Positions 1 to 33,900 of a stretch of 33,900 nucleotides of DNA are shown one piece after another. Each line of letters starts with the position of its first letter. Position 1 is the stretch's first letter. The stretch is from a virus. Both the position numbers and the translations under genes were made by a program. The notes below the pieces were generated by a model. That model worked only from the letters and a program-made list of their open reading frames with translations, ran no database searches and had not been told where the DNA came from. The stretch is taken from IMG/VR virus record IMGVR_UViG_3300031720_000011, positions 1 through 33,900 of that record. One strand, given 5' to 3'.

Positions 1-618
1 GTGGGGGTTGAGGGCCTGCCACTCGGTGATCTGCGCGGTGGTGGCCTGGGGGGCGAGGAGGTGACACGCCCACCCGACCTCGCCGGCGATCCGCGCCAAC
101 TCGGTGTAGTTCTTCCACGGGAAGGGGAAGCCGACCGAGCCGAGGACCGGCTGATCGGGGTAGGCCTTCCACCAGGTCTCCCGGCCCCAGGCGTAGTCGC
201 CCGCCGGCCAGGGCGGGACGCCCATCCGCCAGTACTCCACCCGCCCTGGGAGATCCTCCGCCGGCTCATGGATGATCATGGCGTCGGCGGCGGCGGCGAT
301 CCCCTGACACTGCTCAGAATTAGGTACTCCGGTGTCGTGGTAGACGACCACCACTGGCACGCCCAGCGTCTGCTTGACCGCCGTGATCGCCCCCGGCGTC
401 CACTGGCTGTGGAGCGCCGCCTGGTAGTTCAGCACCACCAGATCGACCGCGGTCTGGGCGGGTGCCTCCCGCCGGCCGAGGATCGCCTGGGGGTGGAGAT
501 CGCTCACGATCTCTACCGCGATCGAGGGATCCGCCTGCTGCAGCGCCTCGACCAGCAGGGCCGAGTGCTCCGCGATCCCGCAGGCGATCCCCCACGTCGT
601 GACCAGGGCGACTCTCAC
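1..618 (-). CDS. Glycosyltransferase, GT-B-like (3' end outside window)
   Basis: The frame is open from a GTG at 618 to the window edge, giving 206 residues of N-terminal sequence. The start VRVALVTTWGIACGIAEHS is typical of the first beta strand and glycine loop of GT-B glycosyltransferases, which transfer a sugar from a nucleotide-sugar donor. Further on come strand-like stretches such as DLVVLNY and VPVVVVYHDTG and a GFPFPWKNYTELAR segment, where the donor-binding domain would begin. The GTG overlaps the stop of the upstream gene (GTGA at 615-618). It is the most distal visible gene of the leftward glycan cassette. The short stretch near 310-335 (GGA GTA CCT AAT TCT) uses lower-GC codons than its surroundings. 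The acceptor cannot be deduced and the catalytic C-terminal half is not visible. Confidence 0.72.
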   Translation of the reverse strand, partial: MRVALVTTWGIACGIAEHSALLVEALQQADPSIAVEIVSDLHPQAILGRREAPAQTAVDLVVLNYQAALHSQWTPGAITAVKQTLGVPVVVVYHDTGVPNSEQCQGIAAAADAMIIHEPAEDLPGRVEYWRMGVPPWPAGDYAWGRETWWKAYPDQPVLGSVGFPFPWKNYTELARIAGEVGWACHLLAPQATTAQITEWQALNPH

Positions 619-989
619 GCCTCGATCTCCGCGATCGCCTCGATCGCCGCCTGCGGCGCCGGCACCGCCCGCACCCGCCCGAACCGCCGCGTGGCCGCCC
701 GCCGCGCCGCGCCCCGGTTGGCGTAGCTCGGGCTCCAGGCGGTGGGATCGTCGGCCAGCCGGAAGCGGATCCGCTTGCTCTGGGTCTTGGCGTAGACCAC
801 CGGCACCACCGTCGGGGCGCCCTTGCCCTTCGTGGTGAGGCTCGTGCCGGGGCGGGTCACCGGCCCGGCGCCACTGGACCGCGTCGCCGTCTGGCGCCGC
901 GTCTCTGTCCGCGCCCGCGCCCGCTTCTTCGCCGCCCCTCGCTTCGCCGCCTTCCGCACTGTCCGCTTCGCCCGCTGCTTCGTGGCCAT
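615..989 (-). CDS. Small highly basic Lys/Arg/Ala-rich protein
   Basis: 124 residues. Residues 1 to about 45 are nearly all Lys, Arg, Ala and Thr (MATKQRAKRTVRKAAKRG and on), like a histone-tail or nucleoid-protein extension. The C-terminal half (TVVPVVYAKTQSKRIRFRLAD, NRGAARRAATRRFGRVRAV) is less extreme and may fold. Two ATGs lie in tandem (992 and 989). AGGAG lies 6 nt before the second, the spacing used elsewhere in this window, so 989 is chosen; it forms a TGATG overlap with the preceding stop. Nucleic-acid binding is an inference from charge alone; I do not recognise a family. It sits between a DUF6165-like gene and a glycosyltransferase, so a role with the glycan genes is also possible. 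Confidence 0.7.
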   Translation of the reverse strand: MATKQRAKRTVRKAAKRGAAKKRARARTETRRQTATRSSGAGPVTRPGTSLTTKGKGAPTVVPVVYAKTQSKRIRFRLADDPTAWSPSYANRGAARRAATRRFGRVRAVPAPQAAIEAIAEIEA

Positions 990-1432
990 CATCGGCTCCT
1001 CTCGTCGGCCAGGACCTTCTCCTGGCTCACGACATCGCCGGCCTCGCGGTTGATCGCCTGCACCAGCGCCGCGCGCCGGTCGTTCCAATCCTGCAGGCGG
1101 AAGGCGAGGATCCGGATCGCGTCGTTCTCGGCGGCAGTATACACGGATCCGGATCCCAGGGATCCGGATCCCCCTCCGCCGCCGCCCGCCCGCCGCCAGT
1201 CCCGCAGATCGTCCTCCCCGTGCCAGATCAGCGCGTTCACCGCCCCCAGCTCCAGCAGGGCGTCGAACCAGGCGGCGTTCAGCGTGCGCGCGTGGATCTT
1301 GGTCAGGAGGAGGGATCGCTCGCTCTCGAAGTGATCCACGTCGCGGCCGGCGTCCTGGCCGGCGAGGATCTTGAGGGCGAGAATGGTCAGGCGATCAGAG
1401 ATCTCGCCCGTCCCCGGGTTGACCAGTTTCAT
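989..1432 (-). CDS. DUF6165-like protein of glycan gene clusters
   Basis: 147 residues. The pattern of the DUF6165 family is recognisable: an N-terminal ISDRLTILALKI block, a central LNAAWFDALLELGAVN with ALIWHGEDDLRDW, and a C-terminal DWNDRRAALVQAINREAGD. Family members are small helical proteins of unknown biochemical role, often encoded beside glycosyltransferases in surface-glycan loci, which fits the neighbours here. Between the central and C-terminal blocks lies a glycine/serine-rich linker (residues about 87-101) encoded by repeated GGATCC units (1145-1171). ATG at 1432 overlaps the upstream stop as ATGA. The family assignment is from memory of the motif pattern. Confidence 0.72.
   Translation of the reverse strand: MKLVNPGTGEISDRLTILALKILAGQDAGRDVDHFESERSLLLTKIHARTLNAAWFDALLELGAVNALIWHGEDDLRDWRRAGGGGGGSGSLGSGSVYTAAENDAIRILAFRLQDWNDRRAALVQAINREAGDVVSQEKVLADERSR
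1145..1171. repeat. Tandem palindromic GGATCC repeat inside a coding region
   Basis: GGATCCGGATCC occurs twice, separated by CAG (1145-1156 and 1160-1171). Each unit is its own reverse complement, so the two copies form a perfect 12-bp stem with a 3-nt loop. It encodes the Gly/Ser linker of the DUF6165-like protein and is an expandable microsatellite in frame. Confidence 0.9.
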
Positions 1433-1590
1433 CGGCCGCGCACCTGATTCGCCCAGGCGATCGTCGACAGCAGCGCCCACGTCTCTCGGCAGATCGGACA
1501 GTCGCAGGTCTGGCCATCTTTGAGCAGGGCGTGACTGTCGAGGTACCGCCAGAGCAGGATCACCAACTGGACCTTCGGGGCGGCGCTCAT
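1429..1590 (-). CDS. 53-residue protein with a CxCPxC knuckle
   Basis: Starts MSAAPKVQLVILLWRYLD and carries CDCPICRETW followed by a hydrophobic ALLSTIAWANQV. The three closely spaced cysteines (CxCxxC) suggest a metal knuckle, but only three are present, so a zinc site would need a fourth ligand (an upstream His is available in DSHALL) or dimerisation. ATG at 1590 overlaps the FkbM stop (ATGA), and its stop overlaps the DUF6165-like start. It belongs to the leftward operon. The family is unknown to me. Confidence 0.65.
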   Translation of the reverse strand: MSAAPKVQLVILLWRYLDSHALLKDGQTCDCPICRETWALLSTIAWANQVRGR

Positions 1591-2303
1591 CGCCGTGGCC
1601 GGGCCAGGAAGTTGTGGAGGTGACTGGGCCACTCATGGATCTCGTAGTCGGCGCCCGTCAGGAAGCGGCAGACCTCGGCGAACGGGTACGGGTGCGCGTG
1701 CGACAACTCCTCTTCCCACTCGAAGACGATCGCCGGGTGATGCTTGTGAATGGTGTCCCCGAGCCCGGCGATCGCCGCACCATCGCACCCCTGGGCGTCG
1801 ATCTTGATCAGGCTCACGTGGTCGCCGTAGAGGTACTGGTAGTCGTCGAGCGGGGCGGCCGGGATCGGGCGATCCGGCACCTCATGGTCCTGCAGCCGCC
1901 GGAGCGCGGCGCCGCCCGAGTCTCTCGGCTCGTAGGGCACGGTCCAGATCAGATCCGTCTTCCGGTCGTAGGCCGCCACCGGCAGCACCACGACCGTCTC
2001 GGCGCAGGTCGGCTTGTTGAGATCCAGGTTCGCCTTCAGGTAGCGGATCATCTCCGGCGCCGGCTCCACGGCGATCACGCGCCAGGCGCCCTGCCCGGCC
2101 AGCCAGATCGCCCAGTCGCCGAGGTGCGCGCCGACGTCCAGGATGGTCACCTGATCCTCGCCGAGCCGCCCGTACTCGCGGGCGATCACCTGGAGGAAGC
2201 CGGGCCCGTCCCAGACGGTGCCGGCCTTCACGGTGCCGCCGATGCACTCATCGGGGTTGACGAGGAAGGATCCGAAGGGGGTCTGGACGACTTCGTCGCT
2301 CAT
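1587..2303 (-). CDS. FkbM family SAM-dependent methyltransferase
   Basis: 238 residues with a complete class I methyltransferase fold: motif I ILDVGAHLGDWAIWLA, an acidic strand-2 end VIAVEPAPEMIRYLKANL, and the FkbM signature SLIKIDAQGCDGAAIAGL, followed by IVFEWEEEL. FkbM enzymes O-methylate sugars and related hydroxyls and are common in polysaccharide and phage glycan loci. Here it lies directly between a GT9-like gene and a DUF6165-like gene, so methyl capping of a phage-encoded or host glycan is the likeliest use. ATG at 2303 overlaps the upstream stop (ATGA). Length is normal for a minimal FkbM protein. The substrate is not readable from sequence. Confidence 0.88.
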   Translation of the reverse strand: MSDEVVQTPFGSFLVNPDECIGGTVKAGTVWDGPGFLQVIAREYGRLGEDQVTILDVGAHLGDWAIWLAGQGAWRVIAVEPAPEMIRYLKANLDLNKPTCAETVVVLPVAAYDRKTDLIWTVPYEPRDSGGAALRRLQDHEVPDRPIPAAPLDDYQYLYGDHVSLIKIDAQGCDGAAIAGLGDTIHKHHPAIVFEWEEELSHAHPYPFAEVCRFLTGADYEIHEWPSHLHNFLARPRR

Positions 2304-2482
2304 TGCGGATCCTTCGGGGGCGCCGTCAAGATCGTCGCCAGCCACGTGCACAGGTCCGGGTTGAGTTGGTGGAGGAAGGCGACGGCGTCGGCGATGTCGG
2401 CCTCACTGTGCTCCCGGAGATCGGCGGCGAGGGCGCCGAGATCCGTGATGAGTTCGCGCGCGGGGCGGCGTCGGCGGTTCAT
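2300..2482 (-). CDS. 60-residue helical protein, unknown
   Basis: Begins MNRRRRPARELITDLGALAA and continues as amphipathic helices (LREHSEADIADAVAFLHQL, LCTWLATILT). It has no signal peptide or cysteine pair. It sits between GT9-like and FkbM genes with 4-base ATGA overlaps at both ends. The tight coupling and codon use support a real gene; function unknown. Confidence 0.6.
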   Translation of the reverse strand: MNRRRRPARELITDLGALAADLREHSEADIADAVAFLHQLNPDLCTWLATILTAPPKDPQ

Positions 2483-3285
2483 ACCGGCTCCCGTGTGAGG
2501 ATCCGGGTCAGCGTCTCCCGGCAATGCCGACTGTCGAAGGTCGGCCGCCCATCCGTCCCCTTCACCACGGTCACCGGCGGCCCGTCCATCCCGAGCGGGT
2601 AGAAGATCGGGTTCCACCGGGCCTCCATCGGCTCGACGACGACCACCGGGATCCCCAGCCCCACCGCCAGCACATGGAGCGCCGAGCAGTCGGTGAGGAG
2701 GGCGCGCGACCGGCTGATCCAGGCCGCCGCCTCCAGCCACGAGGTCGGCAGATACCCGCCCTCGGTCACCCAGCGGGATCCCGGCGGCACGATCCCGATC
2801 ACATTCACATAGGCGGCGTCGGGCTCGTCGGGCGCGAGCAGCTCGGTCAGGCCGTACTTCAGCTCGAAGTAGCAGTCGGTCCAGCCGAAGACGAGATCGC
2901 GGGGCTCCTCCCAGGGCGGCGGCGTGATCCACGGCCGGGTGAGATCCAGGCCGACGTCCATTGCGTACTCCGCCTGCAGAGTGCGCTGGGTCTCCTCGGG
3001 CAGCGGCAGCTCCGGCCATCGGCGGTACCCGAGGTGGTAGACCGCCTCGTAGGGGCCGTACTGAGTCGTCGGTTGCCACCCCATCCCGATACCCCAGGTC
3101 TCGTCCGCCCGCACCGCGGCGAGGTAGGGCTGGATCTGCAGCAACGGCACGAGCCCCGCGAACTCGCCGCAGATCAGGAGATCCACCGCCTCCCCTCGGA
3201 CCTCGGCGAGGGCGCGGATGGTCGGGAGGGCCCAGAGCAGATCTCCGTGCCTGCCCGGGAAGGTGACCAGGGTGCGGGCGATCAT
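2479..3285 (-). CDS. GT9-like (heptosyltransferase-type) glycosyltransferase
   Basis: 268 residues. The N-terminus has the classic GT9 loop PGRHGDLLWALPTIRAL (residues about 10-26). The C-terminal donor domain has LLTDCSALHVLAVGLGIPVVVVEP, matching the S/T-D-S-GxxHLAxALGxPVV signature of ADP-heptose:LPS heptosyltransferases. It is shorter than the bacterial enzymes (about 320-350), with a compact middle. This family transfers heptose or related sugars onto LPS-type acceptors or, in autotransporter heptosyltransferases, onto proteins. In a phage cassette it could build a virion glycan or alter the host surface. ATG at 3285 overlaps the preceding stop (ATGA). The fold call is firm; substrate unknown. 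Confidence 0.8.
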   Translation of the reverse strand: MIARTLVTFPGRHGDLLWALPTIRALAEVRGEAVDLLICGEFAGLVPLLQIQPYLAAVRADETWGIGMGWQPTTQYGPYEAVYHLGYRRWPELPLPEETQRTLQAEYAMDVGLDLTRPWITPPPWEEPRDLVFGWTDCYFELKYGLTELLAPDEPDAAYVNVIGIVPPGSRWVTEGGYLPTSWLEAAAWISRSRALLTDCSALHVLAVGLGIPVVVVEPMEARWNPIFYPLGMDGPPVTVVKGTDGRPTFDSRHCRETLTRILTREPV

Positions 3286-3548
3286 CGGCCGGCGACCTCG
3301 ACGCCGGCGAGGGCCAGGCTGCCCGTCCGTCCCGGCGTGTAGACCAGCTCCACGCTCACCTTCTCAGTGAGCATCAGCGGCCATTCCTCCGCCGCCGACT
3401 GGGGGGTGATCCGGGTCGGTGTCGGATCTACCACCAACTGTGTGTAGTCGAGATCGAAGCTGGCGGTGTCCTGCCCGTAGCGGCGGATCCGCACGGGGGC
3501 CTCCGGGGGGAGGCCCTGCAGCACGGTGATCAGATCTTTGGTCGTCAC
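3282..3548 (-). CDS. 88-residue conserved-type phage protein
   Basis: Starts MTTKDLITVLQGLPPEAPVRI, a common opening of small phage and bacterial proteins of unknown role (helix, LPP turn, beta strand). Several beta strands follow (SVELVYTPGRTGSLALAG). It has ATGA overlaps with the HNH gene upstream and the GT9-like gene downstream. No metal ligands or membrane segment seen. Function unknown. Confidence 0.65.
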   Translation of the reverse strand: MTTKDLITVLQGLPPEAPVRIRRYGQDTASFDLDYTQLVVDPTPTRITPQSAAEEWPLMLTEKVSVELVYTPGRTGSLALAGVEVAGR

Positions 3549-4057
3549 GTCAGCTCCTTCAGCAGTTGATGCAGTCCATGACGTCGGTGCGTCACCCGAT
3601 ACCGTTTCCAGTCCTGTCGTCGACAGATCCGACAGTACCGCCCACGCTTCTGCGCGCCCGTATTCTCTGGTGTGAACGGATGCCCCCGTTTACAGGACGT
3701 CTTCCGAGCATTGATCCCGGCCCACCCCGATCCTCGAAGGATGTTCTCCCGCATCGTCGTAGCCACCAAGTGCGTAGGATTGACGCATGCAGGCTCCGAC
3801 ACCGGCTCACAGCGATGATCGATGGTGAGTCCGTCCGGGATCGGTCCTTTGTATGTGGCATAGGCAGCCCGGTGTGCGAGCACCTCCGTTCCTCTGAGCC
3901 AGAAGCGCCCGTACCCGCCACGCCCATGCGAGGTGGCCGAGGTCGTCGCGCCCTGCCAGAGCCAACACCCCTCCACAGACACGACGACCTTCGAGAGGAA
4001 GCGATCAAGATCCGCCCCACTCAGAGCCAGGCTTTCAATCGGGGATCGGCGGCGCAT
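3545..4057 (-). CDS. HNH homing-type endonuclease (free-standing)
   Basis: 170 residues. An N-terminal FLSKVVVS-GCWLWQGATTS block and GYGRFWLRGTEVLAHRAAY lead to the HNH core IPDGLTIDHRCEPVSEPACVNPTHL with the usual following TMRENILRGS. A C-terminal zinc-like region CKRGHPFTPENT and CRICRRQ follows. Such free-standing HNH nucleases cut a conserved gene and spread by repair-driven copying. Its start lies inside the end of the helicase gene (37-base overlap). Codon usage is visibly less GC-rich at third positions than in the glycan genes, and the last 20-30 codons of the helicase share that style. No good ribosome binding site is seen before 4057, so translation may depend on helicase translation. 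Start position moderately certain. Confidence 0.85.
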   Translation of the reverse strand: MRRRSPIESLALSGADLDRFLSKVVVSVEGCWLWQGATTSATSHGRGGYGRFWLRGTEVLAHRAAYATYKGPIPDGLTIDHRCEPVSEPACVNPTHLVATTMRENILRGSGWAGINARKTSCKRGHPFTPENTGAQKRGRYCRICRRQDWKRYRVTHRRHGLHQLLKELT

Positions 4058-6102
4058 CGTTCAATCAGGGCGGCTTCGGATCCAACGAGGCGCAATCCTT
4101 CAAAGGTTCGCGCCCGTGACAATGCTACGTACACCATGCCGTAGGTCTTGAAGAACGCATCCCGGATGTTGACCTGCACGGCGTCCAGACTGAGCCCCTG
4201 GCTCTTGTGCACGGTGCTCGCGTACCCCACCCGCAGCGGCAGGTACTCCACCCAGCCGGTGATCTCGAACTTGCCGTTCTCGGTGATCTTCCCCTCCTGC
4301 CCCAGATCCCGCAGCTCCCGCCGCCGGGCCGCGTCGCACGGCACGAGGACCTCGCGCCGGCAGTAGGCGACCTCGACTTCCTCGCCGTTCCGCTTGAGCC
4401 GCACCACACAGGAGTAGGCGGTCGCCTCCACCACCTCGCCGAGATCCCCGTTCACATACAGGAAGGGCTGCGGTGGCGGCCCCTCCACCCGCTGGTTGGC
4501 CAGGATCATCACCAGGGCGCCGATCTTCAGGTGCAGCCGGATCGGGATCCCCCAGGTGTTGGGATCCTTCTTCGGGTTGCCCCACTCGCTGCGCTGATCG
4601 CCCTCACGCCGACTCTCGAAGTAGAGATCCCGCCCCGGGAGGCGCCCGAGCCGGATCCAGTTGTAGCGATCCACCTGCTGGTTCTTCGCGAAGAGGGTCG
4701 GCCCCTCGAAGCGATCATCCGTGTCAGGGTAGATCTTCCCCCGCATCGCCGCCAGGACCGTCCGCCCATCCCCGACCCGGGCGGCCCGCAGCAGCTCGAT
4801 GAAGGGGTGGTCGGACTGCCGGCGGATCTCGGTGAGGATCCGGGTATGGCCCTCCTCGGCAAACCGCGGCCACTCCGGGCTCTCCCAGGCAAACGGCCCA
4901 TTGACCGGTGGCAGCTGGGCGAAGTCGCCGACCAGCGTCAGCCCCATCGCCGGTGGCTCCGCCTCGTCGTCCTCGGTCCACTTCCCCAGGACGTAGCCCC
5001 GGCCGTTCACCTCCTCGATCCCCTTCACGAGGTAGGTGAGCGCGTCGCCTTCGAGCATCGACACCTCGTCGAGGACCAGCCGCGTCACGCCGGCCCGCCA
5101 CAGCCGGCCCAGGCGCGCCGTGAGGTAGCCATTCGTATAGCTCTCCTGCAGGCTCTTGGTGTCGAAGTAGCCCAACGTCGCATTGATCGTCGTGCCCCCC
5201 AGGTTGAGCGCCGCGATCCCGGTGGTCGCCACCAGCATCAGCCCCGGCCGCTGCTCCTTCCACGCCTGCACCGCGAAGGTCTTGCCGCAGCCGGCGGGCC
5301 CCGCGAGGTAGGTGAAGGGCGGGACGGGATCCGGCCAGAGATCCACCTGGACGACTGGGGCGGCCGGCTCGGTCGTCTCGGGCGCCAGCAGGGCGACCGC
5401 GTCGGCCTTCAGCGTGCCCAGATCCGCCGTCGCCAGATCCCAGACGGGGCCATCCGGGAAGGGGAGCGGCGGCTCGATCTCTCGGGCTAGGGCTCCTCCT
5501 CCTCCGCCGCCGTGCCCTGATCCAGGTGTTCGATCTCGTCCGCCATCTGCCGGATCCGCTCCTGCAGCTCGACCCGCATGATCTCCAGCCCCGCCAGGCA
5601 CTCCGCCAGGCTCACCGGCGCCCGCTCCGCCGCCTCGATGGCTCGGCGCTGGATCTCCACCCAGTCTTCCTCGGTCACTGGACCCTCCGTCTATCGCATG
5701 TTCGGGCTGCGACCGCCCACACTGCACGCACGGGCCGCCCAGCACGCCGTCGGGCCGGGTGTAGCCGTCGCACGGGGTCAGTGGCAGGATCAAGGTCCCC
5801 CCACATCCGCCATGCCGCACCCCGACCAGATCCGCCGGCGCCGGCGCCCCACACCGATCGCACACGGCGGTCCCGAGGGCTGCGGGCGTGGGCGCCGGGG
5901 CGGGAGGCTGGCCCTGATCCTGCTCTGTCACAGTCGACGAGGCCACCGACGAGGCTCCTCGCTCCCGTCTGTTTCGCTGGCTCTCTGCACCCCGAGGTAC
6001 AGTACGTACTCCGGTCGTACGCGGCTCCTCGCGTGGCGGCCCCATCGGCGGGAGCCCGTCGTGCACATCGAGCGCGACCTTCGGGACGGTGACAGGGCTC
6101 AT
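4021..6102 (-). CDS. PIF1/RecD2-like SF1B DNA helicase (open frame fused to an N-terminal zinc-knuckle region)
   Basis: The helicase part (residues about 230-693) has Walker A AGPAGCGKTF (about 267-276), Walker B LVLDEVSML, motif III LVGDFAQLPPVNG, motif V YASTVHKSQGLSLDAVQV and motif VI YVALSRAR: a complete PIF1/Dda-type 5'-3' helicase for replication or recombination. The frame stays open upstream to an ATG at 6102 that overlaps the previous stop (ATGA). That segment encodes a cysteine-rich domain (CDRCGAP, HGGCGG, CDGYTRP, CVQCGRSQPEHA). Between the two, residues about 140-205 are low-complexity Gly/Arg/Pro and overlie a more protein-like 63-codon frame (5487-5678). The likeliest reading is a separate zinc-knuckle gene, then a helicase gene beginning near 5678 and interrupted by a one-base shift near 5489. 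The only in-frame GTG close to the core is at 5346, without a ribosome site. Codon usage changes from about 4125 to the end, next to the HNH gene. Confidence 0.85.
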   Translation of the reverse strand: MSPVTVPKVALDVHDGLPPMGPPREEPRTTGVRTVPRGAESQRNRRERGASSVASSTVTEQDQGQPPAPAPTPAALGTAVCDRCGAPAPADLVGVRHGGCGGTLILPLTPCDGYTRPDGVLGGPCVQCGRSQPEHAIDGGSSDRGRLGGDPAPSHRGGGAGAGEPGGVPGGAGDHAGRAAGADPADGGRDRTPGSGHGGGGGGALAREIEPPLPFPDGPVWDLATADLGTLKADAVALLAPETTEPAAPVVQVDLWPDPVPPFTYLAGPAGCGKTFAVQAWKEQRPGLMLVATTGIAALNLGGTTINATLGYFDTKSLQESYTNGYLTARLGRLWRAGVTRLVLDEVSMLEGDALTYLVKGIEEVNGRGYVLGKWTEDDEAEPPAMGLTLVGDFAQLPPVNGPFAWESPEWPRFAEEGHTRILTEIRRQSDHPFIELLRAARVGDGRTVLAAMRGKIYPDTDDRFEGPTLFAKNQQVDRYNWIRLGRLPGRDLYFESRREGDQRSEWGNPKKDPNTWGIPIRLHLKIGALVMILANQRVEGPPPQPFLYVNGDLGEVVEATAYSCVVRLKRNGEEVEVAYCRREVLVPCDAARRRELRDLGQEGKITENGKFEITGWVEYLPLRVGYASTVHKSQGLSLDAVQVNIRDAFFKTYGMVYVALSRARTFEGLRLVGSEAALIERCAADPRLKAWL
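5487..5678 (-). CDS. 63-residue acidic helical protein or displaced helicase N-terminus
   Basis: GTG at 5678 is preceded at 5 nt by GGAGGG. The product starts VTEEDWVEIQRRAIEAAE and continues as a clean amphipathic helix (LAGLEIMRVELQERIRQM) before an acidic end (AAEEEEP, stop TAG at 5489-5487). The frame differs from the long helicase frame that overlies it, and its amino-acid composition is far more natural. One added base in the GAG/CCC tract just before its stop would join it in frame to the helicase, giving an N-terminal helical extension. Either it is a short gene or the true helicase start; I favour the latter slightly. Confidence 0.6.
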   Translation of the reverse strand: MTEEDWVEIQRRAIEAAERAPVSLAECLAGLEIMRVELQERIRQMADEIEHLDQGTAAEEEEP

Positions 6103-6959
6103 ACGCGCAACGGCAAAATGTCTCTGAAGTTCTCGTACCCGATCGCGTGCGCCTGCTTCCAGAAGTCCTCATCCCCGCCGGCGGTCTGGCGCTTCGCCCA
6201 GGCCTGATAGCCCGGATCCCCCACCGCGGTCTGGCCGCCCCAGTGCTTGGCGCGCAGCGGCAGGTACCACGTTTCCCACCCATGCCGCGCCGCGATCGCG
6301 CCCAGCAGCCCGTCGTAGAGATGGTGGACGATCCCCAGGTCGTCCAGGATGGCCCAGGGCCGGCGCTCGACGACCTCGACGTCCAGGCCGGCTAGATCTG
6401 CCCCGATGCGCCTGGCGCCCGCCCAGAAGGCCCTGCGCCCCACCTGGCTGAACCCATCCAGACACGCCACCGGCTCCGCCAACAAACTCCGGACCCCATG
6501 CACCTCCGCGTCGACCAGGTTGCTCCGAAACCCGTGCCGCGCCAGGCTCATCGGGTCGTACGGCTTGCGGTACATATCCTCGCTGCCGAGCCCGATCGCG
6601 CCGCCGAACCCGAGCAGGCCACACGCCGGCGCCCGCGCGAAGTGTCGTAGGACCTTCTGGTCCCAGCCGTCCTCCTGGATCTCGAAGTCGTCATGGAGGC
6701 AGGCGATCGCGTCGAAGCGCCCATGCAGCGCGGCGTCGACCCCGACCCGATACGCCCGCACGCTCCCGAGATACTCCTCGTGATGGACCCAGGCGACCAC
6801 GGCGCCGTCGATCTCGACCGCCTCCCGCTCGGGGCGCGGGCCACCGTTCAGGATCAGGAAGATCGGCAGCGGGTGCTCGGTCGCGTGTCGGATCCAGCTC
6901 TCCACACATTTCCCGGCCCGCGCGAGGCTGGTCGACGCGGTTACCACGGCGAGGCTCAC
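6099..6959 (-). CDS. GT-A-fold glycosyltransferase (family 2-like)
   Basis: 286 residues, starting VSLAVVTASTSLARAGKCVESW like the first strand and helix of GT-A enzymes. A metal/nucleotide motif IACLHDDFEIQEDGWD stands where the DxD would be, and CLDGFSQVGRRAF and VHHLYDGLLGAIA resemble the acceptor-side and late histidine motifs of glycosyltransferase 2-like phage proteins. It transfers a sugar from a nucleotide-sugar donor; the acceptor is unknown. The GTG start at 6959 overlaps the upstream stop (GTGA), and its own stop overlaps the ATG at 6102. The DxD has the variant form DDF. No membrane segment, so cytoplasmic. Confidence 0.75.
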   Translation of the reverse strand: MSLAVVTASTSLARAGKCVESWIRHATEHPLPIFLILNGGPRPEREAVEIDGAVVAWVHHEEYLGSVRAYRVGVDAALHGRFDAIACLHDDFEIQEDGWDQKVLRHFARAPACGLLGFGGAIGLGSEDMYRKPYDPMSLARHGFRSNLVDAEVHGVRSLLAEPVACLDGFSQVGRRAFWAGARRIGADLAGLDVEVVERRPWAILDDLGIVHHLYDGLLGAIAARHGWETWYLPLRAKHWGGQTAVGDPGYQAWAKRQTAGGDEDFWKQAHAIGYENFRDILPLRV

Positions 6960-7183
6960 GACTCCCTCCGCGCGTTGGCATCGCGCTGCCGCTGCATCTC
7001 GACCGTCTTGGCGTACTGCGCCCAGTAGTCGGGGAAGGCGGCCTTGAGCCGCGCCTGATTCGCGGCGTCGGCGAAGGGCCAGAGGCGCGCCAGTCCCTTG
7101 ACGAAGGATCCGCCGTAGCGCGCCATGGCGTCGAGGATCTCCTCGTCGGTGACAGGCGCGGTGTCCTCGATCTCCTCAGCCAT
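6956..7183 (-). CDS. 75-residue conserved-type phage protein
   Basis: Begins MAEEIEDTAPVTDEEILDAM, then ARYGGSFVKGLARLWPFAD and QARLKAAFPDYWAQYAK, a helical pattern (an FVxxLAxL helix followed by a KAAFPDYWxxYA end) that recurs among tailed phages without known role. Two ATGs are possible (7189 and 7183); GGGAGGG lies directly against the first and 6 nt before the second, so 7183 is chosen. Confidence 0.72.
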   Translation of the reverse strand: MAEEIEDTAPVTDEEILDAMARYGGSFVKGLARLWPFADAANQARLKAAFPDYWAQYAKTVEMQRQRDANARRES

Positions 7184-7196
7184 TTGCATCCCTCCC

Positions 7197-7463
7197 TCAG
7201 TTGCTCGTCGGATCGCCCGGCGCCCGGCTCCGGATCGCATACCGATCCACCACCTGGCTCTCGCATTTGGTCAGCTCGGGGTACTGGTCGATCGCCTCGA
7301 TGATCACATCCCGCACCGTCCGCAGGTGATGCCCGGCGAGCCGCAGCTCCACCACGCCGCAGATCGGACAGCCGATGTCGATCTCCACCACGAGGAAGGG
7401 ATCCCCCTCGATCGGCTCGACCCGGATGATCCGGCTCGCGATCTGGACCTGCACCAGCCCCAT
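7197..7463 (-). CDS. 88-residue protein with CPxC knuckle
   Basis: Starts MGLVQVQIASRIIRVEPIEG. Residues about 29-33 are GCPIC, and a later Cys lies in ELTKCESQ, with His-His in LAGHHLRTVRDV. This is compatible with a small zinc-ribbon or knuckle protein with an amphipathic helix (VRDVIIEAIDQYPEL). ATG at 7463 overlaps the GT4 stop by one base (TGATG), indicating translational coupling. Function unknown. Confidence 0.65.
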   Translation of the reverse strand: MGLVQVQIASRIIRVEPIEGDPFLVVEIDIGCPICGVVELRLAGHHLRTVRDVIIEAIDQYPELTKCESQVVDRYAIRSRAPGDPTSN

Positions 7464-8614
7464 CAGAGCCCCGCCTTGATCCACGCGCGCCACCGCGGCC
7501 AGAGCGCCGCCCAGTCCAGGTGGGCGACCGCCCCGCGGCAGTAGGCCGCCGCGACCTCGGCCCCCACATCGATCTGCCACGTCAGGGCGCGCTCGATGGC
7601 GTTCGCCGCGTCCTCGGCGCGAAACACCGGCCGCTGCGTCCCGTAGATCCCCTCCAGCCGTAGCTCGCGCACTGGGATCCGCCACTCGCGCTTCGGGATC
7701 AACTCGCGCCCGCCGCCGTAGTCCCCGTGCACGACCGGCGTCCCGGCGGCCAAGCTCTCGACAATCGGGTAGCCGAACCCCTCACCCAGCCCGGGCGCGA
7801 TCGTCACCGCACAGGCGCCGTAGAGGGCGCGCAGCTCCAGGTCTGTGTAGGTCTTGGTGCTCACGGTGACCCGCTTCTGGATCCCGCAATCCTCGACCAA
7901 CTGCGGAATGCTCCACGCCTTGACCAGCACATCGGTGTGCAGCCAGCCGTAGATCGGCACGCCGCGATCCTGCAGCACCTTCAGCGTCTGGCCGTAGAGC
8001 CCGAGATCCTTCCGGGGCTGGTTGGTCGCCACACAGCCCACCACGAGGTCCCGCTGTCGGCAGTGCGGCCCCAGCTCGTGCCGGGCCCAGGCGGGATCCG
8101 CCTCGCCCTCCCCGTTCCGGGTGATCCCGTGCGGCAGGTACGGCACCGCCCCCGCCCGCAGCGGCTTCAGCACCTGGCTCGCCCACCGCCCGTACGCAAT
8201 CACCCGATCCGCCCGCTCGACCGCTTCCCCCGCCGGCCCGCCGATCCCGCCCGGCCAGTTGGTCCCGTCGACCGCGGTGTACGCCCAGATCTGCACCGGC
8301 AGATCGATCCCCCGGTAGTACGCCAGCCGCCCCGGATCCCAGATCAGCCAGAGCACCCCGGGCCGATCCCCGAAGTGACTCCGCCAGATCGCCTCGACAT
8401 AGCTCGCCCCCCAGTCCTCGCCGCGGTGCAGGCGGTCGTCCAGCGGGTAGTGGGGCCAGCGCCGCCACACGGGCGGCACTGGGCCGCCCACGCTCGCCAG
8501 CTCCACCGGCAGATCGCTCTCGACGATCTGGGTGCCCAGATCGCGGAGGATGCGACCCAGCCCGGTGGGTTCCTGCGGGCCGTCGCCCACGAGCATGAGC
8601 GGGGTGCGGATCAT
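7463..8614 (-). CDS. GT4-type glycosyltransferase (GT-B fold)
   Basis: 383 residues. The C-terminal donor domain is clear: VVGCVATNQPRKDLGLYGQT (strand and conserved Arg/Lys), TDLELRALYGACAVTIAP, and the E-x7-E signature in GEGFGYPIVESLAAGTPVV, followed by a GGGREL loop that contacts the nucleotide. The N-terminal half (MLVGDGPQEPTGLGRILRDL) has the glycine-rich acceptor-domain opening. GT4 enzymes are retaining transferases using NDP or GDP sugars. It is the promoter-proximal member of the glycan cassette. ATG at 8614 follows the next upstream stop by 16 nt, with only a weak ribosome site (GGATC). Substrate unknown. Confidence 0.88.
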   Translation of the reverse strand: MIRTPLMLVGDGPQEPTGLGRILRDLGTQIVESDLPVELASVGGPVPPVWRRWPHYPLDDRLHRGEDWGASYVEAIWRSHFGDRPGVLWLIWDPGRLAYYRGIDLPVQIWAYTAVDGTNWPGGIGGPAGEAVERADRVIAYGRWASQVLKPLRAGAVPYLPHGITRNGEGEADPAWARHELGPHCRQRDLVVGCVATNQPRKDLGLYGQTLKVLQDRGVPIYGWLHTDVLVKAWSIPQLVEDCGIQKRVTVSTKTYTDLELRALYGACAVTIAPGLGEGFGYPIVESLAAGTPVVHGDYGGGRELIPKREWRIPVRELRLEGIYGTQRPVFRAEDAANAIERALTWQIDVGAEVAAAYCRGAVAHLDWAALWPRWRAWIKAGL

Positions 8615-8630
8615 CGGGGGATCCTGATCC

Positions 8631-8963
8631 TTAGATCACCGGCGGGGCCTCTCCAGCGGGGGGCACGCCCGCCGGAGGCGCCTGCGCCGGTCGACGCCGC
8701 GGCGGAGGCGAGGCCGCCGCGGGGGCCGCTGCGGGGGGCACGGCTGACACGGTCGTCGTCCCGATCTCAGCGACGGCGGGGGCGCCGGCGGTCTGTGGTG
8801 CGCCTTTCCGCGGGCTGGGCGCCGGCTTGCCGCCTTGCGGCTTCGGCGTCCTGAGCTGCACCGCCCGCCCGGCCAGCTGCAGCACCAGCCGGGCCGCCTC
8901 CAGGGGCGCCGTTCCGAAGTACTCCAAGACCTGCACCGCCTCCAGTTCCTTTTTGCGTGGCAT
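8631..8963 (-). CDS. 110-residue conserved-type phage protein with Pro/Ala tail
   Basis: The N-terminal 40 residues (MPRKKELEAVQVLEYFGTAP then LEAARLVLQLAGRAV) match a small helical protein family I associate with environmental tailed phages. The rest is a Pro/Ala-rich disordered tail (PPAAAPAAASPPPRRRP). GTG 8966 and ATG 8963 are both possible; AGGAG lies 5 nt before the ATG. Its 5' half lies within the end of the neighbouring frame (8767-9129), an unusually long overlap. Confidence 0.65.
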   Translation of the reverse strand: MPRKKELEAVQVLEYFGTAPLEAARLVLQLAGRAVQLRTPKPQGGKPAPSPRKGAPQTAGAPAVAEIGTTTVSAVPPAAAPAAASPPPRRRPAQAPPAGVPPAGEAPPVI

Positions 8964-9129
8964 CACGACTCCTCGACGGCTCCGGGGCCAGCGCGATCCC
9001 GTGCATGTCCATCACGTCGCCGTCAAAGACGTGATCGTACCCAGCGGCGCGGAGGCGATCGGCGATCGCCTCCCACGCCCCCCGCGGGATCTCCAGCACG
9101 GCGTAGGTGTAGGTGAAGCTGGGCGGCAT
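8767..9129 (-). CDS. Conserved-type phage protein with out-of-frame C-terminal extension
   Basis: The first 50 or so residues look genuine: MPPSFTYTYAVLEIPRGAWE, AIADRLRAAGYDHVF, MDMHGIALAPEP. After that the frame runs on without a stop through Gly/Arg-rich sequence lying over the next gene. One extra C in the CCCC tract near 8988 would end this gene at a TGA overlapping the next start (TGATG at 8963), as at nearly every other junction here. So the true protein is probably about 55-60 residues, and the extension reflects a sequencing indel or a recent mutation. Function unknown. Confidence 0.55.
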   Translation of the reverse strand: MPPSFTYTYAVLEIPRGAWEAIADRLRAAGYDHVFDGDVMDMHGIALAPEPSRSRDATQKGTGGGAGLGVLRNGAPGGGPAGAAAGRAGGAAQDAEAARRQAGAQPAERRTTDRRRPRRR

Positions 9130-9147
9130 GGCGCCGGCAGCCTACGC

Positions 9148-9813
9148 CTACGCGCGCACGTTGTCGAGGTTGGCGAAGGCCCGCAGCATCGCGCCGCAGG
9201 TGCACTGGATCTGGGTCGGCACCATCCCCGAGGCGTCCTTCCCCCCGTTGGGCAGATCTTCCTGGTAGTAGCCCGATCCGCACCCCGGGCGCCCCTGGAC
9301 CTCTTGGATGCTGCCGTTGGCGTCCTTCACCCGGATGTTGCGATCCGGGCTGCACTTCCAGCTGTAGCGGATGTCGGCGCCGAACTCTTTTTTGGCCTGC
9401 TGCTTCATCAGGTCGATGTAGCCCCGGTTGGTCGCCGGCTTCTGCTGCACCTTGAGCGCCCGCAGCAGGTAGTCCATGTCGGAGGCGTAGATCGTCTTGT
9501 CCTTCCCCCGGGTCCGCTCCTCGTTGCTGATCCGGGTCTCGAACGGCTCGCCGTTGCTCCGCCCGCCGGGTGACTGGACGATCTGCAGCGGGTGGTCGCG
9601 GTCGAAGATGGCCCGGATCCGCTGCGGTGGGGTCTTGGCCGGGGTGTCGTAGACATCCCAGATACTGCTCAGATCATCCGGGAGCCGGAACCGGTACGAC
9701 CCGGGCTGCGGCGGCTCGCGAAAGGTGCCGAACTCCGGCAGGTCGGCGAGGGCCTGGCCGGCGGTGGGGAGGGCTTCCTCTTTGAGCCCGAGATCCTGTA
9801 ACGACTTACCCAT
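9148..9813 (-). CDS. 221-residue protein with zinc-like C-terminus; possible ssDNA-binding partner
   Basis: Starts MGKSLQDLGLKEEALPTAG with GGAGG 6 nt upstream of the ATG. A beta-rich core includes GSYRFRLPDDLSSIWDVYD, AIFDRDHPLQIVQSP and a conserved-looking FETRISNEERTRGKDK. The C-terminal third has cysteines in YSWKCSPDRN, GRPGCGSGYY and IQCTCGAM that could bind zinc. Its place immediately downstream of a RecA-fold ATPase and near a Cas4-like nuclease resembles phage recombination modules in which this slot holds a single-strand binding protein. That is inference from context only; no OB-fold signature is readable. Confidence 0.6.
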   Translation of the reverse strand: MGKSLQDLGLKEEALPTAGQALADLPEFGTFREPPQPGSYRFRLPDDLSSIWDVYDTPAKTPPQRIRAIFDRDHPLQIVQSPGGRSNGEPFETRISNEERTRGKDKTIYASDMDYLLRALKVQQKPATNRGYIDLMKQQAKKEFGADIRYSWKCSPDRNIRVKDANGSIQEVQGRPGCGSGYYQEDLPNGGKDASGMVPTQIQCTCGAMLRAFANLDNVRA

Positions 9814-9844
9814 GAGACTCCTCCTCTATAAACGGTTGTACGAG

Positions 9845-11413
9845 TTACGACCCTGGCACTCGGGCGGGTGGCCGCATCCCCGGCGGCGGCGGGGCCGTCG
9901 TCCCGGTCGGGATCACCGCGGGGATCACCGTGACGACCGGCACGACCGGCGTGGCCGGGGTGGCCATGGCCGGCCCGACGATCGGCGCCTGCACCGGTGG
10001 CGGTGGGGCTGGGGTGGGGATCTGGATCGCCGGCGCGCTCTCCGGTGCCGCGGCCGCCCGGCGCTTGCGCGGCTGGGCGACCATCAACGGCGCGCCCGCG
10101 CTTCCGCCCGCCGGGGCGCCTGCGAGCGGCGTGCCGGCGACGCTCGGCATCGGGGCCGCCGGGGCTGGGCTCGACGCGCCCGGCACCGCGGTCAAGGCCG
10201 CCGGGGTGGGTGCCCCCGCCTGCACCATCTGCGCCCCGAGCGTCTCGACCACGACCGCCTCGCCGTACTCCATGATCCCGGCGGGGATCCCTGGCGCCTC
10301 GGCGACGTCGTCGACTTGGAGACTGCGCCGCAGATCCTCGTCGAGCATCTTGTAGACGCTCCCGAGGTTCACGACCGTATAGGGCTGGAGGAGATCCGCC
10401 GCCGGATCCACTAGCTTGTCGGGCACGCCGGTCGGGCTCGCGCTCGTCTTCAGCAGATGGCGCCGGCCCTGCGGGTCAATGAACGGCCGCAGGTAGAGCG
10501 TGAAGCAGCTCCGCCCCTGCTCGTCGTTGGTCTTGCCCATCTCCATCACATTGCCGAACCACGCCGACGCCTCATCCGTCGCGGCGCGCCCCGGCAGCTT
10601 CGGCCCGACGATCGGCAGCCCGCCCTCGTCGGTCGCTTCCATCGAGAGGGCGGTGAAGACCGGCCCCTCGACCAGGTACGGGATCGTGAGGGAGTTGTTC
10701 ACAAACTGGTGGCCGCGAGTCTGGCCAAAGCCGACGTCGGCGCGGTTGTTGCCGCCGAACTTCTGGGATCCGCTCACCACCACGCCGCCGAACGCCGCCT
10801 TCTCGCCGCCGATCAGCCCCTCGCCGCGCTGCAGATCCATGTGATCCAGGACCACGTCGGTCATGCTGGTGAGCGAGTCGAACCCCACCCCGCCCACCGC
10901 CTCGAACCCCTTGGTGCGCTGCGCCTCTTCGCGCACCCGCAGATCCGGCTGCGGCACGAACGCCCCGCACGGTGTGCAGAACATCGGCGTGACCAGGCTG
11001 ATCGCCGGCACCACGGCGAGCGGATGCCCCTTGCTGCAGGTGACGTGGTACTTCACCGTGACCGGCGCCACCAGCGGTACGGCGGGCGAGGTCTCGCCGG
11101 TCTCGGGGTTGATCTGGCGGGGCCAGTACCCGCGGCTGGCGAGGTGGAGCGTCTCCAGCCCGAGCCCCGGCGCCGACCGCGTCCGCGCGCGCCAGTACCG
11201 GATCAGCCCCTGCTTCATCCGCTTCTGCACGTCGGTCGGGATCGCGCCGCCGTCCCAGGAGTAGAGCAGGAGGATCTTCCGATGCGTCTCCCAGAGGTAC
11301 TCCGCAAACCCCTTGTAGAGGGAGGTCTTGCCACTCCCGGGGACGCCGATGATCAGCGCCGCGGTGAACATCCGGTGGAGGCGTGCGACGGGCTGAGTAG
11401 TCTGGTCGGTCAT
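9845..11413 (-). CDS. RecA-fold/AAA ATPase (Sak4-like core) with zinc insertion and Pro/Ala tail
   Basis: 522 residues. Walker A is GVPGSGKT at residues 23-30. A RecA-like Walker B, GGVGFDSLTSMTDVV, lies near 175-187, followed by VVVSGSQKFGGNNRADVGFG and GQTRGHQFVNNSL, which resemble the L1/L2-side segments of Sak4-type phage ATPases. An insertion carries CSKGH (126-130) and CTPC (146-149), a probable zinc site. Residues about 395-522 are a Pro/Ala/Thr-rich disordered tail. Sak4-like proteins act with single-strand binding proteins in phage recombination; this one is about twice the usual size. ATG at 11413 overlaps the upstream stop (ATGA); the long open extension upstream of it is a shadow of the next gene. 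The exact subfamily is uncertain. Confidence 0.78.
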   Translation of the reverse strand: MTDQTTQPVARLHRMFTAALIIGVPGSGKTSLYKGFAEYLWETHRKILLLYSWDGGAIPTDVQKRMKQGLIRYWRARTRSAPGLGLETLHLASRGYWPRQINPETGETSPAVPLVAPVTVKYHVTCSKGHPLAVVPAISLVTPMFCTPCGAFVPQPDLRVREEAQRTKGFEAVGGVGFDSLTSMTDVVLDHMDLQRGEGLIGGEKAAFGGVVVSGSQKFGGNNRADVGFGQTRGHQFVNNSLTIPYLVEGPVFTALSMEATDEGGLPIVGPKLPGRAATDEASAWFGNVMEMGKTNDEQGRSCFTLYLRPFIDPQGRRHLLKTSASPTGVPDKLVDPAADLLQPYTVVNLGSVYKMLDEDLRRSLQVDDVAEAPGIPAGIMEYGEAVVVETLGAQMVQAGAPTPAALTAVPGASSPAPAAPMPSVAGTPLAGAPAGGSAGAPLMVAQPRKRRAAAAPESAPAIQIPTPAPPPPVQAPIVGPAMATPATPVVPVVTVIPAVIPTGTTAPPPPGMRPPARVPGS

Positions 11414-11643
11414 GTGGGATCCTGATCCGGTGTCTGTGTGGTCTGCTGCTGGGCGATCCGCGTCGTCCACGTCTCGGTGGGCGGCGCAGTATGCCGCTCG
11501 ATCAAGATCTGTGTCAAGGGGGCGGCGGGATCCCGATCCGGATCCCCCTGACAGGAGCGCCACCACTGGATCTCGATCGTCTCGCCGACGGCGGCGTAGA
11601 TGGTGCGGACCTGCAACGCGGGGCCTTCCTTGGTGGGATCCAC
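11410..11643 (-). CDS. 77-residue hypothetical protein
   Basis: GTG at 11643 follows GGAGG at 7 nt and directly abuts the upstream stop. The sequence starts VDPTKEGPALQVRTIYAAVG and contains a beta-rich middle (ETIEIQWWRSCQ) and a Thr/Gln-rich end (IAQQQTTQTPDQ). No motif recognised. It is coupled to the ATPase gene by an ATGA overlap. Confidence 0.55.
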   Translation of the reverse strand: MDPTKEGPALQVRTIYAAVGETIEIQWWRSCQGDPDRDPAAPLTQILIERHTAPPTETWTTRIAQQQTTQTPDQDPT

Positions 11644-12210
11644 TCATGCCTCCGTGCGCAGCTGCGCGATGAGCGCCCGGGCCTCGTCGACCGAGCACCA
11701 CTCGCCGGTGGTGATCTCCTCCGGCCCCTGGCTGAGGATCTGATCCGTGAAGATCTCCAGGGCGGCGACGATCGTGCGGCGCGCTTTCCCTGCTGGGGCC
11801 AGCGTCTCCATATCGGCGGTCACCGGGGGCGCCTGCGCGACGTGGCCGATCGCGAGGAAGTAGCCGGCGACGAATGCCTCGGCCAGCGTCGCCTGCGGAT
11901 GGGCCTCCGCCCACGCCTCCGCGGCCGGCAGCAGGAGTGGCGCGCGCGCCTCTAGTCCTCGCCGAAACTGAGGATCCGTCGGCGGCGCCATAGCGGGCGG
12001 CGGCGGCTGCACCCCCACGTGGTACCCCGGCTGCCCCGCCCCGCAGTGCGCGCACCCCCCGCCGAGCGGCCCTTCATTGAGCACGCCGCACGCCGGGCAC
12101 TTCCACGGCGCGTGCTGGTGGGCCTCTGGGCCGTCGTAGTGGCCGGCGGAGATCTCGCCGCCGCGGGCGCCGACCAGCGGCTCGCCGCCGTAGAAGGTCC
12201 GCTCAGGCAC
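11644..12210 (-). CDS. 188-residue protein with N-terminal zinc ribbon
   Basis: GTG at 12210 is chosen because it overlaps the stop of the preceding zinc-finger gene (12203-12205) and the frame upstream is a shadow. Near residues 37-58 is a four-cysteine ribbon, WKCPACGVLNEG then GCAHCGAGQPG. After a Pro-rich linker (VQPPPPAMAPPTDP) the C-terminal part is helical (EAWAEAHPQATLAEAFVAGY, ALIAQLRTEA). It is probably a nucleic-acid or protein-binding accessory of the replication module; no catalytic motif seen. Confidence 0.65.
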   Translation of the reverse strand: MPERTFYGGEPLVGARGGEISAGHYDGPEAHQHAPWKCPACGVLNEGPLGGGCAHCGAGQPGYHVGVQPPPPAMAPPTDPQFRRGLEARAPLLLPAAEAWAEAHPQATLAEAFVAGYFLAIGHVAQAPPVTADMETLAPAGKARRTIVAALEIFTDQILSQGPEEITTGEWCSVDEARALIAQLRTEA

Positions 12211-12394
12211 GCCGGATCCTCGCCGACTCCCGCGCCGCCAGCGCCGACACCGCGCACTTGGGCGAGCAGTAGTCGGCCGGCTTCTCGTACGGGTTCGCTT
12301 GCATCGACACGTTGATCCAGCCGAGCGGCGGGAGGCCGTACTCGGTGGGATCGACCTTGGCGCCGCACTCGTCACAGATGATCGGTCGGCTCAT
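12203..12394 (-). CDS. 63-residue phage zinc-finger protein
   Basis: MSRPIICDECGAKVDPTEYG, then LPPLGWINVSM and YCSPKCAVSALAARES: two Cys pairs (CxxC and CxxxC) around a GLPPxGW core, a layout that recurs in phage small zinc-finger proteins. ATG at 12394 overlaps the Cas4-like gene's stop (ATGA). The role is unknown, probably binding of nucleic acid or a partner enzyme. Confidence 0.75.
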   Translation of the reverse strand: MSRPIICDECGAKVDPTEYGLPPLGWINVSMQANPYEKPADYCSPKCAVSALAARESARIRRA

Positions 12395-13788
12395 TCGAGT
12401 TCTCCTTCGTCCAGCTCCGCATCCTCCGGCAGCAGCCCTCGCCCGATCGCCTGATCCAGCTCCGTCTGGTGGTGGGGCCGGCGCGGCACGTACCCGCCGC
12501 TCCCCAGCGGATCCGTCCAGCCTTCCTCTTTGTGGCAGATCCCGTAGAACTCGCACTGATGATCCCGCCCGAAGGGCCGGCAATTCCAGCTCTGCGGATT
12601 CATCTTGTCGAGCAGCGCCTGGTACTCCGGGCTCGCCCAGCTCTGTGTCAGGCCGGCCTCGTAGAGCGCCCAGAGCACCCCCTGCCAGCGCTCCTCCTCG
12701 CCGATCATCGCCTGCCGCACCGAGGCGATCTGGTGATCCTGCCGGTTCATCGGGCCGAGGACGAAGCACACGCGATCCAGCACACTCGCCGGCAGCATCC
12801 GCACCCAGAACTCCCCAGGGGTGAGCGCCGGATCCTGCCGCCGGTAGGCCTCCCACACGGGGTAGTCGCTCTGCTCTAGCGCCCACACCCCAGTCCGCTC
12901 GTGCGCCCGGCTCGCTCGCTTCACCTCGCCCTGATCGGTGATCCACTCATACGCCGGCAGCCAGTCGTCCGCCATGAGCGGCGGGTTGCCCGGGCGGCGG
13001 TACCCATAGCAGAGGCTACTGAGCTGCTTGCGCCGTCCCTCGGGGTCCTTTTTGTCCCGCCGCCGGGCGCCCTTCTGCAGGCCCACGATGAACAGCTCGG
13101 TGACCTCGGCCCCAAACAACCGATCCACGTCCAGCGTGCCGATCCCCAACTGCGGATCGCTCTCCCACTGATCCGCCCACGCATCCGACTCCCAGCCGGT
13201 GGTCTTGAACTCGAAGTACGCGAGGGTGGTGGCGCCTCTCCGCTGCGCGAGGATGTCATTGCGCAGCATCAGCCCCTTCCCCTGGCAGCCGCGCGCCACA
13301 TGATCCGCCAGTGGCAGCGGCCCCGCCCCGCAGGTGCAGGTGAGGAAGTGCAGGCGCTCCTCTTCCACACTCAGGATCCGGTAGGCCTGATGGAGCCAGG
13401 GGAGGAACTTGATCCGCAGCGCCCACAGCAGGCCGCCGATCAGGAGCTGCTGCTCCAGGATGGTCTCGGCGGTATGTTCCGAGCTGAGGATCCCGAGGAA
13501 GCCGCGCGCCTCGACCCGCTGGACGTAGGCGGCACAGACCTCGCCGATGATCGCGCGGGTCTCCTCCAGTGTGGGCAGGCGGTCGTGCTGCTGGAGGATG
13601 GCGCCGAACCGCGCGATCCCTGTGTGGGTATAGATCCCGGTGGCGAGCGGCAGGCTGTCCTGCTTGGTGGTGATCCCGTAGCCGGTCGGGCCCCAGTGGT
13701 AGCCGAGCAGGCGCTGCCGGGGGCAGCGCCCCGTGCCGACCTTGTAGCGCGATCGATCGTTCAGCCAGAGCGTGAGCGGCGCGTCCAT
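12391..13788 (-). CDS. Cas4-like PD-(D/E)XK nuclease with Fe-S cysteines
   Basis: 465 residues. The nuclease core has LRNDILAQRR (D about 178) and YFEFKTTG (E193-x-K195), the D...ExK motif of the RecB/Cas4 clan. Four cysteines are placed as in Cas4 and AddB: C22 in GRCPRQRLLGYHWG and C403, C412 and C418 in NCRPFGRDHQCEFYGICH, expected to hold a 4Fe-4S cluster. Additional cysteines lie in FLTCTCGAG (about 150-153). Phage Cas4-like nucleases are exonucleases used in recombination and end processing, which fits the RecA-fold ATPase two genes downstream. No CRISPR genes are near. ATG at 13788; ribosome site weak (TGAGG). Confidence 0.85.
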   Translation of the reverse strand: MDAPLTLWLNDRSRYKVGTGRCPRQRLLGYHWGPTGYGITTKQDSLPLATGIYTHTGIARFGAILQQHDRLPTLEETRAIIGEVCAAYVQRVEARGFLGILSSEHTAETILEQQLLIGGLLWALRIKFLPWLHQAYRILSVEEERLHFLTCTCGAGPLPLADHVARGCQGKGLMLRNDILAQRRGATTLAYFEFKTTGWESDAWADQWESDPQLGIGTLDVDRLFGAEVTELFIVGLQKGARRRDKKDPEGRRKQLSSLCYGYRRPGNPPLMADDWLPAYEWITDQGEVKRASRAHERTGVWALEQSDYPVWEAYRRQDPALTPGEFWVRMLPASVLDRVCFVLGPMNRQDHQIASVRQAMIGEEERWQGVLWALYEAGLTQSWASPEYQALLDKMNPQSWNCRPFGRDHQCEFYGICHKEEGWTDPLGSGGYVPRRPHHQTELDQAIGRGLLPEDAELDEGELE

Positions 13789-13855
13789 CGGGGGCCTCAG
13801 CGGATCCGGAGTGTGTCCTGTGTCCTGGAGTTCTCTGTCGACGCCGCGTTCTAGC

Positions 13856-14143
13856 TCACTGGGGATCCCGCTGCCGCCGGTACAAGTGCGAGCACCGTGG
13901 CAGATTGTCCCAGCTCTGATCGGTCACCCGGTAGACCAGGCCGTCGGTCAGCACGTAGTCGCCGACCGTCAGCGCCGGATCCGCCTCGCTCATCACCCGC
14001 GGGAGGATCGGCTCGCCGGGCTGCCGGTCAGTCGGATCCAGCACGTACTCGTACCACGTCAGCAGGTGCGTCCGCGCGTTGTGACAGTGCAGGGCGCACC
14101 CGCTGCCGGTCAGCGCGAGCAGTAGGCCGGCCAGGAGGCGCAT
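13856..14143 (-). CDS. 95-residue protein with signal peptide, possibly a lipoprotein
   Basis: Starts MRLLAGLLLALTGSGCALHC, a short positively charged N-terminus and hydrophobic core ending in GSGC. The Cys could be lipidated, but the residue three before it is Gly instead of Leu, so the lipobox is poor; secretion with the Cys in a disulphide is an alternative. A later Cys lies in PRCSHLYRRQ. AGGGG lies 4 nt before the ATG. The product would reach the membrane or periplasm, unusual for an early operon, and may act on the host envelope or superinfection. Confidence 0.62.
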   Translation of the reverse strand: MRLLAGLLLALTGSGCALHCHNARTHLLTWYEYVLDPTDRQPGEPILPRVMSEADPALTVGDYVLTDGLVYRVTDQSWDNLPRCSHLYRRQRDPQ

Positions 14144-14149
14144 CTGCCC

Positions 14150-14458
14150 CTAGCCGCTCGTTCCGGTCGCCGCCGGCGGATCCAAGCTGTCCAGCTCGAA
14201 CCGCAGCGGCACGGCTCCGACCCGCGCGACCGCCGCGAAAAACGCCTGCAGCGCCTCCCGCAGGGCCACGGCCTCGGCCAGATCCTGGCAGTCCACCGTC
14301 CAACTCACGCCCTTCCACATCCGGTGCTGCCCGAGCTGCCGGCGGAAGAGGCTCGGCTGCAGCCGGATCCGGATCGTCTCGCCCGGCTGGCGTTCGTTCG
14401 CCGCATCTTCGAGCGGCGCGTCGATGTGCTCGACGTCCGCGCTATAGCTCGTCTGCAT
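14150..14458 (-). CDS. 102-residue hypothetical protein, first gene of the leftward operon
   Basis: MQTSYSADVEHIDAPLEDAA, then beta strands (ETIRIRLQPSLF, VSWTVDCQDL) and a helix (AEAVALREALQAFFAAV). ATGs at 14464 and 14458 are possible; GAGGG abuts the first and is 6 nt from the second, so the second is preferred. It is the promoter-proximal gene behind 14480-14508, with a leader of about 15 nt. No family recognised. Confidence 0.62.
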   Translation of the reverse strand: MQTSYSADVEHIDAPLEDAANERQPGETIRIRLQPSLFRRQLGQHRMWKGVSWTVDCQDLAEAVALREALQAFFAAVARVGAVPLRFELDSLDPPAATGTSG

Positions 14459-14479
14459 AGCCATCCCTCTACACCCTCT

Positions 14480-14508
14480 ACACTACAGCATCATGCCTAC
14501 AGTGTCAA
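14480..14508 (-). promoter_or_regulatory. Sigma-70-type promoter, leftward
   Basis: Reading leftward: TTGACA at 14508-14503, a 17-nt spacer, TAGTGT at 14485-14480. It drives the main leftward operon. The spacer contains a copy of the AGCATSATG motif found near other promoters. The rest of 14509-14718, up to the rightward ATPase gene, shows no gene I can support. Confidence 0.82.
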
Positions 14509-14718
14509 GCGTGGTGATCTGCACACAGTCTACACCTTCAGGGCGTGAGGCGTAAGGGGCGTTTGTGGTGTTCCACGTGCCACACTACGAAATCTTGGGG
14601 CTTGCGGGGCGATCGAGAAGGGGAGTAGGGTGGGCGGGTTTGAGAGGGAGCGGGCCAGCCTGTCAGAGTTAGCCCGCCCCACAGTTCGCCGATCGCGGAG
14701 AGTCGCCGCGGAGGACCG

Positions 14719-15663
14719 ATGCCTACTGATGCCACACTCGACGCCCGTTGTCAAGACGACCCCCTCCCGGGCATCCTGCCGGCCGGCGGCATCTCGCTCA
14801 TCGCCGGCGCCCCCAACGTGGGCAAAACCGCTCTCCTGGCTGGCTTCCTCCGCGACATCCGCGACGGCCGGCCCATCTTCGGCCACCAGCCGGCGCCGGT
14901 CGCCGGGATCGGCTATATCAACGCCGATCGCGGCTGGCTCCGCGGGTCGGGTGTCTGGTTCGAGCGGGCCGGCTACCCGGAGATCCGCCAGTACTCGATG
15001 GCGGACGACATCGCCTTCAACCCGAAACGTCTCCGCAAAAAGCACGAGCGCACCGACATCCTCGCCAGCTTCATCGATCTCCTCCAGCTGCCGCCCCGCT
15101 CGCTCGTCTCGGTCGACCCGATCGCGCTCTTCCTCGGGGGGAACCTGATCAACTATGACGACTGCGCCGTCGCCTGCCACGAGATCCGCGCCTACCTCCG
15201 CGCCCGGCAGTACACGCTGCTCGGCACGGCCCACTCCGCCAAGCTGAAAACCGACAAGAAGGATCGCTACATGCGGATGCAGGATCAGATCCTGGGCTCG
15301 ACGGCGATCTTCGGCTTCACCGACACGCAGATGTATCTCGCCAGCCCCCAAGAGACCGCGAAACCCTACTTTCTGTTCCTCTGGCATCCGCACACCTCGC
15401 CCGTGGAGACCTTCCAGCTCGAACAGGACAAAGACACCGGGCTGTTCCAGCTCTACACCGGCGCCGACAGCGCCAATCAGAACCGCGTGCTCGCGCTCTT
15501 CCCCGAGGACGGCGCGCCGATCACCTTCGGCCTGCTGGTGGAGCTGGCTGAGGCGTATCCCCTCAGTCGGGCGACGGTCAAGCGGATCCTCGACGCGCTC
15601 ATCGACGTGGAACGTATCGAAAAGGTCAGCCACGGCGTCTACCGGCTGATCCTCGTCCACTGA
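14719..15663 (+). CDS. AAA_25/RepA-type RecA-fold ATPase with C-terminal winged-helix-like domain
   Basis: 314 residues. Walker A is GAPNVGKT (30-37) after the typical PAGGISLIAG opening. Walker B is SLVSVDPIALFLGG, followed by a segment ending LLGTAHSAKLKTDK, which fits the sensor region of AAA_25 (RepA-like hexameric helicase) proteins. The last 70 residues (VLALFPEDGAPITFGLLVEL, SRATVKRILDALIDVERIEK) look like a winged helix for DNA binding. RepA-type proteins unwind plasmid or phage origins. It is the only rightward gene in this part and is immediately followed by the repeat-rich region at 15.66-16.0 kb, so an origin-helicase role is a sound inference. GGAG lies 5 nt before ATG 14719. Confidence 0.85.
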   Translation: MPTDATLDARCQDDPLPGILPAGGISLIAGAPNVGKTALLAGFLRDIRDGRPIFGHQPAPVAGIGYINADRGWLRGSGVWFERAGYPEIRQYSMADDIAFNPKRLRKKHERTDILASFIDLLQLPPRSLVSVDPIALFLGGNLINYDDCAVACHEIRAYLRARQYTLLGTAHSAKLKTDKKDRYMRMQDQILGSTAIFGFTDTQMYLASPQETAKPYFLFLWHPHTSPVETFQLEQDKDTGLFQLYTGADSANQNRVLALFPEDGAPITFGLLVELAEAYPLSRATVKRILDALIDVERIEKVSHGVYRLILVH

Positions 15664-15841
15664 TCAGGATCAGGGGATCAGGGGGATCAGGTACGGAGTA
15701 CTCCGGTACTAGGTACCTGAGCACGCGGGGCTGCGCCCCTAGCTCGGCCGCTCCGCCCCCTCTTATATAGACATAAGATCTATGAGCCGAACTATGGCTA
15801 AACCCCTTTATTCCTCAAGAGGTTAAGGCAGGCTCACCAAA

Positions 15842-15858
15842 GGCTCAGGCCCTGAGCC
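15842..15858. repeat. Perfect inverted repeat made of two TGAGCC hexamers
   Basis: GGCTCAGG, one C, then CCTGAGCC: an 8-bp dyad with a 1-nt centre, within the candidate origin. It is a likely protein-binding site for a dimer. Confidence 0.75.
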
Positions 15859-15891
15859 TCTGAGCCGATCCGACCCCTGAACAGCTCAGAA

Positions 15892-15918
15892 GCTCACCCT
15901 CTATCTAGATGGGTGAGC
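15892..15918. repeat. Inverted repeat with 11-nt centre
   Basis: GCTCACCC at 15892-15899 and GGGTGAGC at 15911-15918 are exact complements around an A/T-rich centre (15900-15910). It could be a hairpin in either transcript or a dyad operator or iteron pair; there is no T-run, so a terminator is unlikely. Confidence 0.7.
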
Positions 15919-16005
15919 CTGTGTAAGTCTCATCTCCTCAGTCACCTAGCTAGGAAAAGCTCACGATCCATCGCGCGCGCGAGAGCAACCGAGTGAGAGG
16001 ATCTC

Positions 16006-16638
16006 TTACTCCCCCCCTCTAGGGGGTTTAGCATCATGTCTATGTGCGAATAACAGATCCTCCACCCCGTCGAGCGGCGAGACCTCCTCCTCGGGCTCGT
16101 CAGCTGGCGTATCCCAGCCGTGCACGGGACAGCCGCTGCTCACATGCCCCACCGCGCAGGTGCAGGCCGACTCCACCAGGATGTTCAGCGGCTCGGCGCC
16201 CCGGACGAGCGGGCCATCCAGGTAGAAGGCGCCCGTCGTCTGGCGCAGCTCCAGGAGCTGCTTCCAGGTTGGGCGTTGGTCGGCCGGCGCCTGCGGGGCG
16301 GACTGCCCCACCGAGTAGAGCAGCAGGCCCACCGCGAAGATCCGATGGCAATGCGGGCAGCAGAGGCGGGAGGTGAGCGGGTTGTACACCATCGTGGTGG
16401 TCGGCTTCTGCTGCACCGCCTGCTTGGCGCGGATCGCCTGGGCGGACTTGCGCGGGCGGAGCGGGCGCGGGGGGCGCGTGGGGCGGTCGCGCTGGAGGGC
16501 GTGCGCCTCGATGGCCGAGTAGTGCCGGTTGAAGGTCGCGATGATGATCTTGCCGCAGCGTGGGCACTCCACCGTGAAGCGATCGATCCGGCCGAAGAGG
16601 CGGAGGGCGGGCTGGGGGAGGCGGGGGAGACGGGGCAT
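16006..16638 (-). CDS. 210-residue protein with several zinc knuckles
   Basis: After a basic/proline N-terminus (MPRLPRLPQPALRLFGRIDR), a first knuckle VECPRCGKIII and a second RLCCPHCHRIFAV form a probable zinc ribbon bridged by a basic linker (RPPRPLRPRKSAQAI). The C-terminal part has ACTCAVGHVSSGCPVHGW, a further Cys/His cluster. DNA or RNA binding is plausible. The ATG at 16638 has no good ribosome site; no better start was seen. The last codons (TAA at 16008-16006) run through a C/G-tract hairpin and a copy of the TTAGCATCATGTC motif. Confidence 0.65.
   Translation of the reverse strand: MPRLPRLPQPALRLFGRIDRFTVECPRCGKIIIATFNRHYSAIEAHALQRDRPTRPPRPLRPRKSAQAIRAKQAVQQKPTTTMVYNPLTSRLCCPHCHRIFAVGLLLYSVGQSAPQAPADQRPTWKQLLELRQTTGAFYLDGPLVRGAEPLNILVESACTCAVGHVSSGCPVHGWDTPADEPEEEVSPLDGVEDLLFAHRHDAKPPRGGE
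16013..16029. terminator. Possible weak terminator hairpin
   Basis: CCCCC-TCTA-GGGGG followed by TTT on the + strand (16013-16029), downstream of the rightward ATPase. The stem is only 5 bp and the T-run short, and it overlaps the 3' end of the opposing gene, so termination is uncertain. Confidence 0.3.
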
Positions 16639-16680
16639 TAGGCGCCCCCAGGAACGACGCGCCCCGCCGGCGGCCTCTCC

Positions 16681-17034
16681 TCAGTCCCCATCGCCGATCG
16701 CCTCGTGGCGGCCCGCCTGGCGCGTCGCCGCCCAGGTTTGGAAGGCCTCGCGCTGATCGGTGGCGGCGAGCCACTCGTGGAGCGCGGCGAGCTGCCGGCG
16801 GGCATCGGCCAGCCGCTCCGCCGTCGCGCCGGCCTCCTCGGCGATCTCGTCGCGCTCGGCGGCGAGGGCGCGCGCCCGGCTCCGCTGCTCCTCCGCCCGC
16901 TGCTCGGCCTGTCGGGCTTCCTCCCGCACGCGGTCGGCCTCGTACTCGGCGTCGCGGCGTTCAGCGTCGCGGGCGCGCTCGGATCGATCCCACTCGGCGC
17001 GCTGGTCCCAGGTCAGATCGGCTGGCGGTCTCAT
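16681..17034 (-). CDS. 117-residue charged coiled-coil protein
   Basis: After MRPPADLTWDQRAEWDRSER almost the whole protein is an Arg/Glu/Ala-rich heptad pattern (AEYEADRVREEARQAEQ, AEQRAEEQRSRARALAAE) to about residue 95, ending in a more ordinary segment (EAFQTWAATRQAGRHE). A good GGAGGAG lies 4-5 nt before ATG 17034. It is probably a structural or scaffold-like partner; no family recognised. Confidence 0.7.
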   Translation of the reverse strand: MRPPADLTWDQRAEWDRSERARDAERRDAEYEADRVREEARQAEQRAEEQRSRARALAAERDEIAEEAGATAERLADARRQLAALHEWLAATDQREAFQTWAATRQAGRHEAIGDGD

Positions 17035-17109
17035 CGCTCTCCTCCTCCTACACTCCGAGCCGCGGACGGCCCTGTACGCGCGCGCGGATCAGTACCCTCA
17101 CAGACTGGT

Positions 17110-17141
17110 ACCGTGCGTACGGAGGGTACCGTACGCACGGT
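17110..17141. repeat. Perfect 13-bp inverted repeat in an intergenic GTAC cluster
   Basis: ACCGTGCGTACGG (17110-17122), loop AGGGTA, then CCGTACGCACGGT (17129-17141). It lies between two leftward genes with no T-run on either side, so an operator or RNA hairpin modulating the downstream gene is likelier than a terminator. Six GTAC tetramers fall in 17074-17134. Confidence 0.8.
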
Positions 17142-17149
17142 GCGTCTGC

Positions 17150-17587
17150 CTAGCGCCGCCGCCACGCCCGCAGCAGGCGGATCGCGTAGGCGTCGGCGTC
17201 GCGCTCGGAGAACTGGCCACGGGCGCCCCACACCCGCCGGCCGCGCGGATGGGTGGCCTGCCAGAGGTGCCGTAGCTCGTGCGCGGCGAGGTAGACCAGC
17301 GCCTCCACGCGCGAGGCGAAGTACGGCATCGGCAGATAGCCCGGCCGGCAGGGCGGCTTGGGCGGGCAGGGGAAGTGTCCCGGCTCCCGCACGTACAGGT
17401 TCACGAAGGGCGCCGCGGTCGCGTGGTAGCTGCTCCCGCGCGAGTAGGCGCGCCCTTTGACGGTGCCGCCGCGGCTGCGCAAGGGCGCCACCTTGACGTC
17501 GTAGCCGGCCACCCCCGGCGGGCAGGTGAACCGCACGATCGCGCGGACGACGTCGGGCGGGATCGTTGTAGTGTTCTTCAGTCGCAT
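17150..17587 (-). CDS. HExxH zinc metallopeptidase-like protein
   Basis: 145 residues. The zincin motif is YLAAHELRHLWQATHP (HELRH), followed about 25 residues later by SERDADAYAIRLLRAW, an acidic third-ligand region like that of small phage and SprT-like metallopeptidases. The upstream part (IVRFTCPPGVAGYDVKVAPL, FVNLYVREPGHF) is beta-rich. It is expected to be cytoplasmic; the substrate is unknown. GTG 17590 and ATG 17587 are both possible; GGAGG lies 6 nt before the ATG. It is directly behind its own extended -10 promoter, with a leader of only about 12 nt. Confidence 0.78.
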   Translation of the reverse strand: MRLKNTTTIPPDVVRAIVRFTCPPGVAGYDVKVAPLRSRGGTVKGRAYSRGSSYHATAAPFVNLYVREPGHFPCPPKPPCRPGYLPMPYFASRVEALVYLAAHELRHLWQATHPRGRRVWGARGQFSERDADAYAIRLLRAWRRR

Positions 17588-17605
17588 CACTGACCTCCGA
17601 CACCG

Positions 17606-17635
17606 ATCGTATCACACATCGTGCAAACTTGTCAA
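17606..17635 (-). promoter_or_regulatory. Sigma-70-type promoter with extended -10, leftward
   Basis: TTGACA at 17635-17630, 18-nt spacer, TACGAT at 17611-17606, preceded by TGA (TGnTACGAT, extended -10). It drives the metallopeptidase gene. The 13-bp motif TTAGCACGATGTC lies just upstream of the -35 box (17646-17658). Confidence 0.82.
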
Positions 17636-17673
17636 GTTTCACAGATTAGCACGATGTCTAGGACAGCGCATCT

Positions 17674-17955
17674 TCAGCCCTCCAGCCGTGCCGCGTGCGC
17701 CTCGAGACAGTCCGGGCAGGTGCAGTGCGGATCCGCGGCCTCGTGCGCGGCCTGCGCCATCTGCTGATTGACCGCGTCCAGCGCCGCCGCCATCGTGCCC
17801 GCGAGATCGTCGCGCGCCGCCGTCGCCTGCGTCAGACAGGCCGGGCAGGTCACCGCGGCGCGATCCTCGGTCGCCGGCGCGTCGCCGTCCTCGAGTGGTC
17901 CGTCGGGAAGGCCGGGCCGCCGGTCTCTTTCTGCGGTGCGGTAGTCACTTGACAC
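17674..17955 (-). CDS. 93-residue protein with two cysteine pairs
   Basis: GTG at 17955 starts VSSDYRTAERDRRPGLPDG, within the end of the preceding gene. Two cysteine pairs, VTCPACLTQATAARDD and HCTCPDCLEAHAARLEG, flank a helical middle (LAGTMAAALDAVNQQMAQAA), so a zinc hook or small zinc protein is likely. The start is uncertain because the ribosome site is weak. Confidence 0.6.
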   Translation of the reverse strand: MSSDYRTAERDRRPGLPDGPLEDGDAPATEDRAAVTCPACLTQATAARDDLAGTMAAALDAVNQQMAQAAHEAADPHCTCPDCLEAHAARLEG

Positions 17956-18280
17956 CTTCGGCTTTCGCGATGGCGGCGCGGGCGTCCGCGAGTTTCGGAT
18001 CGACCGCGAGTGGTCCACCGACTTTCTCGTAGACCTTCACGAGGGCGTGCAACGCGTCGAGCAGATCCGGCGCCGCGGCGAGCACGCGCGCGTTCGCCGC
18101 TTCCTGGCCCTGTGACGTCAGCAACGTCTGCGCGAGCACTTCTCCGACGCCGCCGCCCACGATCCAGAACTTCACCTCCGGATCCAGGCGGATGTCCGGA
18201 TCGGTGTACGCGTCGGGCGGTGGCGCTTCGGCGCTCCACGGCCCGGGCGTATGCGTCTCCGTTGTAGAATGGGTAATCAT
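17945..18280 (-). CDS. TPGPW/APDLL family phage protein
   Basis: 111 residues. It has the hallmarks of a very widespread phage family of unknown role: an early HTPGPWSAE, a middle QEAANARVLAAAPDLLDAL and a late DARAAIAKAEG. The family is small, cytoplasmic and common in accessory regions of phage and prophage. AGGAG lies 10 nt before ATG 18280. Confidence 0.85.
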   Translation of the reverse strand: MITHSTTETHTPGPWSAEAPPPDAYTDPDIRLDPEVKFWIVGGGVGEVLAQTLLTSQGQEAANARVLAAAPDLLDALHALVKVYEKVGGPLAVDPKLADARAAIAKAEGVK

Positions 18281-18293
18281 CGGGTGACTGCTC

Positions 18294-18446
18294 CTAACCA
18301 GTCAGTCGGTGCGGGCCGCGCGGCAGCGCGGCCATCCGCGCCGGGCTCAGGTGGATCCCGCCGTGCCCCGCTGTGCTGTAGATCATGATCCCGGGCGTCA
18401 GCTGGCGCGCCGTCTGCGACAGCCCCCACGGTGTACTCGTCGCCAT
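18294..18446 (-). CDS. 50-residue DUF7007-like peptide
   Basis: MATSTPWGLSQTARQLTPGI, then MIYSTAGHGGIHLSPARM. The TPWG...GI..YSTxxHGGxHLS pattern is the opening of DUF7007-type phage and plasmid proteins. Here the product is only that module and stops at TAG 18296-18294. GAGGGGG lies about 7 nt before ATG 18446. Function unknown. Confidence 0.72.
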   Translation of the reverse strand: MATSTPWGLSQTARQLTPGIMIYSTAGHGGIHLSPARMAALPRGPHRLTG

Positions 18447-18474
18447 GCTCGCCCCCTCTACAGGTCCGCCGGGA

Positions 18475-18816
18475 TCACCGGCAGCCGCCCCGCGCGTATT
18501 GCTCCACCCACCGCGCGATCGTCGCCTTGTCGCCGCTCACGATCGGCTCCGCGGTGACCAGCTCCGCCCTGGCCGGCGGATCCTCGCCGTCGCGCACGGC
18601 ATGGAGGGCGCCCCACGCGGATCCGACCGTCGGCGTGTAGTAGAAGTACCGCCGCCGATACGGATCGCGCATCATGGCGACCCACGTCGCCTCGACAAAC
18701 TGACTCTTCCGCAGCGCCCACGCGCCGCGCCAGTCCGGGCGCGCCGCCGCCGGCACATCGTGCGCGTGCGCCCGCTTCACCGTGGCTCGGATCGCGCCGT
18801 AGCTCTTCGTTTTCAT
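18475..18816 (-). CDS. 113-residue hypothetical protein
   Basis: Starts MKTKSYGAIRATVKRAHAHD; the middle has DWRGAWALRKSQFVEATWV and YRRRYFYYTPTVGSAWGAL, aromatic and basic, possibly nucleic-acid-facing. ATG at 18816 overlaps the upstream stop (ATGA). No family recognised. Confidence 0.6.
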   Translation of the reverse strand: MKTKSYGAIRATVKRAHAHDVPAAARPDWRGAWALRKSQFVEATWVAMMRDPYRRRYFYYTPTVGSAWGALHAVRDGEDPPARAELVTAEPIVSGDKATIARWVEQYARGGCR

Positions 18817-19139
18817 CGCGTCACCCCCAGTACCCCCGTCGCCCGCGCCCGCGCCTCGCGCGCCGTCCGATCCGCGATCGTCTGCCGCCGCGGATCGGGA
18901 TAGTGCACCGTCCAACTGTGATCGCCCGGCACGTCGCACACCGCGAGCGTATCCCAGCGCGGGACCTCGTCCGGGTGCGCCGTGCAATAGGTGCAGCTGC
19001 AGCCGCCGTCGATCGGCGTCGCCAGCTCACGCGGGATCCGCAGATACACCGTCACGGAGTACTGGATCCGCCCCTTGTCGACCGCGGCACCCGCGCCGCG
19101 CACGTCGATCACCGGCCAGCCGTTTCCAATCGTCGCCAT
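18813..19139 (-). CDS. 108-residue protein with CxCxxC cluster
   Basis: MATIGNGWPVIDVRGAGAAV, beta-rich (IQYSVTVYLRIPREL), then GGCSCTYCTAHPDEVPRWD and DHSWTVHYPDPRRQT, ending in a basic helix. The CSCTYC cluster with a following His may bind a metal. It belongs to the leftward operon starting at 19391. Function unknown. Confidence 0.65.
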   Translation of the reverse strand: MATIGNGWPVIDVRGAGAAVDKGRIQYSVTVYLRIPRELATPIDGGCSCTYCTAHPDEVPRWDTLAVCDVPGDHSWTVHYPDPRRQTIADRTAREARARATGVLGVTR

Positions 19140-19142
19140 GGC

Positions 19143-19391
19143 TCAGCCCTCCAGCGCCGCGTACGGCACTTCGTCCGCCGTGCGGCGCCTGATCAGTGTC
19201 AGCTCCGAGCAGTAGCACGGCGCCCGCCCGCCGTCGTCGAACGCCACCACCACCCGCACCACCACCCGCGCGGGGATCTCCACGATCCGCCCCGCATCCG
19301 ACCGGACGCCCGGAATCGTATGGCGCACGCGATCGTTCACATACCACCACTGCCCCTGCAGGTCGGTTGCGGAGTCAAGGTAAGTCGTCAT
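19143..19391 (-). CDS. 82-residue protein, predicted leaderless
   Basis: MTTYLDSATDLQGQWWYVND, then beta strands (RIVEIPARVVVRVVVAFDDG) and a CYCSELTLIRRRTADEVPY end. The predicted -10 box (19403-19398) ends 6 nt before ATG 19391, and no ribosome site fits, so the mRNA would begin at or next to the start codon. It resembles small SH3-like beta proteins, but this is only an impression. Confidence 0.62.
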   Translation of the reverse strand: MTTYLDSATDLQGQWWYVNDRVRHTIPGVRSDAGRIVEIPARVVVRVVVAFDDGGRAPCYCSELTLIRRRTADEVPYAALEG

Positions 19392-19397
19392 AGGCAG

Positions 19398-19426
19398 ATC
19401 CTAGCAGAACACGATCCGCATGTCAA
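19398..19426 (-). promoter_or_regulatory. Leftward arm of a symmetric divergent promoter pair
   Basis: TTGACA at 19426-19421, 17-nt spacer, TAGGAT at 19403-19398. Its sequence nearly mirrors the rightward promoter at 19458-19486: both share TTGACATG after the -35 and GTTCTGCTAG at the -10, forming a 10-bp inverted repeat (19401-19410 with 19474-19483). Confidence 0.82.
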
Positions 19427-19440
19427 CACCTTGCAAAACA

Positions 19441-19455
19441 CTAGCATTCTAGCAT
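19441..19455. promoter_or_regulatory. Direct repeat CTAGCAT x2 between the divergent promoters, putative operator
   Basis: CTAGCAT at 19441-19447 and again at 19449-19455, an 8-nt period, placed between the two -35 boxes. This is where a repressor or activator could control both directions. Confidence 0.5.
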
Positions 19456-19457
19456 GG

Positions 19458-19486
19458 TTGACATGGTGTCGGCGTTCTGCTAGACT
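19458..19486 (+). promoter_or_regulatory. Rightward arm of the divergent promoter pair
   Basis: TTGACA at 19458-19463, 17-nt spacer, TAGACT at 19481-19486. It drives the gene at 19576, with a leader of about 80 nt that includes a 17-codon ATG frame (from 19509) of unknown meaning. Confidence 0.82.
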
Positions 19487-19575
19487 GCTCTTCGCCCACG
19501 GTTGCGCCCATGTCGGGCACACAGTCGGGCACAAAGGCAGGCCAGGATCATGGAACTGTATAAAGCGCCTCCGCC

Positions 19576-19950
19576 GTGACGGAACTTGCGCTCCGCCATG
19601 TCGGCACGATCCGTGAGCAGCTGTCGCGCTGGGACGCCACCCTGATCAAGTATCTGGACAGTTCTACGTCCGACGAGTCCGCCGCGATCGAAAAGGCGCG
19701 CCGCACGACGATCGCCAAGACCAAGGACGACGTCCTGGATCTGCTCTTCGGCCGCCGACTCGGGCTCAGCCGCAAGACCTTGGAGGCGGGGTACGATGCC
19801 GTCCAGCCCGATCAGGATGGTGATCCTCGGACGGTGTGGGGGACAGTGCAGGGCCTGACTCGGCACAGCCAGACCATTCCCTACGCCGACGATCGCACCA
19901 CGATCGATCGGGCTGCCGGCAAATTGATCGACTTGGCGGCGTCGTTCTAG
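19576..19950 (+). CDS. 124-residue protein resembling the C-terminal part of DUF932 phage proteins
   Basis: The GTG at 19576 is the only possible start, because a TAA lies in frame at 19561-19563. The helical first half (GTIREQLSRWDATLIKYLDS) is followed by KARRTTIAKTKDDVLDLLFG and DPRTVWGTVQGLTRHSQTIP, then RAAGKLIDLAASF. The xxWGxVQGLTxxSQ block near the end resembles the C-terminus of DUF932 proteins, usually about 300 residues, so this could be a truncated relative or a free-standing domain. It is the only rightward gene between 16 and 21 kb and has a dedicated promoter facing the leftward operon, which would suit a regulator, but no DNA-binding motif is readable. A strong hairpin follows the stop. 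Confidence 0.6.
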   Translation: MTELALRHVGTIREQLSRWDATLIKYLDSSTSDESAAIEKARRTTIAKTKDDVLDLLFGRRLGLSRKTLEAGYDAVQPDQDGDPRTVWGTVQGLTRHSQTIPYADDRTTIDRAAGKLIDLAASF

Positions 19951-19982
19951 CCTGCCTAACCCGTGTGCCTGCCTGTACATAG

Positions 19983-20010
19983 CAAGGGCGCCCGATCGTG
20001 GGCGCCCTTG
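19983..20010. terminator. Bidirectional hairpin terminator between convergent genes
   Basis: CAAGGGCGCCC, loop GATCGT, GGGCGCCCTTG: an 11-bp perfect stem located between a rightward gene (ends 19950) and a leftward gene (ends 20030). The T-run is poor in both directions, so termination strength is uncertain, but position and symmetry fit. Confidence 0.65.
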
Positions 20011-20029
20011 GTTCGTGTGGCCGGATCTG

Positions 20030-20263
20030 CTATGACAGAATGAACGCTGGCCCTCCGCCGGCTGTCGTAGGCTGCAGCGTGCAGCGCTGTCGCGGATCCG
20101 CCGTGTTGTGTCCGGGCAGGACGACCCGCCGGCTGTTCGCGGTCACCGCAGGGTACTCGTCCAGCAACCGCTGCGCCTCCGCTGACGACAGCGGGTAAGT
20201 CGTCTGCGTCGCGTGGAACGTCAGCAGATAGGGGCGATCGACTGTGCGGATCTGTCGGCTCAT
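20030..20263 (-). CDS. 77-residue MSRQ-type protein (copy 1)
   Basis: MSRQIRTVDRPYLLTFHATQ, then TYPLSSAEAQRLLDEYPAV, SRRVVLPGHN and CTLQPTTAGGG. It opens like its upstream neighbour (MSRQ with a near-identical start region, GGCTCATGATCGCC on the + strand at both genes), suggesting an old tandem duplication. Both starts overlap the preceding stop. Function unknown. Confidence 0.6.
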   Translation of the reverse strand: MSRQIRTVDRPYLLTFHATQTTYPLSSAEAQRLLDEYPAVTANSRRVVLPGHNTADPRQRCTLQPTTAGGGPAFILS

Positions 20264-20490
20264 GATCGCCCCCCACTGAATAGCAGATCGAAGGTCGCGC
20301 GGATCGTCGGACAATCCCAGCCCTGGCCAGGATACGGAATCGCGTAGACGTCCGCCTGCAGGCGTCGTGCATGGCGGATCGCGATCCGTTTGCGGGTCGT
20401 CGTCGCGAAGAGGGCGCGCGATCGCGTGTCGCCCTCGGTTGCCTCAGCCGCGGGCGCCTCCCACATCAGGACGTAAACCTGCCGGCTCAT
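20260..20490 (-). CDS. 76-residue MSRQ-type protein (copy 2)
   Basis: MSRQVYVLMWEAPAAEATEG, then ALFATTTRKRIAIRHARRLQ and VYAIPYPGQGWDCPTIR. It shares overall layout (strand, helix with basic residues, strand) and start region with the next gene, though sequence identity beyond the first residues is low. ATG at 20490 overlaps the upstream stop (ATGA). Confidence 0.6.
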   Translation of the reverse strand: MSRQVYVLMWEAPAAEATEGDTRSRALFATTTRKRIAIRHARRLQADVYAIPYPGQGWDCPTIRATFDLLFSGGRS

Positions 20491-20588
20491 GATCGCCACA
20501 GCGCGGCCGCGCTGGCCAGTGCCGCCACCAGCCACAGGACACACCACACGACACCATTCACCGCCGACTGATCAGATGTCCAGTCCAT
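20487..20588 (-). CDS. 33-residue single-pass membrane peptide
   Basis: MDWTSDQSAVNGVVWCVLWL followed by VAALASAAALWRS: a polar N-terminus of about 10 residues and one hydrophobic span. AGGA lies about 9 nt before ATG 20588, and its stop overlaps the next ATG. Role unknown. Confidence 0.55.
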   Translation of the reverse strand: MDWTSDQSAVNGVVWCVLWLVAALASAAALWRS

Positions 20589-20607
20589 CACACACCATCC
20601 TTCGGGT

Positions 20608-20829
20608 TTAGCTGAGTTGATTGACACAGTAGGGCGGCGTCGCGATCGCGTGCACCAACACATCCGGGCCGGCGATCGCCGTGAGCAGCTGGACCGCGAA
20701 GCGCTCCGCGGCGTCGGGCGACAGTAGCCCGTGCACATCCGCCGGCAGCCCGAACGTGGGAACCTGGACCGTCCGCCGATAGCCGGCGGCGTCGGCGGGA
20801 TAGAGGATGGTTGCCTGAATCAGATACAT
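20608..20829 (-). CDS. 73-residue hypothetical protein
   Basis: MYLIQATILYPADAAGYRRT, VQVPTFGLPADVHGLL, DAAERFAVQLLTAIAGPD, ending TPPYCVNQLS. The strand-helix-strand pattern resembles the two following small proteins. GGAGG lies 6 nt before ATG 20829. It is the first gene of the 20829-20030 operon. Confidence 0.68.
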   Translation of the reverse strand: MYLIQATILYPADAAGYRRTVQVPTFGLPADVHGLLSPDAAERFAVQLLTAIAGPDVLVHAIATPPYCVNQLS

Positions 20830-20846
20830 GAGTAACCTCCGCCGGC

Positions 20847-20876
20847 AGAGTAGCAGACCGACCTACACCATGTCAA
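20847..20876 (-). promoter_or_regulatory. Sigma-70-type promoter, leftward
   Basis: TTGACA at 20876-20871, 18-nt spacer, TACTCT at 20852-20847. The leader is about 11 nt and carries GGAGG. The TTAGCATGATGCC motif sits immediately upstream of the -35 box. Confidence 0.78.
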
Positions 20877-20878
20877 GC

Positions 20879-20891
20879 TTAGCATGATGCC
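20879..20891. promoter_or_regulatory. Recurrent 13-bp motif TTAGCATGATGCC (one of four copies)
   Basis: Related copies, all in the same orientation: 14485-14497 (ACAGCATCATGCC), 16028-16040 (TTAGCATCATGTC) and 17646-17658 (TTAGCACGATGTC). Two lie just upstream of leftward -35 boxes and one between -35 and -10. The one at 16028 is at the 3' end of a gene beside the candidate origin. A shared regulator-binding site is the simplest reading. Confidence 0.55.
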
Positions 20892-20946
20892 AACGGTCCA
20901 GCCCGACTGTGCGGCACGCTCGGCGCGCAGCTCGGCGCCCGCCGTC

Positions 20947-20986
20947 CAGCCCAGCCCAGCCCAGCCCAGCCCAGCCCAGCCCAGCC
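20947..20986. repeat. CAGCC tandem repeat, eight perfect copies (G-quadruplex-prone on - strand)
   Basis: Eight uninterrupted CAGCC units, leading into the palindrome CAGCCCGGGCTG (20982-20993). The - strand reads as GGG runs separated by CT, enough for a four-tract G-quadruplex with 2-nt loops. It lies in the 270-bp non-coding divide between leftward and rightward arms. The same divide also holds two A/T-rich half repeats, AGCGAAATTTTT (21072) and AGCGGAAATTTT (21095). Confidence 0.92.
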
Positions 20987-21147
20987 CGGGCTGAAGTCTG
21001 CCGCGGCCGCAGCCCAGGCGCATTGTCCGCGGGCCGGCGGGCCCGGTGCGGCGAGGTTCGTGCTCGGACCCAGCGAAATTTTTCTGATCACCTCAGCGGA
21101 AATTTTCGCGGATCCCTCCTGCTGATGCTGACCTTGACACGCCGGTG

Positions 21148-21153
21148 TAGACT
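21148..21153 (+). promoter_or_regulatory. -10 box of a probable leaderless late promoter
   Basis: TAGACT at 21148-21153 within GGTGTAGACTGC, 6 nt before ATG 21160 with no ribosome site. The same GGTGTAGACTGC recurs at 26721-26732. A TTGACA at 21134 is too close (8 nt) to act with it. Confidence 0.5.
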
Positions 21154-21159
21154 GCCCCG

Positions 21160-21543
21160 ATGCGCTGGCCCCGCCTCCGCCTCGGTCTGGGATCCGGGAT
21201 CCTCCTGCGGGCGCTGGTGCGCGAGCTAGGAGGGATCCGCGCAGGGCTGGATCGCCAGGCGGATCTCCTGGAGCGCTGGGCGCAGGCGGCCGGGATCCCG
21301 CCCGCCCAGGCGCCGGGCCCGTCCGCCGCGCCGCCGGAGGACGGGGTGAGCTTCCTCGATCCGATCGAGCGCGGCCTGGTCGAGGCCTACATCACGACGA
21401 CGCGGGCGGGGACCGGACGCGATCCCACCGAAGATGAGATCCTCGCCTACCTGGCCGAGGAGAAGACCGAGGCGCTGCACTGGGATCTGCAGCAGGCGGC
21501 CGCGGAGCAGGATCTGGCGCGGCTGCAGCGGAGGGCGCGATGA
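21160..21543 (+). CDS. 127-residue hypothetical protein, first gene of the late arm
   Basis: An Arg/Leu-rich start (MRWPRLRLGLGSGILLRALV) and a helix RELGGIRAGLDRQADLLERW lead through a Pro/Ala linker to a helical C-terminus (DPIERGLVEAYITTT, TEDEILAYLAEEKTEALHW). It looks like a small structural or scaffold-like protein; no family recognised. The start codon is 6 nt from a -10-like box, so it may be translated from a leaderless mRNA. Confidence 0.66.
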   Translation: MRWPRLRLGLGSGILLRALVRELGGIRAGLDRQADLLERWAQAAGIPPAQAPGPSAAPPEDGVSFLDPIERGLVEAYITTTRAGTGRDPTEDEILAYLAEEKTEALHWDLQQAAAEQDLARLQRRAR

Positions 21544-21620
21544 ACCGACGGTGGATGCTCGCCGCCCTCGCGTGCTTTCCGTGGAGTCTCCTCCTGCTGA
21601 TCCTCTGGAGCGTCTGGTGA
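21540..21620 (+). CDS. 26-residue membrane peptide
   Basis: MNRRWMLAALACFPWSLLLL followed by ILWSVW: a basic tip and one membrane span. ATG overlaps the upstream stop (ATGA) and its stop overlaps the next GTG (GTGA), which supports expression as part of the operon. Too small for function assignment. Confidence 0.55.
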   Translation: MNRRWMLAALACFPWSLLLLILWSVW

Positions 21621-21718
21621 GCCGCGGGCGCTGGTGGATCCGCGCTGGGCTGCTCGTGGGGGTCGTCGCCTCTGTGTTGGCGCTCCTCGCCCTCCTGGTC
21701 GAGCGGAGCCTGCCGTGA
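21617..21718 (+). CDS. 33-residue membrane peptide
   Basis: VSRGRWWIRAGLLVGVVASV and then LALLALLVERSLP: N-in basic segment, one span, short charged tail. Start and stop both overlap neighbours as GTGA. It follows another tiny membrane peptide; the pair could be parts of a lysis or envelope device, but that is speculation. Confidence 0.55.
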   Translation: MSRGRWWIRAGLLVGVVASVLALLALLVERSLP

Positions 21719-21987
21719 GCGGCTCCCTCAAGGGGCGCGTGCTGCTGCCCGCCTCGGCCCGCCCGAGCCGGCAGGAGACCCCGCGCGAAGGGATCTGCGC
21801 CTGGTGCGGGGGGCCGGTCCTGGGCACCACCGCCGGCTGCTGCGGGCGCTGCGGGTCGCAGGAGATCGACTGGGCGACGCCCCGGGTGCAGGATCCGGAG
21901 CGGCGGCATGTCGTGCGGGACGAGGCCCATACGCCGGGGACGATCGCCTACAGTGTGTTGGGGGCCACGGTGCATCGACGCCGATGA
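21715..21987 (+). CDS. 90-residue zinc-ribbon protein
   Basis: The GTG start overlaps the previous stop. VSGSLKGRVLLPASARPSRQ, then a four-cysteine ribbon ICAWCGGPVLG and CCGRCGSQEID, ending VVRDEAHTPGTIAYSVLG. Probably binds nucleic acid or a protein partner; no catalytic motif. Confidence 0.65.
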   Translation: MSGSLKGRVLLPASARPSRQETPREGICAWCGGPVLGTTAGCCGRCGSQEIDWATPRVQDPERRHVVRDEAHTPGTIAYSVLGATVHRRR

Positions 21988-22088
21988 GCGCGCTGGATCT
22001 CGTGGCGGGCGTGGGGACGATCCTCGTCGGGGTCGTCCTGGGGTTCGCCGTCGTGGTCAGCCTCAAGGGGCACGGACTCCGACGCTGA
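21984..22088 (+). CDS. 34-residue membrane peptide
   Basis: MSALDLVAGVGTILVGVVLG then FAVVVSLKGHGLRR: one long hydrophobic span with a basic C-terminal tail, so N-out/C-in. ATGA overlap with the upstream gene. Confidence 0.55.
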   Translation: MSALDLVAGVGTILVGVVLGFAVVVSLKGHGLRR

Positions 22089-22107
22089 GCGCGAGAGCTG
22101 TTGCGCC

Positions 22108-22896
22108 ATGACCCACCCCGCCCGCAACGCTGATCGCGCCCTCCGCCCCCGCCAGCCCACGCTGGTGCGCCGCGCCGGCCCCGAGACCGAGACCCTCCTC
22201 ACGCCCGAGGAGGAGGCCGCCCACCAGACGGCGCTCGACGCCACCCTCAAGGTCCTGGGCGGCAAGACCGGCCTCTTCGACACCCTGAGCGTGGCCTCGG
22301 AGGTGCCGGAGGTCCAGGATCTCCTGCAACTGATGCTCGATCCGCGCTACGACCGGACCTCGCTGCGCCGGCTGTGCACGCTGGCCGGGCTCACCGTGGT
22401 GGATCTGTTCACCGCCTACCGCAAGGCCCTCCAGGTCAAGGTCCAGCTCCAGGCCTTCCAGGTCGTCGCCGACAAGATCCTCCCGGTGGTCGAGGATGTG
22501 ATGCAGCGCGCGGCGCCCTACCGGATCCCGTGCCCCGACTGCGGCGCCAAGGGCCAGGTCTGGGACTCGGAGGCGCAGGCGCTCGCCGACTGCGCCACCT
22601 GCGCCGGCCAGAAAGAGCTGCTCCAGTACCCGGATCTGGATCGCCAGAAGCTCGCGCTGGAGTTGGCCCACCTGGTCCAGAAGGCGGGCGGGCTGCAGAT
22701 CTCGCAGCAGGTGCAGCAGGTCCAGCAGCTGGCGGGCGAGGCGGAGGATCTGGAGGGGCCTGGTACGCTCATCCAGCTGCAGCACACCCTGCGGGCGCTC
22801 CAGGGACCGCGCACGCCGCTCCCCGAGCCCGCGCCCGAGGCGCCCGCCGAGCCCGCCGAGCCCGACCCGCCGGCCGCGCCCGCCGACTCGGCCTGA
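22108..22896 (+). CDS. Putative terminase small subunit (DNA-packaging accessory)
   Basis: 262 residues. After a basic N-terminus, the segment LLQLMLDPRYDRTSLRRLCT, LAGLTVVDLFTAYRKALQV looks like a helix-turn-helix used by small terminase subunits. It is followed by long helices (VKVQLQAFQVVADKILPVV), a four-cysteine zinc ribbon (IPCPDCGAKG, CATCAGQK) and another helical block (DRQKLALELAHLVQKAGG, QISQQVQQVQQLAGEAE). The end is Pro/Ala/Glu-rich. The position upstream of the large subunit in the same late operon and the HTH plus coiled coil support the call, though about 4 kb separates the two. A different DNA-binding late protein remains possible. Confidence 0.5.
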   Translation: MTHPARNADRALRPRQPTLVRRAGPETETLLTPEEEAAHQTALDATLKVLGGKTGLFDTLSVASEVPEVQDLLQLMLDPRYDRTSLRRLCTLAGLTVVDLFTAYRKALQVKVQLQAFQVVADKILPVVEDVMQRAAPYRIPCPDCGAKGQVWDSEAQALADCATCAGQKELLQYPDLDRQKLALELAHLVQKAGGLQISQQVQQVQQLAGEAEDLEGPGTLIQLQHTLRALQGPRTPLPEPAPEAPAEPAEPDPPAAPADSA

Positions 22897-22897
22897 G

Positions 22898-22906
22898 TGC
22901 TACACT
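22898..22906 (+). promoter_or_regulatory. Extended -10 box before a late membrane protein gene
   Basis: TGCTACACT (TGnTAnnnT), 7 nt before ATG 22914 and directly after the upstream stop. No ribosome binding site precedes the ATG, again consistent with a leaderless message. Confidence 0.45.
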
Positions 22907-22913
22907 CCCGCCC

Positions 22914-23315
22914 ATGGCCGACCGGATCGATGCAGGCCTGCGCGGGGATCTGACGACCCTGCGCGCCGACCTCCAGACCTTGCGCGCCTGGGCCAAGGAC
23001 GCCAACCTCCAGCTCGCCACCGAGATGGGCCGGCAGCTCGAATCGGTCACCGCCCGGCTCCATCAGGAGATCGCCACCACGCTGCGCGATCCGGTCGGGA
23101 CCCTCGCCGAGCGGCTGGTGGTCCTGGAGCAGCACCTCGCCGATACCCAGGCGGATCTGACCAACCTGCGGCGGCGGGAGGACGCCCGCCTGCTCGAAGC
23201 GCAGCGGCAGGATCGCCTGCTCGTCAAGTGGACCGCCCGCTGGGCCCTGCTCGTGGTGGGGACCAGCGCGCTCACCGCCGGCGGGATCACCCTCCTCCTC
23301 TGGGTCGCCCGCTGA
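22914..23315 (+). CDS. 133-residue coiled-coil protein with C-terminal membrane anchor
   Basis: MADRIDAGLRGDLTTLRADL opens a long heptad-rich helix (LQTLRAWAKDANLQLATEM, ERLVVLEQHLADTQADLTNL), ending in a transmembrane segment WALLVVGTSALTAGGITLLL. This tail-anchored coiled-coil layout, close to the endolysin gene, resembles phage lysis accessory or XhlA-like proteins, although orientation and sequence do not allow a firm family call. Confidence 0.66.
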   Translation: MADRIDAGLRGDLTTLRADLQTLRAWAKDANLQLATEMGRQLESVTARLHQEIATTLRDPVGTLAERLVVLEQHLADTQADLTNLRRREDARLLEAQRQDRLLVKWTARWALLVVGTSALTAGGITLLLWVAR

Positions 23316-23635
23316 TGCTCGTCTCGGTCAACGTCGAGTGGATCGCCCTGGGCCTCACCGTCGCCGGGATGATCTGGGCGCTGGGCCGCGACCGCCAGAA
23401 GATGGGCAGCCAGATCGAGCGCTGCAGCGACCGCGTCGGGGAGCTGCACCAGGCGATCGAGGCCCAGGCCCGGCGCGACAAGCGGCAGGGGGCCCGCCTC
23501 CTGACCCGGATCGAGGATCTGGAACGGGCGTATAGTCTCCTCGGGCTGAGCGAGGAGGAGCGGGCCAAGCGGGCGGCGCTGCCTCGCGTCTTTGTCCCCC
23601 GGCCCCTGGCGCTGGAGGATCCGGAGGAGAACTGA
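23315..23635 (+). CDS. 106-residue protein with N-terminal membrane anchor and coiled coil
   Basis: MLVSVNVEWIALGLTVAGMI is one membrane span, followed by a charged helix (GRDRQKMGSQIERCSDRVGE, LHQAIEAQARRDKRQGARLL) and a short tail. An N-terminal anchor plus periplasmic helix is the topology of inner-membrane spanins and of some holin partners. It is coupled to the previous gene by TGATG. Spanin function is only a hypothesis. Confidence 0.62.
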   Translation: MLVSVNVEWIALGLTVAGMIWALGRDRQKMGSQIERCSDRVGELHQAIEAQARRDKRQGARLLTRIEDLERAYSLLGLSEEERAKRAALPRVFVPRPLALEDPEEN

Positions 23636-23851
23636 GTGGAGGATCCCGTGCTGCTGACCGATCTCTGGGCGGGCGCGTGGACCTGGCCCCGGCTGGTCGC
23701 CGACCTGGTGGCGCTGGCCATCGCCGGCGGCCTCGGCTTCTACGCCGGCTACTGGGTCGGCCGGCTGCGTGAGTCCACGGTCTCGCCGGTCGACGATCTC
23801 CTCTATGGCCGACGCCGACCCACCCCGCCCCGCCCCACCGATGGCTGGTGA
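23636..23851 (+). CDS. 71-residue membrane protein
   Basis: GTG start abutting the previous stop. VEDPVLLTDLWAGAWTWPRL leads to a glycine-rich span LVALAIAGGLGFYAGYWVGR and a basic/proline tail. It has one or two membrane segments; possible holin-type helper, unproven. Confidence 0.58.
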   Translation: MEDPVLLTDLWAGAWTWPRLVADLVALAIAGGLGFYAGYWVGRLRESTVSPVDDLLYGRRRPTPPRPTDGW

Positions 23852-24086
23852 GATCGCCCCCTCGGTCCTGCTCTTCGACCGCCTCGTGGTGCGGCTGCGC
23901 CCGCTCGCGATCAACCTCGCGGTGGGAGCGACCGTGATCCTCGCGCACCAGGATCTGCTCCCCCTCTCCGGGCGCTGGCGCAGCGGGGTGGAGCTGACCT
24001 GCCTGATCCTGATCGCCCTGACCAACCCGCCGGTGAGCCCCTATGTGAGCCCGCGGCGGGACACCCAGACGTTCAGCGGGCGCTAG
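23841..24086 (+). CDS. 81-residue membrane protein, holin candidate
   Basis: MAGEIAPSVLLFDRLVVRLR, then two hydrophobic segments (PLAINLAVGATVILAHQDLL and GVELTCLILIALTN) and a short polar tail. Small size, two spans and a position immediately upstream of the endolysin suit a class II holin. An alternative ATG at 23805 would add 12 residues; neither has a ribosome site, and 23841 gives the shorter overlap with the preceding gene. Confidence 0.55.
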   Translation: MAGEIAPSVLLFDRLVVRLRPLAINLAVGATVILAHQDLLPLSGRWRSGVELTCLILIALTNPPVSPYVSPRRDTQTFSGR

Positions 24087-24101
24087 GCGCGGCGAGCCTC
24101 C

Positions 24102-24626
24102 ATGACCATCGATCAGATCCTCGACGATCTCGGCCGGCGTGAGGGGCTCACCTACGCCGCCCCGCCCCAGATCGATCAGCCGACCGGGCCCTACGGGATC
24201 ACCCTCTCGGTGCTGGCCGCCTACCGGGAGGCCGAGGTCACCGTCACCGACCTGCAGCAGCTCACCGCGCCCGAGGCCCGTGAGGTCGCCCGCTGGCACC
24301 TCCAGCAGCTCGCCCAGCGGCACGGGCTGGACCAGATCGCGGATCCGTCCCTCTACGTGCAGCTCCTCGACTTCTGCTACAACTCCGGGGCCGGGCTCGC
24401 CGTCCGCTGGCTGCAGCGCACGCTCCGGGTGCCGCGCACCTCGGTGCTGGATCTGGCGACGGTCGCGGCGGCCAACGCGGCCGACCCCTTCCTCCTCAAC
24501 CAGGCGCTCATCGCCGCCCGCCTGCAGATGATCGACCGGGCGACCGACGCCGGCGCCATCGATCGCAAGTATGAGGAGGGCCTGGAGTCGCGGGCGCTGC
24601 AGTTCTCCCAACTGGAGGTGCCGTGA
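24102..24626 (+). CDS. Endolysin, glycoside hydrolase 108-like lysozyme
   Basis: 174 residues. The N-terminal LGRREGLTYAAPPQIDQPTG then PYGIT matches the EG...D..G...GIT catalytic region of GH108 (ZliS-type) muramidases, with the Glu of REG as predicted acid. The C-terminal LYVQLLDFCYNSGAGLAVRW then LQRTL is the PG_binding_3-type block with the NSG motif that accompanies this catalytic domain. It cleaves the glycan strands of peptidoglycan at lysis. No signal peptide is seen, so release would depend on a holin; several small membrane proteins precede it. The spacing between E and GIT is somewhat unlike the textbook motif. Confidence 0.84.
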   Translation: MTIDQILDDLGRREGLTYAAPPQIDQPTGPYGITLSVLAAYREAEVTVTDLQQLTAPEAREVARWHLQQLAQRHGLDQIADPSLYVQLLDFCYNSGAGLAVRWLQRTLRVPRTSVLDLATVAAANAADPFLLNQALIAARLQMIDRATDAGAIDRKYEEGLESRALQFSQLEVP

Positions 24627-24862
24627 TGGAGTGGGGGATCTACGAGAAGGTCGAAGGCCACACCGGTGTCGGCAAGCTCTATCAGGTCTTGCTGCTCGCC
24701 CGCCACCACACCTCGGGCGAGGAGGTCGTGGTCTACATCCCGCTGCGCGTGGAGCCGGAATGGGCCGGCACGCTGCGCCCCTGCTTCCTGGAGCGGGCGG
24801 CCTTCCTGCGGAAGTTCCAGTACCTCTCTGAGCGGCTGCCGACCCCCGTGGAGCGCCAATGA
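24626..24862 (+). CDS. DUF1653-like small protein
   Basis: 78 residues. The pattern YEKVEGHTGVGKLYQVLLLA, HHTSGEEVVVYIPL, LRPCFLERAAFLRKFQYLSE follows the DUF1653 family: a small beta fold with G-x-Y-x-V, E-x-h-V-V-Y and a final RF-type strand, function unknown. The ATG is in a TGATG overlap with the endolysin stop. Confidence 0.72.
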   Translation: MEWGIYEKVEGHTGVGKLYQVLLLARHHTSGEEVVVYIPLRVEPEWAGTLRPCFLERAAFLRKFQYLSERLPTPVERQ

Positions 24863-26100
24863 TCCCGTCGACCGATCTCCTGATCACTTGGATCCAGACC
24901 ATCCGCACCCTCAGCGGCGAAGAGCTGGGCCGCGACGTCTGGGAGGCGCCCTCCCCGACCGAGGAGGACCCCGCCGCCGCGCTCATGCTCGGCTTCTGCC
25001 TGAGCGAGCAGATGCCCGACGGCTCGACGACCTCCGCCGAGACCCTGCGCGCCTGGCTCCACGCCTCCGAGGAGGCCGCCGCCCACCGCGCCTCCCCGCC
25101 GCACCCGGATCTCCCGCCGGCGCCGTCGCGCGCGCAGGTCTGCGGGATCCGCACCCATTTCCAGGGGCTGACCTACCACACCCGTGAGTTCGGATCCTTC
25201 CCGTGCTTCGGGCTGGAGCTGCTCCAGGAAGACGACTTCGAGGATGCGCTCCTCCTCCACCTCGCCGCCGGCGATACCCACGTGACCATGAACCTGACCG
25301 GCGCCTACCGCGAGGCCGCCGCCATCTACCCCGCCCGCCTCAAGAACGGCCACGACTGGACCCACGACCTCCCGGGGCTCAAGGCCAAGATCCGGGTGGC
25401 GGTGACCCTCGGCCTCTGTGTGGATCTGGCCCTCGGCGGCGACGGGCGCTCCGCCCCGCCCGGCCCCGACGGGGCCTACCCCTACAACGATCCGGTGGGC
25501 GATACCTACGGGTTCGAGTGGCTGATGGCGAACCTGGAGCGGATCCTGCGCGCGATCCAGGGCGCGCCCGGCTCCGACGCCCCCGATGGGGAGGATCTCA
25601 TCCCGTATGTGATCGTCAGGCCCGGCTACGACGGGGTGTTCTACGGCTGGGGGGATCCGCCCGGGCAGCCGGATCTGCAGCCGGCGCGCGTGGTGGAGTT
25701 CGGCGCCCACTTCCGGCGGATCCTCCCCCAGGGCTACCTCGCGATCGAGCACGGGATCGGGACCATCCCGGTCGGGCAGGGTGGGGCGGAGTACGCCGCC
25801 GGGATGCAGGCCTACGACGCGATCCTCTCGGAGTTCCCGAACTGGCCGGATCGGGGCGACCCGGTCTGGCAGATCGCCGGCCGCCTCCTCGGCCCGGCCT
25901 ACCACCGCCCACCCGATCAGCCCGCCGGCGACGACCCCCATCCGCCCTTCTACCTCGCCCCCGGCACCCCGCGTGGGCCCTACTGTGCCTGCGCCTTCGA
26001 GTATGCGAAGTTCCCCGAGTCGCGTGGGCAGCTCACGCCGGCCCAGGTCGACGACGCGCGGGCCTACTACCGGGGGCTGGGCTACACCTATACTGGCTAG
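24859..26100 (+). CDS. 413-residue protein of the lysis region, possible TIM-barrel-type hydrolase
   Basis: A helical N-terminal 80 residues (MIPSTDLLITWIQTIRTLSG) and a linker precede a large domain. Its alternating strand and loop segments (TYHTREFGSFPCFGLELLQ, THVTMNLTGAYREAA, KIRVAVTLGLCVDLALGGDG, GFEWLMANLERILRAIQ, LIPYVIVRPGYDGVFYGWGD, PQGYLAIEHGIGTIPVGQGG) resemble a beta/alpha barrel with acidic residues at strand ends (VDLALGGDG, YLAIEHG). Such folds are frequent in phage glycan-degrading enzymes, and the gene is coupled (ATGA) to the endolysin block. It may act on capsule or cell wall or bind a receptor. The family is not recognised and the enzymatic role is inferred. Confidence 0.6.
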   Translation: MIPSTDLLITWIQTIRTLSGEELGRDVWEAPSPTEEDPAAALMLGFCLSEQMPDGSTTSAETLRAWLHASEEAAAHRASPPHPDLPPAPSRAQVCGIRTHFQGLTYHTREFGSFPCFGLELLQEDDFEDALLLHLAAGDTHVTMNLTGAYREAAAIYPARLKNGHDWTHDLPGLKAKIRVAVTLGLCVDLALGGDGRSAPPGPDGAYPYNDPVGDTYGFEWLMANLERILRAIQGAPGSDAPDGEDLIPYVIVRPGYDGVFYGWGDPPGQPDLQPARVVEFGAHFRRILPQGYLAIEHGIGTIPVGQGGAEYAAGMQAYDAILSEFPNWPDRGDPVWQIAGRLLGPAYHRPPDQPAGDDPHPPFYLAPGTPRGPYCACAFEYAKFPESRGQLTPAQVDDARAYYRGLGYTYTG

Positions 26101-26109
26101 GGAGGATCC

Positions 26110-26493
26110 ATGCGACTCCGCCTCCGATCGCGCCGGCTGATCCTCGTGCTGATCGTCCTGCTACAGGCCTGCGCCCACGCGCCGCCGTCCCTCTCGCCCT
26201 CGGGCGCCGTCGCCTGGCAGGCGACCCGGGTGATCAAGGAGATGGACGTCGTGCGGGATCTCGCCGTCGCCGGGAACCAGATCAGCCCGCCCCTGATCTC
26301 GACCGCGACCACCCGGGCGATCGTGACCTGGCACCGCTCGGGCCTGATCATCGCGCGGCAGACCCCCGCCGGCTGGACGACCACGCTGGCGACCTCCCTC
26401 ACCGAGGTCCTGCGGGATCTGCCGCCGGCCGAGCGCCAGCAGCTCACGCCCTACACGACGCTCCTTCTGCAGATCCTCCAGGAGACTCCCTGA
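26110..26493 (+). CDS. Small lipoprotein, outer-membrane spanin candidate
   Basis: 127 residues. MRLRLRSRRLILVLIVLLQA then CAHAPPSL is a good lipoprotein signal (lipobox LLQAC-type, Cys at about residue 21). A helical soluble part follows (RVIKEMDVVRDLAVAGNQI, AGWTTTLATSLTEVLRDLPP). GGGAGG precedes ATG 26110 by 4-5 nt. Near the endolysin this could be an o-spanin, though it is longer than Rz1-type proteins and less Pro-rich. Confidence 0.68.
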   Translation: MRLRLRSRRLILVLIVLLQACAHAPPSLSPSGAVAWQATRVIKEMDVVRDLAVAGNQISPPLISTATTRAIVTWHRSGLIIARQTPAGWTTTLATSLTEVLRDLPPAERQQLTPYTTLLLQILQETP

Positions 26494-26717
26494 TGGCTGA
26501 TCCCGCGCCGCCCTTGCCGACCCTCCTGGTCGAGGCCGCCATCGAGGCGCTGCCCTCAGTCCTCGCCGACCTGAAGGCGCTCTTTGCCCACAAGGATCCG
26601 GCCGCCCCGGATCCGACCGACGCCGACGCCCTCGCCGCGCTGCAGGCGGCCTACGCCTCCAGCCTCGCCAAGGACGACGCCTGGCTCGCCGCGCATCCGG
26701 AGGACACGCCGGGGTAG
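26493..26717 (+). CDS. 74-residue hypothetical protein
   Basis: MADPAPPLPTLLVEAAIEAL, PSVLADLKALFAHKDPAAPD, then a helical end (ALAALQAAYASSLAKDDAWL). Helical, with a Pro/Asp hinge; no motif recognised. TGATG overlap with the lipoprotein gene. Confidence 0.6.
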   Translation: MADPAPPLPTLLVEAAIEALPSVLADLKALFAHKDPAAPDPTDADALAALQAAYASSLAKDDAWLAAHPEDTPG

Positions 26718-26724
26718 CGCGGTG

Positions 26725-26825
26725 TAGACTGCGCCCCAGGAGCGAGGCGGCCCCCCGAGCGGCTGGGACCCCGGCGCTGCCCCGCGCCGGCGCGCGCTCA
26801 CCGCCCTCGCTCCCCCCGAAGGAGG
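26725..26825 (+). promoter_or_regulatory. Structured mRNA leader with promoter-like -10 box
   Basis: A -10-like TAGACT (26725-26730) is followed by a sequence that can fold extensively. The outer stem GGAGCGAGGCGG (26739-26750) pairs with CCGCCCTCGCTCC (26801-26813) with one bulged C. An inner hairpin CCGGCGC/GCGCCGG (26771-26790) has a TGCCCC loop. A C-tract (26811-26817) can pair with the ribosome site GGAGGG (26821-26826). It could regulate translation of the small membrane protein at 26830, or act as a separate phage RNA. Confidence 0.5.
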
Positions 26826-26829
26826 GATC

Positions 26830-26976
26830 ATGCCGCCTGGACCGCCGATCCACGTCCTCCTCCTGCTCCTCGCCCTCGTCTGCTTCGCGGTCGCCGCCTG
26901 GCAGGCCGGCGCGCCCACCTGGAACCGCCTCGTCGCGGTGGGGCTGGTGTTCCTGGCGGCGGCCTTCGTCTGGTGA
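26830..26976 (+). CDS. 48-residue two-span membrane protein
   Basis: MPPGPPIHVLLLLLALVCFA, then VAAWQAGAPTWNRLVAVGLV and FLAAAFVW: two hydrophobic spans joined by a short loop. AAGGAGG lies 4-5 nt before ATG 26830, the best ribosome site in this part. Size and topology fit a minimal holin, or a head or packaging accessory given the terminase next door. Unassigned. Confidence 0.68.
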   Translation: MPPGPPIHVLLLLLALVCFAVAAWQAGAPTWNRLVAVGLVFLAAAFVW

Positions 26977-26995
26977 TCCGGCCAGGAGGGATCCC

Positions 26996-29278
26996 ATCTA
27001 TCACCCCGACACGATCGCCGCCCGCGAGGCCGAGATCCTGCGCACCCCGGCCCTGCGTGGGCTCTTCCCGCACGGGATCCCCACCTACTCGGTCGAGGAG
27101 TCGGATGCGCATGTCGCCGCCCTCACCGCCGCGCGCCAGCCCGACGGATCCTATCGCCGGGCCCTGACCCGGGAGGAGTCGCGCTTCCTCACGGCGACCC
27201 CCTTCCGCTGCGCGATCGACTTCCCCTACTTCGTCACCCGCTTCGTCTACGTGGACGACCAGGGGCACGGCCTCCGGCGCCTCAACCCGCTCAGCGAGTC
27301 CCAGGCCTTCGTCCTCGGCAAGATCGCCGATCTGGAACGCCGCCGCTGGTCCACCCATCCCGACGGGATCCTCGTCAACATCCTCAAGGCGCGGCAGCTC
27401 TACGTCTCGACCCTCAGCGAGACCATGGTCGCGCACCGGATCCTCTTCCAGCCGCACACGCGCGCGCTGGTCGGCGCCGACGTCGAGGAGCAGGCGGGGT
27501 ACCTCTTCCGGATGGTGGTCCGCCTCTACGACGCCCTCCCGTGGTTCCTGCAGCCGACGCCCCGCTTCCCCTTTGTGAAGAACCGGGAGTTCGGCCTGGG
27601 CAATGCCTCCTTCCTCAAGACTGCCTGGGGCAAGTCCACCCGCGGCGCCCTCCAGGCGGTCTCGGGCCAGGAAGGATCCAAGGGCGCGATCGGCCGCGGC
27701 CAGACCTACGGCTGCGTCCACCTCTCCGAACTCCCCACCTGGGACAACCCGGATCAGATCGACGCCGCGCTCCTCCCGGCGATCCCGGTCCACCCCGACA
27801 CCTTCTGTGTGTTTGAGGCGACCGCCGAGCACGCCGGCGACTGGTGGCACCGCCACTGGCTGGCCTCGGGCGAGGGCGTCGGCCGCTTCACCAACGTCTT
27901 CGTCCCCGTGTACGCCGAGCCGACCAAGTACCGCCTCCCGGGGCCGCTCGACTGGAGCCCGTCGGCCTCGACCCTGGCCTGGGCGGCGAAATGCGAGCGC
28001 ACCGCCCCGCAGTGGTACGGCCGCCCGGTGACCCTCGCCCGCGATCAGCTCTACTGGTATGAAACGACTCGCGCCTTCTACGAGAAGAAGAATGACCTGG
28101 GGACCTTCCTCAAGGAGTACTGCGCCGACGATCAGGAGTGCTTCCAGTACGCCGGCACCTCGATCTTCAGCTTCAACCAACTAGACCAGATCGATCAGGC
28201 CGGCTCCCGCCGCCGCCTCCTCGACGTCTGGCGCGTGGAGCCCGCCCGCGAGATCGCCGCCCTCCGGCGCCTCCCGCCCGACGGGCCGCCCCTCGACCCG
28301 CCGCCGGCCACCCGCCGCCCCGATCCGCCGCTCGCGCCCCGGATCCCGGGGGCGATCTCCTCGGTCGCCGCGCTGGCCTACCCAGTGCCACCCGGCTACG
28401 GCTTCAGCCGCCTCACGCCGCCGGAACTGGCCGACCTCCCCTCCCTGCGCCACTCGGTCCTGGCGATCTGGGAGTACCCGCGCGCCCGGGGCCGCCGCCG
28501 CTACGTCCTCGCGGTCGACGTGAGCGAAGGCCTCGGCCTCGACTACTCGGTCGTCGACGTGATCCGCCTGCCGACGATCGAGGAGCCGGCCGAGCAAGTC
28601 GCCCAGTACATCTCGAACGTCGTCGACACCAAGCAGCTCGCCTTCATCGTGGACGCCATCGGCCGCCTCTACGCCGACGCCGACCAAGTCGAGGCCCTCG
28701 CGGCCATCGAGACCAACAACGTCGGCCTGGCCACCCAGGACACGCTCCAACTCCATCTGGGCTACACGCAGTTCTACGTCTGGGAGTACGCCGACGCCGC
28801 CACCCCCGAGCGCCGCTACTCGACCAAGATCGGCTGGGTCACCACCGCGCGCACGCGTCCGATCCTCCTCACGGCCTTCCGCGACGCGATCACGACCGTC
28901 GACCCGATCACCGGACAGCCCGACTTCATCCTCAACTCCCCGGTGACCCGCGCCGAGCTGCGCCACTTCATCACCCCGGACGTCCTCGCCAACGCCCAGG
29001 CGGCGCGCGGCCAGCACGACGACTGCGTCCTGGCGGCGGCGATCGGCTACTATGTGGCCTGGCGGCTGGCCGGCGGCGAAGCCGAGCCGATCGCCGAGCA
29101 GCGGCGACGCAAGGCGGCCCTGGATCGCCAGGCGCCCGTGGGCCTCCCGCGGCGGGACTACCGCAACAGCGCGCTCACCGCCGAGGAGATCGCCGCGCAC
29201 GTGGAGGAGGACGATGAGTTCCAAGACGCCCCCGACAGCCTCCACTTCGCCTGGCCCGCCCGCAACCGCGACGACTAA
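26996..29278 (+). CDS. terL: Terminase large subunit, apparently initiated at AUC
   Basis: 760 residues if started at ATC 26996. The ATPase half has LVNILKARQLYVSTLSETM (a variant Walker A, KARQLxxST, residues about 131-139), a Walker B-like YGCVHLSELPTWDN and a CVFEATAEHAGDWWH coupling motif. The nuclease half has YVLAVDVSEGLGLDYSVVDV, LAFIVDAIGRLYADADQV, ETNNVGLA and GQHDDCVLAAAIGYYV, giving the acidic RNase H-like centre. It powers DNA packaging at the portal. The first GTG (27251) would remove 85 residues that belong to the family's N-terminus (ILRTPALRGLFPHGIPTYS, LTREESRFLTATPF). Upstream there is no ATG, GTG or TTG in frame, but AGGAGGG (26984-26990) lies 5 nt before ATC TAT CAC CCC. 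A base error in the start codon is the main alternative. Confidence 0.9.
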   Translation: MYHPDTIAAREAEILRTPALRGLFPHGIPTYSVEESDAHVAALTAARQPDGSYRRALTREESRFLTATPFRCAIDFPYFVTRFVYVDDQGHGLRRLNPLSESQAFVLGKIADLERRRWSTHPDGILVNILKARQLYVSTLSETMVAHRILFQPHTRALVGADVEEQAGYLFRMVVRLYDALPWFLQPTPRFPFVKNREFGLGNASFLKTAWGKSTRGALQAVSGQEGSKGAIGRGQTYGCVHLSELPTWDNPDQIDAALLPAIPVHPDTFCVFEATAEHAGDWWHRHWLASGEGVGRFTNVFVPVYAEPTKYRLPGPLDWSPSASTLAWAAKCERTAPQWYGRPVTLARDQLYWYETTRAFYEKKNDLGTFLKEYCADDQECFQYAGTSIFSFNQLDQIDQAGSRRRLLDVWRVEPAREIAALRRLPPDGPPLDPPPATRRPDPPLAPRIPGAISSVAALAYPVPPGYGFSRLTPPELADLPSLRHSVLAIWEYPRARGRRRYVLAVDVSEGLGLDYSVVDVIRLPTIEEPAEQVAQYISNVVDTKQLAFIVDAIGRLYADADQVEALAAIETNNVGLATQDTLQLHLGYTQFYVWEYADAATPERRYSTKIGWVTTARTRPILLTAFRDAITTVDPITGQPDFILNSPVTRAELRHFITPDVLANAQAARGQHDDCVLAAAIGYYVAWRLAGGEAEPIAEQRRRKAALDRQAPVGLPRRDYRNSALTAEEIAAHVEEDDEFQDAPDSLHFAWPARNRDD

Positions 29279-29786
29279 GGGGCCGAGCCAGCAGGGCCAG
29301 CCGCCGGCCCCGCCGCCGCCCGCCCTCACTCCCTCCAAGGTCGGCCTGCGCAAGCCCGGCGCGACCCTCCAGGGGATCCGCCTCATCGCCGACCAGATCG
29401 TCACCCTCGTGGACGGCGCCGTGGTCCGCGTCAAGACCGGCGACTGGGTCGTCTACCAGGGCGCCCAGCCGGTCGCCGCGATCCCCGACCCTGACTTCCC
29501 GCACCCCTACGAGGTCGTCGCCGACGGGATCCTCCTCCTCGACGTCCGCCAGCGCGAGGCGATCGAGGCGATCACCGGGATCGGATCCACGCGCACGCCG
29601 GCGGATCTCCTGGCCGCCGTCGAGCGCCTCGCCCGGATCCGGATCGGCGAGGTCGCCATCCCCTTCACCCCGGGGCAGCTCGAAGAGATCGCCTACCGGG
29701 CGGAGAAGCGGGGCATCAGCGTGCAGCGGGCGATCCAGGATGTGATCGCCCGGATCCAGGACGAGCTGTTCCATCACCCGAGCTAG
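29214..29786 (+). CDS. 190-residue protein between terminase and portal
   Basis: GGAGGAGG lies 3-4 nt before ATG 29214, inside the last 65 bases of the terminase gene. A Pro/Ala/Thr-rich, probably disordered N-terminus of about 45 residues precedes a beta domain (IRLIADQIVTLVDGAVVRVK, TGDWVVYQGAQPVAAI) and a helical end (EVAIPFTPGQLEEIAYRAEK, RGISVQRAIQDVIARIQDEL). The middle resembles a small barrel; the end could be a ribbon-helix-helix-like DNA-binding unit. Role unknown, probably head- or packaging-related from its place. Confidence 0.66.
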   Translation: MSSKTPPTASTSPGPPATATTKGPSQQGQPPAPPPPALTPSKVGLRKPGATLQGIRLIADQIVTLVDGAVVRVKTGDWVVYQGAQPVAAIPDPDFPHPYEVVADGILLLDVRQREAIEAITGIGSTRTPADLLAAVERLARIRIGEVAIPFTPGQLEEIAYRAEKRGISVQRAIQDVIARIQDELFHHPS

Positions 29787-29803
29787 AACCGAGGAGGTCG
29801 CCT

Positions 29804-30073
29804 ATGAGTTGGAGTGCCAGTGTCGGATCCCAGACCCGTGAGACGCTCAACGACGCGATCGACGCCGTGATCCCGTCGCCGGCGGACCTCGACGAGTTCA
29901 TGGCCGCCCAGTTCACGGTGGCGAAGACGGCCGCCAAGACGGTGGCCGCGATCATCCCCGGCCCACAGTTCGCGATCACGATGAGCGGCCACGCCAACGG
30001 GGTGGGCGACGAGGCGAAGCCGGGGTACTCCAACGACTTCCTCACGATCACGGTGAGCCAGGTCACCCCCTAG
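29804..30073 (+). CDS. 89-residue hypothetical protein
   Basis: MSWSASVGSQTRETLNDAID, helix FMAAQFTVAKTAAKTVAAII, then a beta segment (FAITMSGHANGVGDEAKPGY, DFLTITVSQVTP). GAGGAGG lies 6 nt before the ATG. The ending looks like part of an immunoglobulin-like or virion beta protein; no family recognised. Confidence 0.66.
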   Translation: MSWSASVGSQTRETLNDAIDAVIPSPADLDEFMAAQFTVAKTAAKTVAAIIPGPQFAITMSGHANGVGDEAKPGYSNDFLTITVSQVTP

Positions 30074-30079
30074 CAACCC

Positions 30080-30595
30080 ATGGCTGAAGATCCTGCCGTC
30101 CACTGTGCGCGCGAAAAGCGCCGGTACGCCCGTTTCACCCCGGAGCAGCGTGCGCAGGTGATCGAAGCGACGCGCCTCCGGATGGAGCATCGACGCCGAA
30201 CCGACGCCGAGTACCTCGCTCAGACGCGGGCGACCGTGCGGCAGCAGTACAGCAAGCATCGCGAGAAGCGGATCGCGACGATGCGAGCGAAGCAGGAGCG
30301 GACACGGCTCGCGTGCCTCCAAGCCTACTGTGCTGAGAATCCCTTCTGTGTGTGTTGTGGCGAATCGACGGTGGAGTTCCTCACCCTCGACCACCTCCGC
30401 AGCCGGCGAGAGGATGATGGGATCCGTGTCGGAGGGGATCGGATGGGCCAACAGCTCTACTCGTGGCTGATCCGCACAGGGTTCCCTCCCGGCTTCCGTG
30501 TCCTCTGCTACAACTGCAACTGCGCACGGGGGACGCGCGGCTACTGCCCACACGAGCTGCAACTCGACGCCGAAGTCGAAAGGCTTGTGGTCTGA
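30080..30595 (+). CDS. HNH endonuclease (free-standing, second copy type)
   Basis: 171 residues. A strongly basic helical N-terminus (RFTPEQRAQVIEATRLRMEH, KHREKRIATMRAKQERTR) is followed by a zinc/HNH core: PFCVCCGESTVEFLTLDHLR, then YSWLIRTGFPPGFRVLCYNC and NCARGTRGYCPHELQLD. The paired CxxC motifs and the DH are as in phage HNH proteins with structural zinc. Third-position usage is less GC-rich than in the neighbours, indicating a recent arrival in the late operon between small head-proximal genes. It is unrelated in sequence layout to the HNH at 3545-4057. Confidence 0.85.
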   Translation: MAEDPAVHCAREKRRYARFTPEQRAQVIEATRLRMEHRRRTDAEYLAQTRATVRQQYSKHREKRIATMRAKQERTRLACLQAYCAENPFCVCCGESTVEFLTLDHLRSRREDDGIRVGGDRMGQQLYSWLIRTGFPPGFRVLCYNCNCARGTRGYCPHELQLDAEVERLVV

Positions 30596-30598
30596 CCC

Positions 30599-31096
30599 GT
30601 GGCGTACCATGATTTTTGGTGCGCGCGCTGCGGCCAGCTCCGGGTGGACGTCGCCATCCCCGTGGCCATCGGGGCCCGCGCCGGTGCCCCCGAGCACTGC
30701 GGCGCGCGCATGGTGCCCATCCCGGCGATCGGCCGGATGGACATCGGCGGCGTGAAGGGCGCCGCCTTCCACGGCTTCACCACGACCGACGGCCGTGGGC
30801 AGCCCGTGCACATCGACTCGCTCCACACGCTGCGCCGCGTGGAGCGCGAGGCCGAGCAGGCCTACCGCAACGGCGAGGGCCAGCCGATGGTCTTCCGGCG
30901 CTGGGCGCAGGATCCCTCCAACCGCGACCAGCCCACCCTGAGCAAGTCCTACTACGGCGGGGACGCGCCGGATCCGGTCGCCAAGCATCGGTTCGGATCC
31001 ACCCGGGCCTCGTCTACTGAGGCGCCCGATCGCGGCTTCGGCCCTGGGGTGAATGAGTCGAATGCCTCCGCCCTCGGCATGGAGAGCAAACGGTGA
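30599..31096 (+). CDS. 165-residue protein with N-terminal cysteine motif, portal neighbour
   Basis: GTG start. VAYHDFWCARCGQLRVDVAI then PEHCGARMVPIPAIGRMD resembles a FmdB-like zinc ribbon with one pair incomplete (CxxC, then a single C). The rest includes FHGFTTTDGRGQPVHIDSLH, TLRRVEREAEQAYRNGEGQP, FRRWAQDPSNRDQPTLSKSY, ending PGVNESNASALG. The layout is one I associate with genes just before phage portal genes; function unknown. Confidence 0.68.
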   Translation: MAYHDFWCARCGQLRVDVAIPVAIGARAGAPEHCGARMVPIPAIGRMDIGGVKGAAFHGFTTTDGRGQPVHIDSLHTLRRVEREAEQAYRNGEGQPMVFRRWAQDPSNRDQPTLSKSYYGGDAPDPVAKHRFGSTRASSTEAPDRGFGPGVNESNASALGMESKR

Positions 31097-31344
31097 TCGC
31101 CGTCGAGCCCGCCTCCTTCGACCCCGACGCCCAGGCGGTGACCTTCGCGAAGGATCAGCCCGAGTACCTGCCCCTCCCGGCCCTGATCTATCCCGACGGC
31201 CGGGTCCTCATCGAGTGGGCCTTCACCGAGGAGGAGCGCGCGCTGGTCGCGCGCGGCGAGAACCTCCGGCACTGGATCTGGAAGGGGCCCGACGATCCAC
31301 TCCAGCCCGTCCGCCTGGAGATCACCAGCGAGCGGATCGCGTGA
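31093..31344 (+). CDS. 83-residue hypothetical protein, portal neighbour
   Basis: The GTG overlaps the previous stop (GTGA). VTFAKDQPEYLPLPALIYPD, GRVLIEWAFTEEERALVARG, ENLRHWIWKGPDDPLQPVRL: a compact beta/alpha protein of the type that accompanies portal genes in environmental phages. No catalytic motif. Confidence 0.68.
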   Translation: MIAVEPASFDPDAQAVTFAKDQPEYLPLPALIYPDGRVLIEWAFTEEERALVARGENLRHWIWKGPDDPLQPVRLEITSERIA

Positions 31345-31428
31345 ATGGCCCCGCGCACGGCCGAATGGCTGATCCTCGGCGCGCTGGCCGCCCTGATCCT
31401 GGCCCTGCTCGCCCGCTGGCTACGCTGA
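31345..31428 (+). CDS. 27-residue membrane peptide
   Basis: MAPRTAEWLILGALAALILA then LLARWLR: one hydrophobic span ending in basic residues. ATG abuts the upstream stop, and the portal ATG follows 6 nt after its stop. Its place in the operon supports it; no function known. Confidence 0.5.
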   Translation: MAPRTAEWLILGALAALILALLARWLR

Positions 31429-31434
31429 TCGACC

Positions 31435-33618
31435 ATGGCTGATTTCAGCCCCTCCGGCATTCAGGATCTCCCGGCGACCTCCGCCGAGTCCCTCGAACGG
31501 GGCGACCTCCGGGTCCTCGGCTGGCTCAAGGAGTGGCTGGTCGAAGGGGATCTCATCAACCGCTCCGATCCCTCCTACGACGGGATCGCCCGCGCCTACG
31601 CCTACGTGGTGGGCGAGCAGCGCTCCGACGAGCGGCTCAAGCTCAAGTACCTCCCCCAGATCACCATCAATGAAACTCGCAAGGCGATCCAGGCCCACGT
31701 CTCGGCGATCACCGACTTCGAGCCGGTCGTTGGCTGGAAGGGCCCGCCCGAAGCCCAGCTCCAGGCCGACCTCCTCAACCAGTACCTCCTCGCCGAGTGG
31801 ATCACCCTGATGCTGGATCTGGATCTCGGCGATTGTGTGAAGTACTCGCTCGCCGCCGGCACCGGCGACCTCGTCGTGGACTGGGATCCGCACATCCCGC
31901 TGGGCGGCGGGCATCAGTTCTCCGCCCGCGACCCGCGCGACACGCTCCCGCTGCGGCCCTCCTATGGCCGCTCGATCCAGGCCTGGGAGGGGGTGTGTCT
32001 GCGCGAGGAGCACGCGGTGAACGTCCTCAAGGGGATGTATCCGACCCAGGCGCACCTGTTCCGCGCCGCCTCGGACACCTCCCTGGGCCAGATCGCGGGC
32101 CGCTTCCGCATGGGGCTCAGCCGCCTCCTCAGCCCGGCCGACCCCCTCGACTCGATCGCCGGCGGGGCGCCCGCCGCTACCGCCCGCCGCCTGCGCCGCG
32201 GCTCGGTCGCCCTCTACCGGGCCTACTTCCACGACCGCACGCGCAACCTGACCGCCCGCGCGATCCCGATGGGCACCCCCGGCGCCAACTGGGCCTACGT
32301 CGTCCAGCCCGGGCAGCCGCTCTACCCGCGGGGCCGCCTGGTCGTCGCCACCGACGACGCCATCATCTACGACGGGCCCAACACCTACTTCCACGGCCGC
32401 TACCCGGTCTGCCGCCTCAAGCTCTGGTCGGTCCCGTGGCAGTTCCTGGGCGTCCCGCTCTTCAACGACCTCCTCCCGGTGCAGGACGCCATCAATGACA
32501 CGGTGCATGACATCCGCCTCGGCATCCAGCAGTGGGTGAACCCCGACATCACCTACAACCGCAACGCGGTCTCCGAGTCGACCATGCGCCTGATGGATCC
32601 GCGCCGCCCGGGCAAGCGGGTGAAGGTCACCTCCGGCTTCGGCGACCCGTGGACCAAGGAGCAGGGCCCCAACCCGCAGATCCTCGGGATGGCGATCGAT
32701 CTGTGGCAGAAGCTCACCCTGAAATTTGAGTCGCTCTCGGGCACTGCCAACCTCCAGGCGCTCCTCCAACTCCGGCAGATGCCCTCGGCCGACACCATCG
32801 AGAAGTACTACAACGCCCTCACGCCCGAGATCCGCGCCGAGGCCCGCACGGTCGAGGCCTTCCTGCGGGATCTCGCGGATCTGCTCAAGGTGAACTACTT
32901 CCAGTTCCTGAGCCACGCCAAGCGGGTGCAGATCCTCGGCATCGGCGGCGAGGCGCTGGCCGACTTCGACTTCGATCCCAACACGCTGGTCCCGGGGCTC
33001 AAGCCCGGCGACCCGAAGTACACCCCCGAGCTGGACGTCGACACCACGACCCGCGACCAGCGCGCCCTCTTCATCAGCAACCAACTGCAGTTCATCGTGG
33101 CGCCCAACTCGGTCCTCGCCATCGACGCCACCGAGCGCAAGATGATGCGCCTGCAGCTCGCCCGGATGGGCTACTACGACTTCTGGTCGCTGCACGAAAC
33201 CCTGCAGACCCCCAACGTGGGCGCCCCGCCGGCGGTCCCGCTCCCGCCGATCGAGCCGCCGCCGGCCGACCTTCTCCAGCGGATGGTCGCCCAGGTGGTC
33301 GCCCCCGGTGGGCAGCCCGCGCCGCCTGACGCCCTCCCGAAGCTGATCCAGGCGATCCAGGCCGGGGTCGCGCCGCCGCCCCAGTACACCGATCCGGACT
33401 CAGGGCGCACCTTCACGATCGACCCGACCTCGGGGAAGATCCTGGAGCTGCGGATCCCGACCACGATCACCGAGCGGCTCCAGGCGCAGCAGCTGCTGGG
33501 GATCGGGCAGACCGTCTCGCCAGCTGGGAGAAAAGCATCAGGACAAGCGCCCCCTCAACAGGAGACGAAACAAGACGAGCCTGGAGGCAGGCCGACAATC
33601 ACTGAGAGTAAGAAATAG
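31435..33618 (+). CDS. Phage portal protein
   Basis: 727 residues. Portal features include an N-terminal region with LKYLPQITINETRKAIQAHV, SAITDFEPVVGWKGPPEAQL, a stem/wing part with VKYSLAAGTGDLVVDWDP, PVCRLKLWSVPWQFLGVPLF then NDLLPVQDAINDTVHDIRLG, and a helical C-terminal portion (SGTANLQALLQLRQMPSADT, EKYYNALTPEIRAEARTVEA). It forms the dodecameric ring at one vertex through which the terminase pumps DNA. From about 33520 the codons change abruptly to A/T-ending forms (AGA AAA GCA TCA GGA CAA) up to the stop, and an oppositely oriented HNH gene starts 1 nt beyond. That tail may therefore be a replaced or co-converted end. The length is at the upper end of usual portal sizes. Confidence 0.9.
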   Translation: MADFSPSGIQDLPATSAESLERGDLRVLGWLKEWLVEGDLINRSDPSYDGIARAYAYVVGEQRSDERLKLKYLPQITINETRKAIQAHVSAITDFEPVVGWKGPPEAQLQADLLNQYLLAEWITLMLDLDLGDCVKYSLAAGTGDLVVDWDPHIPLGGGHQFSARDPRDTLPLRPSYGRSIQAWEGVCLREEHAVNVLKGMYPTQAHLFRAASDTSLGQIAGRFRMGLSRLLSPADPLDSIAGGAPAATARRLRRGSVALYRAYFHDRTRNLTARAIPMGTPGANWAYVVQPGQPLYPRGRLVVATDDAIIYDGPNTYFHGRYPVCRLKLWSVPWQFLGVPLFNDLLPVQDAINDTVHDIRLGIQQWVNPDITYNRNAVSESTMRLMDPRRPGKRVKVTSGFGDPWTKEQGPNPQILGMAIDLWQKLTLKFESLSGTANLQALLQLRQMPSADTIEKYYNALTPEIRAEARTVEAFLRDLADLLKVNYFQFLSHAKRVQILGIGGEALADFDFDPNTLVPGLKPGDPKYTPELDVDTTTRDQRALFISNQLQFIVAPNSVLAIDATERKMMRLQLARMGYYDFWSLHETLQTPNVGAPPAVPLPPIEPPPADLLQRMVAQVVAPGGQPAPPDALPKLIQAIQAGVAPPPQYTDPDSGRTFTIDPTSGKILELRIPTTITERLQAQQLLGIGQTVSPAGRKASGQAPPQQETKQDEPGGRPTITESKK

Positions 33619-33619
33619 C

Positions 33620-33900
33620 TCAGGGGAGGTGTCGCCACGTCAGGCGGTGCACGATCGAGAAGATCGCGTACTTCGTCACGCCGTACTCGTGGGCGAGACT
33701 CCGGAGTGAGGTGGGGGTGGGGTGGGGGGCGACGCCTGCCCGGTACTTCGCGCGGATCTCTAGCACCTGCTGTTCGGTGAGTGTTCGATTCCCGTTCTGT
33801 TCACCTCGTGAGATCCCGTACTGATGCTGCTGGGGCCAGCGACCTTTCCGGATGGCGTCTTGGATATTCTCCTGCTGCGTCCCGGCGAAGAGGTGTGAGG
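33620..33900 (-). CDS. HNH endonuclease, C-terminal part (5' end outside window)
   Basis: Ninety-three residues of the C-terminus are visible, ending at TGA 33622-33620. HLFAGTQQENIQDAIRKGRW is the helix that follows the N-P-x-H of HNH cores. ISRGEQNGNRTLTEQQVLEI leads to LRSLAHEYGVTKYAIFSIVH then RLTWRHLP, a DNA-binding helix-turn-helix tail seen in many homing HNH proteins. It converges tail-to-tail on the portal gene with 1 nt between the stop codons and has the lower-GC codon style of the other HNH genes. Confidence 0.83.
   Translation of the reverse strand, partial: SHLFAGTQQENIQDAIRKGRWPQQHQYGISRGEQNGNRTLTEQQVLEIRAKYRAGVAPHPTPTSLRSLAHEYGVTKYAIFSIVHRLTWRHLP

Follow-up and report, generated by a model that had tools for sequence, protein, structure and literature searches.

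A glycosyltransferase cassette kept or lost as a block in an uncultured phage lineage, probably for a methylated glycan on particles or host surface

A leftward gene cassette at one end of a phage contig most likely encodes soluble enzymes that assemble a methylated oligosaccharide, at most five sugars long. The glycosyltransferases of the cassette and a sugar C-methyltransferase are present together or absent together across the lineage, so that the dedicated phage-encoded methylated-glycan pathway proposed in a preliminary description is well supported. Because the block is kept or lost whole, the methylated sugar chain probably decorates either the phage particle or the surface of the host, and not the DNA. 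Here, we favor a virion protein over the host envelope as the acceptor, with a probability of about 0.42 for a self-contained soluble pathway that places one methylated oligosaccharide on a virion protein.

The cassette and its enzymes

The window, i.e., the whole stretch of DNA that was analyzed, is the complete IMG/VR record IMGVR_UViG_3300031720_000011 with 33,900 bases and hence a phage fragment whose end falls within the cassette. The leftward operon at positions 1–8614 contains a GT-B fragment, GT9-like, GT-A, and GT4 glycosyltransferases, and an FkbM methyltransferase, arranged as follows:

1..618, minus strand: GT-B glycosyltransferase, N-terminal part, cut by the contig end; cassette core (homologues in relatives)
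615..989, minus strand: basic low-complexity protein, 124 aa (Lys/Arg-rich ORF at the matching position in relative G003)
989..1432, minus strand: DUF4254-like protein; cassette core
1429..1590, minus strand: small CPxC protein, 53 aa (no homologue among relatives)
1587..2303, minus strand: FkbM-family methyltransferase; optional cassette part (PF05050, 9e-13; TIGR01444, 3.4e-24)
2300..2482, minus strand: small protein, 60 aa (no homologue among relatives)
2479..3285, minus strand: GT9-like (heptosyltransferase-type) glycosyltransferase; cassette core (AlphaFold/Foldseek, invariant GD)
3282..3548, minus strand: small protein, 88 aa (homologue in G003 only)
3545..4057, minus strand: HNH endonuclease (PF13392, 1.4e-8; phrog_826, 3.9e-47)
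4021..~6102, minus strand: PIF1/Dda-type helicase with N-terminal Cys-rich extension, start uncertain (PF05970, 1.5e-7; phrog_325, Dda-like helicase, 9.4e-53)
5487..5678, minus strand: ORF, 63 aa, overlapping the helicase linker in a different frame
6099..6959, minus strand: GT-A-fold glycosyltransferase; cassette core (invariant HDD, Foldseek, weak Pfam match)
6956..7183, minus strand: small protein, 75 aa (homologues in G001 and G003)
7197..7463, minus strand: small CPxC protein, 88 aa (often accompanies the cassette; also in three cassette-less genomes)
7463..8614, minus strand: GT4-family glycosyltransferase (GT-B fold); cassette core (PF00534, 2e-10; phrog_2170, 2.4e-21; EX7E motif)

Neighboring genes of this region overlap mostly by 1 or 4 bases, and a single operon is therefore likely, as described previously. 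That description had overlooked the HNH gene, which the window's own codon model does not call and which is probably a mobile insertion, and the cassette also extends outside the window. Inside, it comprises four transferases (one of them cut), FkbM, and the DUF4254-like protein; in relatives, it runs beyond the window's left edge to a GT2 enzyme, the fifth transferase, and a sugar C-methyltransferase of the TylCIII/NovU type. Just past this edge, the GT2 and C-methyltransferase genes of this phage are expected.

The four glycosyltransferase folds named earlier were recovered (GT4, GT-A, partial GT-B, and, by fold, GT9-like), with the reservation that GT9 has no sequence-family match. The GT4 protein scored above the cut-off for Glycos_transf_1, and E278 and E286 of its EX7E-type motif were invariant across six relatives. 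For the GT-A protein, the Pfam match was weak (Glyco_tranf_2_5, 0.006), and Foldseek placed GT2/GT27-type folds at the top (best E 6e-6, covering the N-terminal 120 residues) for a model of moderate confidence (pLDDT 68); the HDD (Asp metal motif) was invariant, and no homologue was matched in 84,980 prokaryote genomes or 50,697 phage records. The model of the protein at 2479–3285 (pLDDT 83) gave the GT9 structure 3tov as best match (E 2.2e-6), with WaaC (1.1e-5) and heptosyltransferase II also among the matches, at moderate TM-scores of ~0.5–0.6 and with UDP-GlcNAc 2-epimerases of the same fold scoring almost equally. The GD of the GT9 N-terminal motif was invariant; since neither Pfam nor NCBIfam yielded a match, we label the protein GT9-like rather than GT9. 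Homologues of the cut GT-B protein are 306–348 aa long, and the full-length relative shows a weak GT4/GT-B resemblance (Glyco_trans_1_4, 0.025 in G004). A PDB profile search by sequence with the GT9-like, GT-A, and GT-B proteins returned nothing meaningful. The glycosyltransferase folds and catalytic motifs are intact.

The FkbM assignment was confirmed by 49.1 bits for PF05050 (cut-off 22.7) and 85.9 bits for TIGR01444 (cut-off 37.7), and the gene is confined to some of the cassette-bearing members. In the relatives, the cassette C-methyltransferase has the full three-domain TylCIII/NovU architecture (PF08421+PF13489+PF08484), and only six other records among 50,697 phage records match it. 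The gene at 989–1432 had been taken as DUF6165-like; DUF4254 fits far better, with PF14063 matching 13 of 13 members (best 8.9e-8; only 0.37 for the window's own copy) vs one of 13 for PF19662 (E 0.014). A literature search on DUF4254 gave one paper, which mentions it in passing. Both small CPxC proteins were present as reported. A "phosphoheptose isomerase" PHROG match of a 170-aa protein in G003 was set aside as partial and weak (8.3e-8 over 54 residues); taken up, it would have hinted at a heptose pathway.

Gene content across the lineage

The proposed search for the same gene order in other phages was productive: the identical order was found in 16 viral contigs, and the carriers belong to a widespread, uncultured lineage. 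Pairwise dN/dS against the closest relative was ~0.28–0.60 for the cassette's own genes, values that indicate purifying selection at the sequence level. The recurring order together with these ratios makes the cassette more than a product of chance. Two scans of the 84,980 prokaryote genomes, with GT-A and with the portal protein, detected neither bacterial homologues nor prophage hosts.

We compared the gene content of 14 large contigs (67–72 kb) of the same lineage, seven with and seven without the cassette, in a blind test of 57 families. Seven mutually tied families were picked out. GT4, GT-A, GT9, GT-B, GT2, and the C-methyltransferase each occurred in 7/7 contigs with and 0/7 without the cassette, and the DUF4254-like family in 6/7 vs 0/7; no other family reached such enrichment among the cassette-bearing contigs. 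On the tree, this distribution requires gain or loss of the whole block at least twice. The cassette tree and the core tree mostly agree; the cassette is thus passed down together with the phage.

FkbM and other methyltransferases are optional and vary between members. Such differences from genome to genome, which extend to HNH and the small ORFs, are what one would expect if the genes were independent cargo piled up in a permissive spot with no shared pathway. However, the seven families retained a common pattern of presence and absence, as well as their order, through two independent events, and the cassette appears to be under purifying selection. The independent-cargo explanation is thus largely refuted, and we regard it as highly improbable.

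The PIF1-like helicase is indeed in the locus, and a similar N-terminal extension exists in G003. We rejected it as a member of the glycan pathway: it is missing from some cassette-bearing genomes, and its presence in all seven compared cassette-less ones places it outside the glycan unit. Where the cassette is gone, the helicase, the Sak-type ATPase, the RecB-like nuclease, and the polymerase are retained as core genes. The earlier argument that linkage to replication genes leaves DNA decoration open is therefore not supported.

Candidate acceptors of the glycan

In the proposed pathway, the five glycosyltransferases (GT4, GT-A, GT9-like, GT-B, and GT2) would successively use host NDP-sugars, one sugar of the chain would be C-methylated, and in some members FkbM would O-methylate the chain. 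A virion protein may then be glycosylated in the host cytosol ahead of assembly, which would alter the particle surface. By a crude hydropathy scan, none of the block's proteins is obviously a multi-spanning membrane protein, as cytosolic glycosylation would predict. According to Freeman 2023, as cited in PMC12619734, Mycobacterium phages glycosylate their virions with their own glycosyltransferases, at the C termini of capsid and tail-tube proteins. In the capsid gene region, a TIG-domain protein was found in 0/9 genomes with and 5/7 without the cassette, and the putative major capsid protein carried a hydrophobic extension at its N terminus in 6/8 with (G013 and G016 carry the cassette and lack the extension) and 0/7 without, correlations that are confounded by shared ancestry. 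Enrichment in Ser/Thr was discarded as an acceptor sign, as 15 shared virion-region proteins showed no clear group difference. The cassette lies amid replication genes, on the strand opposite to the virion genes; this placement fits host takeover equally well and counts against a virion target.

Alternatively, the cassette might remodel a host envelope glycan (LPS core, O-antigen, or exopolysaccharide) and thereby block superinfection or hide the receptor, which we consider a possible, second-ranked explanation. The typical substrate of GT9 enzymes is the LPS core, and WaaC and heptosyltransferase II were among the structural matches of the GT9-like model; methyltransferases of the kinds found here are common in envelope polysaccharide clusters, and the cassette, being linked to the replication block, may be expressed early. 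Against this stand the lack of a flippase, polymerase, or multi-spanning Gtr-type protein in the block, judged by the same crude hydropathy, and the GT-A and portal scans, which gave no prophage-like copy and hence no hint of the lysogenic state in which surface conversion classically brings a benefit. Placement of the glycan on phage DNA, against restriction and CRISPR, is unlikely. The cassette is physically linked to polymerase and helicase, but these linked genes persist after its loss. Avoidance of 6-base palindromes was somewhat weaker in cassette-bearing genomes (observed/expected 0.86–1.01 vs 0.75–0.86 without the cassette; p = 0.026, uncorrected), a signal contradicted by the cassette-bearing G001 (0.71) and confounded by ancestry and host. 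Known cytosine DNA glycans require a base hydroxylated by TET/JBP or thymidylate-synthase-type enzymes (PMC13216743, PMC13390438); neither family (PF12851, PF00303) was matched in any of the six records G000–G005, and hypermodification through TET/JBP or a hydroxymethylase was rejected for these. Pfam scans likewise gave no match to T4-type or TET-associated DNA glycosyltransferases. DNA as the acceptor is thus poorly supported. It is very unlikely that phage DNA, after base modification by an unrecognized enzyme, is decorated with a C-methylated chain of at most five sugars; if true, this DNA glycan would exceed in length all those known to us, and its synthesis would do without TET or thymidylate-synthase-type chemistry.

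Relation to known phage glycosylation and significance

Phage glycosylation cassettes are already known, and the one described here is a variant of them. With the Mycobacterium phages it shares phage-encoded glycosyltransferases and the particle as favored target. Annotated relatives of those phages encode about two transferases (e.g., PMC11256854, PMC10955285), whereas here five transferases from several families are joined by a C-methyltransferase and a DUF4254-like protein, in an unrelated lineage and with a putative virion target. Like the T-even alpha/beta-GT, the TET-associated GTs, and the Mosigvirus arabinosyltransferases, the transferases are linked to replication genes; unlike those systems, the cassette has no base-hydroxylating enzyme and no match to their GT families, and its transferases outnumber the sugars of described DNA glycans (one to three). 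The serotype-converting gtrA-gtrB-gtrX genes of temperate phages may share with the cassette an effect on host surface sugars, but the gene set differs: neither a GtrA flippase nor a multi-spanning GtrX was detected by Gtr family matches in the scanned proteins or by crude hydropathy, and the prokaryote genome scans gave no indication of lysogeny. The C-methyltransferase has the architecture of TylCIII/NovU-type enzymes, yet it is phage-borne and adjoins glycosyltransferases, without recognized deoxysugar-making enzymes.

With the gene-content test, a pathway can be cleanly told apart from the genes around it. Should the virion carry the glycan, few described pathways of phage-encoded protein glycosylation would be as elaborate as this one, which would include a branched-chain (C-methylated) sugar. 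Natural pairs with and without the block make the function of phage glycans directly testable.

Gene layout in the window and its relatives

The window, at 33,900 bases and 70% G+C, corresponds to an entire IMG/VR record and is organized in two facing blocks, with replication and recombination genes running leftward (~1-14.5 kb) and virion genes running rightward. Family scans bore out the GT4, FkbM and helicase calls of the preliminary description and revealed an HNH endonuclease absent from its list.

27251-29278, rightward: terminase large subunit, in the virion block
31435-33618, rightward: portal-like protein, assigned from size and position, without a family match
3545-4057: gene for an HNH endonuclease, which sits as an insertion between the GT9-like and helicase genes and overlaps the helicase end

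The codon pattern of the HNH gene is unlike that of its neighbours. The low-complexity linker of the helicase holds a good-looking 63-aa open reading frame in another frame (5487-5678), either an overlapping gene or an assembly frameshift. The GT9-like and GT-A proteins carry next to no sequence-level family signal; predicted structures place both in the folds originally proposed, and the gene taken for DUF6165-like is DUF4254-like instead. Most neighbouring genes share 1 or 4 bases with the next one, which makes the suggested single operon likely; scans for sigma-70-like promoters and for terminators gave no clear signal for or against it.

Searches with window proteins yielded five related contigs of 52-71 kb, which largely match the window's gene order, and a GT-A profile search yielded eleven more, two of them near-duplicates (L041, L042). 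In the five relatives, the cassette extends with a class I methyltransferase, a C-methyltransferase that has the full TylCIII/NovU-type set of three domains (PF08421, PF13489, PF08484), a GT2-type transferase and, in some, a second FkbM. The eleven further contigs show the order RecB-like, zinc protein, Sak-type ATPase, conserved 221-aa protein, GT4, CPxC, GT-A, (helicase), GT9, (FkbM), DUF4254-like, GT-B, methyltransferase, C-methyltransferase, GT2, polymerase, where the RecB-like and Sak-type functions are our reading of motifs, without family matches. Beyond the cassette, the relatives encode a DNA polymerase A that carries a uracil-DNA-glycosylase domain at its N terminus, a fusion (e.g., L024:3514-6543 in contig G004) conserved across the lineage.

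Presence and absence of the cassette

The lineage is widespread: with a portal profile, its portal-like protein was found in at least 93 IMG/VR contigs (L048-L127), large members being ~67-76 kb. Among sixteen large ones of these, GT-A was present in 4 and absent in 12, some of the 12 being partial. Seven large cassette-bearing contigs (69-72 kb) were compared with seven cassette-less ones (67-72 kb), all classed as linear with no completeness stated, across 57 protein families each present in at least five of the 14. GT4, GT-A, GT9, GT-B, GT2 and the C-methyltransferase each occurred in 7/7 contigs with the cassette vs 0/7 without it, and the DUF4254-like protein in 6/7 vs 0/7; only these seven families were enriched by at least four genomes in the cassette-bearing group.

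Because the cassette-less members sit in two places on a six-gene tree, the block was lost (or gained) in its entirety on at least two occasions. Loss is favoured over gain, as the cassette tree is mostly congruent, and the methyltransferase and CPxC genes retained by some cassette-less genomes fit loss. The cassette does sit around the helicase, as initially described, but the helicase is present in all seven cassette-less genomes and is therefore a core gene with the cassette placed around it.

Enzymes and possible acceptor of the proposed glycan

Catalytic residues are conserved, and the genes belonging to the cassette itself show pairwise dN/dS values of 0.28-0.60, which indicates working enzymes. 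Five transferases imply a glycan at most five sugars long, in which the C-methyltransferase, judging from its architecture and family, would provide a branched-chain deoxysugar-type residue. Since no NDP-sugar biosynthesis genes were recognised, the host would supply the sugar donors.

We favour the virion as acceptor over the host envelope and DNA, with a probability of roughly 0.4, because the soluble cassette enzymes are compatible with it, Mycobacterium phages offer a precedent for virion glycosylation (PMC12619734), and two features in the neighbourhood of the putative major capsid gene vary together with the cassette. One is a TIG-domain protein, found in 5/7 cassette-less vs 0/9 cassette-bearing genomes, and the other a hydrophobic N-terminal extension of the putative capsid protein, found in 6/8 cassette-bearing vs 0/7 cassette-less ones; both are correlations, and the tree behind them holds few independent events. 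The capsid assignment is putative, from gene order and conservation, without a family match.

L022:4365-5483 (contig G003; also in G001, G002, G004, G005 and G014): putative major capsid-protein gene with hydrophobic, membrane-helix-like N-terminal extension
L139:5358-5789 (contig G009) and L149:10829-11293 (contig G007): small TIG/IPT-domain-like proteins, encoded close to the putative capsid gene in the virion block

In G013, G016 and the cassette-less genomes, the putative capsid protein lacks the extension and begins with the conserved core, and in most of them a strong Shine-Dalgarno sequence marks this start. The TIG/IPT-domain-like proteins are possibly particle decoration proteins.

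LPS-type chemistry would suit GT9 enzymes together with this methyltransferase mix, but no membrane component was recognised, and the host envelope is a possible, somewhat less likely acceptor. DNA is an improbable one: described cytosine DNA glycans begin with a hydroxylated base from TET/JBP- or thymidylate-synthase-type enzymes (PMC13216743; PMC13390438), and six records contained no TET/JBP or thymidylate-synthase-family enzyme. Genomes with the cassette shunned six-base palindromes slightly less than those without it (uncorrected p = 0.026), G001 showing the opposite, and this signal has no clear bearing on DNA as acceptor.

Novelty of the cassette

Among 50,697 phage records, the proteins tested revealed no close isolate of the lineage, and its host was not found either. 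In the 735 kb uncultured phage LR756501.1, relatives of the C-methyltransferase (34%) and FkbM (25%) lie within ~18 kb (~304-322 kb), perhaps another glycan cassette. Nothing in the same phage records matched the GT-A, GT9-like or DUF4254-like proteins, and a single scan across 84,980 prokaryote genomes, which detects only relatives with common short conserved stretches, gave no match to GT-A. Phage glycosyltransferase cassettes are already known as a kind, of which this cassette is a new variant.
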